Below are positions 1 through 64,000 of a DNA stretch of 64,000 nucleotides, piece by piece (positions within the stretch are counted from its first letter, which is position 1; every line of letters begins with the position of its first letter). Position numbers and translations under genes: made by a program. The notes under the pieces are model-generated. The model did not search any database, had not been told where the DNA came from, and was given only the letters and a program-made list of their open reading frames with translations. The DNA comes from Prosthecobacter sp. (GTDB taxonomy: Bacteria; Verrucomicrobiota; Verrucomicrobiia; Verrucomicrobiales; Verrucomicrobiaceae): contig NZ_JAGRPF010000135.1 in NCBI RefSeq assembly GCF_020439865.1, forward strand, positions 1 through 64,000, given 5' to 3'.

Positions 1-186
1 GCTGAGGCGGAATCCGCGCTGTCCCGTGATCGCCTTGGCATGACACACGCCCGCATTGCATCCGGCCTTGGTGAGGATCGGCTGGATGTCGTTCACAAAG
101 CTCAGCGGACGCGACGCCTCCGCCGAAAAGCAGGTTCCGGCGAGCATCGCGAGGAGGCAGGCAAACAAAGGGGATTTGAGGGGCAT
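1..186 (-). CDS. Secreted haem-motif protein of the DUF1549/DUF1553 (planctomycete-type) class, 5' end only
   Basis: Only the first 62 codons lie in the window; the gene continues beyond position 1. The ATG at 186 is followed by a hydrophobic signal peptide ending near FSAEA, then the phrase FVNDIQPILTKAGCNAGVCH. A stretch with a cysteine pair and CH close to the N-terminus is typical of the large secreted proteins of Planctomycetes and Verrucomicrobia that carry a haem-c-like domain followed by DUF1549 and DUF1553. Here the spacing is CX4CH (CNAGVCH), not the classical CX2CH. The function of these proteins is not established. It lies 41 bases downstream of the ceramidase-like gene on the same strand and may be cotranscribed with it. 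The family call is good; everything after residue 62 is unseen. Confidence 0.75.
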   Translation of the reverse strand, partial: MPLKSPLFACLLAMLAGTCFSAEASRPLSFVNDIQPILTKAGCNAGVCHAKAITGQRGFRLS

Positions 187-227
187 TGCGGGAAACCTAC
201 GCGCGCAAACTGGCTTTTCTCGCTGCC

Positions 228-1556
228 TCAATGCGGAGCAAGGAAGCCCTTCGGCATCACCGCGTGCACCGCGCCCATGATCCGCTCCTCGACATCCGGG
301 GCGAACTTGGTGGGCCGGTCATAATAGACCATCGCCCCCGCGCCCTCGTAACCACCTTCGTCCAAAACGCGACGCGAGGGCACGTAGCACGGCACATCAT
401 TCGAGTAGCCGTTCACCCACATCCGCGAGCGATCAAACTCGCGCTTGATGCGCAGCGAGTAATCCACCGTGATCTCGCCGGGCAGGAAGACCATGGCCAG
501 ATCGTCACCAAAGCTCCAGCGCTGCACGAGGTAGGGCAGATGCGTCGGGATCTGCTCGCCACGATCCAGCCGCGCGAGATTCTTCTTTGCATGATAGGCG
601 ACCGCAGCCTTGGGATCCGCCGCGAGCGTCTGCCATTCTTCACGCGTCGGCAGCGTCGCAAAGGCGAGGTCGATCTGCTTCGTCTGGCACGTCATCGGCC
701 CATTCACCGGTTTCATCTGTCCCTGCACCAACCGCTTTGCCTCTGCGCCGAGATTTTCGCCGTATTGCTTCACGAGTTCCATCGTGCGACGCGGATTAGG
801 ATTCTGATCCGCGCCACAACCGATCGCCGTCAGCGCAATCGCGCCGGGAAACTCACGCTGCAGCGCCTCCTGCGCGCAGCCGGCCCAGTCACCGTGAATC
901 TCGTCAATGCCGATCGTCGTGCAGTGGCAGGCGTAGCTCGTGAAAATCGCCCGCACCTTGCCGTCCTCGCCGGTCACACGCAGCACGGGCAGATCATGAT
1001 CCACTGGCTTAAAGGGGAAATTACGACGGTTCGCCGCGAAGCCGACCTCGCCCACACTCCAGGCCAGCGTCGCCGGCTGACGATCCGCGAGGGCTGCAAG
1101 CGCCACCTTCTCGATGTTGTCGGTCAGTTCACGTGTGTAGCGCTCGATGGCAGGCAGGTGCTCCGCCGGAATGTCCATGCCAAAGAGATTTGGCAGCACG
1201 CCGATGAGCATGGGTGCGCAATGCGTGTGGCTGGAGCAGATCGCAAAGCGATCGCCGGTCACCTTCGTCTTCGCGCTGAGGCGACGCAGCACTTCATCGC
1301 GCATTGATCCCGGCACGCCGACGTTGTCCACCGTCACCAGCACCGCCGGCCCTTCGTCATCACTGCCGATCGCGAGGGCTTTCGCAAAAATGTGCTGCGA
1401 GACGCCGGTGTTCGGCGCCCGCCGCCCTCCATAACCGCTGAGCCGGACCGGATAATCCGGCGTGATGTCCACGGATGCGGCGCCGGCTTGACGAGTGGTG
1501 TCGGCCCCAAATCCGGCGGCCGTGAACAGAAAGATTGCAGCAAGCAGAGGTTTCAT
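228..1556 (-). CDS. Neutral/alkaline non-lysosomal ceramidase-like protein, secreted
   Basis: A protein of 442 residues with an N-terminal signal peptide (hydrophobic residues about 3-17, ending near GFGAD). The body resembles the N-terminal catalytic domain of neutral ceramidases, which hydrolyse the amide bond of ceramide. Visible features are the VDITP start of the mature domain, the CSSHTHC metal-ligand-like segment, YACHCTTIG, and GCGADQNPNP. The C-terminal Ig-like domain of true ceramidases is missing, as in most planctomycete and verrucomicrobial homologues, so the substrate may not be ceramide. I chose the ATG at 1556 because it begins the signal peptide; an in-frame TTG three codons upstream is less likely. 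The preceding gene on the same strand is the HpcH/HpaI aldolase, separated by a hairpin. Confidence 0.85.
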   Translation of the reverse strand: MKPLLAAIFLFTAAGFGADTTRQAGAASVDITPDYPVRLSGYGGRRAPNTGVSQHIFAKALAIGSDDEGPAVLVTVDNVGVPGSMRDEVLRRLSAKTKVTGDRFAICSSHTHCAPMLIGVLPNLFGMDIPAEHLPAIERYTRELTDNIEKVALAALADRQPATLAWSVGEVGFAANRRNFPFKPVDHDLPVLRVTGEDGKVRAIFTSYACHCTTIGIDEIHGDWAGCAQEALQREFPGAIALTAIGCGADQNPNPRRTMELVKQYGENLGAEAKRLVQGQMKPVNGPMTCQTKQIDLAFATLPTREEWQTLAADPKAAVAYHAKKNLARLDRGEQIPTHLPYLVQRWSFGDDLAMVFLPGEITVDYSLRIKREFDRSRMWVNGYSNDVPCYVPSRRVLDEGGYEGAGAMVYYDRPTKFAPDVEERIMGAVHAVMPKGFLAPH

Positions 1557-1600
1557 GAGTGGCAATCACTACGCGGAGCCAGTCATGAGACTTGCCACTC
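1557..1600 (-). repeat. Hairpin between aldolase and ceramidase-like gene
   Basis: A perfect 9-base inverted repeat has arms at 1557-1565 (GAGTGGCAA) and 1592-1600 (TTGCCACTC). It overlaps the aldolase stop codon and ends directly against the ATG of the ceramidase-like gene. There is no T-run, so it is not a normal intrinsic terminator. The loop contains GCTCCGCGTAGTG on the minus strand, which resembles the hairpin upstream of the gene starting at 17014. Confidence 0.6.
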
Positions 1601-2399
1601 ATCCTTTCCGCAGCGCACCAAACACTTCGGTCATCGCGTCCTTGAGCAGCGAACTGTCGTTTGAATGGCAGATGAAGCGTGCGCCCTGCTTGATGGCACG
1701 AAGCTGCTGCTCCGTTTTGCCAAACCAGGAGCCGGCGGGAATGTGGCGCTTGTCGGCGGCGTCGATGACCTTCTGCACGTTGGCGATGAAATCCGGATGA
1801 TCGTACTCGTTCGGAATGCCCATGTTCGTCGTCATGTCGTTCGGACCGATGAACAGGGCGCTCACGCCGGGAATCGCACAAATCGCATCCAGATTCTCCA
1901 ATGCCCGCACCGACTCGATCATCGGCACGAACAACGTGTCCGCGCACTTCTGTTCGATGTAGTCGCGCGTCTTGTCACTCGGCCACCGGCCTTCCTTGAT
2001 CGCACGCTCAAGCGCCACGCCCTTCAAGGGACGATAAACGGCGGCCGCCGCGAGCCGTTTGATCAGTTCCACATCCTCCGCATACGGAATGACCACGCCG
2101 TCGAAGGAATCGCACACCTTTGCCACATCATCCGCATCCCGGCTGTGCGTGCGTGCCAGCGTGGCGATGCCCTTTGTCGCCAGCGCATAGCGCAGCGGCA
2201 TGAAGTCCGCGATGTCGAGCGCGTTGTGTTCCGCGGTGACGATGACGAAGTCAATGCTGCCGTCCGGGATGAAATCGACAATGGAGGGCACCACGGCATG
2301 CTGGACTAGCATGCCGAAGACCGTGTGGCCTTTGATCATCTTGTCCTTGAGGATGGCGGCAGGCTTCGATCCGGAGGCGTTGTAGGGCTGGGTGGTCAT
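1599..2399 (-). CDS. HpcH/HpaI family aldolase (2-oxo acid/aldehyde class II aldolase)
   Basis: 266 residues, the usual length for this family of divalent-metal-dependent pyruvate aldolases, which cleave or form 2-keto-3-deoxy sugar acids and 4-hydroxy-2-oxo acids. Family marks are the VIVTAEHNALD segment near the N-terminus, the catalytic-type arginine in LARTH, the metal-ligand glutamate in FVPMIES, and SALFIGPNDMT with the aspartate ligand near residue 190. The exact substrate cannot be read from sequence. The homologues 2-keto-3-deoxy-L-rhamnonate aldolase and 4-hydroxy-2-oxoheptanedioate aldolase are equally possible. ATG start at 2399; pckG lies upstream on the same strand across an 83-base gap holding a strong hairpin. 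Confidence 0.88.
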   Translation of the reverse strand: MTTQPYNASGSKPAAILKDKMIKGHTVFGMLVQHAVVPSIVDFIPDGSIDFVIVTAEHNALDIADFMPLRYALATKGIATLARTHSRDADDVAKVCDSFDGVVIPYAEDVELIKRLAAAAVYRPLKGVALERAIKEGRWPSDKTRDYIEQKCADTLFVPMIESVRALENLDAICAIPGVSALFIGPNDMTTNMGIPNEYDHPDFIANVQKVIDAADKRHIPAGSWFGKTEQQLRAIKQGARFICHSNDSSLLKDAMTEVFGALRKG

Positions 2400-2426
2400 G
2401 GCTTGACCCTAACAAACGAACTCCAC

Positions 2427-2446
2427 ATCCCGGGTTATCCCGGGAT
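2427..2446 (-). repeat. Strong GC hairpin between pckG and the aldolase gene
   Basis: Perfect 8-base arms ATCCCGGG and CCCGGGAT enclose a TTAT loop. The same bases also form a short direct repeat of ATCCCGGG. No T-run follows on either strand, so it may be an mRNA-stabilising or processing hairpin; termination is not shown. Confidence 0.5.
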
Positions 2447-2482
2447 TGCATTTCAAGCGACCGTCAGGCTCAAAGCCCGGCC

Positions 2483-4315
2483 TTACATCCGGCAGATCAG
2501 GAGCTCGCGCTCATAGATCAACTCCTTCGGCAGATGGCTCTTCAGATCGAGGAAGAGCTCTTCGTGGGACAAGATTTCAGTGCGCCAGGCAACGCGGTCG
2601 AAGCGCTGAAGCTCCTCAAATTTCTCTTTCGGGAAGTTGAGCCCCTTCCAATCGATGTCGTCATAATGCGGCACCCAGCCGATTGGCGTTTCCTTGGCGA
2701 TACCACGGCCGTTCGCACGAGCGACAATCCATTGCAGCACGCGCATATTTTCGCTGAAGCCCGGCCACAGGAACTTGCCATCGGCGTCCTTGCGGAACCA
2801 GTTCACGTGGAAGATGCGCGGTGTCTCGCTCAGCGTGCGCTGCATGTTGATCCAGTGGCGGAAGTAGTCGCCCATGTTGTAGCCGCAGAACGGCAGCATG
2901 GCCATCGGGTCACGGCGCACCTTGCCGATGGTTCCCGCGGCGGCGGCGGTCATCTCGCTGCCCATCGTGGCGCCGGCATAGACACCGCCGCTCCAGTTGA
3001 AGGCCTGGAAGACAAGCGGCATCGTCGTGGCACGGCGTCCGCCAAAGATGATCGCGCTGATCGGCACACCTTCCGGTTTTTCCCAATCCGGATCGATCGT
3101 GGGGCACTGCGAAGCCGGGGCGGTGAAGCGCGAGTTCGGATGCGCAGCTTTCACGCCTTTCTCCTTCGCGATTTCCGGCGTCCACTGATTGCCCTGCCAG
3201 TCGGTGCATTTGGCGGGCGGCTCGTCGGTCATGCCTTCCCACCACACACCGCCGTCAGGCGTGAGCGCGACGTTCGTGAAGATTGTGTTCTTCCGCAGCG
3301 AGGCCATCGCGTTGGGATTCGTTTTGTCACTGGTGCCGGGAGCCACGCCGAAGAAGCCGGCCTCAGGATTGATCGCGTGCAACCTGCCGTCGGCACCCGG
3401 TTTGATCCACGCGATGTCATCGCCAACCGTCCAGATCTTCCAGCCTTTGTCGGCGAAGTACTTCGGCGGAATGAGCATTGCGAAATTCGTCTTGCCGCAG
3501 GCGCTCGGGAACGCCGCGGCCACATAGGTCTTCTTCCCCTTCGGATCCTCGACGCCGAGGATGAGCATGTGCTCGGCCATCCAGCCTTCATCGCGAGCCA
3601 TCGCGGAGGCGATGCGAAGCGCGAAGCACTTCTTGCCCAGCAGCGCATTGCCACCGTAGCCGCTGCCGTAGCTCCAGATCTCGCGAGTTTCCGGAAAGTG
3701 GACGATGTACTTCTCCTTGTTGCAGGGCCACGGGACGTCCTTCTGCCCCTTGTTCAGCGGGGCGCCGACAGTGTGCATGCAGGGCACGACGCGCTGCTTC
3801 GTTTTGTCGATCAAATCAAACACCTTCTTCCCGATGCGCGCCATGATGCGCATGTTCACCACCACGTAGGGCGAATCCGTGAGCTGCACGCCGATCTGCG
3901 ACATCGGCGAGCCGACCGGGCCCATGCTGTAGGCCAGCACATACATCGTGCGTCCACGCATGCAGCCGTTGAAGAGCTTGCGAAGCTTCTCCTTCATCTC
4001 AAAGGGGTTCATCCAGTTGTTCGTGGGACCGGCTCCGTCTTTGGAGTAGCTGCAGATGAAGGTGCGCTCTTCCACGCGGGCGACGTCGCTGGGATCGGAC
4101 TTCGCGTAGAAGCAGCCGGGCCAGGTCTTTTGATTCAACCGGATGAAGGTTCCGGCCTCGACCATTTCATTGCAGAGGCGGTCGTATTCAGCCTTCGAGC
4201 CATCCACCCAGTGAATCCGGTCCGGCTTGCACAGCGTGGCCATTTTGGCGACCCAACGCTGAAGGTGAATGTTTTTACTGAGAGGCTTCGAGGAGGGAGT
4301 TTTGACTGATTTCAT
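2483..4315 (-). CDS. pckG: Phosphoenolpyruvate carboxykinase (GTP)
   Basis: 610 residues from the ATG at 4315, matching the roughly 600-620 residues of GTP-type PEPCK (EC 4.1.1.32), which interconverts oxaloacetate and GTP with PEP, CO2 and GDP in gluconeogenesis. Diagnostic parts are the P-loop FPSACGKTN at about 269-277 with the reactive cysteine of the GTP class, the GGNALLGKK block near 221, SMGPVGSP, and the guanine-pocket segment [12 protein letters not shown]. The ATP-type enzyme has a different layout, so the nucleotide assignment is firm. The open frame extends 17 codons further upstream, but [10 protein letters not shown] fits the family start better. It is monocistronic in appearance, 88 bases from the next gene upstream. 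Confidence 0.97.
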
Positions 4316-4404
4316 GGCATGCGAGAAGAACCACCGCAAGAACGCGGAAAGCGTGCCAATGTCCAATGCTCAAGTCGTGCCGATCTTGTGCAGTTCGCAC
4401 ATCA

Positions 4405-5238
4405 TCACGGCTGCAATGCTTCATCCTGTCCCGCCGCCCAGAGAATGCCGCGCGGAATGAGATGCTCCAACCCCGGTGTGTTTTCCGGATGCGGGCTGGA
4501 AATGAAGACGCGTCCTCGGCCAAAAGTGCTGACGGCCTGTGCGGGTGAATTCACCATGACGCCCTTCGGCGTGCCGTTTTCCGCAAGTTCGCTGCGAAAC
4601 AGCGTCAACGGCCGGTAGGCGGGGATGTCCGCGCGTGTCCCCGGCTTGATGATGGGACCGTTGGCGTAGCGCACCTTGAATTTGCCATTCACGTCGCCAA
4701 GCAGCGGCCTGCCGTCCACGGTCACCTCCAGATCGACGAATCCGCGTCCACGCATCCATTTGTTCGAAACGGTGCCGGCGTTCAAGATGCCGAGACCCCA
4801 TGAGAAGTTGGAACACGCGAGGTAGGCGCCGGCGCAGATGCCGCAGTAGCCACCGCCACCGCGCACATACTCGCGCACGTTCTTCAAACCGGCCTCTCCA
4901 ATGCTCTTCGACTGCTGCGAGCCGCTGCCGCCGGAGAACACGACGACATCAAACTGCTTCAGATCGATCGTGCCCATCTCGGCCGCCGGAATGCGGGTGA
5001 CCTGCGCTTCGGGCAATGTTTTGAGCACGTTGATGACATTGTTGATGCCGTCACCAGGAGCACCCTTGCCGTCAAAGATGCCCACCTTCACCGGCTTTGG
5101 CTTCGCGGGCGGCGAAACGATCGTCTTACCGCCGTTGATGTCCGGCGGAATGTCAGAGCTCGAGCTTTTCGGCTTCGCCTCCTGCGCATGAATCGCCAGC
5201 GACAGGAAAAGACTGCAGGCTACGAGACGGAGCTTCAT
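4405..5238 (-). CDS. Secreted BPL_N/glutamine-amidotransferase-like (DJ-1/PfpI fold) protein
   Basis: 277 residues. A signal peptide (to about residue 18, LAIHAQ) and a low-complexity K/P/S linker precede a class I amidotransferase-like fold. The nucleophile-elbow motif GICAGAY has the expected cysteine, and VVFSGGSGSQ precedes it. This matches the BPL_N domain, named after the N-terminus of biotin-protein ligase. These stand-alone secreted versions have no known substrate. A conserved late histidine is present in ISSPHPENT. The start codon overlaps the stop of the upstream SGNH gene (ATGA), so translation is coupled. Together the three genes form a periplasmic operon, possibly for carbohydrate or ester processing (inference). 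Confidence 0.82.
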   Translation of the reverse strand: MKLRLVACSLFLSLAIHAQEAKPKSSSSDIPPDINGGKTIVSPPAKPKPVKVGIFDGKGAPGDGINNVINVLKTLPEAQVTRIPAAEMGTIDLKQFDVVVFSGGSGSQQSKSIGEAGLKNVREYVRGGGGYCGICAGAYLACSNFSWGLGILNAGTVSNKWMRGRGFVDLEVTVDGRPLLGDVNGKFKVRYANGPIIKPGTRADIPAYRPLTLFRSELAENGTPKGVMVNSPAQAVSTFGRGRVFISSPHPENTPGLEHLIPRGILWAAGQDEALQP

Positions 5239-6056
5239 GGCTGGGAGAGTTGTTCGAGAATCGACTTCGCCACCTGCTGTCCCATCAGGGCGTAACCTTT
5301 GGCGTTATAGTGCACGTCCTGCGGATTGGCGATGCCTTCGAGTTGCGGCTTGAGGAAGGAATACAGGTCGTCGATGACGACTCCGTTCTTCTTCATCACA
5401 CGCAGGGCGATTTCATTCTTCTCGGCGATCTGCGTGACAAGTTCAGGGCCGTCCTTAGTGTCAGGCGGCACGGGCGTGGTGGTGGCAAAGATGAGCTTCG
5501 CACCTGTCTGCTTCATGCGTGCGATGAGCGTCTCAAGCCGCTGCTCGTAGTCGGCGGCGGGTGTTTTACGGTCGTGGATGCCGAAGTTGAAGTGGATCAC
5601 GTCCCATTTGCCGTCGCCGAGCCAGATGTCGATCTTCTTCACGCCGTTTGCTGTGGGCCCGCAGTTTTCCGGCGCACGATGCACGTTCGCCTTTCCGGCG
5701 AGAGCCTTGCGCGTGTCGATCGTGTAACCGCGCGAGATCGAATCACCAATCAGCAGCACAAGCGGCAGCTTGGGATCATCCTGGACGAAATCCCAGGCGT
5801 TCGAGCGCCCGGCTATTTTGTCCTTCTTGTGCAGCGGCAGATAAAAGCCGTTGCCAAGGTTTTGTTCGAGCACGGTTTCCCATGCCTGCTGGTCGGCAGG
5901 CAGAGTCGCCTTCCATGCCTGATACTTTTCATCGACCGCCTTGTCCTCCGCCGCCTTCTTAGCGGCGGCCTCGGCGGCATTGGTGGGTTCGTTTTGCGAT
6001 TTGATCTGCGCGTTGAGGGTCGCAGCGGAGAGAAGGAGAAGAACCAGCGGCTTCAT
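5235..6056 (-). CDS. SGNH/GDSL-family hydrolase, secreted (copy 1)
   Basis: 273 residues from the ATG at 6056, starting with a signal peptide (MKPLVLLLLSAATLNAQ). A GTG at 6062 would give two extra residues and overlap the upstream stop. After an Ala/Lys-rich stretch comes block I, LIGDSISRGY, with the catalytic serine. GPTANG follows, then the NFGIHD segment and the C-terminal block QDVHYNAKGY with the catalytic histidine. These enzymes are serine esterases/lipases acting on esterified sugars or lipids; the substrate is unknown. It is a paralogue of the next gene upstream: [24 protein letters not shown] and VHY are shared. The stop overlaps the start of the BPL_N gene by 4 bases. Confidence 0.88.
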   Translation of the reverse strand: MKPLVLLLLSAATLNAQIKSQNEPTNAAEAAAKKAAEDKAVDEKYQAWKATLPADQQAWETVLEQNLGNGFYLPLHKKDKIAGRSNAWDFVQDDPKLPLVLLIGDSISRGYTIDTRKALAGKANVHRAPENCGPTANGVKKIDIWLGDGKWDVIHFNFGIHDRKTPAADYEQRLETLIARMKQTGAKLIFATTTPVPPDTKDGPELVTQIAEKNEIALRVMKKNGVVIDDLYSFLKPQLEGIANPQDVHYNAKGYALMGQQVAKSILEQLSQP

Positions 6057-6058
6057 GA

Positions 6059-6775
<717 letters not shown>

Positions 6776-6883
6776 GAGACGTGATGAAACGCATGAGCGC
6801 CGCTAGAATATCACCCCGTTAAAAAAGATGATGGCAAAGACGGGCGCACCGCGTTTGATGGGCCACCTTCCAACCCACCCACC

Positions 6884-7519
6884 ATGCGCACGCTGCTTTC
6901 CCTCCTTGCCCTCGCTTCCTTCGCCACCGCCGCCGAGCCGGTTTACCTGACACTCGCCGATTTCACCAAGGCCGATGGAGCAGCTCCCGGCGAAGGCTGG
7001 GCCACGGAAGGCGACAACACGATCCATCTTTCTGGCAAAGGCGCAGGACTGCTGATCTCCAAGAACGAATACACGAACTTCGAACTCGAATGGGAATGGA
7101 AGCTCAATGAGAAGGGCAACAACGGCATCAAATACTGGGTGACCAAGATCGGCGGCAAAGAATGGCTTGGCATCGAATATCAGATGATCGACGACAGCGG
7201 TCATCCGGATGGCCTGCGTGGCGGTTCACACACCACAGCTTCCATTTACGACATCAAGGAATGCGTGAAGGACAAGCGCGTGAAGCCGGCCGGCGAATGG
7301 AACACGAGCAAGATCATCGTCCAGGACGGCAAGATCCAGCACTGGCTCAATGGCGCTCTCGCCGCCGAAGCCGACACCAATGCGCCCGAGTGGAAGGAAA
7401 TGATCGCGAAGAGCAAGTTCAAGAACAAGGAGGGCTTCGCCCCCGGCCACGGCAAGATCATGCTGACCGAGCACGGTGACGAAACCTGGTTCCGCAACAT
7501 CAAGCTGACGGCGAAGTAG
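6884..7519 (+). CDS. DUF1080 (3-keto-disaccharide hydrolase-type) secreted protein
   Basis: 211 residues with a signal peptide (MRTLLSLLALASFATAAE). The rest is a single concanavalin-like beta-sandwich of the DUF1080 family, recognisable by FELEWEWKLNEKGNNGIKYW, the LGIEYQMIDD segment and EWNTSKIIVQDGKIQHWLNG. Members are very numerous in Verrucomicrobia and Planctomycetes. The Pfam family has been renamed for an activity on 3-keto-glycosides, but most members are uncharacterised and a carbohydrate-binding role is also possible. The ATG follows a C-rich leader with no Shine-Dalgarno sequence. The gene is convergent with the antiporter gene and the two 3' ends overlap by 20 bases. Confidence 0.88.
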   Translation: MRTLLSLLALASFATAAEPVYLTLADFTKADGAAPGEGWATEGDNTIHLSGKGAGLLISKNEYTNFELEWEWKLNEKGNNGIKYWVTKIGGKEWLGIEYQMIDDSGHPDGLRGGSHTTASIYDIKECVKDKRVKPAGEWNTSKIIVQDGKIQHWLNGALAAEADTNAPEWKEMIAKSKFKNKEGFAPGHGKIMLTEHGDETWFRNIKLTAK

Positions 7520-9329
7520 GTTCCGTCTTGTCACGCTCAAACAACTGCGTGAGTTCGATACGCCGTTGTCGCACGATGCTGGCATAGGCGTCGTCATCGT
7601 CCTGAACCGGGATGAGCATGTGGAAGGTCTCCTCGTCGTAGACTTTCCACTGCTTCATCGCACGCTCAAGCTCGTCGCGCTGCCTGCCGAGCACGCACAA
7701 CGCCTTGGTTCCGAGCTCGAGCGCGCTGTGCATCTGCTCATGCACGATGTCCTCCACGTTCAGGCCGAGCCCGCGCAGTTCGAACCGATGATCAAAGTCA
7801 TAGGCACGGGCCAGGATGCGCACGTTTGGAAACTTCTCCCGAATCTCCGCGATGAGCTGCGCCACCTTCGCACGATCGGCCAGAGAGATGATGAGAATCC
7901 TCGCCTCGGCGATGCCCGCGGCATGCAGCAGATCGAGGCGTGTGGCGTCGCCATAGAACACCTTGAAGCCAAAGTTGCGCAGCATGTCCACGTGATCAGG
8001 ATCACTCTCCAGCACGGTCACTTTGACACCCTGCGCCATCATGAAACGGCCGACGAAGTTTCCAAAGCGGCCAAATCCGGCCATGATGACGGGCGCGTGC
8101 TCGTCGATGGCATCGGGCGCACGTTTCTCCATCACGACCGCCGTGAACCGCGGTGCGATGACCTTTTCATAGAGCACGAAGAGCAGCGGCGTCACCGCCA
8201 TCGAGAGAGCCACGACGGCCACGAGAAGTTTCGACGTTTCCGCATCGAGAATGCGCTGCTGGATGGCCATGGAGAGCAGCGCGAAGGCAAACTCTCCGCC
8301 CTGCGCCAGCGCCAGTGACAAAAGCCAGCGATGACTGCCACGGATCTTCAGCACCGAAGCAATCGCAAACATCACCGCTGCCTTCATTACGATCAGTCCG
8401 GTCACCAGCAGTCCGATGACCACCGGTCGTGACGCGATCACGCTGAAATCCAGCGAGGCACCGACCGCGAGGAAGAACAGGCCGAGCAGCAGACCTTTGA
8501 ACGGCTCCAGGTTGCTCTCCAGTTCATGACGATAGTGGCTTCCTGCCAGAACCACTCCGGCGACAAAAGCGCCCAGTGCCGGAGACAGTCCCACCTGCTC
8601 CATCAACAATGCAACACCGACGATCAGCAGCAGGGCGGCCGCCGTGAGCAATTCGCGCAGTCCCGTTTTCGCCAGAATCGCAAACCCGCGCGGCACGATG
8701 AACTGTCCGGCGATCACAATCGCCACCACCGCTCCGAGCGTGACGAGCGGCTGGGCCCAGTGCGGCAGATCTTGCAACCAGCCGTGATGATCACTGCTCA
8801 CACCGCTTGCCGCGAGCAGCGGAAACACGGCCAGCATCGGAATGACGGAGATGTCTTGAAACAGCAGCACGGCGAACGAATCGCTCCCGCCGTCGGTGCG
8901 CATGAGCGCCTTCTCCTGCAGCGTCTGAATCACGATGGCGGTCGAGGACAATGCGAGGATCATGCCGACCGCAATGGCGGGTTTGAATTCCAGACCGCAT
9001 GCCATCGCCACGCCCATCACTGCCAGTGCAGTAAACACGACCTGCATGCCGCCGAGGCCAAAAATCGGCCCGCGCATGCGCCAGAGGCGCGAGGGTTCCA
9101 GCTCGAGGCCAATCATGAACAGCATGATCACCACGCCAAATTCCGCGAAATGCATCGCCTCCTCGCCCTGCGATCCCCCGACCCACCCGAGCACGAACGG
9201 CCCGATCAATGCGCCGCCAATGAGATAGCCAAGTACGGATCCCAAACCCAGCCGATGTGCCACCGGCACCATGAGCACCGCGGTGGCGAGGTAGATAAAG
9301 GCAGATAGGAAGAAACTGGGATCGTGCAT
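7500..9329 (-). CDS. CPA2-family monovalent cation:proton antiporter with TrkA-N domain (KefB/KefC-like)
   Basis: 609 residues from the ATG at 9329 (MHDPSFFLSAFIYLATAV). Roughly residues 1-385 are a polytopic sodium/hydrogen-exchanger domain of about 12 membrane segments, including GALIGPFVLGW, the LSSTAIVIQTLQEK block and the ALAQGGEFAFALLSMA segment typical of Kef proteins. A Rossmann-type TrkA-N domain follows (VIMAGFGRFGNFVGRFM, GDATRLDLLHAAGI). Such proteins exchange potassium or sodium for protons, often gated by nucleotides or thiol adducts. Location beside a redox/electrophile-stress gene set fits a Kef-like role, but glutathione gating is not shown. The frame is open 29 codons further upstream; those residues are not membrane-like and are excluded. 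Confidence 0.92.
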   Translation of the reverse strand: MHDPSFFLSAFIYLATAVLMVPVAHRLGLGSVLGYLIGGALIGPFVLGWVGGSQGEEAMHFAEFGVVIMLFMIGLELEPSRLWRMRGPIFGLGGMQVVFTALAVMGVAMACGLEFKPAIAVGMILALSSTAIVIQTLQEKALMRTDGGSDSFAVLLFQDISVIPMLAVFPLLAASGVSSDHHGWLQDLPHWAQPLVTLGAVVAIVIAGQFIVPRGFAILAKTGLRELLTAAALLLIVGVALLMEQVGLSPALGAFVAGVVLAGSHYRHELESNLEPFKGLLLGLFFLAVGASLDFSVIASRPVVIGLLVTGLIVMKAAVMFAIASVLKIRGSHRWLLSLALAQGGEFAFALLSMAIQQRILDAETSKLLVAVVALSMAVTPLLFVLYEKVIAPRFTAVVMEKRAPDAIDEHAPVIMAGFGRFGNFVGRFMMAQGVKVTVLESDPDHVDMLRNFGFKVFYGDATRLDLLHAAGIAEARILIISLADRAKVAQLIAEIREKFPNVRILARAYDFDHRFELRGLGLNVEDIVHEQMHSALELGTKALCVLGRQRDELERAMKQWKVYDEETFHMLIPVQDDDDAYASIVRQRRIELTQLFERDKTEPTSPSA

Positions 9330-9390
9330 GCGCGAGTGGCCGGATGTAGGCACAGAAGCATTCGTTACGCCAAAAAAAGAATCAGGAGGC

Positions 9391-10266
9391 TCACCTTCCC
9401 CGCGCCATCCAAACACCCGTCACCGCCACTCCCATGCCGACGAGCGACAGGCCGGTCAGCGTTTCGCCAAAAATGCCCCAGGCCATCAGCGCCGTCACCG
9501 CGGGCACGGTGTAGAATAGGCTCGCCACATTCACCGCCGTGCCGCTGCGAATCAGGTGATTCAGCAGGCTGATCGCGCCGATGGAGAGCACCAGCGCCAC
9601 CCACAGCAGTGCGAACACAAACTGCCCGCTCCATTCGACGCGCATCGTTTCGGTAGTGAACGCCAATAGTGCGGTCACCATCAGGCTCGCCGCATACTGC
9701 ACCACCGTGCTCGTGCGCAGATCAAAGCTCGGGCAATGCCGTTTCTGCCACATCGTTCCCGCCGTGATTCCTATCAGTGCCAGGATGGCGGGCACCGTCA
9801 TGACAAAGGTAAGCCCGCTGCCGGTCTTGTGCGCCACCACCAGCGCCGTGCCGACAAATCCGAGCACCAAACCCGCCCATTGACGCGACAGCACCCTTTC
9901 ACCCAACGCCACTCCGGCAAACGCTGCTGTAAACAGCGGTTGCATCGACACGATCAAACTCAAGACCCCCGCCGGCAACCCGAGCCGCAGCGACCACACA
10001 CAACCGCTCAGATATAGGGCGTGAATCAGCAGGCCCGCGAAAGCCACATGCAGCGTTTGCGCCCGTCCCTTCGGCCACGGTGCACGTGTCACCAGTGCGA
10101 TCGGCGTCAAAATGGCGAGCACGATGCAGTAGCGCAGCATCAGGAACGTAAACGGTTCCGCATACGGAATTCCCAGCTTCGATCCGATGAAACCGCTGCT
10201 CCACAGCAGCACAAACAGCCATGGAATGACGACGTTCCAGCCCGCGGATCGAGGCGGCGCACTCAT
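9391..10266 (-). CDS. EamA/DMT-superfamily transporter
   Basis: 291 residues with about ten predicted membrane helices in two EamA repeats, the usual size of drug/metabolite transporters (RhaT/YdcZ/RarD relatives). The first repeat contains WSSGFIGSKLGIPYAEPFTFLMLRY in pieces typical of this family, and the second contains AISLLNHLIRSGTAVNVASLFYTVPAV. These inner-membrane permeases export amino acids, nucleobases or small metabolites; the substrate is unknown. The ATG overlaps the stop codon of the nitroreductase gene (ATGA), so the two are translationally coupled. Confidence 0.9.
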   Translation of the reverse strand: MSAPPRSAGWNVVIPWLFVLLWSSGFIGSKLGIPYAEPFTFLMLRYCIVLAILTPIALVTRAPWPKGRAQTLHVAFAGLLIHALYLSGCVWSLRLGLPAGVLSLIVSMQPLFTAAFAGVALGERVLSRQWAGLVLGFVGTALVVAHKTGSGLTFVMTVPAILALIGITAGTMWQKRHCPSFDLRTSTVVQYAASLMVTALLAFTTETMRVEWSGQFVFALLWVALVLSIGAISLLNHLIRSGTAVNVASLFYTVPAVTALMAWGIFGETLTGLSLVGMGVAVTGVWMARGR

Positions 10267-10868
10267 CCAAAGGTGTTCTGAATCACCACCTCATCGTAGG
10301 AGAGCTGACCCGGCTTCGGCCATGCAGGCTGGGTGCCTTTGCCGACGGCGATCATGAACGAAATGACGTGGTCTTCGGGAAGTTTGATGATTTTGGCCAC
10401 AGCATCGAAATCAAACCCGTCCATCGGGCAGGAGTCGTAGCCCATGGCTTTCGCAGCCAGCATGATCGTCATGCCCGCGAGGCCGCAGGATCGCATGCAC
10501 TCGTCGCGCTGCACCTGCTCCTTGCCTTCGTAATACGGTCCGATGGCAGGCACGAGAAAGTCCTGCACAGGCTGCGGCGCATTCTTCCAGTAGCGGCCCG
10601 GATCCTTCTTCCACGCGTCTTTATCGGCGCACATGACGATGAGCAGCGAAGCCTCCGTGACTTGCGCCTGATCCCACGCGACGGCACGAATCTGCTTCCG
10701 CACTTCGGGGTCGAGCACGGTGACAAAACGACAGTGCTGGATATTGAAAGCGGAGGGCGCCAGCATCGCGGATTCGAGAAGCTGACGAATTTCCGCGTCA
10801 GTCATGCGGTGGTTGGGATCGTAGTGCTTGATGGCGCGGCGGGCGTGAATGGCGTCGAGGGTGTTCAT
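10263..10868 (-). CDS. Nitroreductase-family FMN oxidoreductase
   Basis: 201 residues from the ATG at 10868 (MNTLDAIHARRAIK). The N-terminal RR is the typical FMN phosphate-binding element, followed by LLESAMLAPSAFNIQ and the C-terminal glycine block MTIMLAAKAMGYDSCPM. Members are NAD(P)H- and FMN-dependent dimers that reduce nitro compounds, quinones or enones. The frame is open ten codons further upstream, but those lack family similarity. The leader is very C-rich (CTTATCCCCCCC before ATG) with no Shine-Dalgarno sequence. It is followed by the overlapping EamA gene and preceded, 26 bases away, by the rhodanese-YceI gene, suggesting one operon. Confidence 0.92.
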   Translation of the reverse strand: MNTLDAIHARRAIKHYDPNHRMTDAEIRQLLESAMLAPSAFNIQHCRFVTVLDPEVRKQIRAVAWDQAQVTEASLLIVMCADKDAWKKDPGRYWKNAPQPVQDFLVPAIGPYYEGKEQVQRDECMRSCGLAGMTIMLAAKAMGYDSCPMDGFDFDAVAKIIKLPEDHVISFMIAVGKGTQPAWPKPGQLSYDEVVIQNTFG

Positions 10869-10894
10869 GGGGGGGATAAGAATGGGGAATCGTT

Positions 10895-11800
10895 TCAATG
10901 AGCGTTTTCAATTCGTTTCGCCTGAATCTTCAGATGCAGGTGAATGTGATCATTGACGACATGTTTGCCGAGAAAGGCGAACAGCCTGCCGGAGCCGTAG
11001 TGGCTGCCGAACTGGGTGCGGTCGAGTTCGATCTGTGCCTGACCCGTGAGGTGATCCGCATCTGCCGCTGCGATGACCGCGGGGAAGCTCAGCGGCCTGG
11101 CGACACCGCGCAGCGTCATCATGCCGTGCAGGGTGTAGTTCGGCGTTCCAGGTGTGCAGGACGGCAGCGGTTCCGCCCGTTCGCAGACAAATTCAGCGGA
11201 CGGAAAGCGTTCCACGGCGAAGAAATCGTCGTCGCGCAAATGGCGGATGAGCATGGCATTGTAGGCGGTGTCCACGAGGTCCTCACAGGCGATGCTGTTC
11301 ATGTCGAGCGTGAACCTCGCAGCCTTCAACCCGCCGTTTTGCACCTCGATCCGACCACCGGCCAGTTTCACCGTGCCCTGATGATGATTGAAAAGATTGC
11401 GGCCCGTCCAGCGCACGACGCTTGTTTCTGTATCGATGTCGAAAACGCCACCGAGATCATTCGATTCCTCCACGATCCCGGAACCTTCGACGGGGAGATC
11501 CTCCTTGAGCCACTCGTTTAGACCGCCGCGAAAGTCGCAGACGTTCGTGTAACCGGCCCTCTCCAGCTTTTCCGCCGCCACAGCGGAGTCGAGCGAGGGA
11601 TCGCCCGCGCCATACACGATGATCAGCGAATCCCTGTCTGGCACCAGCTCCTCAACTTTGGACACGAAGACCATCTCGTAAACACAAGCGTTCACAGATC
11701 CCGGCAGATGTTGCTGCACGAAGTGCTCCTCAGGCAGCACATGAATGAGCTTTGCCCGGTCCTTAAGGGCACTGACTTCACTGGCATTGATATGTTTCAT
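10895..11800 (-). CDS. Rhodanese-like/YceI-like fusion protein
   Basis: 301 residues in two modules. Residues about 1-100 form a rhodanese fold ending in the usual GG-W segment (FRGGLNEW), but the active-site loop reads IIVYGAGDPS. The catalytic cysteine position (about residue 64) is glycine, so sulphur transfer is unlikely. Residues about 115-298 form a YceI-like lipocalin fold (DIDTETSVVRWTGR at its start, LRDDDFFAVERFPSAEFV, MTLRGVARPLSFP), a family that binds polyisoprenoids or fatty amides. No signal peptide is visible, although YceI proteins are usually periplasmic, so this one appears cytoplasmic. It precedes the nitroreductase gene in the same direction. Confidence 0.88.
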   Translation of the reverse strand: MKHINASEVSALKDRAKLIHVLPEEHFVQQHLPGSVNACVYEMVFVSKVEELVPDRDSLIIVYGAGDPSLDSAVAAEKLERAGYTNVCDFRGGLNEWLKEDLPVEGSGIVEESNDLGGVFDIDTETSVVRWTGRNLFNHHQGTVKLAGGRIEVQNGGLKAARFTLDMNSIACEDLVDTAYNAMLIRHLRDDDFFAVERFPSAEFVCERAEPLPSCTPGTPNYTLHGMMTLRGVARPLSFPAVIAAADADHLTGQAQIELDRTQFGSHYGSGRLFAFLGKHVVNDHIHLHLKIQAKRIENAH

Positions 11801-11835
11801 GAGTTCCTCCGGGTTGGTTTGAGTTTAAGCAGGGA

Positions 11836-12327
11836 TCACTGGGATGCAGCCTCTGCGAGCAGCGCATCGAGATCGAGGGGATCTGTGGTCATCGAGAGCT
11901 CACCCTTTTCATCACGTGGCCATTCGGATGGATCACGATCGACGTAGAGTTCGAGGCCGTTGCCATCGGGATCGTGAAGGTAGAGCGCCTCGCTCACGCC
12001 ATGGTCGGCGGCTCCATCGAGCGGCACCTTGTGCTCGATCAGACGGCGCAAGGCGTCGGCGAGTGATTTGCGATCCGGATACAAGATGGCGACATGATAC
12101 AACCCGGTGCTGCCACGTGGCGGGGCCTTGCCACCCCGGCTTTCCCAGGTGTTCAGGCCGATGTGATGATGATAGCCACCTGCTGAGACGAAGGCCGCAC
12201 CCGGCCCATACCGCTGCGTGAGCTCGAAGCCGAGCACGCCGCAGTAAAACGCAAGCGCCCGTTCCAGATCGGCCACTTTCAGATGAACGTGGCCGATGCG
12301 GACGCCAGGATGGATGGGCTTGCTCAT
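11836..12327 (-). CDS. VOC-superfamily (glyoxalase/extradiol dioxygenase-like) protein
   Basis: 163 residues containing two beta-alpha-beta-beta-beta modules. Putative metal ligands are the histidine in IGHVHLKV, the histidine in GLYHVAILYP and the glutamate in GLELYVDRD near the C-terminus. The pattern IGHVHLKVADLERALAFY followed by PDGNGLELY is typical of CatE-like catechol 2,3-dioxygenase and related VOC proteins. Substrates range from catechols to glutathione adducts, so no reaction is assigned. It starts two bases after the nemA stop codon, which indicates cotranscription and probable translational coupling with that reductase. Confidence 0.88.
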   Translation of the reverse strand: MSKPIHPGVRIGHVHLKVADLERALAFYCGVLGFELTQRYGPGAAFVSAGGYHHHIGLNTWESRGGKAPPRGSTGLYHVAILYPDRKSLADALRRLIEHKVPLDGAADHGVSEALYLHDPDGNGLELYVDRDPSEWPRDEKGELSMTTDPLDLDALLAEAASQ

Positions 12328-12329
12328 GA

Positions 12330-13406
12330 TCAGGCCGCCATGGCGGGGTAGTCCGTGTAGCCTGCGGGACCGGGAGAGTAAAACGTCGCTGCATTCGGCG
12401 CATTGAGCTCCGCTTTCGCCGCGATGCGGGCAGGCAGGTCAGGATTGGCGAGGAAGCTGGTGCCGAAGGCGACAGCATCGAGCTGTCCAGCCGCAATAGC
12501 CTGTTCCGCTTCATCCGCCGTGTAGCCCATGTTACCGATGAGCACGCCTTTGAAATGATGACGGGCGGGCGTCATGACATCGCCGCTTTGCGCCTGTAAG
12601 AAGTCACTGCGCATGACATGCAAGTAGGCGAGGCCGCGAGCGCTTGCCTCTTTGGCGATGTATTCGGTTATGGCCACGGGATCGCTGTCGATCATGCTGT
12701 TGTAGCTGTTCAGCGGCGAGATGCGCAGTCCCACTCGATCCGCGCCCCAGACGCTGATGACGGCATCGACAACTTCGAGCATCAAACGGGCGCGATTCTC
12801 GAGGGGGCCGCCGTAGGGACCGCTGCGCTTGTTCGCGCCATCGCGGAGGAATTCATCGAGAAGGTAGCCGTTGGCTCCGTGGACTTCGACGCCGTCGAAT
12901 CCGGCGGCTTTGGCATTCTCCGCAGCTTTTTTGAAGCCTGCCACGATGCCGGGGATTTCATCGTCGCGAAGTTCGCGAGGTGTGACGTAAGGCTTCTTGC
13001 CTTCGGGCGTGTGAACTTCATCACCGGTGATCGGGATGGCACTCGGTGCGACGGGTTGCGCTCCGCCATTGAGCAAAGGATGGCAGGCACGGCCGCCGTG
13101 CCAGATTTGCAGCACGATACAACCTCCTTTGGCATGCACGGCATCTGTGACGAGCTTCCAGCCTGCGACTTGGGCATCGGAATAGATGCCGGGCTCCATC
13201 CAGAAGGAGGAGTTCCCCTCAATTGCCATCGTCGCCTCGGCAATGATGAGTCCGGCGCTGGCGCGTTGGGCGTAGTACTCGGCCATCAACGGCGTAGGAA
13301 CGTGGTCGGCGTCAGCACGGCAGCGTGTAAGGGGTGCCATGAGGATTCGGTTTGGCAATTTGAGGGCGCCGGCTTGAACTGGAGTGAAAAGAGAGGGGTG
13401 GGACAT
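12330..13406 (-). CDS. nemA: Old-yellow-enzyme family alkene reductase (N-ethylmaleimide reductase type)
   Basis: 358 residues, the length of E. coli NemA (365). The protein is colinear with it: LFTPVQAGALKLPNRI at the start, MAPLTRCRAD, the active-site pair in EVHGANGYLLDEFL, GGPLENRARLMLEVVDAV, GLRISP, AVAFGTSFLANPDL and the final AGYTDYP. These FMN enzymes use NADPH to reduce the C=C bond of enones, maleimides and nitro compounds, and act in electrophile detoxification. ATG start at 13406. It leads a two-gene unit with the VOC protein, and a terminator separates it from DoxX upstream. Confidence 0.93.
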   Translation of the reverse strand: MSHPSLFTPVQAGALKLPNRILMAPLTRCRADADHVPTPLMAEYYAQRASAGLIIAEATMAIEGNSSFWMEPGIYSDAQVAGWKLVTDAVHAKGGCIVLQIWHGGRACHPLLNGGAQPVAPSAIPITGDEVHTPEGKKPYVTPRELRDDEIPGIVAGFKKAAENAKAAGFDGVEVHGANGYLLDEFLRDGANKRSGPYGGPLENRARLMLEVVDAVISVWGADRVGLRISPLNSYNSMIDSDPVAITEYIAKEASARGLAYLHVMRSDFLQAQSGDVMTPARHHFKGVLIGNMGYTADEAEQAIAAGQLDAVAFGTSFLANPDLPARIAAKAELNAPNAATFYSPGPAGYTDYPAMAA

Positions 13407-13433
13407 GGTGATCAGATGAGGGTTTGAGAACAG

Positions 13434-13467
13434 AAAAACGAGCCGGATTCAGTGACGAATCCGGCTC
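13434..13467 (-). terminator. Intrinsic terminator after the DoxX gene
   Basis: An 11-base perfect stem (GAGCCGGATTC at 13440-13450 with GAATCCGGCTC at 13457-13467, loop AGTGAC) is followed on the minus strand by a T5 run at 13438-13434. It lies 14 bases past the DoxX stop codon, so it ends the pirin-DoxX transcript and separates it from nemA. Confidence 0.85.
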
Positions 13468-13480
13468 GCGAGCGGACGCA

Positions 13481-13858
13481 TCATTTCGCCGCGAACAGGG
13501 TGCTAATGAAGTCTTTGCGGCTGGCCAGAGTCACCAGTGACAAGACGCCGAGCACTACGGGCATTTCGTAGCCTCCTTTGACGAGAAAGAAGTGATACAG
13601 GGCGATATTGATCACAACCGGACCGAGCAAGGTAAGCGCGAGGTTCGTGAAGCGTCCGCTGAGGAGCAGCAGACCACCGCTGACTTCGAGCACCTTCACC
13701 ACGGTGAGGTAACCGCTGCCGTAAATGGCGAACATGAAGTTTGCAGCAGGACCTTCCGGCGGCGGCGGGATCGGGATGAAGTGGAGCCACATGTTGGCAC
13801 CGAAGACGGTGAAGATGAGGCCAAGGAGCAGGCGGGTGATGGTGGGGATGTGTTTCAT
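13481..13858 (-). CDS. DoxX-family membrane protein
   Basis: 125 residues from the ATG at 13858 (MKHIPTITRLLLGLIF). Four hydrophobic segments are visible, around residues 6-22, 45-65, 72-90 and 98-115, the normal topology of DoxX/DoxD-like proteins. The first helix ends in FGANMWLHF, and a KVLEVSGGLLLL segment lies in the second or third. Family members are small membrane components of quinone or thiosulphate oxidation systems, and many are uncharacterised. The 34 codons available upstream are low-complexity and not family-like. It follows the pirin gene in the same direction at 37 bases and is closed by a terminator. Confidence 0.87.
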   Translation of the reverse strand: MKHIPTITRLLLGLIFTVFGANMWLHFIPIPPPPEGPAANFMFAIYGSGYLTVVKVLEVSGGLLLLSGRFTNLALTLLGPVVINIALYHFFLVKGGYEMPVVLGVLSLVTLASRKDFISTLFAAK

Positions 13859-13895
13859 AACGATGGGTTTGTTTGATGGTTTGGAATGGGGATTT

Positions 13896-14597
13896 TCAGG
13901 CGAGGTCGAACAGGAGAGCTTCGGCGTCTTCGCCTGCGGTGAAGGTGAGCGTGCCTGCATCGTCGGTGCTGACAGCGTCGCCGGGATTCAGTGTAGCCTC
14001 ATTGGCCTTCACGCTGCCTTTGATGAGCTGCAGCCAAGCACCACGACCCGGTCGAACGTCGTGCGTCACGGATTCGCCGGCCTTCAGGCGCACGCGATAG
14101 ATGTCGGCATCCTGATGGATGGTGGCGCTGCCTTCGCGGCCGTCGGAGGAGATGACGAGCACCTTGGCGGCGGTCTCATGTTCCGGCTTCGGATGCCATT
14201 CGGTATAGCTGGGCTTCAATCCGCTCTGGCGCGGACGAATCCAGATTTGCAGCAGGCTGCCGGCTTCGGTCTGCGAAGGATTGAACTCGCTGTGCGTCAC
14301 GCCGCTGCCCGCGCTCATGAGCTGGATCTGGCCGGGCTTGAGCACACGGCCGTTGCCCATGCTGTCCTTGTGCTGCAGCGCTCCGTAGAGGATGTAGCTG
14401 AAGATTTCCATGTCGCGATGCGGATGCGTGGGAAATCCCGCGCCGGGCGCGATCACGTCCTGATTGATGACACGCAGGCTGCGGAAGCCCATGTGCGCCG
14501 GATCGTAGTAGTCGGCAAAGCTGAAGGTGTGATAGGAGTCGAGCCAGCCGTGGTTGGCGTGGCCGCGTTCATTGGAGAGGCGAAGTTTGAGTTTCAT
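13896..14597 (-). CDS. Pirin-family protein (bicupin)
   Basis: 233 residues from the ATG at 14597 (MKLKLRLSNERGHANHGW), the size of E. coli YhhW. The N-terminal cupin carries the metal-binding pattern FPTHPHRDMEIFSYILYG with two histidines and a glutamate, followed by AGSGVTHSEFNPS with another histidine. Pirins bind iron; several have quercetin 2,3-dioxygenase activity and others act as redox-linked regulators. Pirin, DoxX, OYE and nitroreductase genes often lie together in bacterial oxidative-stress loci. Distinguishing enzyme from regulator is not possible from sequence. Confidence 0.92.
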   Translation of the reverse strand: MKLKLRLSNERGHANHGWLDSYHTFSFADYYDPAHMGFRSLRVINQDVIAPGAGFPTHPHRDMEIFSYILYGALQHKDSMGNGRVLKPGQIQLMSAGSGVTHSEFNPSQTEAGSLLQIWIRPRQSGLKPSYTEWHPKPEHETAAKVLVISSDGREGSATIHQDADIYRVRLKAGESVTHDVRPGRGAWLQLIKGSVKANEATLNPGDAVSTDDAGTLTFTAGEDAEALLFDLA

Positions 14598-14677
14598 AAC
14601 GACGATGCTTTCGCGCATCCGCCGTCATTCCTCCAATGCCACTTGCTTCACAAGTTCATGCTGTCAGGTAATCAAAC

Positions 14678-17014
14678 TCACCGGCCACCTTTGATCACTT
14701 TCACCAGCGGACGATAGCCGTATTCGTTCAGCAAAGCGATGCCGCCGCGGTCGCTGGAGTCGCGGGCGACGTCGGACCAGGAGTTCAGCGCGTTGTAGAT
14801 GCTGTCCATCGCGGCTTCGAGCGATTCGGCACGGGCGGCGGGATCGTGAGCCTTGTAGAGCGCCTCGATGGCGCTCATGAAGTGGAAGGTAAACTCCAGC
14901 CGCTTCGCATTGTAGAGCGTGAAGCTGCGCGAGCCTTCGCGGGCACGGGTGTTGGCGCGATACATCTCGTTCATCGCCGTGGCGTAGAAGGTCTTCGCCT
15001 CCGTGAGCCAGTCGGGCAGGCTTTTCTTCGAGTTCAAATGACGCAGCAGCATGTCCGGCGCGGGAATGCCGAGTTCGGGATCGTTCTGCGCGATGAGCTG
15101 CGAGGCTTTGTCGATGGCCTGAAAGCCCAGCCACATGCGCTCGGCCACGCCCTCGCCGCACATCGGCGTGACGAAGTCGCTCAGCGCCTTTTCACTCGCG
15201 AAATCATTCTTCGGCAGCACGGAACCCGCCACCGGCTCCGTGGCGATGATTTCAAAACCGAGTTTGCCCGCATGCTCACGAAAACGGGCCGTGATGGCGG
15301 TCACATCCGCATTTCCGAACGTGGACGCACCATGGAAGGCTTTACGCCCTCCCGTGTCGCCATCGACTCGGATTGGCGTGAATGGCGCGATCTTCGCCGG
15401 AATGGCGATGGTGGTGTATTTCAGTTTCTGGAGACGCTTGAGAAGCTGCTCGAGTTCCTCGGTGCTCCACGACTCCTGTCCCATCGCGTTGCCGGTGTAG
15501 CCATTCCACACACGCGATCCGTGCGCAGGCTGTGCGGTGATTTCGACGACATCCGCCGGCATCACTGCTGCCTTTCCGACCTCTGCCAGTGTTGGCGTTG
15601 AAGCGCTGGCAGACACGCAGACAAGGCTCTCCCGCGTGCGAATGAACAAGCGACCGTCTGCGATGCTCGGCGTGGCGATGATCTCCTCGCCGATGTCGTT
15701 TTTGCCGAGCACCTTCATCTCCGGACCATCTTCGAGCACGACGACAAAGCCGTTCTTGCCAGCAATGAACACCTTGCCATCCGCGGCGACGGGCGAGGCG
15801 AAGTAATCGCCGAAATTGCCGAGACGACTGCGATCCCACAGCGTTTTGCCATCCTTGGCGTCGTAACAGCTCGACATGCCGCCGCCTTTCACGAGGTAGA
15901 GACGGTCGTTGAACAACAACGGCGAGGCGATGTTCGACGGCGTCTTGTGATCGAGGTTCCACAGCACATGCGTCTTCGTCACATCGCCGCTGCCACCGCC
16001 TTTGATGGCCTGAATGATGTTCCCGCCGACCGCCATGTTGTCAGGCGATTGAAACGCCGTGTCGATTTCATCGGGATCAATGAGCCCGTTCTTGTTCTTG
16101 TCGGACGCGTCGAAACGCTCATGGAACTCCTTCGGCGTTTCTTCGCGTGAAAGGACCTTGTCCTGATTCGTGTCGAGCCATTCCAGCAGCGCGTATTTCA
16201 GCGTGCGCGTTGAATCACCGTAGCTCTGCACGGCGATGTAAATGACGCCATCATGCACCACCGGCGAGGTCATGATCGTGCGCAGCAGCGTGTTGCAGGT
16301 CCAGAGTTCCTTGCCCGTTGCCGGATCATAGCCTTTCAACTTGCCGCTGCCGGCGATAACGAGATCCGTGCGGCCATTCGCCTCGCACAGCACCGGCAGC
16401 GCATAACCGGCGAGCATGTCCTTGCGCGGCGTCCGCCACTTCTCCTTGCCCGTTTTGGCATCGACGGCGACCAGGAAGGGCGCAAGGTCATCATCCTGAC
16501 AGAAGATCACCATGCCATTGTAAACGATGGGTGATGACGCTGCGCCCCAGTCCATCAAATAAGCCGGACGCGGCAGCGTATGACGCCAGACTTCCTTGCC
16601 CGTCTCGAAATCGAACGCCAGCAGCCCGATCGTGCTGAAATAGACATACACGCGCTCGCCATCCGTCGCAGGGGTCGAGGACGCATGACTGTTTGGCGGT
16701 GTGATACGTGGCAGCGTACCGGTGTCGAAATCGCTTTGCCAGAGTTGCTTCCCGCTCGCGGCGTCAAAACTGAACACGCCGAGCTTTTGGTCCCCAAGCA
16801 TCGCCGTGGTGAACACGCGGCCGTTTTTGATGATCGGTGAACCGATGCCGTCGCCAATCTTCGCCTTCCACGAGATGTTTTTGTCCGCCGAAAACTCCTG
16901 GGGCAACCCTTTGGATGACGAAACGCCGCTGCCATTCGCCCCTCGAAACTGTGCCCAGTCCTCGGCTTGAAGAGTGATGGAGACCAACAGGACAGGAAGA
17001 ATCGCGGCTTTCAT
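14678..17014 (-). CDS. Secreted PQQ-type beta-propeller with inserted EF-hands and a C-terminal extra domain
   Basis: 778 residues. A signal peptide (MKAAILPVLLVSITLQAE) is followed by EDWAQFRGANGSG, the usual opening of planctomycete/verrucomicrobial PQQ-like propellers. Blades recur with FDFETGKEVW, VDAKTGKEKW, YDPATGKELW and YDAKDGKTLW up to about residue 470. Between blades, residues 280-320 hold two EF-hand loops (DTNQDKVLSREE and DKNKNGLIDPDE), implying calcium binding. Residues about 485-778 form a separate module with no propeller character; it contains TEELEQLLKRLQKLKY and ends in DSSDRGGIALLNEYGYRPL. It has a glycosidase-like flavour, but I cannot assign it. It is probably periplasmic or exported. 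True quinoprotein residues are not evident, so dehydrogenase activity should not be assumed. Confidence 0.82.
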   Translation of the reverse strand: MKAAILPVLLVSITLQAEDWAQFRGANGSGVSSSKGLPQEFSADKNISWKAKIGDGIGSPIIKNGRVFTTAMLGDQKLGVFSFDAASGKQLWQSDFDTGTLPRITPPNSHASSTPATDGERVYVYFSTIGLLAFDFETGKEVWRHTLPRPAYLMDWGAASSPIVYNGMVIFCQDDDLAPFLVAVDAKTGKEKWRTPRKDMLAGYALPVLCEANGRTDLVIAGSGKLKGYDPATGKELWTCNTLLRTIMTSPVVHDGVIYIAVQSYGDSTRTLKYALLEWLDTNQDKVLSREETPKEFHERFDASDKNKNGLIDPDEIDTAFQSPDNMAVGGNIIQAIKGGGSGDVTKTHVLWNLDHKTPSNIASPLLFNDRLYLVKGGGMSSCYDAKDGKTLWDRSRLGNFGDYFASPVAADGKVFIAGKNGFVVVLEDGPEMKVLGKNDIGEEIIATPSIADGRLFIRTRESLVCVSASASTPTLAEVGKAAVMPADVVEITAQPAHGSRVWNGYTGNAMGQESWSTEELEQLLKRLQKLKYTTIAIPAKIAPFTPIRVDGDTGGRKAFHGASTFGNADVTAITARFREHAGKLGFEIIATEPVAGSVLPKNDFASEKALSDFVTPMCGEGVAERMWLGFQAIDKASQLIAQNDPELGIPAPDMLLRHLNSKKSLPDWLTEAKTFYATAMNEMYRANTRAREGSRSFTLYNAKRLEFTFHFMSAIEALYKAHDPAARAESLEAAMDSIYNALNSWSDVARDSSDRGGIALLNEYGYRPLVKVIKGGR

Positions 17015-17020
17015 GCGCCA

Positions 17021-17041
17021 GCCACTACGGAGCGCAGTGGC
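17021..17041 (-). repeat. Small hairpin upstream of the PQQ/EF-hand gene
   Basis: Arms GCCACT and AGTGGC lie at the ends of a 21-base segment whose minus-strand loop contains GCTCCGTAGTG, six bases before the ATG at 17014. The loop and position match the hairpin at 1557-1600, which is also directly upstream of a signal-peptide gene. Confidence 0.45.
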
Positions 17042-17057
17042 CGGCTATATCCTAAGA

Positions 17058-17272
17058 CGTGTTTGAAAACTGCGGGTTCTGGGTTCGACGAGGCTAAGTA
17101 GTCCTCTCGCTCCGCAGGAGGAACGCAACGCTTCCGACGGTTCGATCGTCTTCGAGTGATTGAAACGTGTGGCCGATGTCGGGCTCCATGGGCTCATCTC
17201 GCGGAGCGAGATGGCTACTGTGCTGGCGCGTCTGCGGCACCTCCATGGATGTCCGGGAGGTTTTCAAACACG
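17058..17272. mobile_element. Candidate 215-bp inverted-repeat (MITE-like) element
   Basis: This intergenic stretch between the PQQ and triple-propeller genes is bounded by a perfect 13-base inverted repeat, CGTGTTTGAAAAC at 17058-17070 and GTTTTCAAACACG at 17260-17272. Inside are a second inverted pair (TCTCGCTCCGC at 17105-17115 and GCGGAGCGAGA at 17201-17211) and a local hairpin ATCTCGC-GGA-GCGAGAT at 17196-17212. It encodes nothing convincing. The structure is that of a non-autonomous palindromic repeat. No target-site duplication was recognised, and copies elsewhere in the genome cannot be tested here. Confidence 0.45.
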
Positions 17273-17309
17273 GCCAGGGCACCGATTTTGCCCTGATGAC
17301 GAGGCTGCT

Positions 17310-20300
17310 TCACTGCGATTGCAGGCGGAAGAAGGCGGCGTTGTCCGGCACGGTGAATTGGAACTCCAACTGGCCGTTGCCGTTGACGGTGGTCTGCGGC
17401 GTGGTCATGGGGAATGGATCGAAGTTGGTCAGGTCGGTGCTCTTCTCCACGCCGATGGTCAGGGTGAAGACTCCGGTCGAGGCATTGCGCTGGATGAGCG
17501 GCGTGCCGATGTTCAGCGCCTGCACCTGCGAAGGTGTGTAGAGGCCGAAGGGATTTGGATTGCCGACCACGTTGTTCTGACCGGCGGTGTAATTCCCGTC
17601 ATACTGCGTCTGGTTGTAAAGGCCCGCCGCATTCGCGCCGCTGTTCAGCGCGGCCACGAGAGATGTCTGGCTGGTCTGCCAGTCAAAGCCGAGCGCGGAC
17701 AAAGAATACTCACCCCAGTCGTTCAGACCATCGTTGTCCGTGTCCAGCGTGGCAGAAAGCGCGAGGCCGGTGAGCGCGATGTCAAAGGTGTTTTCAAGCG
17801 CAGTTCCGTTCCCGATGTGAAGGGCGGATGTGCGTGCGCTTGAAGTCCCGGCAGGCGAAAAGGTGATGTCGAGAGTCGTGCTGTCACCAGGAGCCAGTGT
17901 GGCAGCCGTCCCCGTGGAATTCAGAACAAAGTCGGCGGCATTTGTGCCGTCCACCGTGATGGTGCCCACGGTCAGCGAGTACCAGCCCGTGTTCCGAAGA
18001 GTGAAGGTCTTGAGCGGTCCGGCAGCACCTATCCGCACTCCGCCGAAGTCAATGCTGGCGGAGCCATTCGCGAGAGCTGTGCCCACCGGTTCCTCCACCG
18101 TGATTCCTGGCAGCACCCCGTAGATGACGACGCTGTGATTGCCCTGATTGCTGAAAGAGAGTCCGCTGACCATCTGCCCGGCCAGCACGCTTGTTCCGCT
18201 GTCCGCATTCACCAGTGTCGGGGCATTGCGCTGCGTGACCACCGTGTTGTCTCCGATCTGGCCGAAGGAGTTGTCTCCCCATGCGGCGACTGTTCCGTCT
18301 GAACACAGCGCCAGGCTGTGCCGGAAACCTCCGGCAATGGCCACTACTGTCTTGTTGTACAGTGCGCTGGTCCCGCTGTCCACATTCACCGCCACCGGGG
18401 CGCTGCGTGGCGTCGTGGTATTGTCCCCGAGCTGGCCGAAACCATTGCTGCCCCATCCTGCCACGGTGCCATCAGAACACAGCGCCAGGCTATGACCGCC
18501 TGCGGCAATGGCTGTCACCGTCTTGCCATACAACGCGCTGGTCCCGTTGCTCGTGTTCACCAACACCGGGGCATGACGCTCGGCGGTCGTGGTGTCGCCG
18601 AGCTGACCGTTGACGTTGCCACCCCACGCTGCCACGGTTCCGTCCGAACATAGCGCCAGACTGTGGGCATTAGCCGCTACGATGGCGACCACCGTCTTGC
18701 CGTTCAGTGCGCTCGTTCCGCTGTCCACGTTCACCGCCACCGGGACATGACTCTCGGTGGTCGTGTTATCGCCCAGCCTGCCATTGGTGTTGTCTCCCCA
18801 CGCGACCACGGTTCCGTCCGAGCACAAGGCCAGGCTGTGAGTGGCACCTGCCGCGATGGCCACCACTGTCTTGCCGAACAGCGCACTGGTCCCGCTGTCC
18901 ACATTCACCGCCACCGGGGCAGAGCGATTGGTTGTCGTATTGTCCCCGAGCTTGCCATTGAGATTTTCTCCCCATGCCACCACGGCTCCGTCCGAACACA
19001 ATGCCAGGCTGTGTTTGGCACCTGCAGCGATGGCGACCACTGTCTTGCCAGACAGCGCGCTCGTCCCACTGTCCGTGTTCACGGCCACCGGAGAATGGCG
19101 TTCTGTTGTTGTGTTATCTCCGAGCCTGCCGGAGACGTTATTCCCCCACGCATACACTTTCCCGTCACTCGTGAGCGCCAGAGTGTGGCCAGCCCCCCGC
19201 GCCACCTGCACGATGATTTTGCCTGCCAGCACACCGGTCTGGGTCACTGCCACTGGCGCATTGTTCGATCCTCCAGACGTGCCGTTCCCGATCTGGCCGT
19301 CGTTGTTGTTGCCCCACGCGGCGAGCCCTGTGTAGGGCCACATCAGGACCAGGTCGTTGCCATCCCCGCCGTAATACCAGGCCACATAGGGATAGGTCAC
19401 CCCATTGAAACTGAGGCTCACCGTCGAACCATTGGACACATTGTTGAATTCACCGTTGATGAATCCGGTCCCGGTGTTCTTCACCACGGTCAGGTTGGTT
19501 CCTGCCGCAGGGGCAAAGTTCAGTGCCAGCGCTGCCGCTCCGGCTGGAGTGAAGCCGTTGCTGGTCACCGGCACGTCGGTTGCGCTGCCATACGTCCAGT
19601 CCAGCAGGCTTGTGCCGCGGATGGTGAACGTGAAGGGATCCTCGTTCGAATCATCATTCGGAACGCTCACCGTGGCGGTGTGAGCTCCGGCGGTGGTCGG
19701 ATCATAGGTGATCGTGAATGTTTTCGTCTGTCCATTGGCCAAAGTGCCTGAGGCTGGTTGTGCCGTGACGCTGAAGGCAGCCGCCCCTGAACCGCTGAGT
19801 GTCACGTAGTCGGGAGCAACACCCGTCAGAGAGAGTATGCCATCGCCTGTGTTGGAAAGGGTGAAGGTATGGGCCACCGCGCCTGCCGTGACGGCCATCG
19901 TTCCGAAATCCGTGTCGTCCGCCGTGGCGGGTGTGGTGTCCCCGCTGACGATGTCCGTTCCGTTTCCACTGATGGCGATTTCGGGTGCTGGCGCTGCCGC
20001 CACGAGCCCGAGGCTGTGAATGGCATTTGGGCCGCTGCGCACCATGGCAAAGGTTTCCCCGGTGGCCAGCCCCGAGGTGCTCACCGGCACCGGCACGTTG
20101 CTAGTAGTCGTTGTGTTGTCGCCGAGCTGGCCACTGCTGTTGAGCCCCCACGACACCGCCGAGCCGTCCGAGCACCATGCCAGGGTGTGATACTGGCCGG
20201 CAAACATCCCCACGACAGTCTTTCCGTTCAGCACGCCGCTGGTGTCCACCAAAACCGGCACCTTGCTGTCAACCGGCCCGGATTGGCCCAACTGCCCGTT

Positions 20301-22904
20301 GGCGTTTGCTCCCCAAGTCGCCAAGGTGCCATCCGAGCACAGCGCCACGCTGTGATTCAGGCCCGCCCGCAACGTGACCACCGTTTTCCCAGCCAGCACT
20401 CCTGTGGTGGTCGTCAGCACGGGCACACCGCTGTTCGCATAGGTGTTGTTGCCCAATTGACCATTGCCACCATTGCCCCATGCTGCCACCGCACCATCCG
20501 AGCACAAGGCCAGGCTGTGCAACTGTCCGGCGGCGATGGACACCACCGTCTTGCCGGAGAGCACCCCGCTGGTATTCACCGCCACCGGCACAAGGCTGTC
20601 GGTTCCCGTAGCGTTGTTGCCCAACTGACCGTAGTCATTCTGGCCCCATGCGGCCACCGTGCCGTCCGAACACAAGGCCATACTGTGCCCCTGTCCGGCG
20701 GCAATCGCGGTGATCGTTTTGCCACTGAGGATTCCACTGGTGTCCACCAGCACGGGTACGTCACGAGAGGTTGTTGTGTTGTCACCCAACTGGCCGCGAG
20801 AATTGCTGCCCCATGCCGTCAGCGTGCCATCCGAGCACAGGGCCAGGCTGTGACTTGTGCCAACCGCAATGGCCACGACGGTCTTGCCACTCAGCACGCC
20901 AGACCTGTCCACCAGCACCGGCACACTGCTATCGCTGGGAGAATGATTGCCCAGCTGTCCGCTGAAATTGGAACCCCATGCAGCGAGAGTGCCATCGGAG
21001 CACAACGCCAGACTGTGATTGGCCCCGGCCGCCATGCTGACGATGGTCTTCCCAGCCAGCACACCACTGCTGACCACATTCACGGAGGTGAGCCGCCCTA
21101 TTGTCGTGCCATCCCCCAGTTTCCCGTTGCTGTTGTCCCCCCAGGCCACCGGGCGCACGTTCTTCCACTGCAAGACCAGATCATTGCCCGTTCCGCCGTA
21201 GTAGTTGGCCACGAAGCGATACACCATCCCGTTGTAACCCATCACCACCTCCTGCCCCTGCGCCAGATTGCTGAAGGTTCCGCTGATGAACGCCGCTCCG
21301 GTGTTATTGACCACGGTCAGGCTCGTTCCTGCCACCGGTGCAAAGTTCAGTGCCAGCGTTGCGGCGCCGCTTGCGGTGAAACCATTGCTGGTCACCGGCA
21401 CGTCGGACGCAGAGTTGTAAGTTGAGACAAGGCCGGTTCCTTGGACGGTGAAAGTGAAGGGGCCCTCGTTCGCGTCGTCATTGGGAATGGTCACGTTGGC
21501 TGTCTGAACTCCGGCGGCGGTGGGATCGAAAGTGATGGTGAAGGTCTGTGTGCCCGCAGTGGCCACCGTTCCCGAAGCAGGCTGCGCCGTTACGCTAAAC
21601 GCGGAGGCGCCAGGCCCACTGAGCGTCACGTAGTTTGGCGCCGTTCCTGTCAGCGAGAGAAAGCCATCTCCCGAATTTGAAATGGTAAAGGTATGTGCCA
21701 CTGAACCGCCCGCGACAGGCACGCTGCCGAAGTCCGTGTCGTCCGCCGTGTCAGGCGTGCTGTCCCCGCTGACAATGTCCGTTCCATTGCCACTGACGGC
21801 GATTTCGGGAAGCAGCAGCATCCATTTCAGATCGCCATTGGTCACATCGTAGTAAGCGATGGCAGGCTGGTTGTTTACCACGGCTAGCGATGTAAACTGG
21901 CCTACATCGCCAACGGTATCGAGCGATTTGCCTGTCTGCCAACTGGTGCCGCTAGGGTCGTTGGAGCGGATGTATTTGAGGTTGCCGTTGTTTTGGTTGT
22001 AATAGCTGACAAAAGGCTTCCCGTTCACCACAGCCAGTGAAGTGTATTCGCCACCAGTGGTGTCGATCGCCGTCCCACCACTCCAACTGGTGCCATCGAC
22101 GTTGCTTGCTCGAATGAATTTGAGATTACCATTGGTCGGATTGTGGTAGCTGATGGCGGGGTTCCCGTTCACCACGGCCAGCGAAGTATATTGTCCACCA
22201 GTCGTGTCGATCGACGTTCCACCACTCCAACTGGTGCCATCGACGTTGCTTGCTCGAATGAATTTGAGATTACCATTGTTCGGATTGGAATAGCTGATGG
22301 CGGGGTTTCCGTTCACCACGGCCAGCGAGACGAACGCGCCGCCACTAATATCAATTGTAAGTGGTGCATTCCAACTGCCGCCACTTGCATCACTGGCCCG
22401 CACAAATTTGAGATCGACATTGTCCGCATCGAAATAACCGATCGCCGGGTTGCCATTAACCACGCAAAGAGAGGTAAACTGACCCACATCGCCAACTGAG
22501 TCGATCGTCACCGGCGTTCCCCAAGCGCTGCCATCGGCAGTGCTGGCCCGCACAAATTTGAGATCGCCATTGGTTACATCGTAGTAACTGATCGCCGGGT
22601 TGCCGTTGACCACGCAAAGCGAAGTATATTGACCCACGTCGCCGGCTGAAGCGACAGTCACCGGGGTTCCCCAAGTGCTGCCATCAGGAGTGCTGGCCCG
22701 CACAAACTTCAGATCGCCGTTGGTCACATCGTAGTAACTGATCGCCGGATTGCCATCGACGATCGCTTGAGAGCAATGGCTTCCGACATTTGAAGAAGTG
22801 CCATCCACGGCGATGGAAAAGTTGGATTGGGCCAGCCCGGAGGATGGGACCGCCAGAATGGCAACCACGAGCAGGAGAGAGAAGAATTGGAAGAGCTTGT
22901 TCAT
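17310..22904 (-). CDS. Giant secreted protein: seven-repeat propeller, two seven-repeat RCC1 propellers, choice-of-anchor-D domains
   Basis: 1864 residues from the ATG at 22904 (MNKLFQFFSLLLVVAILAVPSSGLAQ, a signal peptide). In order: seven 45-55-residue repeats built on VVNGNPAISYYDVTNGDLKF (about 35-365); an ASPM/SPD-2/Hydin-like choice-of-anchor-D domain (VTLSGPGASAFSVTAQP); a linker ending YYGGTGNDLVLQW; seven RCC1 repeats (AWGSNSRGQLGD, HSLALCSDGT); a second anchor-D domain and linker; seven more RCC1 repeats; a third anchor-D domain; and a C-terminal part with a DTDNDGLNDWGE calcium-type motif and a final beta domain. Each RCC1 blade has a cysteine in LALCSDG. An extracellular adhesive or binding role is likely; no enzyme motif is seen. 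It is downstream of the sigma factor gene on the same strand. Exact export route unknown. Confidence 0.85.
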   Translation of the reverse strand: MNKLFQFFSLLLVVAILAVPSSGLAQSNFSIAVDGTSSNVGSHCSQAIVDGNPAISYYDVTNGDLKFVRASTPDGSTWGTPVTVASAGDVGQYTSLCVVNGNPAISYYDVTNGDLKFVRASTADGSAWGTPVTIDSVGDVGQFTSLCVVNGNPAIGYFDADNVDLKFVRASDASGGSWNAPLTIDISGGAFVSLAVVNGNPAISYSNPNNGNLKFIRASNVDGTSWSGGTSIDTTGGQYTSLAVVNGNPAISYHNPTNGNLKFIRASNVDGTSWSGGTAIDTTGGEYTSLAVVNGKPFVSYYNQNNGNLKYIRSNDPSGTSWQTGKSLDTVGDVGQFTSLAVVNNQPAIAYYDVTNGDLKWMLLLPEIAVSGNGTDIVSGDSTPDTADDTDFGSVPVAGGSVAHTFTISNSGDGFLSLTGTAPNYVTLSGPGASAFSVTAQPASGTVATAGTQTFTITFDPTAAGVQTANVTIPNDDANEGPFTFTVQGTGLVSTYNSASDVPVTSNGFTASGAATLALNFAPVAGTSLTVVNNTGAAFISGTFSNLAQGQEVVMGYNGMVYRFVANYYGGTGNDLVLQWKNVRPVAWGDNSNGKLGDGTTIGRLTSVNVVSSGVLAGKTIVSMAAGANHSLALCSDGTLAAWGSNFSGQLGNHSPSDSSVPVLVDRSGVLSGKTVVAIAVGTSHSLALCSDGTLTAWGSNSRGQLGDNTTTSRDVPVLVDTSGILSGKTITAIAAGQGHSMALCSDGTVAAWGQNDYGQLGNNATGTDSLVPVAVNTSGVLSGKTVVSIAAGQLHSLALCSDGAVAAWGNGGNGQLGNNTYANSGVPVLTTTTGVLAGKTVVTLRAGLNHSVALCSDGTLATWGANANGQLGQSGPVDSKVPVLVDTSGVLNGKTVVGMFAGQYHTLAWCSDGSAVSWGLNSSGQLGDNTTTTSNVPVPVSTSGLATGETFAMVRSGPNAIHSLGLVAAAPAPEIAISGNGTDIVSGDTTPATADDTDFGTMAVTAGAVAHTFTLSNTGDGILSLTGVAPDYVTLSGSGAAAFSVTAQPASGTLANGQTKTFTITYDPTTAGAHTATVSVPNDDSNEDPFTFTIRGTSLLDWTYGSATDVPVTSNGFTPAGAAALALNFAPAAGTNLTVVKNTGTGFINGEFNNVSNGSTVSLSFNGVTYPYVAWYYGGDGNDLVLMWPYTGLAAWGNNNDGQIGNGTSGGSNNAPVAVTQTGVLAGKIIVQVARGAGHTLALTSDGKVYAWGNNVSGRLGDNTTTERHSPVAVNTDSGTSALSGKTVVAIAAGAKHSLALCSDGAVVAWGENLNGKLGDNTTTNRSAPVAVNVDSGTSALFGKTVVAIAAGATHSLALCSDGTVVAWGDNTNGRLGDNTTTESHVPVAVNVDSGTSALNGKTVVAIVAANAHSLALCSDGTVAAWGGNVNGQLGDTTTAERHAPVLVNTSNGTSALYGKTVTAIAAGGHSLALCSDGTVAGWGSNGFGQLGDNTTTPRSAPVAVNVDSGTSALYNKTVVAIAGGFRHSLALCSDGTVAAWGDNSFGQIGDNTVVTQRNAPTLVNADSGTSVLAGQMVSGLSFSNQGNHSVVIYGVLPGITVEEPVGTALANGSASIDFGGVRIGAAGPLKTFTLRNTGWYSLTVGTITVDGTNAADFVLNSTGTAATLAPGDSTTLDITFSPAGTSSARTSALHIGNGTALENTFDIALTGLALSATLDTDNDGLNDWGEYSLSALGFDWQTSQTSLVAALNSGANAAGLYNQTQYDGNYTAGQNNVVGNPNPFGLYTPSQVQALNIGTPLIQRNASTGVFTLTIGVEKSTDLTNFDPFPMTTPQTTVNGNGQLEFQFTVPDNAAFFRLQSQ
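22041..22328 (-). repeat. Tandem 144-bp repeat inside the giant propeller gene
   Basis: Two adjacent 144-base units, 22041-22184 and 22185-22328, are nearly identical; for example CTCCAACTGGTGCCATCGAC occurs at 22081 and again at 22225, within a run of about 60 almost unchanged bases. They encode repeats 4 and 5 of the N-terminal propeller (48 residues each). The similarity at base level, not only protein level, points to recent duplication or gene conversion. Confidence 0.8.
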
Positions 22905-23008
22905 GGGAAGGGCGGGATGTCGTCGGGCTCTACCCCGGCCATGCTGCTGCATTACAACCCTTCTCAACAAATCCCGTCCGATGCTCCACCCCAGCCTTGC
23001 CTCAGAGT

Positions 23009-23731
23009 TCAGCTCTCGAAGAGGTCCAGCAGGTGCTGCAGTTCCGGGCGCACGTCTTCGCCATCATCCACGGTCTGCTTGACCTCCTCGATCAAACGCT
23101 CCCGAAAATCACCGCGCAGGCGATGCAGGGAAACGCGAACGTTGTTCACCGTGATGCCCAGGCGTGAGGCGACTTCGTCCATGGCCTCGTCTTCCGCGCC
23201 ACCCGCGAGATGCGGTGCCAGGGCGTCGTGCAGGGTTTCCCTGCCGCGCTTCACATAGACGCCGCGGACCTCCCCGCGCACGCGGTCAATGAGTTCACGC
23301 GCCCATTGGCGGTCGTAGTAGATCTCAGGGGTGTCCCCGGTGGCATGCTGCTCGCGCTGCCAGCGTGCCTCATCTTCGTCCCACAGATCACTTTCGGCCT
23401 GGACGCGCTGATGGCGGCGGCGCTCGCCGCGCTGCCAGTTGCTCTTGAACCGTGAAAGCGCGGTAAGCAGAAAGGTGCGCAGCCTGCCACGCTCGCGGTC
23501 CGCCTGGGCGAGCCCTTCGTTGCGCAGCATCTTTTCGAAAAAGCCTTGCAGCACGTCCTCGGCATCCTCGTGCTGCATGCCGCTCATGCGCAGGTAGCCA
23601 TAGAGCGGATAGCGGTAGCTGGTGAAGACCTCGCGCACCGCGCCCTCCGCCTCCGCAGACTCGCTGCTCCTCAGCCGGCTGATGACCGACCAACGGGTGG
23701 TGGGAAAGGAACGCTGCGCAGGTTCGCTCAT
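23009..23731 (-). CDS. ECF-like RNA polymerase sigma factor
   Basis: 240 residues with the opening FPTTRWSVISRL, frequent in verrucomicrobial and planctomycete ECF-type factors that neighbour Ser/Thr kinases. Region 2 spans about residues 28-100 (YRYPLYGYLR, EDAEDVLQGFFEKML), and region 4 is a helix-turn-helix near 185-215 (MDEVASRLGITVNNVRVSLHRLRGDFRERL). The linker between the regions is longer than in classical ECF factors. It is transcribed away from the transmembrane kinase gene and towards the giant propeller gene 104 bases downstream, which is a candidate target. No anti-sigma factor gene is adjacent; the kinase may control activity (inference). A 24-base inverted repeat covers its start codon. 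Confidence 0.88.
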   Translation of the reverse strand: MSEPAQRSFPTTRWSVISRLRSSESAEAEGAVREVFTSYRYPLYGYLRMSGMQHEDAEDVLQGFFEKMLRNEGLAQADRERGRLRTFLLTALSRFKSNWQRGERRRHQRVQAESDLWDEDEARWQREQHATGDTPEIYYDRQWARELIDRVRGEVRGVYVKRGRETLHDALAPHLAGGAEDEAMDEVASRLGITVNNVRVSLHRLRGDFRERLIEEVKQTVDDGEDVRPELQHLLDLFES

Positions 23732-23752
23732 GTATTTTCAGTTTAATACATG
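23729..23752. promoter_or_regulatory. Palindromic operator candidate over the sigma-factor start codon
   Basis: Perfect 8-base arms CATGTATT (23729-23736) and AATACATG (23745-23752) flank an A/T-rich 8-base centre. The left arm includes the sigma-factor start codon on the minus strand. It lies in the 96-base divergent region shared with the kinase gene, is AT-rich against a GC-rich background, and could be a repressor site or an mRNA hairpin over the initiation region. Confidence 0.5.
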
Positions 23753-23827
23753 GGGCAGAATTCCTTTCACGAATTTTTTGCGTGTCATCAGCGTAACGTT
23801 GTGGTCTGTGTAGAAAATCTTCGCCGC

Positions 23828-26311
23828 ATGTCCGCCCCTGAATCCCGGCACGACGACATCGCCCCCCTCCTCCGGCTCGGACTGGAGGAGGAACTTCCAG
23901 CACCCGACCCGGAGCAGACCCTCCTCCTGCCCGACCCACCGCCGCCGGGCAGCGACTCCAAAAAAAGCAAGAGCGGCCGCCGCCGGTGGAGCGCGCCTGC
24001 GATCGAAGAACTTCAGCGAATCCTGCCGAACTATGAAATCACCACACTGGTGGCCTGCGGTGGCATGGGTGCAGTTTACAAAGGCACGCAGGTGACACTG
24101 AAACGTGGTGTCGCCATCAAGGTGCTGCCACCGGACATCTCCAATGACGAGGACGATGGCATGGAATTCGCCAACCGCTTCAAGCGCGAGGCGCAGGCGA
24201 TGGCACGGCTCAGTCATCCGAACATCGTGACCGTCTTCGACGCAGGCCAGACGCCGGGGGGGCTGCTCTACTACGTCATGGAGTTCATCGATGGAACGGA
24301 TGTGGCGCAATTGATCGCCAGTGAAGGACGCGTCGCCAAGGAACGCGCGGTGGAGATCATCACGGCGGTTTGCGACGCGCTGGCCTATGCCCACGCCGAA
24401 GGCATCGTGCACCGCGACATCAAACCCTCCAACGTGATGATTGATCGCAGGGGAACGGTGAAGGTGGCGGACTTCGGCCTGGCCAAGGCGCTGAACCGGG
24501 AAACGACGGCGCTCACACGCACGCAGGTGGCGATGGGGACTCCTGATTACATGGCACCTGAAGCGACGATCCCGGGCATCCAGGTCGATGGCAGGGCGGA
24601 CATCTACGCTGTCGGCGTGATGCTCTACCAGATGCTCACCGGCAAGGTCCCACGCGGACGGTTTGAGGCGGCCAGTGGCGTGGTGCCCAAGCTCGACCGC
24701 CGCTTCGACGCCATCGTGGACAAGGCCATGCAGACCGACCGCGAAAAGCGCTACTCCACCGCAATCGAGATGAAGGGCGCCATCGAGCGCGCTACAACGG
24801 CAGCCAAGATGACGTCGTGGAGACCGACGTCTTCCTTCGCCGGTCCGGCCCACCGATCTCGCGTCAAAACAAAGCTGGTCATCGCTGCAGTCGCGGTGAT
24901 TGCTCTGGGTTTCGTCATTGACCGGCAAATGACACGGCAGCCACAGGTCACAGTCGCAGAGGCTTCAACCAATGCCCCCCCCGACTCCGCAGACCCGACG
25001 GACATCGGCTGGCACCATTTGATCCCGCTGATCAACCCGGAGAAAAACGCACTAAGCGGCCGGTGGAAGGTCGAGAACGGCGAACTGGTCTATCTCAATC
25101 GAGGAAATGACAACCGCGGGGCCATGGAGATCCCTGTGGACTACAACGGAGGCAGCTACGATCTGCGCATCCGTTTCACGCGAGCGGACACCATTCACCA
25201 ATCCATGAGCTTTTCCTTCCGCAAAGGAACCGTCGGCGGAAGTGTGCTTTTTGATGTCACCACGCCTTCAGGGCTCCACATGGCAGGGCTGGAATATGAT
25301 CGCGACACCACAATGATGAACTTCAACGACCAGTGGCCCAAAAGGGAACAGGACTGGCTGACTGTGGGCCAACGACACACCCTGCTCCTGCAGGTGCGCG
25401 ATGAGGGATTGCGCGCCGAACTCAATGGCCAGGAAGTCTTCCGCTGGATGGGTGACTGGAGTCGTCTCCAGCAGGGCCGTGGTCTCGACACTTATCTGGG
25501 TGAACTGGACCACCTTCCAATCTTCGGTCTCGGCCTCATTCTCGGATCGGTGACCTACCACAACATCGAGATGAAGAGTGTGGCAGGCGCGGAAGGCGTG
25601 AAGCTGCCTGCCTTTACATCACCTCGGGAAAAATCATCCCCCGGCCTTGCGACCGTCAAACCAGCAGATCCATCTGCGTGGACAAACCTGCTGGAAAACT
25701 TCGATCCCGTCAGCAATGCATCCAACGGCCTCTGGTCGCTTAAAGACGGTGAATTGTTCTTCGACCCCACTAGTGGCAATGTGGGCAGTTGCGATCTTCC
25801 TGTGGACTACGACGGCGGCAATTATGAACTGCGCATTCAACTCACGCGACCAGAGAAAGCCGCAGGAGGCATCGCCTTCGCCATTCGAAAGGGGAAAAAC
25901 GGTGGCACGATCATCTTCGATCAGCACTTCGTTGGACATGAGAATCTGAAATACGCAGGTTTGTCACATATCGCGGACCGTCCGGATTTCGACCTCGGCG
26001 ACCTCTGCCCGCCACGCATACGGTGGATGGCGCCGGACTCTAGACACACGCTTCTAATCCAGGTCCGTGACGAAGGGCTGCGCGTCGTGCTTGATGATCA
26101 GGAGGCGTTTCGTTGGGTCGGGGACTGGAGCCACCTCAAGCAAGGCCGTGGTGCAGACGTGTTTTTCACGCGGAGTGCCGGGCGCAGTCCGATTTTCGGT
26201 CTGGCAAGCAAGATGGGGGGAGCCCTGTTTCACCGAATTGAGTTCCGCAAAGTCACCGGGGAAGAGGGAAAGAAACTGGAACCTGCGGCACCATCCGCAG
26301 CAAGTCAGTAG
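23828..26311 (+). CDS. Transmembrane Ser/Thr protein kinase with duplicated extracytoplasmic sensor-like domain
   Basis: 827 residues from the ATG at 23828 (MSAPESRHDD). Residues about 68-325 are a Hanks-type kinase: glycine loop CGGMGAVYK near 77-85, lysine in VAIK at 98, HRDIKPSN at 195-202, DFG at 215-217, and MGTPDYMAPE. A single membrane helix (LVIAAVAVIALGFVI) lies at about 350-364. Outside it are two copies of a roughly 180-residue beta-rich domain. The copies align through GRWKVENGELVY/GLWSLKDGELFF, IPVDYNGGSYDLRIRF/LPVDYDGGNYELRIQL, VRDEGLR and FRWMGDWS/FRWVGDWS. They resemble DUF1080/LamG-like sandwiches and may sense a carbohydrate or wall ligand. The gene is divergent from the sigma factor, a recurrent pairing in this phylum. 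An ATG at 23750 would add 26 unconvincing residues. Confidence 0.9.
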   Translation: MSAPESRHDDIAPLLRLGLEEELPAPDPEQTLLLPDPPPPGSDSKKSKSGRRRWSAPAIEELQRILPNYEITTLVACGGMGAVYKGTQVTLKRGVAIKVLPPDISNDEDDGMEFANRFKREAQAMARLSHPNIVTVFDAGQTPGGLLYYVMEFIDGTDVAQLIASEGRVAKERAVEIITAVCDALAYAHAEGIVHRDIKPSNVMIDRRGTVKVADFGLAKALNRETTALTRTQVAMGTPDYMAPEATIPGIQVDGRADIYAVGVMLYQMLTGKVPRGRFEAASGVVPKLDRRFDAIVDKAMQTDREKRYSTAIEMKGAIERATTAAKMTSWRPTSSFAGPAHRSRVKTKLVIAAVAVIALGFVIDRQMTRQPQVTVAEASTNAPPDSADPTDIGWHHLIPLINPEKNALSGRWKVENGELVYLNRGNDNRGAMEIPVDYNGGSYDLRIRFTRADTIHQSMSFSFRKGTVGGSVLFDVTTPSGLHMAGLEYDRDTTMMNFNDQWPKREQDWLTVGQRHTLLLQVRDEGLRAELNGQEVFRWMGDWSRLQQGRGLDTYLGELDHLPIFGLGLILGSVTYHNIEMKSVAGAEGVKLPAFTSPREKSSPGLATVKPADPSAWTNLLENFDPVSNASNGLWSLKDGELFFDPTSGNVGSCDLPVDYDGGNYELRIQLTRPEKAAGGIAFAIRKGKNGGTIIFDQHFVGHENLKYAGLSHIADRPDFDLGDLCPPRIRWMAPDSRHTLLIQVRDEGLRVVLDDQEAFRWVGDWSHLKQGRGADVFFTRSAGRSPIFGLASKMGGALFHRIEFRKVTGEEGKKLEPAAPSAASQ

Positions 26312-26325
26312 CCGCTCCAACTGGC

Positions 26326-27756
26326 TCAAAACAACTCGGTCAGCGGCCTGCCTTCATCGAGCAGGTTGTAGGCGCGACCGAGCTTGTCGTGAGCTTCGAG
26401 GTCGCCGATTCCCATGGCATAATAGACGGTCTTCGTGACGTCCTCGGGATAGATCGGCCGGTCCTTCGGCAGTTCAGCACGCGCGTCAGTTTCACCCACC
26501 GCCTGACCACCGCGGATGCCCGCGCCGGCCATGAGCACGCTCATGCAGGCGGTCCAGTGATCGCGCCCCGCACCCACCACGCCGCCGGAGCGACGGTCTC
26601 CGACTTTGGGCATGCGACCCATCTCGCTAGTGACCATCACCAGCGTTTCATCGAGCAGGCCGCGCGAGGAAAGATCCTCGAGGAACGCGGAGAAGCAGCG
26701 GTCGAACTGCGGCAGGAGGTTTTCGCGCAGGCAGTTAAAGTTGTTCCCATGCGTGTCCCAACTGCCGGCGCTGCGGCACTTCTTGGCGAGACTTTCATCG
26801 CCCATCCAAAACACGGTGATGAATGGCACGCCCGCCTCGACCAAGCGACGCGCCATGAGCAGGCTCATGCCGTTGATGTCCTGACCGTAACGCTCGCGCA
26901 GCTTCAACGGTTCGCTCTCGATGTCGAAAGCGTTCGCCGTGCCGCTTGAAGAAAGCAGATCAAACGCACGCTCCTGCTGCTTCACATAATTTTGAATCGC
27001 CACCTCGTGATCCAATTCACGACGCGCGTCATTCATCGCCGCCAGCAACGCCTTGCGATCCTGCATGCGCGACGCCGTCATGCCACCGCCGACGGAAATG
27101 GTCGGCGCGGCAAACTTCAGCGGCTCTTCAAAACGGCCATTCAGGAAAAACGGATCGTATTCCATGCCGATGCGACCCGCGAACTGTCCCGGACGCGTGA
27201 ACGGCAGCTTGCTCGGCTTGTGCGGCAACGTGATGAGCGATGGCAGCGACGGATGCTGAGGGCGCTTCATGCCGATCACGCTTCCCATGTAAGGCCAGTC
27301 GTCTGGATACGGGCGACGGTCGTTGCCCTGCTGCTTGAAGGTCGGATCCGGTGCGTGGCCGGTGAGATTGTAATAATAGCCCGCGTGATGATCGCCCGTG
27401 GCGCGTCCGCCGTCGGTCACGCCGTGGATCATCGAGAATCGATGCGCCTGCTTCGCCAGCAGAGGCAGATGCTCGCACAGGCGAATGTCATCGCCCGTGG
27501 TGCGGATCGGCTTGAACTCACCGCGATACTCCAGCGGCGCATCTGGCTTCATGTCCCACATGTCGATGTGCGACGAACCGCCGCAGAGGAAAAACAGTAC
27601 CGTCGATTTCGCCGGCTTCGCCAGAGTGGGAGCTGCCACCGCAGGTCCGGTCGAAGCACGCACGCCGCCTTTGAATCCGAGCGACGCCAGCCCCATCGTC
27701 GAAGCCGTGAGAAAGGCGCGACGGTCCATGGCGGGACGGAAAAGCGGAGAGGACAT
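26326..27756 (-). CDS. DUF1501 (sulfatase-like) protein with Tat-type signal
   Basis: 476 residues from the ATG at 27756. The N-terminus MSSPLFRPAMDRRAFLTAS contains a twin-arginine followed by a hydrophobic stretch, suggesting Tat export. The body is DUF1501: GGSSHIDMWDMKPDAP, EHLPLLAKQAHRFSMIHGVT, DHHAGYYYNLTGHAP, and VMVTSEMGRMPKVG followed by GRDHWTACMSVLMAGAGIRGGQAVGETD. The fold is related to alkaline phosphatase/sulfatase enzymes, but no activity is known. In Planctomycetes and Verrucomicrobia these genes usually sit beside DUF1549/DUF1553 genes; here the partner is not adjacent. A second possible start is the internal ATG at 27729. Confidence 0.9.
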   Translation of the reverse strand: MSSPLFRPAMDRRAFLTASTMGLASLGFKGGVRASTGPAVAAPTLAKPAKSTVLFFLCGGSSHIDMWDMKPDAPLEYRGEFKPIRTTGDDIRLCEHLPLLAKQAHRFSMIHGVTDGGRATGDHHAGYYYNLTGHAPDPTFKQQGNDRRPYPDDWPYMGSVIGMKRPQHPSLPSLITLPHKPSKLPFTRPGQFAGRIGMEYDPFFLNGRFEEPLKFAAPTISVGGGMTASRMQDRKALLAAMNDARRELDHEVAIQNYVKQQERAFDLLSSSGTANAFDIESEPLKLRERYGQDINGMSLLMARRLVEAGVPFITVFWMGDESLAKKCRSAGSWDTHGNNFNCLRENLLPQFDRCFSAFLEDLSSRGLLDETLVMVTSEMGRMPKVGDRRSGGVVGAGRDHWTACMSVLMAGAGIRGGQAVGETDARAELPKDRPIYPEDVTKTVYYAMGIGDLEAHDKLGRAYNLLDEGRPLTELF

Positions 27757-27848
27757 GGGAAGAGACCTGCTTTCTACGGCCTCCAAACGTCCGCCTTGTC
27801 ACTTTGCAGGCGATTTGCGTAAAGGACGGGTCTGTGGTCTGATCACGC

Positions 27849-28751
27849 GTGGAATTTCACCAGCTTCGCTACTTCATCGCTTCTGCCGAGGAACTGAGCA
27901 TTTCGGCTGCGGCAAAGCGTCTGCACGTCACGCAACCAGCGCTGAGCCGCCAGATCGCCGTGCTGGAGGCGGAACTGGGTGTGGCGTTGTTTGATCGCAT
28001 CCGCAAACGCATCCACCTCACCGACGCAGGCCGCTTTTTCCTGCCAAAGGCACGCCAGATCGTCTGCGACGCCGAAACGGGTGCGCAGCAGTTGCGCGAG
28101 CAGTTTGGCAAGGCCCGGCGCACGTTGCGACTGGGATTCCTCACGCCGTTTCTTGACGATCTCGTGGCTCCGGCGGTGCGCGAGTTCCGTCAACGTCACC
28201 CGAAGGCTCAAGTGAGCCTTTTTGAACTGCCCCCGCGTGCCCAACTCGACCGCCTGCGCAATCACGAACTTGACGCCGCCATTCTCGGAAACATCTCGGA
28301 AGCAGACCGCGCGTTCTTCACCATCCGCACACTGTCACGGCACAAGATGGCCGCCGTTCTGCCAGAGGATCACGCATTGGCAAAGAAGAAGTCGATCAAG
28401 CTCTCAGCCCTGAAGAACGACTCGTGGGTTTCTCTCTCCGACGCCTTCTTCCCGGGTCGTCGCGAGTTTCTCCGCTCCATCTGCCAACAGGCTGGATTTG
28501 AACCGCAGGTCGTGAGCGAGGTTGATTCGCTTTCCATGATGCTCGGAGCCGTCACGGCCGGCGAAGGCGTCGCCGTCATTCCCGCGCATGCAAGCAAACT
28601 GCCGCATGGAGGCTGCGTGTTCATGCCACTTGCTGCTCCGGTTCCGACTTCCGAACTGCTTCTCGTCATGCCAAAACAGGCACCGGACCGGGAGCTCACG
28701 ACGCTGACGAGCTTGATCGCGGAACTGGCCGCGCAAATCGCCCGGCCATGA
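27849..28751 (+). CDS. LysR-family transcriptional regulator
   Basis: 300 residues beginning at a GTG. Residues 1-60 are the winged helix-turn-helix of LysR proteins (FHQLRYFIASAEELSISAAAKRLHVTQPALSRQIAVLEAELG), and the rest is a periplasmic-binding-protein-like effector domain (LRLGFLTPFLDDLVAP, LDAAILGN, MLGAVTAGEGVAVIPAH). It resembles the CatR/BenM/CbbR type by the opening EFHQLRYF. It is divergent from the DUF1501 gene and followed by the CocE-type hydrolase gene at 44 bases, either of which could be regulated. A weak TTGTCA-17-GTAAAG promoter-like pair lies at 27796-27824. Confidence 0.92.
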   Translation: MEFHQLRYFIASAEELSISAAAKRLHVTQPALSRQIAVLEAELGVALFDRIRKRIHLTDAGRFFLPKARQIVCDAETGAQQLREQFGKARRTLRLGFLTPFLDDLVAPAVREFRQRHPKAQVSLFELPPRAQLDRLRNHELDAAILGNISEADRAFFTIRTLSRHKMAAVLPEDHALAKKKSIKLSALKNDSWVSLSDAFFPGRREFLRSICQQAGFEPQVVSEVDSLSMMLGAVTAGEGVAVIPAHASKLPHGGCVFMPLAAPVPTSELLLVMPKQAPDRELTTLTSLIAELAAQIARP

Positions 28752-28795
28752 CATCATTCCAGTAACGTCCGCAATGAAACGTGCGTAATGGGTTG

Positions 28796-30442
28796 ATGCG
28801 CCATCTTTTGCTCCTTCTCGTCTCCGTCGTATCCCTGCATTCGGCGGAACCTCCCAAACTCGATTTTGGAACCATCCGTGAAGAGCATCTCATGATTCCG
28901 ATGCGGGATGGCAAGCGTCTTTCCGCCTATGTCTTCTTTCCTCCGGGCGAGGGCAAATGGCCCGCCATTTTCGAACAGCGCTACGCGGACATCAGCAGCG
29001 CCGGATCGCGCAAGGCGGCGGCGAAGTTTGCCGAGGGCGGCTTCGTGATCGCACTGGTGAACTATCGCGGCACGCATGAAAGCGAAGGCGTTTATCGTGG
29101 TTACCGCGGCCTGCAATGGGGACCGCTGCGCGATGGCTATGATGTCTGTGAGTGGCTCGCCGCACAGCCGTGGTGCACAGGCAAGATCGGCACGTATGGC
29201 GGATCGCAGGCGGGCTATGCGCAGAATTATCTCGCAGTGACACAGCCGCCGCACCTCGTGGCGCAATACATGACTGACACGGGCCTGAGCCTGTATCAGG
29301 AAGGCTACCGCATCGGCGGTGCGACGAAGCCGCAGCGCTTCATCAAAGGCGGCGCGGTGGCACGCGACATCAAGGACAACGAAGCCATGCTGCGCGAGTG
29401 GGACCAGCATCCGAACTACGATGACTACTGGCGCGATGAAGACGCGTCGCTGCACTTTGACAAGATGAACTACCCCTGCTTCACCATCGGCAGTTGGTTT
29501 GATTTCATGTGCCAGGGCAGCGTGGCGAGTTTCATCGGGCGCAATCAATACGGAGGCCCCTCCTCACGCGGCCACCAGCAGCTCATCATCGGTCCGTGGC
29601 TGCATGGCGGCTATCCGAAGTCGAACAAGATCGGCGAGCTCGTGTTTCCGGAGAACGCAATATTCGACGTGTATGCGCACATGAAGAAGTGGTTCAATCA
29701 CCACCTCAAAGGCGAGAACAACGGTGTCGAGAAGGAAACACCCGTGCGCTACTACGTGATGGGAGCCACTGGAGAAGAAGGCGCGCCGGGCAATGTGTGG
29801 CGCGAGGAAAAAAACTTCCCGCCGCCGAGCACAGCATCGGATTGGTTCCTGCAGCCCGATGGCAAACTCGCCTCGAGCAAGGTATCCGCCACGAAGGCGA
29901 GCACCTCTTATCTGAGCGATCCCGCACATCCGATGAGCCTGCCGTACACGGGCTTCCCTGGCGCACGAGATGCTCGCGGGTTTGAAGAACAGGCCGAAGT
30001 GCGCACTTGGACAAGCGAGGTGCTCACGAAACCGGTTGAGGTGACCGGCCGCATCAAGGCGGAGGTCTTTGTATCCTCAACCGCCAAGGACACCGATTTC
30101 GTTCTGCGCGTCACGGACGTGTATCCTGACGGACGGTCCATGTTGCTCATGGATTACCCATTGCGTGCTCGCTACCACGAGGGCTTCGATCATCAAAAGC
30201 TGCTCGTGCCCGGAGAGGTCACCAAACTCGCCTGGGACATCGGCTGGACGAGCATCATTTTTAACAAAGGACATCGCATCCGCGTGACGATCGCCAGCAC
30301 GGGCGCACCCTTCTATGAACCGAATCCGCAGACCGGCGCGCCGATCAGTCATTTCATCACCGAGCCCGGCGTGGCGGCGATCAACACCATCTGGCACGAT
30401 GCTGCCCATGCCTCGCGCGTAATCCTGCCCGTAGTGAAATAA
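28796..30442 (+). CDS. CocE/NonD-family hydrolase (X-Pro dipeptidyl-peptidase S15 type), secreted
   Basis: 548 residues from the ATG at 28796, which starts a clear signal peptide (MRHLLLLLVSVVSLHSAE). The alpha/beta-hydrolase domain contains IPMRDGKRLSAYVFFP, the nucleophile elbow GTYGGSQAGY with the serine at about 137, and ADVSSAGS-like cap residues. The C-terminal jelly-roll domain (VTGRIKAEVFVSSTAKDTDFVLRVTDV, GHRIRVTIAS) is typical of cocaine esterase, glutaryl-7-ACA acylase and XPDAP. The substrate, an ester or amide, is unknown. The GTG at 28781 is an alternative start, five codons earlier. It follows the LysR gene and precedes a lactonase-like gene by 17 bases, suggesting cotranscription. 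Confidence 0.9.
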   Translation: MRHLLLLLVSVVSLHSAEPPKLDFGTIREEHLMIPMRDGKRLSAYVFFPPGEGKWPAIFEQRYADISSAGSRKAAAKFAEGGFVIALVNYRGTHESEGVYRGYRGLQWGPLRDGYDVCEWLAAQPWCTGKIGTYGGSQAGYAQNYLAVTQPPHLVAQYMTDTGLSLYQEGYRIGGATKPQRFIKGGAVARDIKDNEAMLREWDQHPNYDDYWRDEDASLHFDKMNYPCFTIGSWFDFMCQGSVASFIGRNQYGGPSSRGHQQLIIGPWLHGGYPKSNKIGELVFPENAIFDVYAHMKKWFNHHLKGENNGVEKETPVRYYVMGATGEEGAPGNVWREEKNFPPPSTASDWFLQPDGKLASSKVSATKASTSYLSDPAHPMSLPYTGFPGARDARGFEEQAEVRTWTSEVLTKPVEVTGRIKAEVFVSSTAKDTDFVLRVTDVYPDGRSMLLMDYPLRARYHEGFDHQKLLVPGEVTKLAWDIGWTSIIFNKGHRIRVTIASTGAPFYEPNPQTGAPISHFITEPGVAAINTIWHDAAHASRVILPVVK

Positions 30443-30459
30443 GCTGACACTTCCCTCTC

Positions 30460-31710
30460 ATGCCCCCTTCCTCTCATTCCCGCCGCATTTTTCTCCAAAC
30501 GCTCGTCGCATCAGCGATCAGCAGTCCATTGCTCGCAGCCACAGAACCCGGAGCGCTCATCGCCTATGTGGGGACCTACACCTCGCCGCTGCAAAACATG
30601 CGAAAAACCCAGGTGGATCTGCCGCCCGGGAACGGACGCGGCATTCATCTGTTTGAAGTGGACCGTGCCACCGGAGCAATGAAACCATGCGGACTGTTTG
30701 AAATGGGCACCAGCCCGAGCTGCCTCGCTTTCAGTCCTGACAAGAAACACCTCTATTCGGGCAACGAAACCGAGCGGATCGGCGACAATGAATCTGGAAC
30801 GGTGAGCGCTTTTGCCATCGATCCTCAAAGCGGCCAGTTGAAACTGCTGAACAGCGTCAGTTCAGAAGGCAAAGGTCCCGCGCACCTCAGCGTGCATCCG
30901 TCAGGAAAGTTCGTGCTCGTGGCGAACTACTTCGGCGGCACGGTGGCCGTGATTCCCATCCTTCCCGACGGCAGCCTCGGCCCCGCGAGCGATGTGAAAA
31001 AAGACGAAGGAACCTTGGGCCCCACCAAGGCCGCCCACGCACCTCCCGGCAGCTTTGCCATCAGTGGACATGATCAGGCCCATGCGCACATGATTGAAGC
31101 AGATCCGTCTGGAAAATTCGTTCTGCACTCAGACCTCGGACTGGATCAGATCTATCTTTGGAAATTCGACGAACAGACCGGCAAACTGACGGCAAACACT
31201 CCTGCGACGGTCTCACTGCCTCCCGGCGACGGCCCGCGACACTTCGCGTTCCATCCGAAGGGCACGTGGCTCTATTCTCTGCAGGAGGAAGGTTCCACGG
31301 TCGTCCTCTTCGATTACAACAACGCCAACGGACAACTCGCCGCCAGACAAACCCTGTCGAGCCTGCCGCCCGGATTTGCCGGCAGCAACTTCTGCTCCGA
31401 AATCATGGTCTCGCCCGATGGACGCTTTGTCTATGCGGGCAACCGACTGCACGACAGCATCGCCATCTTCTCCGTCGGTGAGGATGGAACACTGACTTTC
31501 CTCACTGAGGAATGGACGCGCGGCGACTATCCACGGAGCTTCAACTTCGATCCGAGCGGGCAATTCCTCTATGTCTGCAATCAGCGCGCCGACAACGTCG
31601 CGGCTTTCCGAGTCGATGCCAAAACAGGAACACTCGCATTCACGGGACACTTCACGCCTGTAGGAAACCCTTCGATCATCGTGTTCCGCGATCTCTCGCA
31701 GCAGAAATAG
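30460..31710 (+). CDS. Lactonase-family seven-bladed propeller (6-phosphogluconolactonase-like), exported
   Basis: 416 residues. The N-terminus SRRIFLQTLVASAISSPLLA is a twin-arginine-type signal peptide, so unlike E. coli Pgl this protein is probably exported and unlikely to serve the cytosolic pentose phosphate pathway. The propeller shows the family phrases AYVGTYTS, PSCLAFSPDKKHLYSGNE, GPAHLSVHPSGKFVLVANYFGGTVAV, DGPRHFAFHPKGTWLY and EWTRGDYPRSFNFDPSGQFLYVCNQ. Related lactonases include YbhE and muconate-cycloisomerase-like proteins. A role in hydrolysing sugar lactones in the periplasm is a reasonable inference. It is convergent with trpC with an 8-base gap. Confidence 0.9.
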   Translation: MPPSSHSRRIFLQTLVASAISSPLLAATEPGALIAYVGTYTSPLQNMRKTQVDLPPGNGRGIHLFEVDRATGAMKPCGLFEMGTSPSCLAFSPDKKHLYSGNETERIGDNESGTVSAFAIDPQSGQLKLLNSVSSEGKGPAHLSVHPSGKFVLVANYFGGTVAVIPILPDGSLGPASDVKKDEGTLGPTKAAHAPPGSFAISGHDQAHAHMIEADPSGKFVLHSDLGLDQIYLWKFDEQTGKLTANTPATVSLPPGDGPRHFAFHPKGTWLYSLQEEGSTVVLFDYNNANGQLAARQTLSSLPPGFAGSNFCSEIMVSPDGRFVYAGNRLHDSIAIFSVGEDGTLTFLTEEWTRGDYPRSFNFDPSGQFLYVCNQRADNVAAFRVDAKTGTLAFTGHFTPVGNPSIIVFRDLSQQK

Positions 31711-31718
31711 ACGGCGAA

Positions 31719-32513
31719 TCAATGAAACTGCTCCGGCACCGGGGCACGGTACTGCGGGAGATCGACGAGAATGTTCGGGCTGCGCATCAGCGTCTCGCCG
31801 ATCAGAAGCGCATTCGCTCCCGCTTCGGCAAGGCGATGGGCGTCGGCGGGCGTTTTGATTCCGCTTTCAGAAACGAGGACAACATCGTCCGGAACTTCTT
31901 CAGCGAGTTCTTCCGTGGTGGAGAGATCGACGGTGAAGCTCTTCAAGTTGCGATTGTTCACGCCGATGATACGGGCGTCTGTCGCGAGCGCACGTTCGAG
32001 TTCAGGCAGATTATGAACTTCAACAAGTGCGTCGACCTGGAAGGTCTGCGCCACCTCAAGCAGGTGCTCCAGCGTGGGTTGGTCGAGAGCCGCGACGATG
32101 AGCAGGATGGCATCCGCCCCCGCAACCACGGCCTCAAAGATCTGCGCCTCATGAATGATGAAGTCCTTGCGCAGGCAAGGGATGTCCACCTGCTCGCGAA
32201 TGAGGGAAAGGTATTCGAGTCGGCCTTGAAAATACTTTTCGTCCGTGAGCACGGAGATGGCGCTGGCGCCCGCCTTCTCGTAGCCGCGGGCAATGGTCAG
32301 CGGATCAAAGTCGGCGGCAATCGTTCCGGCTGAAGGCGAAGCGCGCTTGACCTCGGCGATGATGCTGAGACGCGTCGGATCGTTGCGCAATGCGTCGTAA
32401 AAGGAGCGTACATCATCACGCAACGCGGCGGCGGCGCGGAGCTTTTCGGCGCGGGGCAGCAGGCGTTGCAGTTCGGTGTGCTTGTGGGCGATGATTTCGT
32501 CCAGCTTGTTCAT
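31719..32513 (-). CDS. trpC: Indole-3-glycerol phosphate synthase
   Basis: 264 residues, the standard length of a monofunctional IGPS (EC 4.1.1.48), which closes the indole ring in tryptophan synthesis. Catalytic-type segments are present: SIIAEVKRASPSAG with the lysine near 54, VLTDEKYFQG, LRKDFIIHEAQI with the catalytic lysine, DALVEVHN, IGVNNRNLKSFTVD and VSESGIKTPADA. It stands alone, with no other trp gene in the window. The ATG at 32513 follows a C-rich leader. Confidence 0.97.
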   Translation of the reverse strand: MNKLDEIIAHKHTELQRLLPRAEKLRAAAALRDDVRSFYDALRNDPTRLSIIAEVKRASPSAGTIAADFDPLTIARGYEKAGASAISVLTDEKYFQGRLEYLSLIREQVDIPCLRKDFIIHEAQIFEAVVAGADAILLIVAALDQPTLEHLLEVAQTFQVDALVEVHNLPELERALATDARIIGVNNRNLKSFTVDLSTTEELAEEVPDDVVLVSESGIKTPADAHRLAEAGANALLIGETLMRSPNILVDLPQYRAPVPEQFH

Positions 32514-32596
32514 GGGGCGCGCATGGAATCCAGATGACAGGTCAAATCCAATGGGAAGATTGTTTTCACGGTCGTCTCTCAGACCTGTAGGCCAGC

Positions 32597-33442
32597 TTAA
32601 ACACTCAGATCAAATGCCTCGAATACGTTCCGGTGCTTCAACGGCATGCTCATCCGCGGCCGGTCCTGAATCATATTGTAGGTAATACCTTTGGCGAAGC
32701 CAAGTTCGTGAATGTGATCGGCAAAGACATGGCCACGCCTGATGAAGCGGTCCAAGACTTCCATGGAGCGGTATCTCGCATCGGCCAGAATGTCGATCGG
32801 TCCCTTCACTGTCTCCACGCATTTCAGATGGTCGCCGGTCGGGTAAACTTTCGCCAGAGGACCATCGACAAAGATGAAGCTGTAAGGCCTGTAAGGAGTG
32901 TCCCTGTAGGAGTGGGTGGGAACGTCCCCTCTCCAACGGTCGGCAACGACTGGCGACAAATGGAAGGTGATGAACTGCCTCTGCTTCTCAGGCAGGATTG
33001 ACTGGGTGTTCTTGAGGGGCTTTTCAATGCTCTCCATTGACTGGATATGACCATCATAGGAGGGATCCTCCTGCTGGTTAAGCCAGAGCGCATGGCTCAT
33101 GAAAATGGATGTAACCCCGCTCCCCAACTCCAAAACGTGCTCGGGTTTGTGACGGCGCAGGTATCTGTGCAACAAATAGTATTCCGTCAGCGGGACCCCG
33201 CCGCTGATAGATTTCCCGGGAATGGCAAGCAGTTCACGGTTTTCATCCAAATTAAAGTAGTCCAGGGCGATTTTCGCCATTCTGGCTTCCTCGGCTTTGG
33301 CCTCTTCAGGCTTGGGAAGCAAATACGACCGGTCCCACTTTGCCCGAATTTTGCTGATCTTCCTGCCGATTGAGTTGAAGAATTTGGGAAGTCCCCGCTT
33401 CTCACCGTTCTCATACGGCCATAGTAATGTAGTGATGCTCAT
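32597..33442 (-). CDS. Class I SAM-dependent methyltransferase-like protein, function unknown
   Basis: 281 residues with no signal peptide. The only clear signature is the Rossmann glycine motif HVLELGSGVTSIFMS at about residues 102-116, with an acidic SMESIEK segment after it and SFIFVDGPLAKVYPTG around 190-205. This suggests an S-adenosylmethionine-binding fold like that of small O- or N-methyltransferases. By eye the coding DNA is less GC-rich than its neighbours, which may indicate transfer. It has a good promoter in the 232-base gap it shares with the divergent ACP gene, so it may belong to that locus. No specific substrate can be named. Confidence 0.7.
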   Translation of the reverse strand: MSITTLLWPYENGEKRGLPKFFNSIGRKISKIRAKWDRSYLLPKPEEAKAEEARMAKIALDYFNLDENRELLAIPGKSISGGVPLTEYYLLHRYLRRHKPEHVLELGSGVTSIFMSHALWLNQQEDPSYDGHIQSMESIEKPLKNTQSILPEKQRQFITFHLSPVVADRWRGDVPTHSYRDTPYRPYSFIFVDGPLAKVYPTGDHLKCVETVKGPIDILADARYRSMEVLDRFIRRGHVFADHIHELGFAKGITYNMIQDRPRMSMPLKHRNVFEAFDLSV

Positions 33443-33507
33443 CTGATGACGTCGAAATTTGAAACTCGTAGTTACGACCTTTTTTCTCGGCCGCCGCGAG
33501 GGCGCTT

Positions 33508-33536
33508 TCTCTAATAACCGACCAAGGCAAAGTCAA
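33508..33536 (-). promoter_or_regulatory. Sigma-70-type promoter for the methyltransferase-like gene
   Basis: On the minus strand TTGACT (33536-33531) is followed after exactly 17 bases by TAGAGA (33513-33508). The -35 matches five of six consensus bases. The start codon is about 65 bases downstream. Confidence 0.6.
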
Positions 33537-33674
33537 TGTGTTAAGTCGTGCCCAATTGGCTGGCAGGAAGACGGGACGTTACCGCCCGACCGCGCACGTG
33601 TTCCGATGATGCAAAATACGCATACAGGGCTTTCTTGACGACAGGCTTGATGCAGGCTCTTTCCACTGAAGAAA

Positions 33675-33935
33675 ATGCCCGAAGTCCCCATCACACCAGA
33701 AGCCGTGATCGAACTGCTCACCTCCGAGCATATTCTCGAACCCCAGGAGCCGATCCTTCCCGAGACCGATCTCTTCACGCTTGGACTGGATTCGATGGCA
33801 ATGATGCAGCTGTTGTTGCAAATCGAGCAGCGCTTTCAACTCACCGTCAATCCGTCGGAAATGACCCGTGAGCGCTTCGCCACCGCCGGTTCCCTGGCCA
33901 CGTTCCTGAGGGAAAAACGACGTCTCGCCGCCTGA
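33675..33935 (+). CDS. Stand-alone acyl/peptidyl carrier protein
   Basis: 86 residues with the fold and length of an acyl carrier protein. The phosphopantetheine attachment serine is S40 in LFTLGLDSMAMMQLLLQIE, close to the usual LGxDS pattern. DSM rather than DSL is common in carrier proteins of nonribosomal or polyketide type. It overlaps the next gene (TGATG), so it is translationally coupled to the condensation-type acyltransferase, its probable partner. No fatty-acid synthase, adenylation or ketosynthase gene is adjacent, which argues against a housekeeping AcpP. The ATG at 33675 follows GAAGAAA. Confidence 0.9.
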   Translation: MPEVPITPEAVIELLTSEHILEPQEPILPETDLFTLGLDSMAMMQLLLQIEQRFQLTVNPSEMTRERFATAGSLATFLREKRRLAA

Positions 33936-35224
33936 TGCTGACGTTGCCCGCCACCACGGTCGATTATTTCCTCGCCGGGCTTGAGTCCTTCATGCGCCGC
34001 AGCGGGCAGGATACGCATTGGGGTGTGACAGTTTTGAAGCTGGAGGGCAAACCCGACGCCGACTTGCTGGCGCGAGTCTGGGAGCAGATCCACGCGCACC
34101 ATCCAATGCTGGGAGCACGGTTGAAACGTGTGTGGCGCGGCTGGCGGCTGGCCTGGGAAAGTCAGGGGACAGTTCCCGCGCCTGCAATCACGTGGCATCC
34201 AACGCAATCAGTGCCGCCCGACAAGAACATCCTCCGTGAGCGGTTTCAAGGCCAGGTCGGATCCAAGCCCCTTCGTTCCCCCTTGTTGATGGAGGTCTTT
34301 CCGTTCGGCGACCATGACCAACATGTCATTCTGCTGACATGGCGACACGCGCTGCTCGATGGCACGGGCATCAATCTGCTGCTGGAAAAAATGGCGTCAG
34401 GCGATGCCAGCGCAGGCCCGCCAGAACCTGCGCCACCAAAACGCCACAGAATGAGAGACGTGTTCCAACGAGCCCGGCCTCTGATGAAACGCCTGCATGC
34501 CATGACCAGCGCCGGCTGTCTGTCCGCCTGGGCCAAGGGGGGGGCGAAGGGCGGTGCGCCCGATTTTCATGTGATCGAATTCTCCCAAGAGCAGTCGGAA
34601 AGAGCTGCAGTTCGTCTGCGCACCGCGTGCGGCGACTTTTTGCAGATGCCTTTTTATGCAGCGGTCGCTGCGCGTGCTCTACGACTGCTGCATGAGAGGC
34701 GCGGATGGCACAGTCCCCAGATCCATCTGCAACTGCCTTTCCAGTCCCGCGGCCGCAGCCGCGACCTGCTGTTCGGCAATCATACTGGGACTCTGCCGTT
34801 GTTTCTCGACGCCGGAGCTCTTGGTACGCTTGAGGAAGCCGTGAGTCATCTGCTCGAGAGGTACCGCGAGGCGATGAGAGAAGAGATGCCGAAGGCATCG
34901 GAAGCCCTGATGACCTTGGCGGCCCACCTGCCGGTCGGTTGGTTCATCCCAGCCGTCCGTCTGTCCAACTGCGGCCAGATTTGCAGCCTCTTTCATTCCC
35001 ATACCGGTTCTTTTCTGCCGGGGCGTGGCGAGTTCGCCGGAGCACCGGTTCAGAACGTTTACAACATTCCCAACGTGTGTTCCCCACCGGGCTTGGGAAT
35101 CTTTTTCTCCGACTTTGCCGGACGAATTACTCTCACCCTTTCGTGGCGGAGAGGTTCGGTCTCCCCCGAGGAGGTGGAGACCGTGAACCAAAAGATCCAG
35201 GAGGATCTGACCGGAGGGCGATAA
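33935..35224 (+). CDS. Condensation-domain-type (WS/DGAT, PapA-like) acyltransferase
   Basis: 429 residues, the size of one NRPS condensation domain or a wax-ester-synthase/PapA-type acyltransferase. The catalytic motif HxxxDG is present as WRHALLDGTG, with H138 and D142. The first histidine of the classical HHxxxDG is arginine. Other family-like parts are the N-terminal VTVLKLEGKPDADLLARVWEQI segment with HHPMLGARL, and a C-terminal NVYNIPNVCSPPGLGIFFSDFAGRITLTL. Such enzymes transfer an acyl group from a carrier protein or CoA to an amine or hydroxyl. The start overlaps the ACP stop. No signal peptide or membrane span is seen. Product unknown. Confidence 0.82.
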   Translation: MLTLPATTVDYFLAGLESFMRRSGQDTHWGVTVLKLEGKPDADLLARVWEQIHAHHPMLGARLKRVWRGWRLAWESQGTVPAPAITWHPTQSVPPDKNILRERFQGQVGSKPLRSPLLMEVFPFGDHDQHVILLTWRHALLDGTGINLLLEKMASGDASAGPPEPAPPKRHRMRDVFQRARPLMKRLHAMTSAGCLSAWAKGGAKGGAPDFHVIEFSQEQSERAAVRLRTACGDFLQMPFYAAVAARALRLLHERRGWHSPQIHLQLPFQSRGRSRDLLFGNHTGTLPLFLDAGALGTLEEAVSHLLERYREAMREEMPKASEALMTLAAHLPVGWFIPAVRLSNCGQICSLFHSHTGSFLPGRGEFAGAPVQNVYNIPNVCSPPGLGIFFSDFAGRITLTLSWRRGSVSPEEVETVNQKIQEDLTGGR

Positions 35225-35252
35225 GAATCGGGCCCGTATAAGTGGATACGAA

Positions 35253-35345
35253 GTGCCAGGGAACCGCGACATGAGCAGGCAGGCTGCCGTTGCTTCCGTC
35301 AGGACCTGGCGGGGTTCGCAAGCTGAACATCCGCGGCCCCTGACG
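35253..35345 (-). ncRNA. ffs: Bacterial signal recognition particle RNA, small (4.5S) type
   Basis: Read on the minus strand, this stretch carries the SRP RNA core GCCAGGTCCTGACGGAAGCA followed by ACGGCAGC, which corresponds to the conserved apical helix 8 (AGGUCxxGGAAGGAAGCAGCC-like). The flanks fold into the expected rod: GTCAGGG (from 35344) pairs with CCCTGGC (to 35255), CCGCG with CGCGG, and GAACC with GGTTC. The RNA scaffolds Ffh in cotranslational targeting of membrane and secreted proteins. Ends are approximate to a few bases. It lies between, and convergent with, the acyltransferase gene, and is divergent from the coiled-coil operon. Confidence 0.88.
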
Positions 35346-35351
35346 CCTGCT

Positions 35352-35380
35352 GTTCTAGCCGCAGGGTTCTCAAGACACAA
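35352..35380 (-). promoter_or_regulatory. Promoter of the SRP RNA gene
   Basis: On the minus strand TTGTGT (35380-35375) and TAGAAC (35357-35352) are separated by exactly 17 bases. The terminal stem of the SRP RNA begins about eight bases downstream, the right distance for transcription start. Confidence 0.65.
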
Positions 35381-35421
35381 GCAGGATTCCAGTCCGGTGG
35401 CAAAATGCCCAAAAATTGGTG

Positions 35422-35450
35422 TTGTCGAAACCCTGCCCTTCCGGTAAAAA
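35422..35450 (+). promoter_or_regulatory. Promoter of the coiled-coil operon
   Basis: TTGTCG (35422-35427) and TAAAAA (35445-35450) are separated by 17 bases, with the ATG of the first coiled-coil gene 32 bases downstream. An A/T-rich leader follows and there is no ribosome-binding site. Confidence 0.45.
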
Positions 35451-35481
35451 TCATGTTCTAAATTCTCAAATTCGTCCCTGT

Positions 35482-36576
35482 ATGGTCTGGAAAATTCTCT
35501 CTGCTCTCTCCGCTGTCTGCCTTGGCACCGCCTGCTATTTTGCTTGGGCCAACCAGAAAACACTCGTCGAGGAGCGCAAACGCGAGGCTTACGCCACCGC
35601 CAATCTTGCCGAACAAAAGGCGCACATCGTTCAGGCTGAAGAAGCTAAGAAGAACCGTGAGAGCCAGCTTGCCACAGCCAATCAGGATCTTGAAACAACC
35701 AAGACCGCCGTGGTGGACACCACCGCCAAGGCGCAAACCAAAGAGCAAGAACTGGCTGTCGTGAAGACGAACTTGGATCAGGTGACCAAAATCGTGAACG
35801 ATCTTGAGAAACAGATTAACGACGCGGGCGACATCGAGGCTCTTCTGGCTCAAATTGAATCCATCAAGAAAGAACGCGCCGAAGCCGAGGCCGCCCTTGC
35901 TAATCAGGTCCAGCAGCTCGCCTCTGCCCAGGAAAAGGTGAATAATCTCACCAACGCCGCCAAGGAAGCAGAAGACCGTGAAGCCCGGGGACGTCGTGGC
36001 ATTGTGGATGACGATTTCACCGCCAAGGTTGCCTACTCTTACACCGACTGGGGTTTTGTGGTTCTCAACAAGGGCAACGGCGGCGGCGTATTCGCCAATG
36101 CCGACCTCGAAGTGAAGCGTGGAAAGGACGTCGTGGCCAAGCTGAAAGTCCGGGACGTGGAGCAGAACTCCTCAGTGGCGGACTTGGTCAAAGGCAGTCT
36201 CGCTGAAGGCGAACGCATCCGCCCGGGTGACCTTGTCGTAGCTGCAGCCGAACAAAGTGCCAAGGCGGCCAAGGGCCCTGCTGCAACCGCCGCTCCTGGT
36301 GCAACTGCGCCGGCAGCTCCTGCTCCTGATGGTGCCGCTCCAGCGGCGCCTGCCATGGGTTCTGATCCATTTGGCGCTCCAGCCGCACCGGCGCCCGCCG
36401 CTCCTGCCATGGGAGGTGACCCCTTCGGCGCTCCTGCTGCCGCCCCAGCCCCAGCTCCAGCCGCTCCTGCCATGGGAGCTGACCCCTTCGGTGCAGCCCC
36501 TGCTCCGGCTGGTGCCACCCCGGCACCCAGCACGGCAGATCCTTTTGGTGCTGCCCCCCCGCCAGCCAATCCCTGA
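35482..36576 (+). CDS. Membrane-anchored coiled-coil protein with Ala/Pro-rich DPFGA-repeat tail
   Basis: 364 residues from the ATG at 35482 (MVWKILSALSAVCLGTACYFAWA, one N-terminal membrane segment). Residues about 25-165 are a long Glu/Lys/Ala/Gln-rich coiled coil. A small beta domain follows (YSYTDWGFVVLNKGNGGGVF, EVKRGKDVVAKLKVRDV, EGERIRPGDLVVAA), also found at the end of the next gene. The last 100 residues are low-complexity Ala/Pro with four DPFGA units. No enzyme motif is present. I do not recognise a characterised family; the beta domain recalls the small barrel at the C-terminus of FlgT-like and other envelope proteins. A structural or tethering role in the cell envelope is an inference. 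Confidence 0.8.
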   Translation: MVWKILSALSAVCLGTACYFAWANQKTLVEERKREAYATANLAEQKAHIVQAEEAKKNRESQLATANQDLETTKTAVVDTTAKAQTKEQELAVVKTNLDQVTKIVNDLEKQINDAGDIEALLAQIESIKKERAEAEAALANQVQQLASAQEKVNNLTNAAKEAEDREARGRRGIVDDDFTAKVAYSYTDWGFVVLNKGNGGGVFANADLEVKRGKDVVAKLKVRDVEQNSSVADLVKGSLAEGERIRPGDLVVAAAEQSAKAAKGPAATAAPGATAPAAPAPDGAAPAAPAMGSDPFGAPAAPAPAAPAMGGDPFGAPAAAPAPAPAAPAMGADPFGAAPAPAGATPAPSTADPFGAAPPPANP

Positions 36577-36626
36577 TTGCAGGCCTGATTCATCCTCCTT
36601 TTTGCTTACTTTAACAGATTCCCTCC

Positions 36627-37415
36627 ATGACCAAAGTTCTCTTCATTCTCAGCGCTGTTGTGATCCTCGTCGCCAGCTTCTTTGCCTACCAAAATGGGCG
36701 TGAGTTTGCCACGGTTCGCACCAACATCATCGGTATCAACGCCAGCATCGCGACGGAAAAGCAGACCGAGAAAAAAGTGGTTGGTGAGGTGGGCCGGTTG
36801 GTCGCTGACATCACCCGCGTGCAGGGAGAACTGGATGTCGAGTCCGAGAAGCTGAAAGCGCAGAAAAACAGGTTTGCCCAAGCCGACAGCGAAACCACCC
36901 GCACCCAGGAAGAACTTGATGCCAAAGTGAAGAAGCAACAGGAGCTGACGGTTAAACTCGACAAGCTGCCCAAGGATGTGAAGCCAGAAACGATCGCCGA
37001 GGACATCAACCGGATGAAAAAGGAAAAGCTCGAGTATGAAGCGCAGGCCGAGCAGAAGAAAAAAGAAGTGGTCGCCGAAAACGACAAGATTGCCGGAGTT
37101 CAGAAGCGCTTGGATGATGTCGTTCATAAGATTGAAGAGCGCCGTAAGAACTTCGAGCGCAACAGCCTGACATCCCGTGTGGTGGCTGTGAATTATGACT
37201 GGGGTTTTGTGGTGATCGACGCCGGCAAGGCCACCGGCCTCACCGAAGATACAAAATTGATCGTCACACGCGGCGCACAGACGGTGGGCAAGGTGAGCGT
37301 GATGAGTGTCGACGGGCGCAACTCGCTGGCCGCCATCGTCCCGAACGCAGTCGTCAATGGACAGTTCATCATGCCTGGCGATCGCGTGATTCTCGAAAAT
37401 CTGGTTCAGAATTGA
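36627..37415 (+). CDS. Membrane-anchored coiled-coil protein, paralogue of the preceding gene
   Basis: 262 residues. An N-terminal membrane segment (VLFILSAVVILVASFFAY) is followed by a coiled coil over about residues 25-180, rich in Lys/Glu/Gln, and a C-terminal beta domain with NYDWGFVVIDAGKATGLTEDTKLIVTRG in pieces and PNAVVNGQFIMPGDRV. The WGFVV core, the repeated basic strand and the PGD turn match the domain of the preceding protein, so the two are paralogues, but this one lacks the Ala/Pro tail. It is 50 bases after the first gene and its stop overlaps an ATG of the following small frame (TGATG). Function unknown. Confidence 0.8.
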   Translation: MTKVLFILSAVVILVASFFAYQNGREFATVRTNIIGINASIATEKQTEKKVVGEVGRLVADITRVQGELDVESEKLKAQKNRFAQADSETTRTQEELDAKVKKQQELTVKLDKLPKDVKPETIAEDINRMKKEKLEYEAQAEQKKKEVVAENDKIAGVQKRLDDVVHKIEERRKNFERNSLTSRVVAVNYDWGFVVIDAGKATGLTEDTKLIVTRGAQTVGKVSVMSVDGRNSLAAIVPNAVVNGQFIMPGDRVILENLVQN

Positions 37416-37441
37416 TGCTCGCCCGCGTTGTTGATGCCGTG

Positions 37442-37639
37442 ATGAAACCGCGCCTGATCCTCCCCCTGCTGCTGTCGGTCATTTCCGTCTTTTCGTTCAC
37501 CTCCTGCACGTCAGACGAACCCCAGCGCAAGAAGGTAGTGGGTCCTGATGGCAGCCAGTACAGCAACCTCCCTTGGAACCGTCCGCGTTCTTGGGAGGGC
37601 AACTCCCGCTACGGTGGCATGGTGCCGACGAGCCGATAG
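37442..37639 (+). CDS. Small putative lipoprotein
   Basis: 65 residues from the ATG at 37442. The N-terminus is a typical lipoprotein signal: KPR, then LILPLLLSVISVFSF, then the lipobox-like FTSC with the cysteine at about residue 21. The mature part is about 45 residues, polar, and ends in tryptophan/arginine/glycine-rich sequence (NLPWNRPRSWEG). An alternative ATG at 37415 overlaps the previous stop codon and would give translational coupling, but adds nine residues before the signal peptide. It is the last gene of the coiled-coil operon and could anchor that system to a membrane (inference). Confidence 0.7.
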   Translation: MKPRLILPLLLSVISVFSFTSCTSDEPQRKKVVGPDGSQYSNLPWNRPRSWEGNSRYGGMVPTSR

Positions 37640-37681
37640 AATCGCCCTAGGCAGATATCAGGAAGGTTTTGGCGACTGGAG

Positions 37682-38098
37682 TTACGCTGTCGGTTCCAGC
37701 AGTGCTTCGCCATCGGCAGCTTTGACCACACGATAAAAGCAAGTGGAACGCTTGGTGTGGCAGCAGCCACCTCCATGCTGTTTCACTCGAAGCACCAATG
37801 CATCCTGATCACAGTCCGTGCGGATTTCGACGATCTCCTGAAACTCGCCGCTCGTCGCCCCTTTGTGCCAGATTTGATTGCGGCTGCGGCTCCAGTAAAC
37901 CGCCTGACCGAGTTCCAGGGTCATTTTGAGCGACTGCTCGTTCATGTAGGCCAGCATCAACGGTGCCCCGCTCTCGGCATCCACTGCCATCGCAGGCATC
38001 AGGCCATGCTCGTCAAACTTTGGAGCAAACAATGTCCCTTCTTCGATTTCATGCTTGGATTCACGAGGGGCAAAAGAAATAGGGGCGGGGGCGGACAT
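37682..38098 (-). CDS. hisI: Phosphoribosyl-AMP cyclohydrolase
   Basis: 138 residues from the ATG at 38098, a monofunctional HisI (EC 3.5.4.19) that opens the purine ring of PR-AMP in the third step of histidine synthesis. Family signatures are YMNEQSLKMTL, VYWSRSRNQIWHKGATSG, the metal-site aspartates in DCDQDALVLRV, and the zinc cysteines in HGGGCCHTKRSTCFY. The HisE part (PR-ATP pyrophosphohydrolase) is absent and must be encoded elsewhere. It stands alone among unrelated genes, and the frame is open 12 more codons upstream without family similarity. Confidence 0.96.
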   Translation of the reverse strand: MSAPAPISFAPRESKHEIEEGTLFAPKFDEHGLMPAMAVDAESGAPLMLAYMNEQSLKMTLELGQAVYWSRSRNQIWHKGATSGEFQEIVEIRTDCDQDALVLRVKQHGGGCCHTKRSTCFYRVVKAADGEALLEPTA

Positions 38099-38149
38099 GG
38101 CCCTGCATGCTAGCGGCGCCCGCCCGGCATGCAACCACCGGCTGTAGGA

Positions 38150-39682
38150 TCACTTCCCCGGGAATATCGGCAGTACCTTGTTGATCATGCCAGCTCCCGT
38201 TTTGACCCCACTTTCGATCACACCGCTGGCACCATCAATCACCTTGCCGGGGACTTTGGCAGCCTCGTCACCGACCACGGGCTTGAGCAGCTTCTCAGCG
38301 CCGAGCCCCACCTCTTGGGGGGTGTCGAACAGCAGGGACATCCCGACTGCCCCCACCAAGCGTGAGCTGAGATCCTCCTTCGGTGCATCCAACGTGCCGG
38401 CCACGTGAACACGCGCCCACTGCAGGCCCGGAGGGCCTGCGGGATTGGTCTCCACAAAGACACGCCTCTCGGCACCGGGAATGCCACGCACCGTTTCGGG
38501 CGTGACTCCGAGCATCAGATCTCCGCTTACCTCTCGTCCACGTATGGCCAGCGCTCCCTCGATGCGCAGCAATCCGTTCGATTGCACGACAATCTTCTCG
38601 ATGACCAATGCGTCCCCTTGCGCACGAATGGTGGCGCTGCAGATGTCGAGCACGAGGCGTTTGAAGCGATGCGTGTTCGTATATGTCACCAGCTTGTCGA
38701 GAACGGGCAGGCCTGTAAGAGCACCTCCTTTGAGTGCAACCTCGGTTTTCCATTCCGGCGGCGAGCCGTGGGAGCCAGACATCTCGAGATCTCCTTCGAT
38801 CTTGCCGGAAAGGCGTTGCTTCCAGGTCGGATCAAGAAACTCGTCGAGCGGGACTGCTTTGAAGTGCGCGAACGTCTGCCACTCCCCTGTTTCAAACTTC
38901 ACGCCCCCCCGCAGCGTGACCTCCGATCCCTGCTTCCAGCGTAAGGCAGCATCGCTGAGCTGAAGTTGCGAGTCTCCAAGACGCAACGTGGCATGAGCGA
39001 GCTCGAACTTGAGCGGCTTCTTTTGTTCCGGAGCCGCAATGGGTGTTTGCAGGGAGCCGCCGCTCATTTTTGCGGACACCGAGATCTCACCGCTCTTCCA
39101 ACCGCCGAGACGCAGCTGCGTATCAGCAATCTTCCATGCACCCTGCTCGAAAACGAACTGATGGATATCGAACCCGCTGATTTGGGTCTCTGCCGGAATG
39201 TAGCGGCGCAAAAACGACGGGATCGAATCTGCGTCCATCGAGCCCTTTGGTGCTGATGGTTCAGCAGCCGATGTTTGCTCCGGCATGCGATCAACGCGGC
39301 GCAGAGTCAGATCATCTGCTCCGGCATTCTGGATGCTCCAGGCCCCTTGTCGGATGGCCCCGAAATCCAACGAAGCGCGAATGCCGCCGGCATCAACGTT
39401 CCAGCCTCCAGCGGTCTCCAAAGATAGGTCCGCGATGCTGGCTGTGTCGTCGTTCCAATTGATCTGGGCGATGCGCGCCTTTCCACCCAGCTTGGCAACG
39501 GTCATTTCTTCAGCTTTTTGACGGAAGTCGTCCTGCCGCAGATACGTGCGGATGTAATTCGTCACCAACGTGGGGGCCAGCAACACAAGCATCAGACCGC
39601 TGACGATGATCAATCCCGCCAGCCACCACAGCCAGCGAAATGATGAAGACCGGCGTTGGCTGGTACTGCTGCGTCGTTGCAT
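38150..39682 (-). CDS. AsmA-like envelope protein
   Basis: 510 residues. A basic N-terminus precedes one membrane helix (WLWWLAGLIIVSGLMLVLLAP, about 18-39), then a long repetitive beta-rich region without cysteines in motif positions. Segments such as ADLSLETAGGWNVDAGGIRASLDFGAIRQG, KIADTQLRLGGW and GGALTGLPVLDKLVTYT, and a late VSGDLMLGVTP followed by GTLDAP, resemble AsmA/TamB-like proteins of diderm envelopes, which are thought to form phospholipid-conducting bridges. The family assignment rests on pattern only. It is divergent from the ABCG-type transporter by 75 bases. Confidence 0.65.
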   Translation of the reverse strand: MQRRSSTSQRRSSSFRWLWWLAGLIIVSGLMLVLLAPTLVTNYIRTYLRQDDFRQKAEEMTVAKLGGKARIAQINWNDDTASIADLSLETAGGWNVDAGGIRASLDFGAIRQGAWSIQNAGADDLTLRRVDRMPEQTSAAEPSAPKGSMDADSIPSFLRRYIPAETQISGFDIHQFVFEQGAWKIADTQLRLGGWKSGEISVSAKMSGGSLQTPIAAPEQKKPLKFELAHATLRLGDSQLQLSDAALRWKQGSEVTLRGGVKFETGEWQTFAHFKAVPLDEFLDPTWKQRLSGKIEGDLEMSGSHGSPPEWKTEVALKGGALTGLPVLDKLVTYTNTHRFKRLVLDICSATIRAQGDALVIEKIVVQSNGLLRIEGALAIRGREVSGDLMLGVTPETVRGIPGAERRVFVETNPAGPPGLQWARVHVAGTLDAPKEDLSSRLVGAVGMSLLFDTPQEVGLGAEKLLKPVVGDEAAKVPGKVIDGASGVIESGVKTGAGMINKVLPIFPGK

Positions 39683-39757
39683 TTTGGCAAAGAGTGAGGT
39701 TTTTTCATCGCCAGAGCACTGTTCTCCGGCCTACGTTCAATCTCACACTTAACCTGT

Positions 39758-41578
39758 ATGCTCAAAGCACTCAACGTCTGTCTTGAAGTCGATGGCCCGG
39801 GGGACTCGGAAGAGAACGCCACGTTGCATCTGCTGCGGGAGGTCTCCTTCAATTTGCCGCCGGCTCACCTCGTGGCGATCGTGGGACCTTCGGGTTGCGG
39901 CAAGACGACTCTTCTGAAAGTGATCACCGGCATCCTGCAGCAAACCTCCGGGGAGCTCCTCTGGGGAGGACGTGATTTGAGCGAGGAGGAGGATCTGCAT
40001 CCGGGAGATCTGGGCTACGTGCCGCAATTCAGCGTGGCCTATGATCTTCTGACAGTCGAAGAGAGCATCGCCAGTGCGATGGTGCTGCGCACCCAGTTGG
40101 CGCAGACCGAAGATTTCATTCCCGCATTGGATCACATCCTTGAAGTAACGGGACTGACCCATCTCTCGGACCGTCAGGTCAAAGTACTTTCAGGCGGACA
40201 AAAGCGCCGTCTCGGGCTCGCGCTCGAACTCGTCACCGATCCCTGCCTGCTGCTGTGCGACGAGGTTACCAGCGGGCTGGACCCCAAATCCGAACGCGAG
40301 ATCACCGATCTGCTGCGCGTGCTGTCGCGAGGACACCCGAAACGTGTCGTGGTGAACGTCACCCACAGTCTCGCGAGCCTTGATGCCTACGACAGCGTCA
40401 TGGTTATGTACCAAGGTGTGCTGACCTACCACGGACCGCCGCAGGCGATGATGCACTACTTTGCCGCCGAGCACCCCGAGGAGATCTATCTCAAGCTCAC
40501 CGAACGCAAAGCCGGCGACTGGCATGAGTCATGGGAGAAACATCGTGACACCTATTACCAGCGACATGGATTCGATGGAGCCCGTGTGCTGTCTGAGGAT
40601 GAAGCCGCCGCCAAAAAGAGCGCAGGCCCGTCCCGCACATCCGTGCGTGAAGAACGTGCGGTCGCGAAACCGGAACTCGTCGCACCGCTCGAGGCAGAAG
40701 AACTGCCTCCGGTCGAAATGCCCTCGATGATGACACAGCTTTTCGAGCTGCTGCGCAGGCGGTGGACGATTTTCCGCCGGGACAAGGCGCAGGTGTGGCT
40801 GCATCTCGCCATGCTCCTCGGTTTCCCGCTGCTGGTGGTGATCTTCGCTCTCGACGGCATCAAGCCGCTGCGGGCGCTCTCCACCCATCAGGACGAAAAC
40901 GTTGTGTTTGAGATGCAGCGGCAGGCCCAGCATCAGATCGAGCAGCTCAACGCAGGAAGCCTCGTTTCGGGTCTGATCATGCTGCAGGTCGTGCTGGTTA
41001 CTTTGATGGCCAGCAACAATGCGGCGCGCGAGATCGCATCCGAACGCCTGATTCTCGAGCGCGAAAAGCTTGGAGGACTGAATCCGCTCGCCTATGTCGG
41101 CAGCAAGGTGATCTTCCTCGGCGTCTTCGTACTCGCACAGAGTTTATGGATGGGCTTCTTCGTGGACACGGTCGTGGGCGGTCTACCCGGCGATCTGATT
41201 ATCAAGCTCGCCCTGCTCGTCCTCGCATCCGCCGCGATGACCAGTGTCTGTCTTGGCATCTCAGCGTTGAGCAAGACACCGGAGAAGGCCACGATCCTGT
41301 GCATCTACCTCGTCGGCTTTCAGCTCCCGCTCTCGGGCGCTGTGCTCACCCTGCCCGACTGGCTGGAAAACTGGGTGCAGCCGTTGATCGCCGCATTCTG
41401 GAGCTGGAGCGGCAGCCTGACGAGCATGCGCAGCACCGCGTTCTACGACGCCGTCCGCCAGGTGACAGCCACGGACATGGTCTCTCCCACCATCGCCGGC
41501 TTTGTACTTTTCGTGCACGTGCTCGTGGGGCTCGGCATGGCCTTCGTCGGCGTGCAGCGCAGCCAGTGGGATTCGTGA
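39758..41578 (+). CDS. ABCG-type half transporter (ATPase fused to ABC-2 permease)
   Basis: 606 residues. The N-terminal ATPase has Walker A GPSGCGKTT at 43-51, a Q-loop in YVPQFSVAYDLLTVEES, signature LSGGQKRRLGLAL, Walker B LLLCDEVTSGLD and the switch histidine in VNVTHS. After a charged linker (about 245-320) comes a permease with about six membrane segments. It contains NNAAREIASERLILEREKLGGLNPLAYVGSKV, the usual layout of the White/ABCG family. Such exporters move lipids or other hydrophobic compounds and work as dimers. The next gene is convergent, with stop codons abutting. Confidence 0.93.
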   Translation: MLKALNVCLEVDGPGDSEENATLHLLREVSFNLPPAHLVAIVGPSGCGKTTLLKVITGILQQTSGELLWGGRDLSEEEDLHPGDLGYVPQFSVAYDLLTVEESIASAMVLRTQLAQTEDFIPALDHILEVTGLTHLSDRQVKVLSGGQKRRLGLALELVTDPCLLLCDEVTSGLDPKSEREITDLLRVLSRGHPKRVVVNVTHSLASLDAYDSVMVMYQGVLTYHGPPQAMMHYFAAEHPEEIYLKLTERKAGDWHESWEKHRDTYYQRHGFDGARVLSEDEAAAKKSAGPSRTSVREERAVAKPELVAPLEAEELPPVEMPSMMTQLFELLRRRWTIFRRDKAQVWLHLAMLLGFPLLVVIFALDGIKPLRALSTHQDENVVFEMQRQAQHQIEQLNAGSLVSGLIMLQVVLVTLMASNNAAREIASERLILEREKLGGLNPLAYVGSKVIFLGVFVLAQSLWMGFFVDTVVGGLPGDLIIKLALLVLASAAMTSVCLGISALSKTPEKATILCIYLVGFQLPLSGAVLTLPDWLENWVQPLIAAFWSWSGSLTSMRSTAFYDAVRQVTATDMVSPTIAGFVLFVHVLVGLGMAFVGVQRSQWDS

Positions 41579-42949
41579 TCAATGAGGCAGGCCAAAGAGG
41601 TAATAAGCCGCACAGAGCAGCGCCAGCACGATCATGCCGGCGTTTAAGTCGCGGGCACGACCGGATGCCAGTTTCAGCACCGGATGCACCACCAGACCGA
41701 CCGTGAGACCGTTGGCGATGTTGTACGTGAAGAGCATCATCACGATCGTTGCGAAGGCCGGCACCCATTCGGTCAGATCGTCAAAGTTGATGCGGCGCAC
41801 CGAACCGGCCATCAGCACCCCCACGGCGATCAAAGCCGGGCCATACGCGAAGCGAAGCTGCTGCAACGGCTCGATCAACGGAATGAAGAACAGTGAAACC
41901 GCAAACAAAACCGCCGTGACCAGTGCGGCCAGGCCGGTGCGTGCGCCTTCGCTGATGCCCGTGGCAGATTCGATGTAGGCGCCGCTGGTCGAAGTGCCCA
42001 CCAGACCGCTGAACATGCAGGTCAGCGCGTCCACCAGCATGGGACGCTCGACTTCCGGAAAGTTGCCTTTTTCATCCAGCAGGTTCGCAGCCGATCCGAG
42101 TCCTGTCAGCGTGCCGAGCGTGTCGAGAAAGCTCATCAGGAACAACGTCAGCAGCACCGGCAGAAAGCCGACCTTCAACACGCTCGCGATGTCGAGTTTG
42201 AGGGCGATCTGGCCCAGCTCATAGTCTCCGGTGAACGGCAGTGCTGTAATGGCCTTGGGTGCGTGACCGAATCCAAGCAAGCCACCAATCACCGCTGTCA
42301 CCACGATGCCGATGAGCAGCGCTCCACGGATTTTCCGAATCATGAGCACGGACATCAGCAAAAAGCCGCCGATCGCCAGCAGCACCTGAGGATCATGCAG
42401 ATTGCCGATTTTCACCGGGACAGCAGGTGTCATGAACAGACCATGCGCATCGGTTTGCAGCGCCTGCGCAGGCATTCCCGTCACGAAACTCGTCACGATG
42501 CCGGTTTCGTAGAGTCCGATGAAAGCCAGAAACAGTCCGATGCCGACAGCGAAGCTGTGTTTCAGGTCCGGAGGAACGGCGTTCGCCAGCCAGCCTCGGA
42601 CGCCGAGCAGCGTGATGATCACAAACAACACGCCGCTGACAAACACGGCCCCCAGCCGCTGCTCCCACCCTATTCCCAGAGCAGCGAGTCCGAACGCGAT
42701 GAACGCGTTCTCTCCCATGTAAGGCGCCACCGCGATCGGACGGTTGGCCATCAATCCCATCAACAAGCAGCCCACCACCGCCGTCAAAATCGTCGCCACC
42801 GTGCCCGGACCGGCAGGAATGCCCGCAAAGGAGAGAATCGCCGGATTCACCACCATGATGTAGGCCATGGTGATGAACGTCGTAACTCCGCCGATCACTT
42901 CAGTTCGGACAGAAGAGCCTCGTTCACGCAGCTTGAAGAAGGTTTCCAT
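41579..42949 (-). CDS. NCS2-family purine permease (AzgA-like)
   Basis: 456 residues from the ATG at 42949 (METFFKLRERGSSVRTEVIGG). This is the AzgA subgroup of nucleobase-cation symporters: GGVTTFITMAYIMVVNPAIL near the start, NRPIAVAPYMGENAFIAFG, the central LTLFLMSFLDTLGTLTGL with the aspartate used in substrate binding, and GTSTSGAYIESATGISEGARTG. These proteins import adenine, guanine or hypoxanthine with protons. Thirteen or fourteen membrane segments are expected. The frame is open far upstream but the added residues are an Arg-rich artefact. It is divergent from the sulfatase gene by 89 bases. Confidence 0.93.
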   Translation of the reverse strand: METFFKLRERGSSVRTEVIGGVTTFITMAYIMVVNPAILSFAGIPAGPGTVATILTAVVGCLLMGLMANRPIAVAPYMGENAFIAFGLAALGIGWEQRLGAVFVSGVLFVIITLLGVRGWLANAVPPDLKHSFAVGIGLFLAFIGLYETGIVTSFVTGMPAQALQTDAHGLFMTPAVPVKIGNLHDPQVLLAIGGFLLMSVLMIRKIRGALLIGIVVTAVIGGLLGFGHAPKAITALPFTGDYELGQIALKLDIASVLKVGFLPVLLTLFLMSFLDTLGTLTGLGSAANLLDEKGNFPEVERPMLVDALTCMFSGLVGTSTSGAYIESATGISEGARTGLAALVTAVLFAVSLFFIPLIEPLQQLRFAYGPALIAVGVLMAGSVRRINFDDLTEWVPAFATIVMMLFTYNIANGLTVGLVVHPVLKLASGRARDLNAGMIVLALLCAAYYLFGLPH

Positions 42950-43038
42950 GCTGTGGTGGAGAGGAGCGCGGACACGTTTCCATGCAAACCAAGTTTTGAC
43001 CGCAATTCCATCCTCCCACCCGTCGTTCCCAGCGCACC

Positions 43039-44964
43039 ATGATCCGCCTCGCAGTCTGTATCCTCGCCCTTTGCTCTTCGCTCTACGCTTCCTCGCAGCC
43101 GAACGTCGTCCTCTTTCTGGTCGATGACATGGGCTGGATGGACTGCGGCGTCCAGGGATCGCAGTATTATGAGACGCCAAACATCGACCGCTTTTCAAAG
43201 AGAGCGATGCGGTTCACGAATGCGTATGCGCAGCCTCTGTGTTCACCGACACGGGCGAGCATTTTGAGCGGGCAGTACACCGCCCGCCACGGCATCACCA
43301 CCGCTAGCGGACATCAGCCGCCGCAGCCGGAAGGGCATGTCTTTTTGAAGGACACAGCACCGCCAAATGCGCCGATGCTGCTGCCGGAGAGCAAAAACTA
43401 CCTCGAACCCTCGCAGATCACGCTGGCGGAGACGTTGAAGGGCGCGGGCTATCGCACCGCACATATTGGAAAGTGGCATGTCGGTCTCACACAGTCTTAC
43501 TGGCCGGAGCAGCAGGGGTTCGATGTCGCGTTCCATTGTCATCCTGATCCGGGTCCGCCCGGAGAGTATTTTTCGCCGTATGGCGTGGTGCCAGATGGCA
43601 GTCCGAATGCGAGGCAGCGGGTCGGCACGATCACGGATGGACCCGAACATGAATACATCGTCGATCGTCAGGCTGAGGAAGCGGTGAAGTTCATCGACGC
43701 GAGCAAAGGCGGACCGTTTTTCCTGAATCTGTGGTGCTACGGCGTTCACGGACCGTGGGGACACAAGGTGGAGTACACGAAGTACTTCGCCGAGAAAAAG
43801 GATCCGAGCGGGCGTCAGGGGAATCCTATCATGGCATCCATGTTAAAGAGCGTGGACGAGTGTTTCGGTCGCATCCTCGACGAACTCGACAAGCAGGGAG
43901 TCGCCGACAACACGATCATCATTTTTTATTCGGACAACGGCGGCAACACCCACAGCAACGTGCCCGGCTCCGGCAAAACCGAAGCGGCGGAGAAGTTCAA
44001 GAGCGAGTTCCTGGCAGACTGGCGCAAATGGGCGGGCGACCAGCCTCCAACAATGAACACGCCGCTGCGAGACGGCAAAGGCACGCTCTATGAGGGCGGC
44101 ACACGCGTGCCACTCATGTGGGCCTGGGCGGGAAAGATCCAGCTCGGCAGCTTGAGCGACGCGCTTGTGGGTCCTATCGACGTCTATCCGACGGTAATCG
44201 ACCTGCTCGGCATTGCGAAGCCGAAGGAGCAGAAGTTCGACGGCGTCAGCTACGCGAAAGTGCTCAAGGGTGAGGGAGAACTCAAACGCGCCGCCTACTT
44301 CAACTACCACCCGCATGCCGGACTGCACCGCGCCGGCGGCGTGTGGGTGCGCAGCGGCGACTTCAAGCTGCTGCGCTGGTTTGGCAATCCGGGGTCCCAT
44401 GAACTCTACAATCTGCGCGAGGACATCAGCGAAGCGAACGACCTCAGTGAAAAGATGCCCGACAAAGTGGCGGAACTTGAAGCGCTCATCGACGGCTTTC
44501 TCAAGGACACCGGTGCTCTCTATCCGCGCCCGAATCCGGCCTACAAACCGGTGGTGGCAAAGGCCAGGCCTGCAAACGCCGATCCGCTCGACAACTGGAA
44601 GGAGCGCGGCTGCAAGGCAACCGTCAGCGATGGCATCCTGACGATGAAGAGCACCGGAAAGCCCGCCGCCGCCTTCCTTGGCCACGGCATGGCGAAGATT
44701 AATGGCCCTGCGGTGGTGAAGCTGCGCGTGCGAAGCGAAGCCGGAGGTGAGGGCAAGATCGACTCGCTGCCCAACACATCCGCCAATCCAGATATCATCC
44801 ATTCTTCGCCACTGGAGGTGAAGGCGGGTGACTGGCAGGAATTGAACATCGAAATCAAGGACTCGGGGCCGTTGGGAACACTGCGCGTCTATCTTCCCGA
44901 CTCAGACATCGACTACATCGAAGTCGCGCCGAAAGGTGGGAAGGTGCAACGCTGGGACTTCTGA
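43039..44964 (+). CDS. Secreted sulfatase (FGly type)
   Basis: 641 residues with a signal peptide (MIRLAVCILALCSSLYASS). PNVVLFLVDDMGWMD is the metal-binding opening of type I sulfatases. The modification site is C68 in LCSPTRASILSG, the CxPxR motif whose cysteine becomes formylglycine. Other active-site elements are HIGKWHVG, FLNLWCYGVHGPWG and FYSDNGGNTH. Residues after about 510 form a separate beta-type module. The substrate is probably a sulphated polysaccharide, as is common in this phylum, but cannot be specified. It needs an anaerobic or aerobic formylglycine-generating enzyme not seen in the window. It is followed 18 bases later by a Dabb gene. Confidence 0.94.
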   Translation: MIRLAVCILALCSSLYASSQPNVVLFLVDDMGWMDCGVQGSQYYETPNIDRFSKRAMRFTNAYAQPLCSPTRASILSGQYTARHGITTASGHQPPQPEGHVFLKDTAPPNAPMLLPESKNYLEPSQITLAETLKGAGYRTAHIGKWHVGLTQSYWPEQQGFDVAFHCHPDPGPPGEYFSPYGVVPDGSPNARQRVGTITDGPEHEYIVDRQAEEAVKFIDASKGGPFFLNLWCYGVHGPWGHKVEYTKYFAEKKDPSGRQGNPIMASMLKSVDECFGRILDELDKQGVADNTIIIFYSDNGGNTHSNVPGSGKTEAAEKFKSEFLADWRKWAGDQPPTMNTPLRDGKGTLYEGGTRVPLMWAWAGKIQLGSLSDALVGPIDVYPTVIDLLGIAKPKEQKFDGVSYAKVLKGEGELKRAAYFNYHPHAGLHRAGGVWVRSGDFKLLRWFGNPGSHELYNLREDISEANDLSEKMPDKVAELEALIDGFLKDTGALYPRPNPAYKPVVAKARPANADPLDNWKERGCKATVSDGILTMKSTGKPAAAFLGHGMAKINGPAVVKLRVRSEAGGEGKIDSLPNTSANPDIIHSSPLEVKAGDWQELNIEIKDSGPLGTLRVYLPDSDIDYIEVAPKGGKVQRWDF

Positions 44965-44982
44965 GCACGTACGTGTGCCGCC

Positions 44983-45279
44983 ATGATCCGCCACACCGTC
45001 GTCTTCCGCCTCAAGCACGCTCCCGGTTCCGATGCCGAGCGTGATTTCCTCAAGGCCACCTGCGAACTTGCCCGAATTCACGGCGTGCAGAAGTTTGAGT
45101 GCCTGCGACAGACCAGTGCGAAGAATCCATACACCTTCGGTCTCTCGATGGAGTTCAATGACGCTGCTGCGTATGCATTTTACGACCAGCATCCCGATCA
45201 TGTCGCCTTCGTGCAAGGACGCTGGATTCCTGAAGTTGCCGAATTCATGGAGATCGATTACGCGCCGCATTCAGCGTGA
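44983..45279 (+). CDS. Dabb-family (stress-responsive alpha/beta barrel) protein
   Basis: 98 residues forming one ferredoxin-like Dabb domain: MIRHTVVFRLKHAPGS, then FLKATCELARIHGVQKFECLRQ, the strand FGLSMEFNDAAAYAFYDQHPDHVAFV and a closing strand. Dabb proteins are small dimeric barrels with roles ranging from polyketide cyclisation to stress response; in this phylum they often follow sulfatases or dehydrogenases. It probably shares a transcript with the sulfatase. The stop is part of a small hairpin with the convergent gene (CGTGAC at 45275 and GTCACG at 45285). Confidence 0.85.
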   Translation: MIRHTVVFRLKHAPGSDAERDFLKATCELARIHGVQKFECLRQTSAKNPYTFGLSMEFNDAAAYAFYDQHPDHVAFVQGRWIPEVAEFMEIDYAPHSA

Positions 45280-45285
45280 CAACCG

Positions 45286-48200
45286 TCACGACCAACGTGC
45301 GAACGCCTGCCACAGGCCGCCGACGCCGAGAGCGCCGAGGAGCCAGTAGAGCGCCTTCATCACCGGTTGCTCGGAAAACGGCACAAAAGCGCCGCGCCTG
45401 AGGCCATTGATCTCCTGCAAAAGCCTTCCGGCGGCGGAATCATCAACGAGCGGGGAATAGCGCTGCCGCACCTCGGCCACGGCCTTGCTGCGCAAGGATT
45501 CCGCCGCGCTGCGGACGCGGGCCGCACCGAGAATGACAAGCAAAATCACGATGGCGTAAACGATGATGAGCGCCGGCGGCCAGATCCACGAGTCAAAGCG
45601 GTTCATGCGCGCGACGATCAGCAGTGCGAGCACATAAAACGGGAAGAACGTGAGGCGGCCGACATCACGCGTCCAGTCGGCCACCATCTCAAGGTCGATG
45701 TAGTCACGCAGATTGTCCGCGTGCAGGTTGGATTTCTTGTAGGCGTTGAGCATGTCCTCCGGCCAGTCGCTGCGGCCGCGGTTGAACCACTGGATGAACA
45801 CGCGATTGAGCCAGAGCATGTCGACCACGAAGGCCGTGATCCACAGCAGCGCGGCGAGAGAAAGCTTGTCCAGCCACCCGTCGATGTTGCGCGCGTGATC
45901 TCCGCGAACGGGTGACAAGGGTTCACCCAGGAGCTGAAGAAGCTCATAGGCACCGAAAAACAGCAGCGCTGCCACAACGAGGGAGCGCGTGAGCCGGGCG
46001 GTGATCGAGTTGCTGAGCCGGTACTCGGACCACAACTGCTCTGGATGCACCACGCCTTCCTCTCCGTGACGTGTGGTCAGAACCGCGCCGGTTTCCCAGA
46101 AGAGAAACATGCTTTTCACCCAGTCGAGCAATGATCGCCGTGCCGGCGGTTCGACTGCCGCGCTTCCACGGCCAAAATAGGACGCACGCATTTCGTGGGA
46201 GCCTTCGGACAGCAGGGCGCAGGCTTTCGAAATGAGATGGAGTGTGAGCAGCACCGCCATGAGCCTGAAGGCCTCCGCCGGCCAGGCGCTGATGCCAGCA
46301 CCAAAGAACAGCGGCTCACCGCCCTTCCACTCAGGACAAGCCGACCACCACGTCTCGACCTTCCATGGAACAACGACCGCGAACACCGCAACGCTCACCG
46401 GTGATTTGGCGATCTTGCCGAGAACACGCTTCCAGTTTGTGCCCACTCGCCCGGCGCCAACGATGAGGCCGAGGCCGGGCAGCCAGCTCACCACCATCCA
46501 TCCCAGCCATGCGGTCACTAAAATGACCGCGATCCACCATGCCTGATAAGACCGCTCCTTGAGCTGCCACCAAGTGTGTGACTCAGGCTCCGGGTACAGG
46601 CCGGGAGTCTCCGCGGCCGAGGCAAAGGAAAGGTCGTGAGGCTCCTCGCGGCCGATTTCAAAGAGACGCACGGCACCGGCGTCGTACAACCGGTCGAACA
46701 AGTCCGGTTCGACTGTTTTTGTGGCTGCGAGCGTGGCCGCATACACCGAGGTTTGATAACTGTCGCGGAAGGGCAGCTTTCCCATCTGCCATCGATCCGC
46801 CAGCGTGACCCCATAAGGCGAGCCGACAATGAGATTGCGCGTCGTACGCAGTTCGTCCCGTTGCCAGAGCCACGCATCGAGATTGTTGGTGAAGAACTGA
46901 GTGTGCGGCAGACGCGGGCGCAAGGCGCGAAGGATCCACAGCTTGTCATACACATCACCACCGAGCACACCGACCGCCACGAGCCCTTTGTTTCCTTCGC
47001 GCGTCAGGCGCTGGTTCAGTTCCTCCAGTTGCGCGGCGAGGCGGCGCAGTGCATCCGCCTGGCTGACCCCGATGGGAACTTCATCCGGCGAATAATCCGA
47101 GCCACCGGAGGCATGGGGGCTTTTGTCTGGCGCACCTTGAGCCGTTTCGCTGCTGTAACGACCGTCGAGGCCGCGAGGGAAACTGATCCAGTGCCAGCGA
47201 ACATTGGGATCATTGAAATCATGTGATGAATCCCTGCCGGTGATCGCCTCCATGAAGGTGAGCGGAAGCTCGCGTCCATAGGAAGTGTCATGCTCAGAAA
47301 TGATGGCCACGTCACCGAGGTGATGAGCATTATCCGGTGTGTCGCGAAGCTCGAGCCCGCGACGTTGCAGTTCATCCACCAGGGCATGGGCCACATAATC
47401 GTCCGAAGCGAGGCTGCGAACAAACGGGCGCGATTGCGAGCCCTGCGGATCAAGCGCCTGTTTCATCAACCGGTCCACCCGGGCCTTGCTGGGGTCGGCC
47501 GGACCATCATCCGCACGTCCCGGCGGATTCTCCCCCGAGACACGCAGCAGCGCACGCGCGGAGGCGGTGGCCCAGGGGGAAATCATGCGCAGCGGTCCCT
47601 GCCACTGGTCTTTGCGCCACCCGGGTTCCGAAGCGGCCTCTCCGACGAAGTCGGCGAGTTTCTCCGTGGCATGCGGCCCGATGAGGGCAACTTCGATCTG
47701 CGCCGCATTGATCTCCTGTGTCTGCTCCACGCCGGCTTTCCGAGGATAACCATGAAGCAGACGGTGCAAGGCCGTGCGCAGATCTGAGAGGGGCGTCCCG
47801 CCGAGCGCATCACCGCGCACCCAGAGAACTCCCACCGCCACATACTGAGGACTGTTCACCGATGCGATGCGCGATGAAGACTTGAACCACTCAAACGCAA
47901 CGTCGAGAAACGCGGGCGGGCTCTCACCCGGCAATGGTGACGCTGGCGTCATCTGAGTGACACCGGATGAGTTCGATGGAGCTTCCATCGCCATCACCTG
48001 CAACGGCCATGGCGAAAGACGGCAGCATTCCAGACTCCCTGAACTCTCGGGCACATATCCCGATGAAGTCAGACCCGCCATCACCGCCGAGCGTGCGCGG
48101 CTGCGTTGCTCGACAGCCGCGATGTCTGTGCCCGGACGAATCAACACGGGCATGAGGAGCACGCGTACCGGTCTGGGAGGCGGCAACTTCTCGATCACGT

Positions 48201-48522
48201 TGAAACGGGCAAGCCGGTCACGCAGCTCGAGGAAAAAGCCCCAGGGCGAGTGCACCTGCACTTCGTTCACCGGATCAAACTCCGCCTTGTCCGGCTCCAC
48301 GAGCCTGGCACGGGCGAGTGCGTGCAGAGGATCTTCTCCTGGCGCCGCATTGAAACGATGCGTGTCTCCAGGAACGACCGATGTCGCTGAGCGCTCCACC
48401 GGACGACGCGGCACGAGCGGTTCGTAGTTCAGCAGCAGCACGCCCGCCAGAGCCGTGAGCACCGCCAGCGCCCCAGGCAACGGGATCGAGGAGAGGATGG
48501 TTTTCTTCGCGTCGTCAGACAT
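45286..48522 (-). CDS. Large membrane protein of unknown function with long extracytoplasmic domain
   Basis: 1078 residues that I do not recognise. An N-terminal membrane segment (about 14-32) is followed by about 650 soluble residues, presumably outside the membrane. These contain GLVAVGVLGGDVYDKLWILRAL and TQFFTNNLDAWLWQRDELRTTRNLIVGSPYG, a pattern like type I periplasmic-binding-protein folds. From about residue 690 there are eight or so hydrophobic segments (WWIAVILVTAWLGWMVVSWL, LTRSLVVAALLFFGAYELL, FFPFYVLALLIVARM, ALIIVYAIVILLVILGA) with large loops. The layout suggests a receptor-like or transport-linked protein. It stands alone between the Dabb gene (convergent) and the SWIB gene, 158 bases upstream. 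Confidence 0.75.
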   Translation of the reverse strand: MSDDAKKTILSSIPLPGALAVLTALAGVLLLNYEPLVPRRPVERSATSVVPGDTHRFNAAPGEDPLHALARARLVEPDKAEFDPVNEVQVHSPWGFFLELRDRLARFNVIEKLPPPRPVRVLLMPVLIRPGTDIAAVEQRSRARSAVMAGLTSSGYVPESSGSLECCRLSPWPLQVMAMEAPSNSSGVTQMTPASPLPGESPPAFLDVAFEWFKSSSRIASVNSPQYVAVGVLWVRGDALGGTPLSDLRTALHRLLHGYPRKAGVEQTQEINAAQIEVALIGPHATEKLADFVGEAASEPGWRKDQWQGPLRMISPWATASARALLRVSGENPPGRADDGPADPSKARVDRLMKQALDPQGSQSRPFVRSLASDDYVAHALVDELQRRGLELRDTPDNAHHLGDVAIISEHDTSYGRELPLTFMEAITGRDSSHDFNDPNVRWHWISFPRGLDGRYSSETAQGAPDKSPHASGGSDYSPDEVPIGVSQADALRRLAAQLEELNQRLTREGNKGLVAVGVLGGDVYDKLWILRALRPRLPHTQFFTNNLDAWLWQRDELRTTRNLIVGSPYGVTLADRWQMGKLPFRDSYQTSVYAATLAATKTVEPDLFDRLYDAGAVRLFEIGREEPHDLSFASAAETPGLYPEPESHTWWQLKERSYQAWWIAVILVTAWLGWMVVSWLPGLGLIVGAGRVGTNWKRVLGKIAKSPVSVAVFAVVVPWKVETWWSACPEWKGGEPLFFGAGISAWPAEAFRLMAVLLTLHLISKACALLSEGSHEMRASYFGRGSAAVEPPARRSLLDWVKSMFLFWETGAVLTTRHGEEGVVHPEQLWSEYRLSNSITARLTRSLVVAALLFFGAYELLQLLGEPLSPVRGDHARNIDGWLDKLSLAALLWITAFVVDMLWLNRVFIQWFNRGRSDWPEDMLNAYKKSNLHADNLRDYIDLEMVADWTRDVGRLTFFPFYVLALLIVARMNRFDSWIWPPALIIVYAIVILLVILGAARVRSAAESLRSKAVAEVRQRYSPLVDDSAAGRLLQEINGLRRGAFVPFSEQPVMKALYWLLGALGVGGLWQAFARWS

Positions 48523-48622
48523 GGGCTGGAGGAAGCTGAAACTGCCTCCGTGCTAAAGGGAACGGGACCAAAAGGCGAGAACAAAACCTTTCGTCCTTCG
48601 CGAAGCACTGAACGACAACGGC

Positions 48623-48660
48623 AAAAAAAGCGCCGCGTCCGGTCGGAACCGGACGCGGCG
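48623..48660 (-). terminator. Intrinsic terminator of the SWIB gene
   Basis: A 13-base perfect stem (CGCCGCGTCCGGT at 48631-48643 with ACCGGACGCGGCG at 48648-48660, loop CGGA) is followed on the minus strand by a T7 run at 48629-48623. It lies 20 bases beyond the SWIB stop codon. Confidence 0.9.
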
Positions 48661-48680
48661 TCGCAGAATTCAGGAATGAA

Positions 48681-48992
48681 TTAGGAGATGTGCTTGGAGA
48701 CCAGCTTGGTCATCTCAAACATCGTCACCGTCTTCTTGCCGCCGAACACCGCCTTCAGCGCGTCGTCCGCGTTGATGTTGCGCTTGTTCTTGGCGTCCTG
48801 GAGACCGTTCTTCTTGATGTAGTCCCACAGCTTCTTCGTGATCTGACCACGAGGAGCAGGCTTGGCACCGACGACGGCTCCGAGGATCGCGTCAGGTTGC
48901 ACCGGCTTCATGAGCGCAGGATTTGGTTTACGCTTTGCTTTCTTGGCAGCCTTCTTGGCTGCTGGTTTTGCTTTGGTTGCTTTCTTGGCCAT
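48681..48992 (-). CDS. SWIB/MDM2-domain protein with histone-H1-like basic tail
   Basis: 103 residues. Residues 1-26 are Lys/Ala-rich (AKKATKAKPAAKKAAKKAKR), like the tails of bacterial histone-H1-like proteins and chlamydial Hc1. Residues about 28-103 are a SWIB domain: PDAILGAVVGAKPAPRGQITKKLWDYIKKNGLQDA, INADDALKAVFGGKKTVTMFEM. SWIB proteins of this type occur in Chlamydiae, Verrucomicrobia and plants, and in Chlamydiae are fused to topoisomerase. A role in nucleoid organisation or transcription is likely but unproven. It has its own promoter and terminator and so is monocistronic. Confidence 0.93.
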   Translation of the reverse strand: MAKKATKAKPAAKKAAKKAKRKPNPALMKPVQPDAILGAVVGAKPAPRGQITKKLWDYIKKNGLQDAKNKRNINADDALKAVFGGKKTVTMFEMTKLVSKHIS

Positions 48993-49024
48993 AGTGTTGT
49001 TGGCGGCTGTTGCCGTGCGCGGAG

Positions 49025-49052
49025 GTTATGAGAGCGCCCCAAGGAGCGTCAA
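49025..49052 (-). promoter_or_regulatory. Promoter of the SWIB gene
   Basis: On the minus strand TTGACG (49052-49047) is followed after 16 bases by CATAAC (49030-49025). The -35 matches five and the -10 four consensus bases. Transcription would start about 25 bases before the ATG at 48992. Confidence 0.6.
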
Positions 49053-49353
49053 CGCAAATTTCATCAATATTTAGGCTTGTTTCCCTGCGTAAAACCGCTC
49101 TCCCCCCTTCGTAAACCCCAATTCGAAGTCGCCTTTTTGCAAAAGCCCGGTGCGCAGGCGATCGCCATAACTGTTCATAAACTTGGTGGGGGAAACTCAA
49201 CGCATCCTCCTGAAGTTTGAACAGAGCTGATCGGAAAATGAGAGCCTGGGCAGAATCTCATCACAGCATCTGCGGACAAAAAACTTGCACGACAAAGTTC
49301 CCGCCCGAGCCTTGCATCACATCGCCTGACCAACCCATGATGACAGGCGAGCC
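49053..49353. other. Intergenic stretch upstream of the receiver/phosphatase operon
   Basis: About 300 bases without a convincing gene. It is noticeably less GC-rich than the coding DNA near 49053-49200. No clear promoter pair, terminator or repeat was recognised; it must contain the promoter of the plus-strand signalling operon. Confidence 0.4.
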
Positions 49354-49368
49354 ATGGAGGAACCCGAA

Positions 49369-49599
49369 ATGGCCACACGCTCACCAGTGCCGTCAACCCA
49401 TCACCTCTCGCCGGGGATGATGACAAGTGAGACTGATGCGTGGCCGGTCTTCAAGCTGGACGTGGTGTGCCATCTGTCGCTGCCGCCGGAGGACCAGGAC
49501 ACTGCTGGCAAATTCAGCAACTGGTATGGCGATCGGCAGTACCTCGCGCTCGCCAACTGCACGCTCAAGGCTCGTCCTCTTCTTTCTGTCACTCCATGA
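49369..49599 (+). CDS. Small protein of unknown function coupled to the receiver-phosphatase gene
   Basis: 76 residues from the ATG at 49369, which has a rare good Shine-Dalgarno sequence (GGAGGA at 49356-49361). Alternative in-frame starts are the ATGs at 49354 and 49417. The stop overlaps the ATG of the next gene (ATGA at 49596-49599), strong evidence that it is translated. The N-terminal 20 residues are Ser/Thr/Pro-rich; the rest (AWPVFKLDVVCHLSLPPEDQ, FSNWYGDRQYLALANCTLK) contains two cysteines and looks like a small alpha/beta fold. I recognise no family. By position it could be a substrate, inhibitor or switch partner for the SpoIIE-type phosphatase (inference). Confidence 0.55.
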   Translation: MATRSPVPSTHHLSPGMMTSETDAWPVFKLDVVCHLSLPPEDQDTAGKFSNWYGDRQYLALANCTLKARPLLSVTP

Positions 49600-50984
49600 C
49601 TACGACCATGATCACTCCACCTCCAGGCACGAGCATTCTCATCGTCGAAGACAGCCCCACACAAGCGTTGAAACTCGCCCATGTGCTTGAGACAAACGGC
49701 CACCGAGTCACCACCGCACGCAACGGTCGTGAAGCGCTGACCATGCTCACCACGCAGATGCCGACACTCGTCATCACCGACATCAACATGCCGGAGATGG
49801 ACGGTTACGAACTCTGCCGCCGCATCAAGGACGACAGGCGACTGGGAGACCTGCCCGTCATACTTCTGACAGCGCTCTCTGATCCGAAGGACATTCTGCG
49901 TGGACTCGAATGCGGCGCGGACAACTTCATCGTCAAACCCTACGAGGAGGAGTTCCTGCTCTCGCGCATCCAGTACGTGCTCGCCAATCTCGAACTGCGC
50001 CACGCCTCGCAAGGGAAGCCGGTGACGGAGATCATCTTCGCCGGCCGCAAATACCAGCTTCACACCGGGCGCATCCACTCCATCGACCTGCTGCTCTCCA
50101 CGTATGAGACCGCCGTGCAGAAGAACCTCGAGCTGAGCAAGGCGAAGGAAAAGCTGGAGGAGCAGGCCGAGCAGTTGCGCGAGAAGAACGCCGAGATGGC
50201 GGCGGATCTCGAGATGGCGCGCGAGCTCCAGGCCGCGATTGTTCCGCGGCATTACCCGATGTTCCCTTCCCATGTGTCGCCGGAACGGAGCGCTCTTCAG
50301 TTTTGCCATCGCTACACCACCACGACCGAACTCGGCGGAGACTTCTTCGACATCCGCCCGCTTTCCGACACGCAGGCCGGCGTGCTGGTGTGCGATGTCA
50401 TGGGACATGGCGTGCGCGCCGCCCTCGTTGCCTCCATCCTGCGCGGCCTGACGGAGGAACTGACACCGATCGCCGAAGAACCCGGGCAGTTTTTCACGGA
50501 AATCAACCGCAGTCTCTGTGCCATCCTCAAACAGACCCCCACTCAGATGTTTGCCACTGCGTTTTATGCGGTCGTGGATCTTCAGAAGGGAGAGCTGCGT
50601 GTCGCAAGCGCCGGCCATCCTTCTGCGCTGCATGTGCGGCGCTCGGACAACTGCGTCGAACCCCTGATGGCCGAGGGGGATGAAGGCCCCGCACTCGGCA
50701 TTTTCGACACGGCGACTTATCAGACGTTCCGCCGCCCGACGTGTGCACGAGACATGGTGATGCTCTTCACCGACGGCCTCTACGAGGTCGAGCACACGGA
50801 CGGGAGCATTTTCGACAAAGAAGGTCTGCGCACCATCGTGGCCGGACTCTCAGAACAACCCACGCCACAGCTTTTCGACGAAATGCTTGTCAGGATCAAG
50901 CAGACCTCCGCCAGCGGGGACTTCGATGATGACATGTGCGTAGTGGCCGTGGATGTCGTGCGGCTGCTGCCTGAGACAACTTGA
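49596..50984 (+). CDS. Response regulator with SpoIIE-type PP2C phosphatase output (RsbU/RssB-like)
   Basis: 462 residues. Residues about 12-130 are a receiver: ILIVEDSPTQ, phospho-acceptor D62 in VITDINMPEMDG, and K114 in FIVKPYEE. A coiled-coil linker (NLELSKAKEKLEEQAEQLREK) follows. Residues about 210-460 are a PP2C phosphatase of the SpoIIE/RsbU class: ELQAAIVPR, GGDFFDI with the metal aspartate D249, VCDVMGHGVRAALVAS, ASAGHPSALH, LFTDGLYEVEH and GDFDDDMCVVAVD. Such proteins dephosphorylate STAS-type antagonists in partner-switching systems; no STAS or anti-sigma gene is adjacent. The start overlaps the small upstream gene, and the receiver-MBL gene begins three bases after the stop. Confidence 0.93.
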   Translation: MTTTMITPPPGTSILIVEDSPTQALKLAHVLETNGHRVTTARNGREALTMLTTQMPTLVITDINMPEMDGYELCRRIKDDRRLGDLPVILLTALSDPKDILRGLECGADNFIVKPYEEEFLLSRIQYVLANLELRHASQGKPVTEIIFAGRKYQLHTGRIHSIDLLLSTYETAVQKNLELSKAKEKLEEQAEQLREKNAEMAADLEMARELQAAIVPRHYPMFPSHVSPERSALQFCHRYTTTTELGGDFFDIRPLSDTQAGVLVCDVMGHGVRAALVASILRGLTEELTPIAEEPGQFFTEINRSLCAILKQTPTQMFATAFYAVVDLQKGELRVASAGHPSALHVRRSDNCVEPLMAEGDEGPALGIFDTATYQTFRRPTCARDMVMLFTDGLYEVEHTDGSIFDKEGLRTIVAGLSEQPTPQLFDEMLVRIKQTSASGDFDDDMCVVAVDVVRLLPETT

Positions 50985-50987
50985 TCC

Positions 50988-52325
<1,338 letters not shown>

Positions 52326-52337
52326 CTTTGACCACTC

Positions 52338-52985
52338 CTACATCTTGGCGCTGCTTTCAACCCATTGCACGGCGTAGCGGACGAGCGCAGCGCCATCAGT
52401 GATGCCGAGCTTTTCTTTGATGTGCGCACGATGGGCTTCGACGGTGCGCGCACTGATGCTCAACTGCGCGGCGATGTTCTTCGTCGCAACGCCCTTGCCG
52501 ACGAGTTCGAGGATTTCGAGCTCGCGGTCGGTGAGGGAGTCCATGCCGGTGGCCTTCGAGCGTGCCGCACCGGAGACCTGCTCGAGCATGCGGTCATTGA
52601 GTGTCGCACTCACGTAGAGACCACCGCCGATGACTTTGTGGATCGCCGTGACGAGGTGATCAGCTGCGGCTTCTTTCATCACATAGCCGCGGGCGCCGGC
52701 ACGCAGGGCACGCTCGCCATAGAGCGCCTCGTCGTGCATGGAGAGCACGAGGCACAGTGTGGCAGGATGCGCGGCACGGATGTCTTTGACGAGTTCGAGA
52801 CCGTTCTTGTCCGGGAGGGTCAGGTCGATGACAACCAAGTCGGGCTTGAGCCTACCAACGACTTCCAGTCCCTCACGGGCGCTTCCGGCCTCCCCAATGA
52901 CCTCCAGACCGTCCTCGGCACGGATCAACTGCGCGAGGCCGTGACGCATGATCGGGTGGTCGTCGACAAGGACGAGACGCTTCAC
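52338..52985 (-). CDS. NarL/FixJ-family response regulator
   Basis: 215 residues from the GTG at 52985, chosen because it overlaps the stop of the kinase gene (GTGA) and directly precedes KRLVLVDDHPIMRHG. The receiver has the phospho-aspartate in LVVIDLTLPDKNGLE and the lysine in GYVMKEAAADH. The C-terminal LuxR-type helix-turn-helix is LTDRELEILELVGKGVATKNIAAQLSISARTVEAHRAHIKEKLG. It is cotranscribed with the PAS histidine kinase, its probable partner, and the universal stress protein gene at the head of the operon. Confidence 0.94.
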   Translation of the reverse strand: MKRLVLVDDHPIMRHGLAQLIRAEDGLEVIGEAGSAREGLEVVGRLKPDLVVIDLTLPDKNGLELVKDIRAAHPATLCLVLSMHDEALYGERALRAGARGYVMKEAAADHLVTAIHKVIGGGLYVSATLNDRMLEQVSGAARSKATGMDSLTDRELEILELVGKGVATKNIAAQLSISARTVEAHRAHIKEKLGITDGAALVRYAVQWVESSAKM

Positions 52986-54049
52986 GGATCTTTCACTGGT
53001 GCGGGAACGCTGCATATGACCTGGGTGCCACCGCCGGTACGCGGCTCGACTTTGAGTGTGCCGGCCATCATTTGAGCGCGATGACTCATGGTCAAGAGCC
53101 CCATGCCAGTTCCTTTGGCCGGCGATTCGGGGATGCCGACGCCGTTGTCCCGAATCGTGAGAACGATGTAGCCGCTCTGTCTGGCAAGGTGGATGTCAAC
53201 CCGCCCGGCCTGGCTGTGCTTGACAGCGTTGGAGACTGCTTCCTGAGCGATGCGAAACAGCTGCACGGACATCTGGTTGTCATTCACCTGCACCGGATTG
53301 TCGTAGCGAAAGACGCATTTGATCTCGTAGGCACGCGCTGTGCTGTCCGCCAGCTCCTCCAATGCCTTCATGAGGCCGCCCGCATCAAGCACGACTGGCA
53401 TGAGCCCGCGCGAAGTTTCACGGGCACGTGTGTTGGCCTTGGAAACGAGCCTGACGATCTCCTCCAGACTTTGAGCCTCAGGACTGCCGGACTTGCTGAG
53501 ATTCTTCTGGGCCACCTTCGCCAGACAACCGATGGCGGCGAGTTGCTGGCACAAGTCGTCGTGAATATCCTGTCCGATGCGCGCCTGCTCCTCCTCGCTG
53601 ATGCGAAGGATCTTGTCCTCGAGCACCTTGCGGTCTGTGAGATCGCGAATGATGCCCGCGAAGATTCTCCGGCCGCTGGGAAGCACAGCCTCACCCACGG
53701 AAAGATCGATTGGAAACACGGAACCGTCCTTGCGCTGAGCAAGCGCTTCACGACCGATGCCGATGATGCGCTTCACACCGCTTCTGAGATAATTCCGGAC
53801 ATAGTCGTCATGCCGGGCGCGGTAAGGCTGCGGCATGAGCATGCTGATGTTCCGGCCGATGATTTCCTCTTTTTTGTAGCCAAAGAGACGCTCCGTGGCC
53901 GTGTTCGCAGACTCGATGATGCAACGCTCGTCGATCGTGATGATCGCATTGACCGCCGTCTCCACGATGGCGCTGGAGATCTGTGCACTTGCCTGAAGCG
54001 CCGCCTGCAAAGCGGCAATGCTGGGTTCGTCAGGCTCGGGGTGCTGCAT
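52982..54049 (-). CDS. Soluble PAS histidine kinase (FixL-like PAS, NarX-type HisKA_3 kinase)
   Basis: 355 residues without membrane segments. The PAS domain (about 22-140) is colinear with the haem PAS of FixL: ETAVNAIITIDERCIIESANTATERLFGY, MLMPQPYRARHDDYV, IIGIGR, RKDGSVFPIDLSVGE. In Bradyrhizobium FixL the residue directly before IIGIGR is the haem-ligand histidine; here it is R94, so haem binding in that manner is not expected. The kinase is of the HisKA_3 class, with the phospho-histidine H163 in GQDIHDDLCQQLAAIG, an N-box EAVSNAVKHSQ and G-box DNGVGIP and GTGMGLLTMSHRAQMMAG. It is 12 bases after the USP gene and overlaps the regulator gene. The signal sensed is unknown. Confidence 0.92.
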   Translation of the reverse strand: MQHPEPDEPSIAALQAALQASAQISSAIVETAVNAIITIDERCIIESANTATERLFGYKKEEIIGRNISMLMPQPYRARHDDYVRNYLRSGVKRIIGIGREALAQRKDGSVFPIDLSVGEAVLPSGRRIFAGIIRDLTDRKVLEDKILRISEEEQARIGQDIHDDLCQQLAAIGCLAKVAQKNLSKSGSPEAQSLEEIVRLVSKANTRARETSRGLMPVVLDAGGLMKALEELADSTARAYEIKCVFRYDNPVQVNDNQMSVQLFRIAQEAVSNAVKHSQAGRVDIHLARQSGYIVLTIRDNGVGIPESPAKGTGMGLLTMSHRAQMMAGTLKVEPRTGGGTQVICSVPAPVKDP

Positions 54050-54061
54050 GGGCGCGGTGGA

Positions 54062-54967
54062 TCAATCGGGAGACATGACAAACCCGTCCGGCTTCACAGC
54101 GAGGATCGAGCACGGTGCATGCTGAACGATTTTTTCAGCCGTGGTGCCGATCAAAAACTCACGAAGACCGGTTTTGCCCCGGGTGCCAAGCACCACCAGA
54201 CTTGCATGCACTTCATTGACGTGATCCAGAATAGCTTCACGTATGTTGACACGTTCTTTGACATGGGCTGCAACCTCCACTCCCGCCTCCCGCGTCAGAG
54301 GCGCAAGAAAGGCGTCGAGATCCCTGCGCCAGTTCGCCACCGCCTCAGGATCATAGGTGGCGGGCAGCGAAGGCGCGAAACCTCCGTAGTCCAGAGACAT
54401 GGCAAGGGCGCTCTGAAACACATGCAGGCAGTCGAGCGAAGCACCGTCCTGCTGCGCCAGATGCAGGGCACACTGCACGGCCTTGGCGGAGTTCTCGGAG
54501 AAATCCACGCAGGTTACGATTTTCTTGAACGGACCCTGTGCGTCTTCGCGCACCACGAGGACATCGACAGGCGCCTTCCGGACGCACTTCGCGGCAATGA
54601 CCCCGATGCGATGAGGTTCATTCGTCGATCCTTTTGCCCCCATGACGAGCAGGTCCGCACTGTGAGCCCTGCAGGCTTCAACGAGTTCGGCAAACGGATT
54701 CCCAATGCGCACCTCCGCATTCACCACGGCGGAGCCGACCTCTGACTCAGCCACAAACTTTTTGAGTCGATCGAGCCACTCGGCGCGGATGGTGGCCTGA
54801 TCAGTTGAAAGGGCGCCTTTGAGCTCATGCACGAGAAACTCGTCCATGACATGCACGGCGGTGATGGCAGCACCGTCCAGCGAAGATCGGCGGGCCGCTT
54901 CGCGCAGTGCATTTCGGCAGGACGAAGTGAAATCAATGGCGGCGATGATGTGATGGATCTTTTTCAT
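54062..54967 (-). CDS. Tandem universal stress protein
   Basis: 301 residues made of two UspA domains. The first (about 1-150) ends in LLVMGAKGSTN, and the second (about 155-298) in LVVLGTRGKTGLREFLIGTTAEKIVQHAPCSILAVKP, which carries the ATP-binding G-2x-G-9x-G(S/T) pattern. Tandem USPs of this length, like E. coli UspE, help cells survive redox or starvation stress. It heads the operon with the PAS kinase and NarL-type regulator, which suggests it is both a product of and a possible feedback to that system (inference). Confidence 0.93.
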   Translation of the reverse strand: MKKIHHIIAAIDFTSSCRNALREAARRSSLDGAAITAVHVMDEFLVHELKGALSTDQATIRAEWLDRLKKFVAESEVGSAVVNAEVRIGNPFAELVEACRAHSADLLVMGAKGSTNEPHRIGVIAAKCVRKAPVDVLVVREDAQGPFKKIVTCVDFSENSAKAVQCALHLAQQDGASLDCLHVFQSALAMSLDYGGFAPSLPATYDPEAVANWRRDLDAFLAPLTREAGVEVAAHVKERVNIREAILDHVNEVHASLVVLGTRGKTGLREFLIGTTAEKIVQHAPCSILAVKPDGFVMSPD

Positions 54968-55054
54968 GGTCGTTGGATTGGGATTATTTCATCATAACCG
55001 GCTGAAGATGGCAATGCCGCGCCGTTGTTGCGGCCTATGGAGCGGTCTTTGCGC

Positions 55055-55513
55055 CTACAATCCAGCCTCTTCCTGCGCCTGCTCGACGGCGGCTTCAAGC
55101 GTCCAGAGAGTCTTGTCGAAGCTCTTTTGCCGCGCGCGAAACTGCGCTTCCTCGGTGATGCCCGTCAGAGTTTCCAGCTCCTTGGTGGCAAAGGCATGGT
55201 GCTGCTCCAGTGCGGAGACCCGCGTTTTGAAGTAATCCCGGCCGCCCTGGTCTTTGAGCACATCGATGTCAGCCTTCCAGCGGGCAAGGGCATCACCGGC
55301 ATTCTTGAGATACTCCTCACGACTGGTGCTGAGATGATCCTTTGCTTTCTTGAACCATTCGCGTCCTTTCACCTCCCCTTGCTCCTTCACTTTGGAGATC
55401 TCATTTCTCAGTTTCTCGGCGGCTCGACGCAACTGGTCATTAAGACTGTCCTCGGAACGCAGAGGAAGAACACAGAAACTGAAAACGAAAAAGGCGAGAA
55501 GATTTTTTTTCAT
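55055..55513 (-). CDS. Secreted helical protein of unknown function
   Basis: 152 residues from the ATG at 55513 (MKKNLLAFFVFSFCVLPLRSED, a signal peptide). The mature part is charged and predicted to be almost entirely helical (LNDQLRRAAEKLRNEISKVKEQG, RQKSFDKTLWTLEAAVEQAQEE). No family is recognised. The gene is divergent from the PQQ-propeller gene, separated by 92 bases, and 87 bases upstream of the USP gene. Confidence 0.65.
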   Translation of the reverse strand: MKKNLLAFFVFSFCVLPLRSEDSLNDQLRRAAEKLRNEISKVKEQGEVKGREWFKKAKDHLSTSREEYLKNAGDALARWKADIDVLKDQGGRDYFKTRVSALEQHHAFATKELETLTGITEEAQFRARQKSFDKTLWTLEAAVEQAQEEAGL

Positions 55514-55605
55514 GATCGTTGAGGGATACGGCTGGATGCCGCGAACCATGCATGCTCTTTTCCCATGCGAAAGAATTTCCAGCCAGCTTCGTCAACTTCA
55601 GGCCC

Positions 55606-56919
55606 ATGATCCGCACGCCAGCTCTCACCTCTCTCCTTTTTGTCCTGCTGTCCTCTCTCTCGAGCGCCCAGCCGTCCACCACGCCTTTGTTCTGGCCGGC
55701 AAAGAACGGCCCTACGCATGACAGCATCGCACCTGCGGCGGATGCTGCACGGATCCCGCTGGAGTGGGACGGAGGGTCGGGCAAAAACATCGTCTGGCGC
55801 ACCGAACTCGAAGGCGAAGGCCATTCCTCTCCGGTGATCGGCGGTGACATGATCTGGTTCACCGCAGCCACAACCGACGGCAAACAGCAGTTCGTCTATG
55901 GCATCGACCGTAACAGCGGAAAGATCGTGCATCACATGCTGGTCTTTGAAAATCCCACGCCCGAGGAACTGGGCAACCCGCTGAACAACTACGCCGCCCC
56001 GTCGCCCGTTCTGGAGGCAGATGCTCTCTACGTTCATTTCGGCACCTACGGCACCGTGCGAATCAACCCTGCCACGGGCGCTAAAGAATGGGAACGTCGT
56101 GACATCAACGTGCGCCACTTCCGTGGTCCGGGCTCGTCTCCCATCATTCATGGCGACCTCCTGATCCTCACCTTTGACGGGATCAACGAGCAATTTGTCA
56201 CCGCACTCGACAAAAAGACCGGAAAGACCGTCTGGAAAACCCCCCGCTCCACCGACTACGGAGATCTCGACAAGGACGGCCACCCCACTCGTGATGGAGA
56301 CATGCGCAAAGCCTACCACACTCCTGTGGTGTTCGAAATCGCGGGCAAAGAAGTGCTCGTGTCAGTCGGCTCGCGCGCCGCGTTTGGTTATGACGTCAAC
56401 ACAGGCAAAGAACTCTGGACCATCCGCCACGGCGGCTTCAATGCTGCCATTCCGCCGCTCCGCCTCGACAACCTCCTCATTCTCAACACAGGTTCCGAAC
56501 GTGCCCACACTCTCGGTGTTCGCATCGACGACAAAATGACAGGCGACATCACCGAAAGCCACGTCCTCTGGGACCGGGAAAAACGCAATGCCAGTGAATC
56601 CGCCCCTGTGCTGGTCCACGGCATTTTGTTCCAAACCACCCGCGGAGGCATCGTCAGCGCGGTCGAGGCCAAGACCGGCAAAGATCTTTGGGAAGACCGA
56701 CTCGAAGGCCAGCACCTGCCCTGCCCGTTGGTTTTGGGTGATAAACTGCTGTTTTCCAATGATCGCGGACAAAGCTTCCTCGTTCGTGCCTCAGCTGAAA
56801 AGTTCGAACTCGTAGGCAAGAACCAGCTCGCCGAACCCATCACCTCCTCCCCGGCAGTGGCAGATGGAGCGCTGTTCATCCGCACCAAAAAAGCGCTCTA
56901 CAAGATTTCCGCCAAGTAG
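55606..56919 (+). CDS. Secreted PQQ-binding-like beta-propeller protein
   Basis: 437 residues from the ATG at 55606 (MIRTPALTSLLFVLLSSLSSAQ, signal peptide). Propeller blades recur with NIVWRTELEGEGHSSPVIGGDMIWF, TYGTVRINPATGAKEWERRD, VTALDKKTGKTVWKT, GYDVNTGKELWTIRHGG and VEAKTGKDLWEDRLEG. This is the PQQ_2/outer-membrane-protein-assembly-BamB-like repeat common in Planctomycetes and Verrucomicrobia. No quinone-site residues or haem motif are evident, so it is likely a binding or scaffold protein. It resembles the propeller part of the protein at 14678-17014 but lacks EF-hands and the extra domain. Confidence 0.88.
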   Translation: MIRTPALTSLLFVLLSSLSSAQPSTTPLFWPAKNGPTHDSIAPAADAARIPLEWDGGSGKNIVWRTELEGEGHSSPVIGGDMIWFTAATTDGKQQFVYGIDRNSGKIVHHMLVFENPTPEELGNPLNNYAAPSPVLEADALYVHFGTYGTVRINPATGAKEWERRDINVRHFRGPGSSPIIHGDLLILTFDGINEQFVTALDKKTGKTVWKTPRSTDYGDLDKDGHPTRDGDMRKAYHTPVVFEIAGKEVLVSVGSRAAFGYDVNTGKELWTIRHGGFNAAIPPLRLDNLLILNTGSERAHTLGVRIDDKMTGDITESHVLWDREKRNASESAPVLVHGILFQTTRGGIVSAVEAKTGKDLWEDRLEGQHLPCPLVLGDKLLFSNDRGQSFLVRASAEKFELVGKNQLAEPITSSPAVADGALFIRTKKALYKISAK

Positions 56920-57124
56920 CCCTCCTCAAGGGCTGGAGACTTGTAACCACTTGAATTTCCGCACTTTGCCCCTGCAAAGTAAATACCGTCTCATGGATGC
57001 CAGTTGTTAAAAACGCCTTCCAATGGCGAATTCTATCGCTGCGCATGCCGCGTAGGAGAAAAATCCGTCTATACTCACAAAACCGTCGCAAAGACACCGA
57101 TAATGTGGTAGGCTGGTGGTCCAT

Positions 57125-57478
57125 ATGCCTACTACCACACCGACACGCAAGACACGCTTTTCCCGTCGAGTCCCTGATCATGTCACGGACGAGTTAGTCA
57201 ATGTCCTCTCAAAGCCGGAGACATATGAATTTAACACGTTGTTTGGCTTGGTTTACGACAACCTCAAGCTGAAAAATGCAGTGAGCGGTGGCGAAGAGAT
57301 GCTTCGTCTGCGCTCCTACGAAAAGCTGCAGAATCTGGTTAGCCGTGGTCTCTGTGCCAAGGTGGCCAAGACCTACCGAGGCCTCGAAGGTCTCCGCGCC
57401 GCGCACAATGCCGCGATCGCCGCCCGTAGTGCCGCTGTGGGTGCGCGCAGTGCAGCCGCCTCTGCAGCTCGCCGTTAA
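57125..57478 (+). CDS. Small basic protein of unknown function with Ala/Arg-rich tail
   Basis: 117 residues from the ATG at 57125; an ATG three codons earlier is also possible. It is basic at the N-terminus (TPTRKTRFSRRVPDH), has a predicted helical core (LVNVLSKPETYEFNTLFGLVYDNLKL, YEKLQNLVSRGLCAKVAKTYRGLEGL) and ends in repeated AARSAAVGARSAAASAARR-type sequence. The composition is like a small nucleic-acid-binding protein, but no family is recognised. It is monocistronic: a 205-base gap lies upstream and a strong terminator lies 18 bases downstream. Confidence 0.7.
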   Translation: MPTTTPTRKTRFSRRVPDHVTDELVNVLSKPETYEFNTLFGLVYDNLKLKNAVSGGEEMLRLRSYEKLQNLVSRGLCAKVAKTYRGLEGLRAAHNAAIAARSAAVGARSAAASAARR

Positions 57479-57495
57479 GCCAGCTTTTCCTTTTC

Positions 57496-57530
57496 GGGCC
57501 GTCCTGCCTCCGTGCAGGACGGCCCTTTTT
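57496..57530 (+). terminator. Intrinsic terminator after the small basic protein gene
   Basis: A 12-base perfect stem (GGGCCGTCCTGC at 57496-57507 with GCAGGACGGCCC at 57514-57525, loop CTCCGT) followed by T5 and GTTT. It separates the small basic protein gene from nuoA. Confidence 0.93.
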
Positions 57531-57587
57531 GTTTCCGAGTTTGACGCTGCCCCGCCTCTCGCTACCCATTTGCAGTCATTCGCCCCC

Positions 57588-57962
57588 ATGTTTGAGAACT
57601 ACATCCCCGTACTGCTCCAGATCGTCATCGCCGGTGGTTTTGCCGTCGTGACCCTGATCGCCTCGGCGCTCCTCGGCAAGTCAGCCAAGCGCAATACCAT
57701 CAAGGACTCCGCGTACGAGTGCGGTATGCTTCCGGTGGGTGACAGCCAGCCGCGCTTCAGCGTGAAGTTCTACATCGTCGCGATGCTCTTCGTGCTGTTC
57801 GACATCGAAGTCGTCTTCCTCTATCCTTGGTCCATCATCTACAAGGACTACCTCGCCGCCTTTGGACCTTCTATTCTGGCCGTGGCCACGGGATTCGTCT
57901 CGATCTTGCTAGTCGCCTTCGTTTACGCCTGGAAGAAGGGTGTCCTGGATTGGAAATCGTAG
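57588..57962 (+). CDS. nuoA: NADH-quinone oxidoreductase subunit A
   Basis: 124 residues, a normal length for NuoA/ND3, a membrane subunit of respiratory complex I. Three membrane helices are visible (about 8-30, 63-83, 94-115). Between the first two is the family loop SAYECGMLPVGDSQPRFSVKFY, and the second helix reads VAMLFVLFDIEVVFLYPW with the conserved acidic residues. The ATG at 57588 follows a C-rich leader; a longer open frame upstream crosses the terminator and is not used. No other nuo gene follows, which is unusual because nuoA normally leads the operon. Confidence 0.95.
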   Translation: MFENYIPVLLQIVIAGGFAVVTLIASALLGKSAKRNTIKDSAYECGMLPVGDSQPRFSVKFYIVAMLFVLFDIEVVFLYPWSIIYKDYLAAFGPSILAVATGFVSILLVAFVYAWKKGVLDWKS

Positions 57963-57995
57963 TCGGATCCTGCTGCGGACACACTTGTTGCTTCC

Positions 57996-58313
57996 ATGAT
58001 TGCCTACCTCAGCCTGTTTCAGCTCAAGCCTCAGGTGACCGAGGAAAAGCTTGAGAACATGATGTCGCAGACCCGAGTGATGCTTCTGCGCGTTCCGGAG
58101 GTGCTTACGGTCAAAACTGGAAAGCGGGTCAATCCTTCCGAACCGTGGCCATGGTTCGTCTATCTCGAAGTCGAGAGCATGGATAAGCTCGCCATCTGCC
58201 AGGACGACCCGCACTACATCAAATTCCGCGAGGAAGTCCTCAAGCCAAACATTTCCGAGCAGGAGTCCACTGCTTTCGAGATGGAGCCGCGCAAGGACGT
58301 CAAATACTCGTAG
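57996..58313 (+). CDS. Dabb-like (ferredoxin-fold) small protein
   Basis: 105 residues. The opening MIAYLSLFQLKPQVTEEKLENMMSQTRVMLLRVPEVLTVKTGKRV, the strand PWFVYLEVESMDKLAICQDDPHYIKFREEV and the overall length match stress-responsive alpha/beta-barrel proteins, although similarity is weaker than for the Dabb gene at 44983. No catalytic residues are recognisable. It follows nuoA by 33 bases and is probably on the same transcript; a functional link to complex I is not indicated. It is convergent with the AttH-like gene. Confidence 0.75.
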   Translation: MIAYLSLFQLKPQVTEEKLENMMSQTRVMLLRVPEVLTVKTGKRVNPSEPWPWFVYLEVESMDKLAICQDDPHYIKFREEVLKPNISEQESTAFEMEPRKDVKYS

Positions 58314-58322
58314 CCTGCGAGG

Positions 58323-59402
58323 TCATTTCGTTCCCGAAGACAGATGTCCGGCTAGGTCGCCGGTGTAGCCTGCGAGCTCCAAAAACGCCCGGCCTGTCAC
58401 CCGCCCATTTGAATCGAGCACGTCGCAGGCACCTTCCCAATACGGCAGCCGGGTGATTCCGCCGTCCTGCTCCTGATCCTCTGCCAGAGGTCTTAGCTCA
58501 TACGATTCGCCCTCAAATCGGATCCGCACTGAGATCGGATACTCCGCGCCATTTCGCGGGCTTTTCCAGGTCGCCAGCACATCGCAAGAAAAGTCATCGC
58601 TCGCGAGTTGCCGCACCCTCCCGTCTCGCTCAATCACCGCCAGCGTCGAGGCTGCGTCCTTCGCGCCGTCTTCACGCCGCATGCGATACACCATGACCTC
58701 GCGGCCATCCTTCAGTTGCAGCGCCGCCCAGTCCCAGCCCACTTGGCCTGCCTCCAGTTGACTGCTGCTGAACTCGTGATCCATCCACGCCTCGCCGTTC
58801 ACCGCGTGCTCTGACGGTCCCAGATTAACGGTGCCTGTCGTTTTCAAGCGTGGCCATGTCAGGTAATGACTCGCCGCTGATTCCGAGGCGCCTTTGCGCG
58901 ACACACCGTCTTTTCCGAACACCACCAACGGCTTCACGGGTTCCAGTTCGAGTCGCATCAAAACCTCGCCCTTCACCGTCGCCGTGATGCGCAGACGCTG
59001 CGTTGCCTCGTCCAGCTTCAGCGACCAATTGCCGTTTCTCGCCGCCAGTGTCTTCTCGGACGACACCGCATCCCATCCCTCGCGATTCAGCCGCTCTTCG
59101 TGCATGAACTTGCCCGTCTTCGCATCGAGCAGCGCGGCGTGCGCAAGATGCAAGTGCAGCGTCTTGCCATCCTCGCGGCGAGCCTGCCGGAAAAACGTCA
59201 CCTGAAAGCCAAATCGAGCCCCGTCTTTCGCATCCAGATGTCCCGTCACATACCACCACTCTGTGCGAAACTCCGGATGACTTCCGTGATCGCGGGGAAA
59301 CTCGAATACCCGCCCCGGCTTCGGGATCGCAAATCCATCCGCTGTCGTCTGCGCCCGCAGCAACGCCGTCATCGAGAGAAAAAGGATCAGCCAGGTCTTC
59401 AT
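58323..59402 (-). CDS. Lipocalin-like AttH/CrtC-family protein, secreted
   Basis: 359 residues from the ATG at 59402 (MKTWLILFLSMTALLRAQ, signal peptide). It shows the CrtC/AttH family pattern: FPRDHGSHPEFRTEWWYVTGHLDA, RFGFQVTFFRQA, LAHAALLD, GEAWMDHEFSSSQL, GWDWAALQLKDGREVMVYRMR and the C-terminal GRAFLELAGYTGDL. The family takes its name from carotenoid 1,2-hydratase and from AttH of the Agrobacterium AttEFGH system. In this genetic setting the AttH type is more likely. It begins one base after the stop of the FtsX-like permease gene, the third gene of an ABC operon. Confidence 0.9.
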   Translation of the reverse strand: MKTWLILFLSMTALLRAQTTADGFAIPKPGRVFEFPRDHGSHPEFRTEWWYVTGHLDAKDGARFGFQVTFFRQARREDGKTLHLHLAHAALLDAKTGKFMHEERLNREGWDAVSSEKTLAARNGNWSLKLDEATQRLRITATVKGEVLMRLELEPVKPLVVFGKDGVSRKGASESAASHYLTWPRLKTTGTVNLGPSEHAVNGEAWMDHEFSSSQLEAGQVGWDWAALQLKDGREVMVYRMRREDGAKDAASTLAVIERDGRVRQLASDDFSCDVLATWKSPRNGAEYPISVRIRFEGESYELRPLAEDQEQDGGITRLPYWEGACDVLDSNGRVTGRAFLELAGYTGDLAGHLSSGTK

Positions 59403-59403
59403 G

Positions 59404-61941
59404 TCATTCCTCCGTGTGTTCTGCCGGCAGCATCGTCGCCCATCGTCCGACCAAGGCGGCCACCAGCACGCCGACCGCAATTACGGCGACACCCAACGCC
59501 ACCAGATGCCACCACACCGCGTGAAATTGAAGCGTCCAGCCAAAGCACTGCTTGTTGATGCGATACACCAGCAGCCACCCCAGCCACAAACCGGCTGCGA
59601 TGCCGGTGAGCGCGCCCGAGCATGCCACGCCGAGACCTTCCAGCGCCGCTGATCGTGCCATTTCGCTGCGCGTCATTCCCAGCGAGCGCAGCGTGGCCAG
59701 CTCCGGTCGCCTCTCCAGCAGCAGGCTCGTCAAAGCTAGGCCTAGGCCGGCCACGGCCACGACCACGCCGATGACCTCCAGTGCATGCGTCACAGAAAAC
59801 GTCTGTCGGAAAATGCGCAGCGCTTCGCTGCGAAGATGCGCATTGGTGAACACGCTCAGGCCCGGCTGCGCACGCTGAATGCGATCCCGCACCGATTCCG
59901 CATCGATTCCCGGCTTGAGCATGATCGCCACCCGCCAGGCCTCGTCCGAGTCGAACCACTCGCGAAACGCCTCCGCCGGCAGCGCGAGCGATCCACGCTC
60001 GTTGCCATACTCGGCATTCATCGCGACCACGCGGACCTGATGTCCTGCGAGCTCGATCGCATCCCCCACGCGAGTTCCGAATCGTTCGCTCCAGCTCTCG
60101 CTGATGATGGCCGGTGTGATTCCATCGTCGGCCTTCCACCATTCATTTTTTTTCGGCGTCTCCACCCATGCATACAACTCGTGCTTTTGGGCGAACGCCG
60201 CGTTCGTTCCGAGCACGAGCACTTCACCGCCGTTCCAAAGCATCGTCCGCGCCTGCACGTATGCCAGTTCCGCCACCGCCGAATCCTGCACGAGTTCCGC
60301 CACCGTCTTCGTCGAGATCGAATGCGTGGACGAAGCGCTTTGAGCGCCTGCACTGCTGATATAGATGTCCGCCTTCATCGTGCGGTCGATCCAGCCGCGC
60401 ATCGTGTGGTCAAAACTCGCCACCATGACCGTCATGCCCGTCGTCATCGCCACCGCGCTCGCGAGTGCCGCCACGGCAAAGCGATGCCGCACTGTCGGCC
60501 GCCTCAGATGGGAAAGCGCGACGCGCCAGACCGCCGAGAGCACCTTCCTCCTCGCGATGAACCGCAGCATCGATCCCGCTGCCAGTCCCGCACCCACCAG
60601 CCAGAACAACGCCGCCGCGTAACCCGCCAATGGCAGCCGTGTGCCGCTTTCAAACCGCAGCACCGGCAGTTGCACCAGCATCAGCGCCGCCAGCATCAGC
60701 GCCCAGCCGGTCCACTCCACGCGCCACACCGTTCCACCTTCGAACGGCGTCGCGTGTCGTCCGAGCATGTGCGCTGGAGGCGTGCGTGCCGCCATTCTCG
60801 CCGGCCACCATGCGGCGATCAAACTCGCCACGATTGAAATGGACAGCGCCAGCGCCGCTTCGCCTGCGCTCAGCGTCGCCTGTTGCTCACTCGTCGCCCC
60901 ATACAGCGCATTCATCGTCTTCGTCACCCCGCCGACCGCACCTTGGGCACCGAGCCAGCCGAGGAACACACCCAGCGCGCCGCCGCACAACCCGAGCAGC
61001 GCTGCTTCGATCAGGAATGCCAGTTGAATCTCCCGGTCCGTCACACCCAGCGACTTCAAGATGCCAATCTCTTCGCGTCGTCGCAGCACCACACCATCCA
61101 GCGCCTGGAAAATGAGATATCCTCCCACCAGCAACGCCAGCAACGAAAGGATTGTCAGGTTCAATCGAAAGGCCTGCGTCATTGTGCCTGCAAGCTGCCT
61201 CCGGTTTGCCCCGCCAGTCACCCGCCAGCGCGATCTGAGCAATTCGCCGGTTTCTTCGCGGAGATTCGGAAACAACTCGCTGTCCTGCGCCAGAACTTCG
61301 ACTCGATCCACCTTGCCACCTCTCATCAGCAGCGTTTGAGCCTCCGGCAAGTCCATCAACAACAGGTGTTTTGGCAAAGCAGGCACTCCCGGTGTCTCCG
61401 GCACCACACCAGCCACCTTCAGCGCGATCACGCGATCATCGACGATCAGCTTCAGTTCCTGTTCCTCCTTCACACCGAGCTGGGGACTCACATAAACGCC
61501 GGAGCGCACGGCCTGCATATTAGCCCCGAGTCCTGCAGGTGCCTCGCCACGCAGATTCAGCAGCGCTACGAAATCCACACCCAGGAGCCGCCACGTCGGA
61601 CGCGATCCAATTTCACCATTCCCAGCGTCTGCGGCGGGCGTCACCGTTTCCTCCACCGCCGGCAGCAAAGTGACGGGACGATGCGACAGCACTTCGCGCA
61701 TCTCACGAAGATCTTTTTCATGTAAAGATCCGCTCACCGCTCGCACCGTCCAGTCCGGCTGTCGGGTGATGCCGTCTGTGAACGTCTCGAAGCCCGACAG
61801 TGCCGCATTGCTCGCCAGACGCACCGCCAGATATACGCTCGATCCCAGCGCCAGGATCAGCATCAGCGCGATCTGCTGCCGCAAGGCCAGCCGCCAATGA
61901 CGCAAGGCGCAGCGCTTCAAGATGAGCAGCACCGTGCTCAT
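59404..61941 (-). CDS. FtsX-like ABC transporter permease (AttF/AttG-like)
   Basis: 845 residues in the MacB/FtsX two-copy layout: an N-terminal helix (about 18-40), a large periplasmic domain, three helices (about 265-395, with VLRRREEIGILKSLGVTDREIQ), then a helix near 480, a second periplasmic domain and three final helices with LERRPELATLRSLGMTRSEMARSAALEGLGVACSG. The signature LKSLGVT/LRSLGMT repeats twice, as in long lipoprotein-release type permeases such as YbbP. It overlaps the ATPase gene by 4 bases (ATGA), so the two are coupled. It probably extracts a lipid-linked or hydrophobic molecule from the inner membrane for the AttH-like protein (inference). Confidence 0.92.
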   Translation of the reverse strand: MSTVLLILKRCALRHWRLALRQQIALMLILALGSSVYLAVRLASNAALSGFETFTDGITRQPDWTVRAVSGSLHEKDLREMREVLSHRPVTLLPAVEETVTPAADAGNGEIGSRPTWRLLGVDFVALLNLRGEAPAGLGANMQAVRSGVYVSPQLGVKEEQELKLIVDDRVIALKVAGVVPETPGVPALPKHLLLMDLPEAQTLLMRGGKVDRVEVLAQDSELFPNLREETGELLRSRWRVTGGANRRQLAGTMTQAFRLNLTILSLLALLVGGYLIFQALDGVVLRRREEIGILKSLGVTDREIQLAFLIEAALLGLCGGALGVFLGWLGAQGAVGGVTKTMNALYGATSEQQATLSAGEAALALSISIVASLIAAWWPARMAARTPPAHMLGRHATPFEGGTVWRVEWTGWALMLAALMLVQLPVLRFESGTRLPLAGYAAALFWLVGAGLAAGSMLRFIARRKVLSAVWRVALSHLRRPTVRHRFAVAALASAVAMTTGMTVMVASFDHTMRGWIDRTMKADIYISSAGAQSASSTHSISTKTVAELVQDSAVAELAYVQARTMLWNGGEVLVLGTNAAFAQKHELYAWVETPKKNEWWKADDGITPAIISESWSERFGTRVGDAIELAGHQVRVVAMNAEYGNERGSLALPAEAFREWFDSDEAWRVAIMLKPGIDAESVRDRIQRAQPGLSVFTNAHLRSEALRIFRQTFSVTHALEVIGVVVAVAGLGLALTSLLLERRPELATLRSLGMTRSEMARSAALEGLGVACSGALTGIAAGLWLGWLLVYRINKQCFGWTLQFHAVWWHLVALGVAVIAVGVLVAALVGRWATMLPAEHTEE

Positions 61942-62603
61942 GCGCCCTCCACGATTTCACCGTCCTGCATGCGCAGTACGCGCTCGCAGTTCTTCACCGC
62001 CTCCGGGCTGTGCGTCACCAGCAGCATGGCCGCGTTCGTTTCGCGCACGATCTCCGCCAGCAGATCGAGCACCTGGGTTCCCGTGACCGAATCGAGACTG
62101 CCGGTCGGCTCATCGGCCAAAATCAACGCGGGCCGATGCACCACCGCCCGCGCGATCGCCACGCGCTGCATCTCTCCGCCTGAAAGCTGCCCCGGCAGCG
62201 CCGCAGCCCGGTGCGAAATGCCCACGCGCTCCAACAGTTCACGCACGCGCTTTTCCCGCTCGCCCGACGCCACGCCGAGCAGTTGCAGCGGCAGTTCGAT
62301 GTTTTCCGCCGCGCTCAGCGTCGGCAGCAGATGGTAGAACTGAAACACGGTGCCGATATGCCTGCGCCGCAGATGCGCGAGCTCATCTACGCTCAAATCA
62401 CCGAGCACATGGCCCGTGATCGTCACGCTGCCGCTGTCTGCCCGGTCCACGCCGCCGACACAATTTAAAACCGTCGTCTTGCCGCTGCCCGACGGTCCCA
62501 GCAGAGCAACGCGCTCACCTTGTTCCAGTTTGAACGACACACCCCGCAGGATCGGGCGCTCCGCGTAGGACTTGGTGAGGGATTTGACTTCGAGAACAGG
62601 CAT
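61938..62603 (-). CDS. ABC transporter ATPase of the LolD/MacB type
   Basis: 221 residues, the normal size of LolD-class ATPases. Walker A is GPSGSGKTT near residue 36. The Q-loop lies in HIGTVFQFYHLLPTLSAAEN, the signature is LSGGEMQRVAIARA, and Walker B is LILADEPTGSLD, followed by LLVTHS. It heads the operon with the FtsX-like permease and the AttH-like protein, the order of AttE-AttFG-AttH. The ATG at 62603 follows a C/T-rich leader. Riboflavin synthase lies upstream on the same strand at a 37-base distance and may be cotranscribed. Confidence 0.95.
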   Translation of the reverse strand: MPVLEVKSLTKSYAERPILRGVSFKLEQGERVALLGPSGSGKTTVLNCVGGVDRADSGSVTITGHVLGDLSVDELAHLRRRHIGTVFQFYHLLPTLSAAENIELPLQLLGVASGEREKRVRELLERVGISHRAAALPGQLSGGEMQRVAIARAVVHRPALILADEPTGSLDSVTGTQVLDLLAEIVRETNAAMLLVTHSPEAVKNCERVLRMQDGEIVEGA

Positions 62604-62640
62604 CTGAGGAAGGAAACGGCCTGTCCGGCCTTGTGGACGC

Positions 62641-63240
62641 TCACTTCATCGCCCGCATCAACTCGCGCACATATTTGCCAAGCATGTCGAACTCCACGTT
62701 CAGCCGGTCGCCCGGTTTCTTCGTGTGCAGGTTCGTCAGTTGGAACGTGTGCGGGATGATCCAGCAGACGACGGTGCTCTCCGTTACTTCAGCGGCGGTC
62801 AAGGAGATGCCGTCGAGGCAGATCGAGCCCTTCGGAATGATCAGGCCACGCTGCTCCGCCGGAATTTCCACCTCCAGCCGATGATCCTGTCCGTGCTCGC
62901 TCCAGTCGAGCACCTTCACCGTCGCATCCACGTGCCCTTGCACGAAGTGGCCGCCAAACCGCGCGCCCATCGCCATGGCGCGTTCCAGATTTACCAGGGA
63001 ACCGGGTTTCAGATCACCGAGACTTGTCACCTTCAGCGTTTGCATCAGCAGATCAAAGCACGCCGTCTGCGCGGCGGCATCTTTGGTCGTCACCGTCAAA
63101 CAGCAGCCGTTCACCGCCAAGCTTTCGCCATCGACCAGTTCGGCCGCCATCGCGCCGACCTTCAACGTCAGCCGCGCGCTTTCGCCGCGTGGCTCCAGCG
63201 AAAGGACCGTGCCGGTGGTTTCAACAAGACCTGTGAACAT
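62641..63240 (-). CDS. ribE: Riboflavin synthase, alpha chain
   Basis: 199 residues from the ATG at 63240 (MFTGLVETTGTV, the classical opening). It consists of two lumazine-binding domains: residues 1-97 with GESLAVNGCCLTVT and LKPGSLVNLERAM, and 98-199 with GGHFVQGHVDATV and CLDGISLTAAEV. The enzyme (EC 2.5.1.9) dismutates two 6,7-dimethyl-8-ribityllumazine molecules to riboflavin. The frame is open far upstream but those residues are not family-like. No FMN riboswitch was recognised in the 99-base gap shared with the divergent DUF1549 gene. No other rib gene is adjacent. Confidence 0.97.
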   Translation of the reverse strand: MFTGLVETTGTVLSLEPRGESARLTLKVGAMAAELVDGESLAVNGCCLTVTTKDAAAQTACFDLLMQTLKVTSLGDLKPGSLVNLERAMAMGARFGGHFVQGHVDATVKVLDWSEHGQDHRLEVEIPAEQRGLIIPKGSICLDGISLTAAEVTESTVVCWIIPHTFQLTNLHTKKPGDRLNVEFDMLGKYVRELMRAMK

Positions 63241-63339
63241 GCTCCGAGATAAACGGGCAAACCGCCGCTGTCGATGCGCTCTTGGCTCAAATCTTCGCCG
63301 GGGAAGGATCATGCACGGCCGGGCCGTATTGATCCCGCT

Positions 63340-64000
63340 GTGTCCAGCCGCCTCATCCACCTCGGTGCGCTCCTGCTCTCCACGAGTCTCCTCTCGGCGG
63401 AGCACTGGGCTTTTCAGCCGCTGAAGCCCGGGAAAGAGCAGGATATCGATGCCTACATCAAGAAAACGCTCTCGCAGCATGGTCTGAAGCCTGCACCACG
63501 TGCAGACGCTCGCACCTTGATCCGCCGTGCGCACTTCGACCTCACCGGCCTCCCTCCGTTGGACGTGTCCGACACGTCCGACCTGTCTGACCTAGCCTAC
63601 GCCAACCTTGTAGACTCCCTTCTCGCCTCGCCGCACTACGGTGAACAATGGGCCCGCCACTGGCTGGATGTGGCGCGCTATTCGGACACCAAGGGCTACG
63701 TCTATGCCCGCGAGGAGAAGAACTGGGTCCACGCGACGCCGTATCGCGACTGGGTCGTGAGTGCTCTGAACAACGACATGCCCTACGATCGATTCCTGCT
63801 CCTGCAGATCGCCGCGGATCAGGTCGTGCCGCCGAAGTCGCCCGACCTCGCGGCGATGGGCTTCCTTACTCTCGGACGACGTTTTCTCGGTGTGACCCAT
63901 GACATCATCGACGACCGCATCGATGTCGTCACCCGTGGCACGCTCGGGCTCACCGTCGCCTGCGCTCGCTGCCACGATCACAAATTCGATCCCATTCCGA
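63340..64000 (+). CDS. DUF1549/PSD1-type secreted haem-motif protein, 3'-truncated by the window
   Basis: 220 codons are visible from a GTG at 63340; the gene runs past position 64000. A signal peptide (LIHLGALLLSTSLLSAE) is followed by HWAFQPLKPG and DUF1549: DARTLIRRAHFDLTGLPP, LLASPHYGEQWARHWLDVARYSDTKGY, PYDRFLLLQIAADQV, and a CX2CH haem-like site CARCHDHKFDPI near the visible end. The N-terminal cytochrome domain of the larger PSD proteins is missing, so this is the short subtype that starts directly before DUF1549. A short TCCGAC-type repeat inserts DVSDTSDLSDL after GLPP. DUF1553 is expected downstream. Confidence 0.88.
   Translation, partial: MSSRLIHLGALLLSTSLLSAEHWAFQPLKPGKEQDIDAYIKKTLSQHGLKPAPRADARTLIRRAHFDLTGLPPLDVSDTSDLSDLAYANLVDSLLASPHYGEQWARHWLDVARYSDTKGYVYAREEKNWVHATPYRDWVVSALNNDMPYDRFLLLQIAADQVVPPKSPDLAAMGFLTLGRRFLGVTHDIIDDRIDVVTRGTLGLTVACARCHDHKFDPIP
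63561..63592 (+). repeat. TCCGAC-type microrepeat and palindrome within the DUF1549 gene
   Basis: GGACGTGTC and GACACGTCC form 9-base arms around one base, followed by further GTCCGAC/GTCTGAC units. It translates to DVSDTSDLSDL at a variable position of the protein. Confidence 0.55.

Follow-up and report, generated by a model that had tools for sequence, protein, structure and literature searches.

In the chlorinated beta-tyrosine branch of C-1027, the work is divided among SgcC1 (A), SgcC2 (PCP), the flavin halogenase SgcC3, and the condensation enzyme SgcC5. SgcC5 is a free-standing, ester-forming condensation enzyme (PMC12304814), and the substrate of SgcC3 is a tethered acyl group (PMC8407142). 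Dependence on a carrier also marks the "variant B" flavin halogenases PltA, Mpy16, and CndH; CmlS belongs to variant A and acts on free substrates (PMC8407142). A further combination, found in aryl-polyene and xanthomonadin clusters, comprises an acyl carrier protein (ACP), a hydroxybenzoate-type AMP ligase, and a halogenase (PMC3949708).

We analyzed a 64,000-nucleotide stretch of DNA (the window), which is part (contig C67) of a 6.17-Mb draft genome (G000), and compared it with other genomes of the genus. The window carries an ACP gene followed by a gene for a stand-alone condensation-superfamily acyltransferase (C). Judging from these comparisons, ACP and C probably form the carrier/transferase half of a four-protein, carrier-tethered tailoring system that is split over two loci. 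The support in the data consists of conservation, purifying selection, perfect co-occurrence, repeated joint loss, and relatives in which the parts lie in a single operon or are fused. Literature searches returned no description of this system. The original prediction had treated the pair as a minimal pathway; a self-contained one is not supported, and the pair appears to be one half of a four-protein system that includes a halogenase-like enzyme.

The ACP-C gene pair next to trpC

The ACP gene (33675..33935, plus strand) encodes an 86-amino-acid protein, predicted to be a dedicated acyl or aryl carrier. Its score against PF00550 (45.8 bits; cut-off, 20.8) qualifies it as a carrier protein by the Pfam criterion, and the serine predicted to bear 4'-phosphopantetheine is S40 (codon 33792-33794). 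The intact DSM site anticipated earlier is there as GLDSM, which is present in 17 of the 17 trpC-linked ACPs of the genus. One match to the phosphopantetheinyl transferase (PPTase) family (PF01648) was found in the window's genome. The ACP stop codon and the C start codon share the sequence TGATG (33933-33937), and this coupling, also predicted, recurs unchanged in all 12 orthologous loci in which both genes were read.

C (33935..35224, plus strand; 429 amino acids) is supported by orthologs and by a family profile. Its predicted catalytic motif is HALLDG (34346..34363, plus strand), lying within WRHALLDG; residues H138, D142, and G143 do not vary among 12 orthologs or among 18 wider family members. 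In terms of the HHxxxDG signature, the second (catalytic) His, the Asp, and the Gly are invariant, and the first His is replaced by Arg in the window and by Ser in paralogs. As a single sequence, C scores 16.1 bits against Pfam Condensation, below the cut-off of 30.6. A profile built from 18 C-family members, with the motif aligned, matches structures of the NRPS condensation superfamily; the best match is bacitracin synthase 3 (E = 1.6e-6), with further matches to C domains of other NRPSs. On the strength of this profile, the C family is a divergent member of the condensation-domain superfamily with a predicted PF00668-like fold. The enzyme had been described as a condensation/WS-DGAT-type acyltransferase with HxxxDG; the condensation half of that description holds, but the WS/DGAT assignment (TIGR02946) fails at 23.1 bits against a cut-off of 309.95. 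An AlphaFold model of C, built from four sequences, was too poor for fold reading (pLDDT, 50.9).

The gene trpC (31719..32513, minus strand; PF00218, 308 bits), encoding indole-3-glycerol phosphate synthase, appears by its position to be the conserved anchor of the locus. At every orthologous locus read, about 110 bp separate trpC from the start of the divergent ACP gene, and C starts 260 bp past the ACP start. Gene order is largely shared among these loci over the block LysR-trpC-ACP-C-two coiled-coil proteins-hisI-AsmA-ABC. C has orthologs in 12 other congeners (59 to 71% identity), so that, counting the window, 13 of 48 congeneric genomes keep the ACP-C pair, each time in divergent orientation to trpC. 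The trpC-linked ACP is kept more widely (17/48) and faces trpC directly, with an insertion in the window as the one exception. Both genes are under purifying selection, with dN/dS (omega) between close pairs at 0.13 to 0.22 for C and 0.09 to 0.25 for ACP. The conservation in relatives on which the original prediction hung is thus borne out, and we read the ACP-C pair as a working unit rather than a remnant.

Between trpC and hisI, neither the window nor the orthologous loci showed an adenylation, ketosynthase (KS), thioesterase (TE), or multimodular synthetase gene, and no PPTase gene lies at the locus. The interval does not amount to a complete cluster, in line with the earlier view that this is not a standard NRPS or PKS. 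A bacterial small SRP RNA (35251..35345, minus strand; RF00169, 52.4 bits) forms the downstream boundary of C. It lies between C and the coiled-coil genes, and its sequence is kept in relatives from which C has been deleted. Searches with defense and phage libraries gave no match. Elsewhere in the window, a 1,886-amino-acid open reading frame (ORF; 17310-22970, minus strand) contains imperfect tandem repeats of about 144 to 174 bp.

Candidate partner genes and the joint loss of C and the halogenase

A paralogous cluster on another contig of the same genome (C128) has the order ACP-C-FAD oxidoreductase-AMP ligase-flavin halogenase-like gene-CAAX protease (locus L042, 9317-15613; the CAAX protease exceeds the pepcterm_CAAX cut-off). 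The standalone AMP ligase (81 to 88% identical) occurs in 17 of 48 congeners, which are exactly those with a trpC-linked ACP, and the halogenase-like gene adjoining it (76 to 90% identity) occurs in exactly 13, those with a trpC-linked C. The search for a loading enzyme elsewhere in the genome, proposed at the outset, has therefore yielded a candidate whose co-occurrence with the carrier is perfect. On C128, the ligase gene spans 30186-31553 and the halogenase-like gene 31564-32850. The ligase is of the acyl-CoA-synthetase type and is nearest to feruloyl-CoA synthetase. The halogenase-like enzyme scores 99.8 bits against PF04820, and the GxGxxG and WxWxIP motifs of flavin-dependent halogenases are invariant in 13 aligned sequences. 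Its nearest solved relatives are mostly flavin-dependent halogenases, including PltA, Mpy16 (5buk), and CndH; CmlS, of the free-substrate variant A, is also among the matches and counts against the proposed scheme.

A second ACP-C pair lies at the ligase locus in six of the 13 genomes that carry the window pair, the window's own among them. With two pairs in this genome, the trpC-linked one may have a partly separate role from that at C128. We also considered that it might have arisen by recent duplication of the C128 pair, an origin rejected by the C tree, which places it nearer to C enzymes from operons of another family. In seven genomes (G021, G022, G027, G033, G034, G037, and G042), the ligase-halogenase locus contains no ACP or C and no other C occurs in the genome, which leaves them with the trpC-linked pair alone.

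The same gene set is found in more compact arrangements. In other genomes of the order, ACP, C, ligase, and halogenase form one operon at two loci (L110 and L045), and a third (L111) is the same without a separately called ACP. In another family of the order, C, ligase, and halogenase lie together in G244 and G312, with a called ACP in G244 as well. An ACP-C fusion, the ligase, and the halogenase stand in a row in G024, and such a fusion adjoins the halogenase in G039 and G040. Outside the order, C accompanies the ligase in most loci, and no halogenase of this type was found beside C in those families. Homologous pairs thus sit in small ACP-C-ligase operons and not only in complete NRPS clusters, which answers the neighborhood check proposed originally. 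ACP-C fusions of about 565 to 590 amino acids, mostly without an adjacent ligase, were also seen at L061 to L066, one of which (L062) is flanked by RNA 3'-phosphate cyclase-like and phosphofructokinase-like genes.

In another clade of the genus (loci L169 to L172 and L186), a flavin halogenase homolog, not ACP-C, is directly divergent from trpC. The trpC-adjacent gene in G013, G014, G017, G018, and G046 is a halogenase of the matching type. The spacer next to trpC therefore carries parts of the system in both clades.

Four genomes (G032, G041, G047, and G048) have kept the trpC-linked ACP and the ligase and have lost both C and the halogenase. At the trpC locus, G032 retains a clear remnant of C, G041 and G047 have shorter traces that are less certain, and G048 has none; the breakpoints differ. 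In the same genomes, the halogenase has been deleted between the ligase and the CAAX gene, again with differing breakpoints; short remnants of the gene start are left and, in G032, also of the end. These four genomes are scattered in a tree of rpoB and trpC and form no clade. ACPs retained without C are still selected (omega of 0.09 to 0.15 versus their nearest relatives). The persistence of ACP and ligase without C would imply a second use of the loaded carrier. One further genome nested in the clade (G055) is without C, halogenase, ligase, and ACP, and its trpC directly faces the coiled-coil gene.

Of the 45 tree genomes, 30 have C together with a halogenase of a matching type, and 15 have neither. 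By parsimony, 12 losses of C and halogenase coincide across the genus, a count that rests on the rpoB+trpC tree, in which some tips are placed by one gene alone (e.g., trpC) and some nodes are weak. In a correlated-evolution test, the dependent model was better than the independent one (LR = 55.2; P = 3e-11). The halogenase types that were counted form clades of their own; a third type, found whether or not C is present, groups apart from them. One genome breaks the pattern: G035, fragmented and outside the tree, has C, but no matching halogenase type was found in it. The tree of C agrees with that of the halogenase (r = 0.97; partial r = 0.97 after controlling for the species tree), a correlation that is partly selected, as the matching type was chosen where a genome holds several halogenase copies. 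Most of the genomes are drafts, and incompleteness may account for some absences, though not for losses seen where the locus is intact. Taken together, these patterns link ligase, carrier, flavin halogenase, and condensation enzyme, each a separate protein, as an evolutionary set. Such co-occurrence shows a shared pathway, not the order of reactions.

Proposed pathway and alternative explanations

In the mechanism that we propose, the AMP ligase encoded at C128 would activate a carboxylic acid, tentatively a probably aromatic one, and load it onto the ACP of the window. The flavin-dependent-halogenase-like enzyme would then modify the carrier-bound acyl group, most likely by halogenation rather than by another oxidation. 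Finally, C would transfer the acyl group from the carrier to an acceptor, presumably an amine or alcohol. That the pair receives an acyl group made elsewhere and passes it on had been predicted; the co-occurrence of a candidate ligase with the carrier supports this, and the acceptor is presumed. The product of the Verrucomicrobia studied here is thus probably a small acyl compound, carrier-bound and possibly halogenated, that has hitherto been undescribed. A more far-reaching version, which we consider evenly balanced between right and wrong, is that Verrucomicrobiales make a halogenated acyl conjugate via a dispersed set, in which the carrier-ligase half has its own function and the C-halogenase half is repeatedly discarded.

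It is unlikely, though it is the alternative that survives best, that the four proteins cooperate without giving a halogenated product, with the FAD enzyme hydroxylating or oxidizing the tethered acyl group or with C using CoA or other thioesters like WS/DGAT enzymes. Among NCBIfam models, the FAD enzyme scores highest with the monooxygenase QhpG (112.7 bits, short of the cut-off of 240), whose relatives are hydroxylases and count against halogenation, and the weak WS/DGAT match of C points the same way. However, the WxWxIP motif, invariant in 13 of 13 aligned sequences, has been described as blocking monooxygenation (PMC8407142), and the nearest PDB chains are mostly those of halogenases. A CoA donor is disfavored by the ACP-C fusions and the ACP-C gene overlap, both of which favor acyl-ACP.

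Quite unlikely, too, is that the system is an aryl-polyene/flexirubin offshoot that still tailors a pigment made elsewhere in the genome. Distant C homologs do occur, at several loci, in aryl-polyene-like clusters beside a ligase, ketosynthases, an ApeP-like dehydratase, and GT2 and LpxL-like genes, and a halogenase, an ACP, and a hydroxybenzoate AMP ligase also occur in xanthomonadin-type clusters (PMC3949708). At neither locus in the genus, however, were ketosynthase or polyene genes seen.

We regard as very improbable the pathway first envisaged, in which ACP and the condensation enzyme suffice and the divergent gene methylates the product. The geometry was correctly described: a methyltransferase-like ORF of 281 amino acids (32597..33442, minus strand) and ACP are divergent, 232 bp apart. 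Also in favor, the ORF has a weak paralog on contig C127 of the same genome, where an AMP ligase and an ACP are its neighbors. However, the ORF matches no methyltransferase in Pfam, NCBIfam, or PDB, its resemblance to such enzymes being only an LELGSG-like stretch, and none of the 47 congeners, among them the 12 that have the pair, yielded an ortholog, which largely refutes a role in the pathway. The only other matches in the genus are two weak paralogs (about 30% identity), and the one at C127 sits in a surface-polysaccharide-like locus. The ORF has a lower GC content than its flanks and interrupts the ancestral trpC-ACP spacer, which at other orthologous loci is without any such ORF. Nor did the 232-bp spacer contain a plus-strand sigma-70-like site, contrary to the strong promoter once suggested. 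We judge the ORF, found only in this genome, to be a lineage-specific insertion outside the ACP-C system, and product methylation is dropped from the scheme. The C127 locus (L237), probably devoted to surface glycan, also holds NeuB-like, AMP ligase, 78-amino-acid carrier protein, GNAT-like, and sulfotransferase-like genes.

Least probable of all is that ACP and C are left over, as decayed or selfish genes, from an NRPS/PKS cluster. In favor, no synthetase lies nearby and, beyond the genus, the nearest homologs belong to complete operons, but purifying selection on both genes (omega of 0.1 to 0.25), with intact motifs and an invariant overlap, rules out a decayed NRPS remnant, and true decay, visible in four relatives, looks different.

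The split four-protein system has consequences for discovery. Neighbor-based genome mining would probably miss the pathway because its parts lie at separate loci and C does not reach the cut-offs of Pfam and NCBIfam. Even without an experiment, the parts are tied together by their repeated joint loss, which also predicts the proteins that should be combined in vitro. The pathway points to a halogenated or oxidized small molecule in a little-explored phylum.

Comparison with described systems

With the aryl-polyene and xanthomonadin clusters, the system shares ACP, AMP ligase, and halogenase, as well as the occurrence of distant C homologs within such clusters, but the loci studied in the genus have no ketosynthase or chain elongation. 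The halogenase-like enzyme has GxGxxG and WxWxIP in common with PltA, Mpy16, and CndH, which are among its nearest solved sequences, whereas the partner carrier of the putative halogenase is encoded at a separate locus. C resembles VibH and other stand-alone NRPS condensation enzymes in its free-standing form, its predicted condensation fold, its HxxxDG motif, and its presumed carrier-bound acyl substrate. It differs from the VibH type in having Arg or Ser for the first His of HHxxxDG, no NRPS partner, and a score below the Pfam cut-off. Likened by component roles, the closest counterpart is C-1027, with its standalone activation enzyme, standalone carrier, flavin halogenase acting on a tethered acyl group, and free-standing condensation enzyme. 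The system described here has no enediyne and no NRPS context, occupies two loci in another phylum, and has other partner genes and an acyl-CoA-synthetase-type ligase. In our analysis, its overall logic nevertheless resembles that of SgcC1, SgcC2, SgcC3, and SgcC5.
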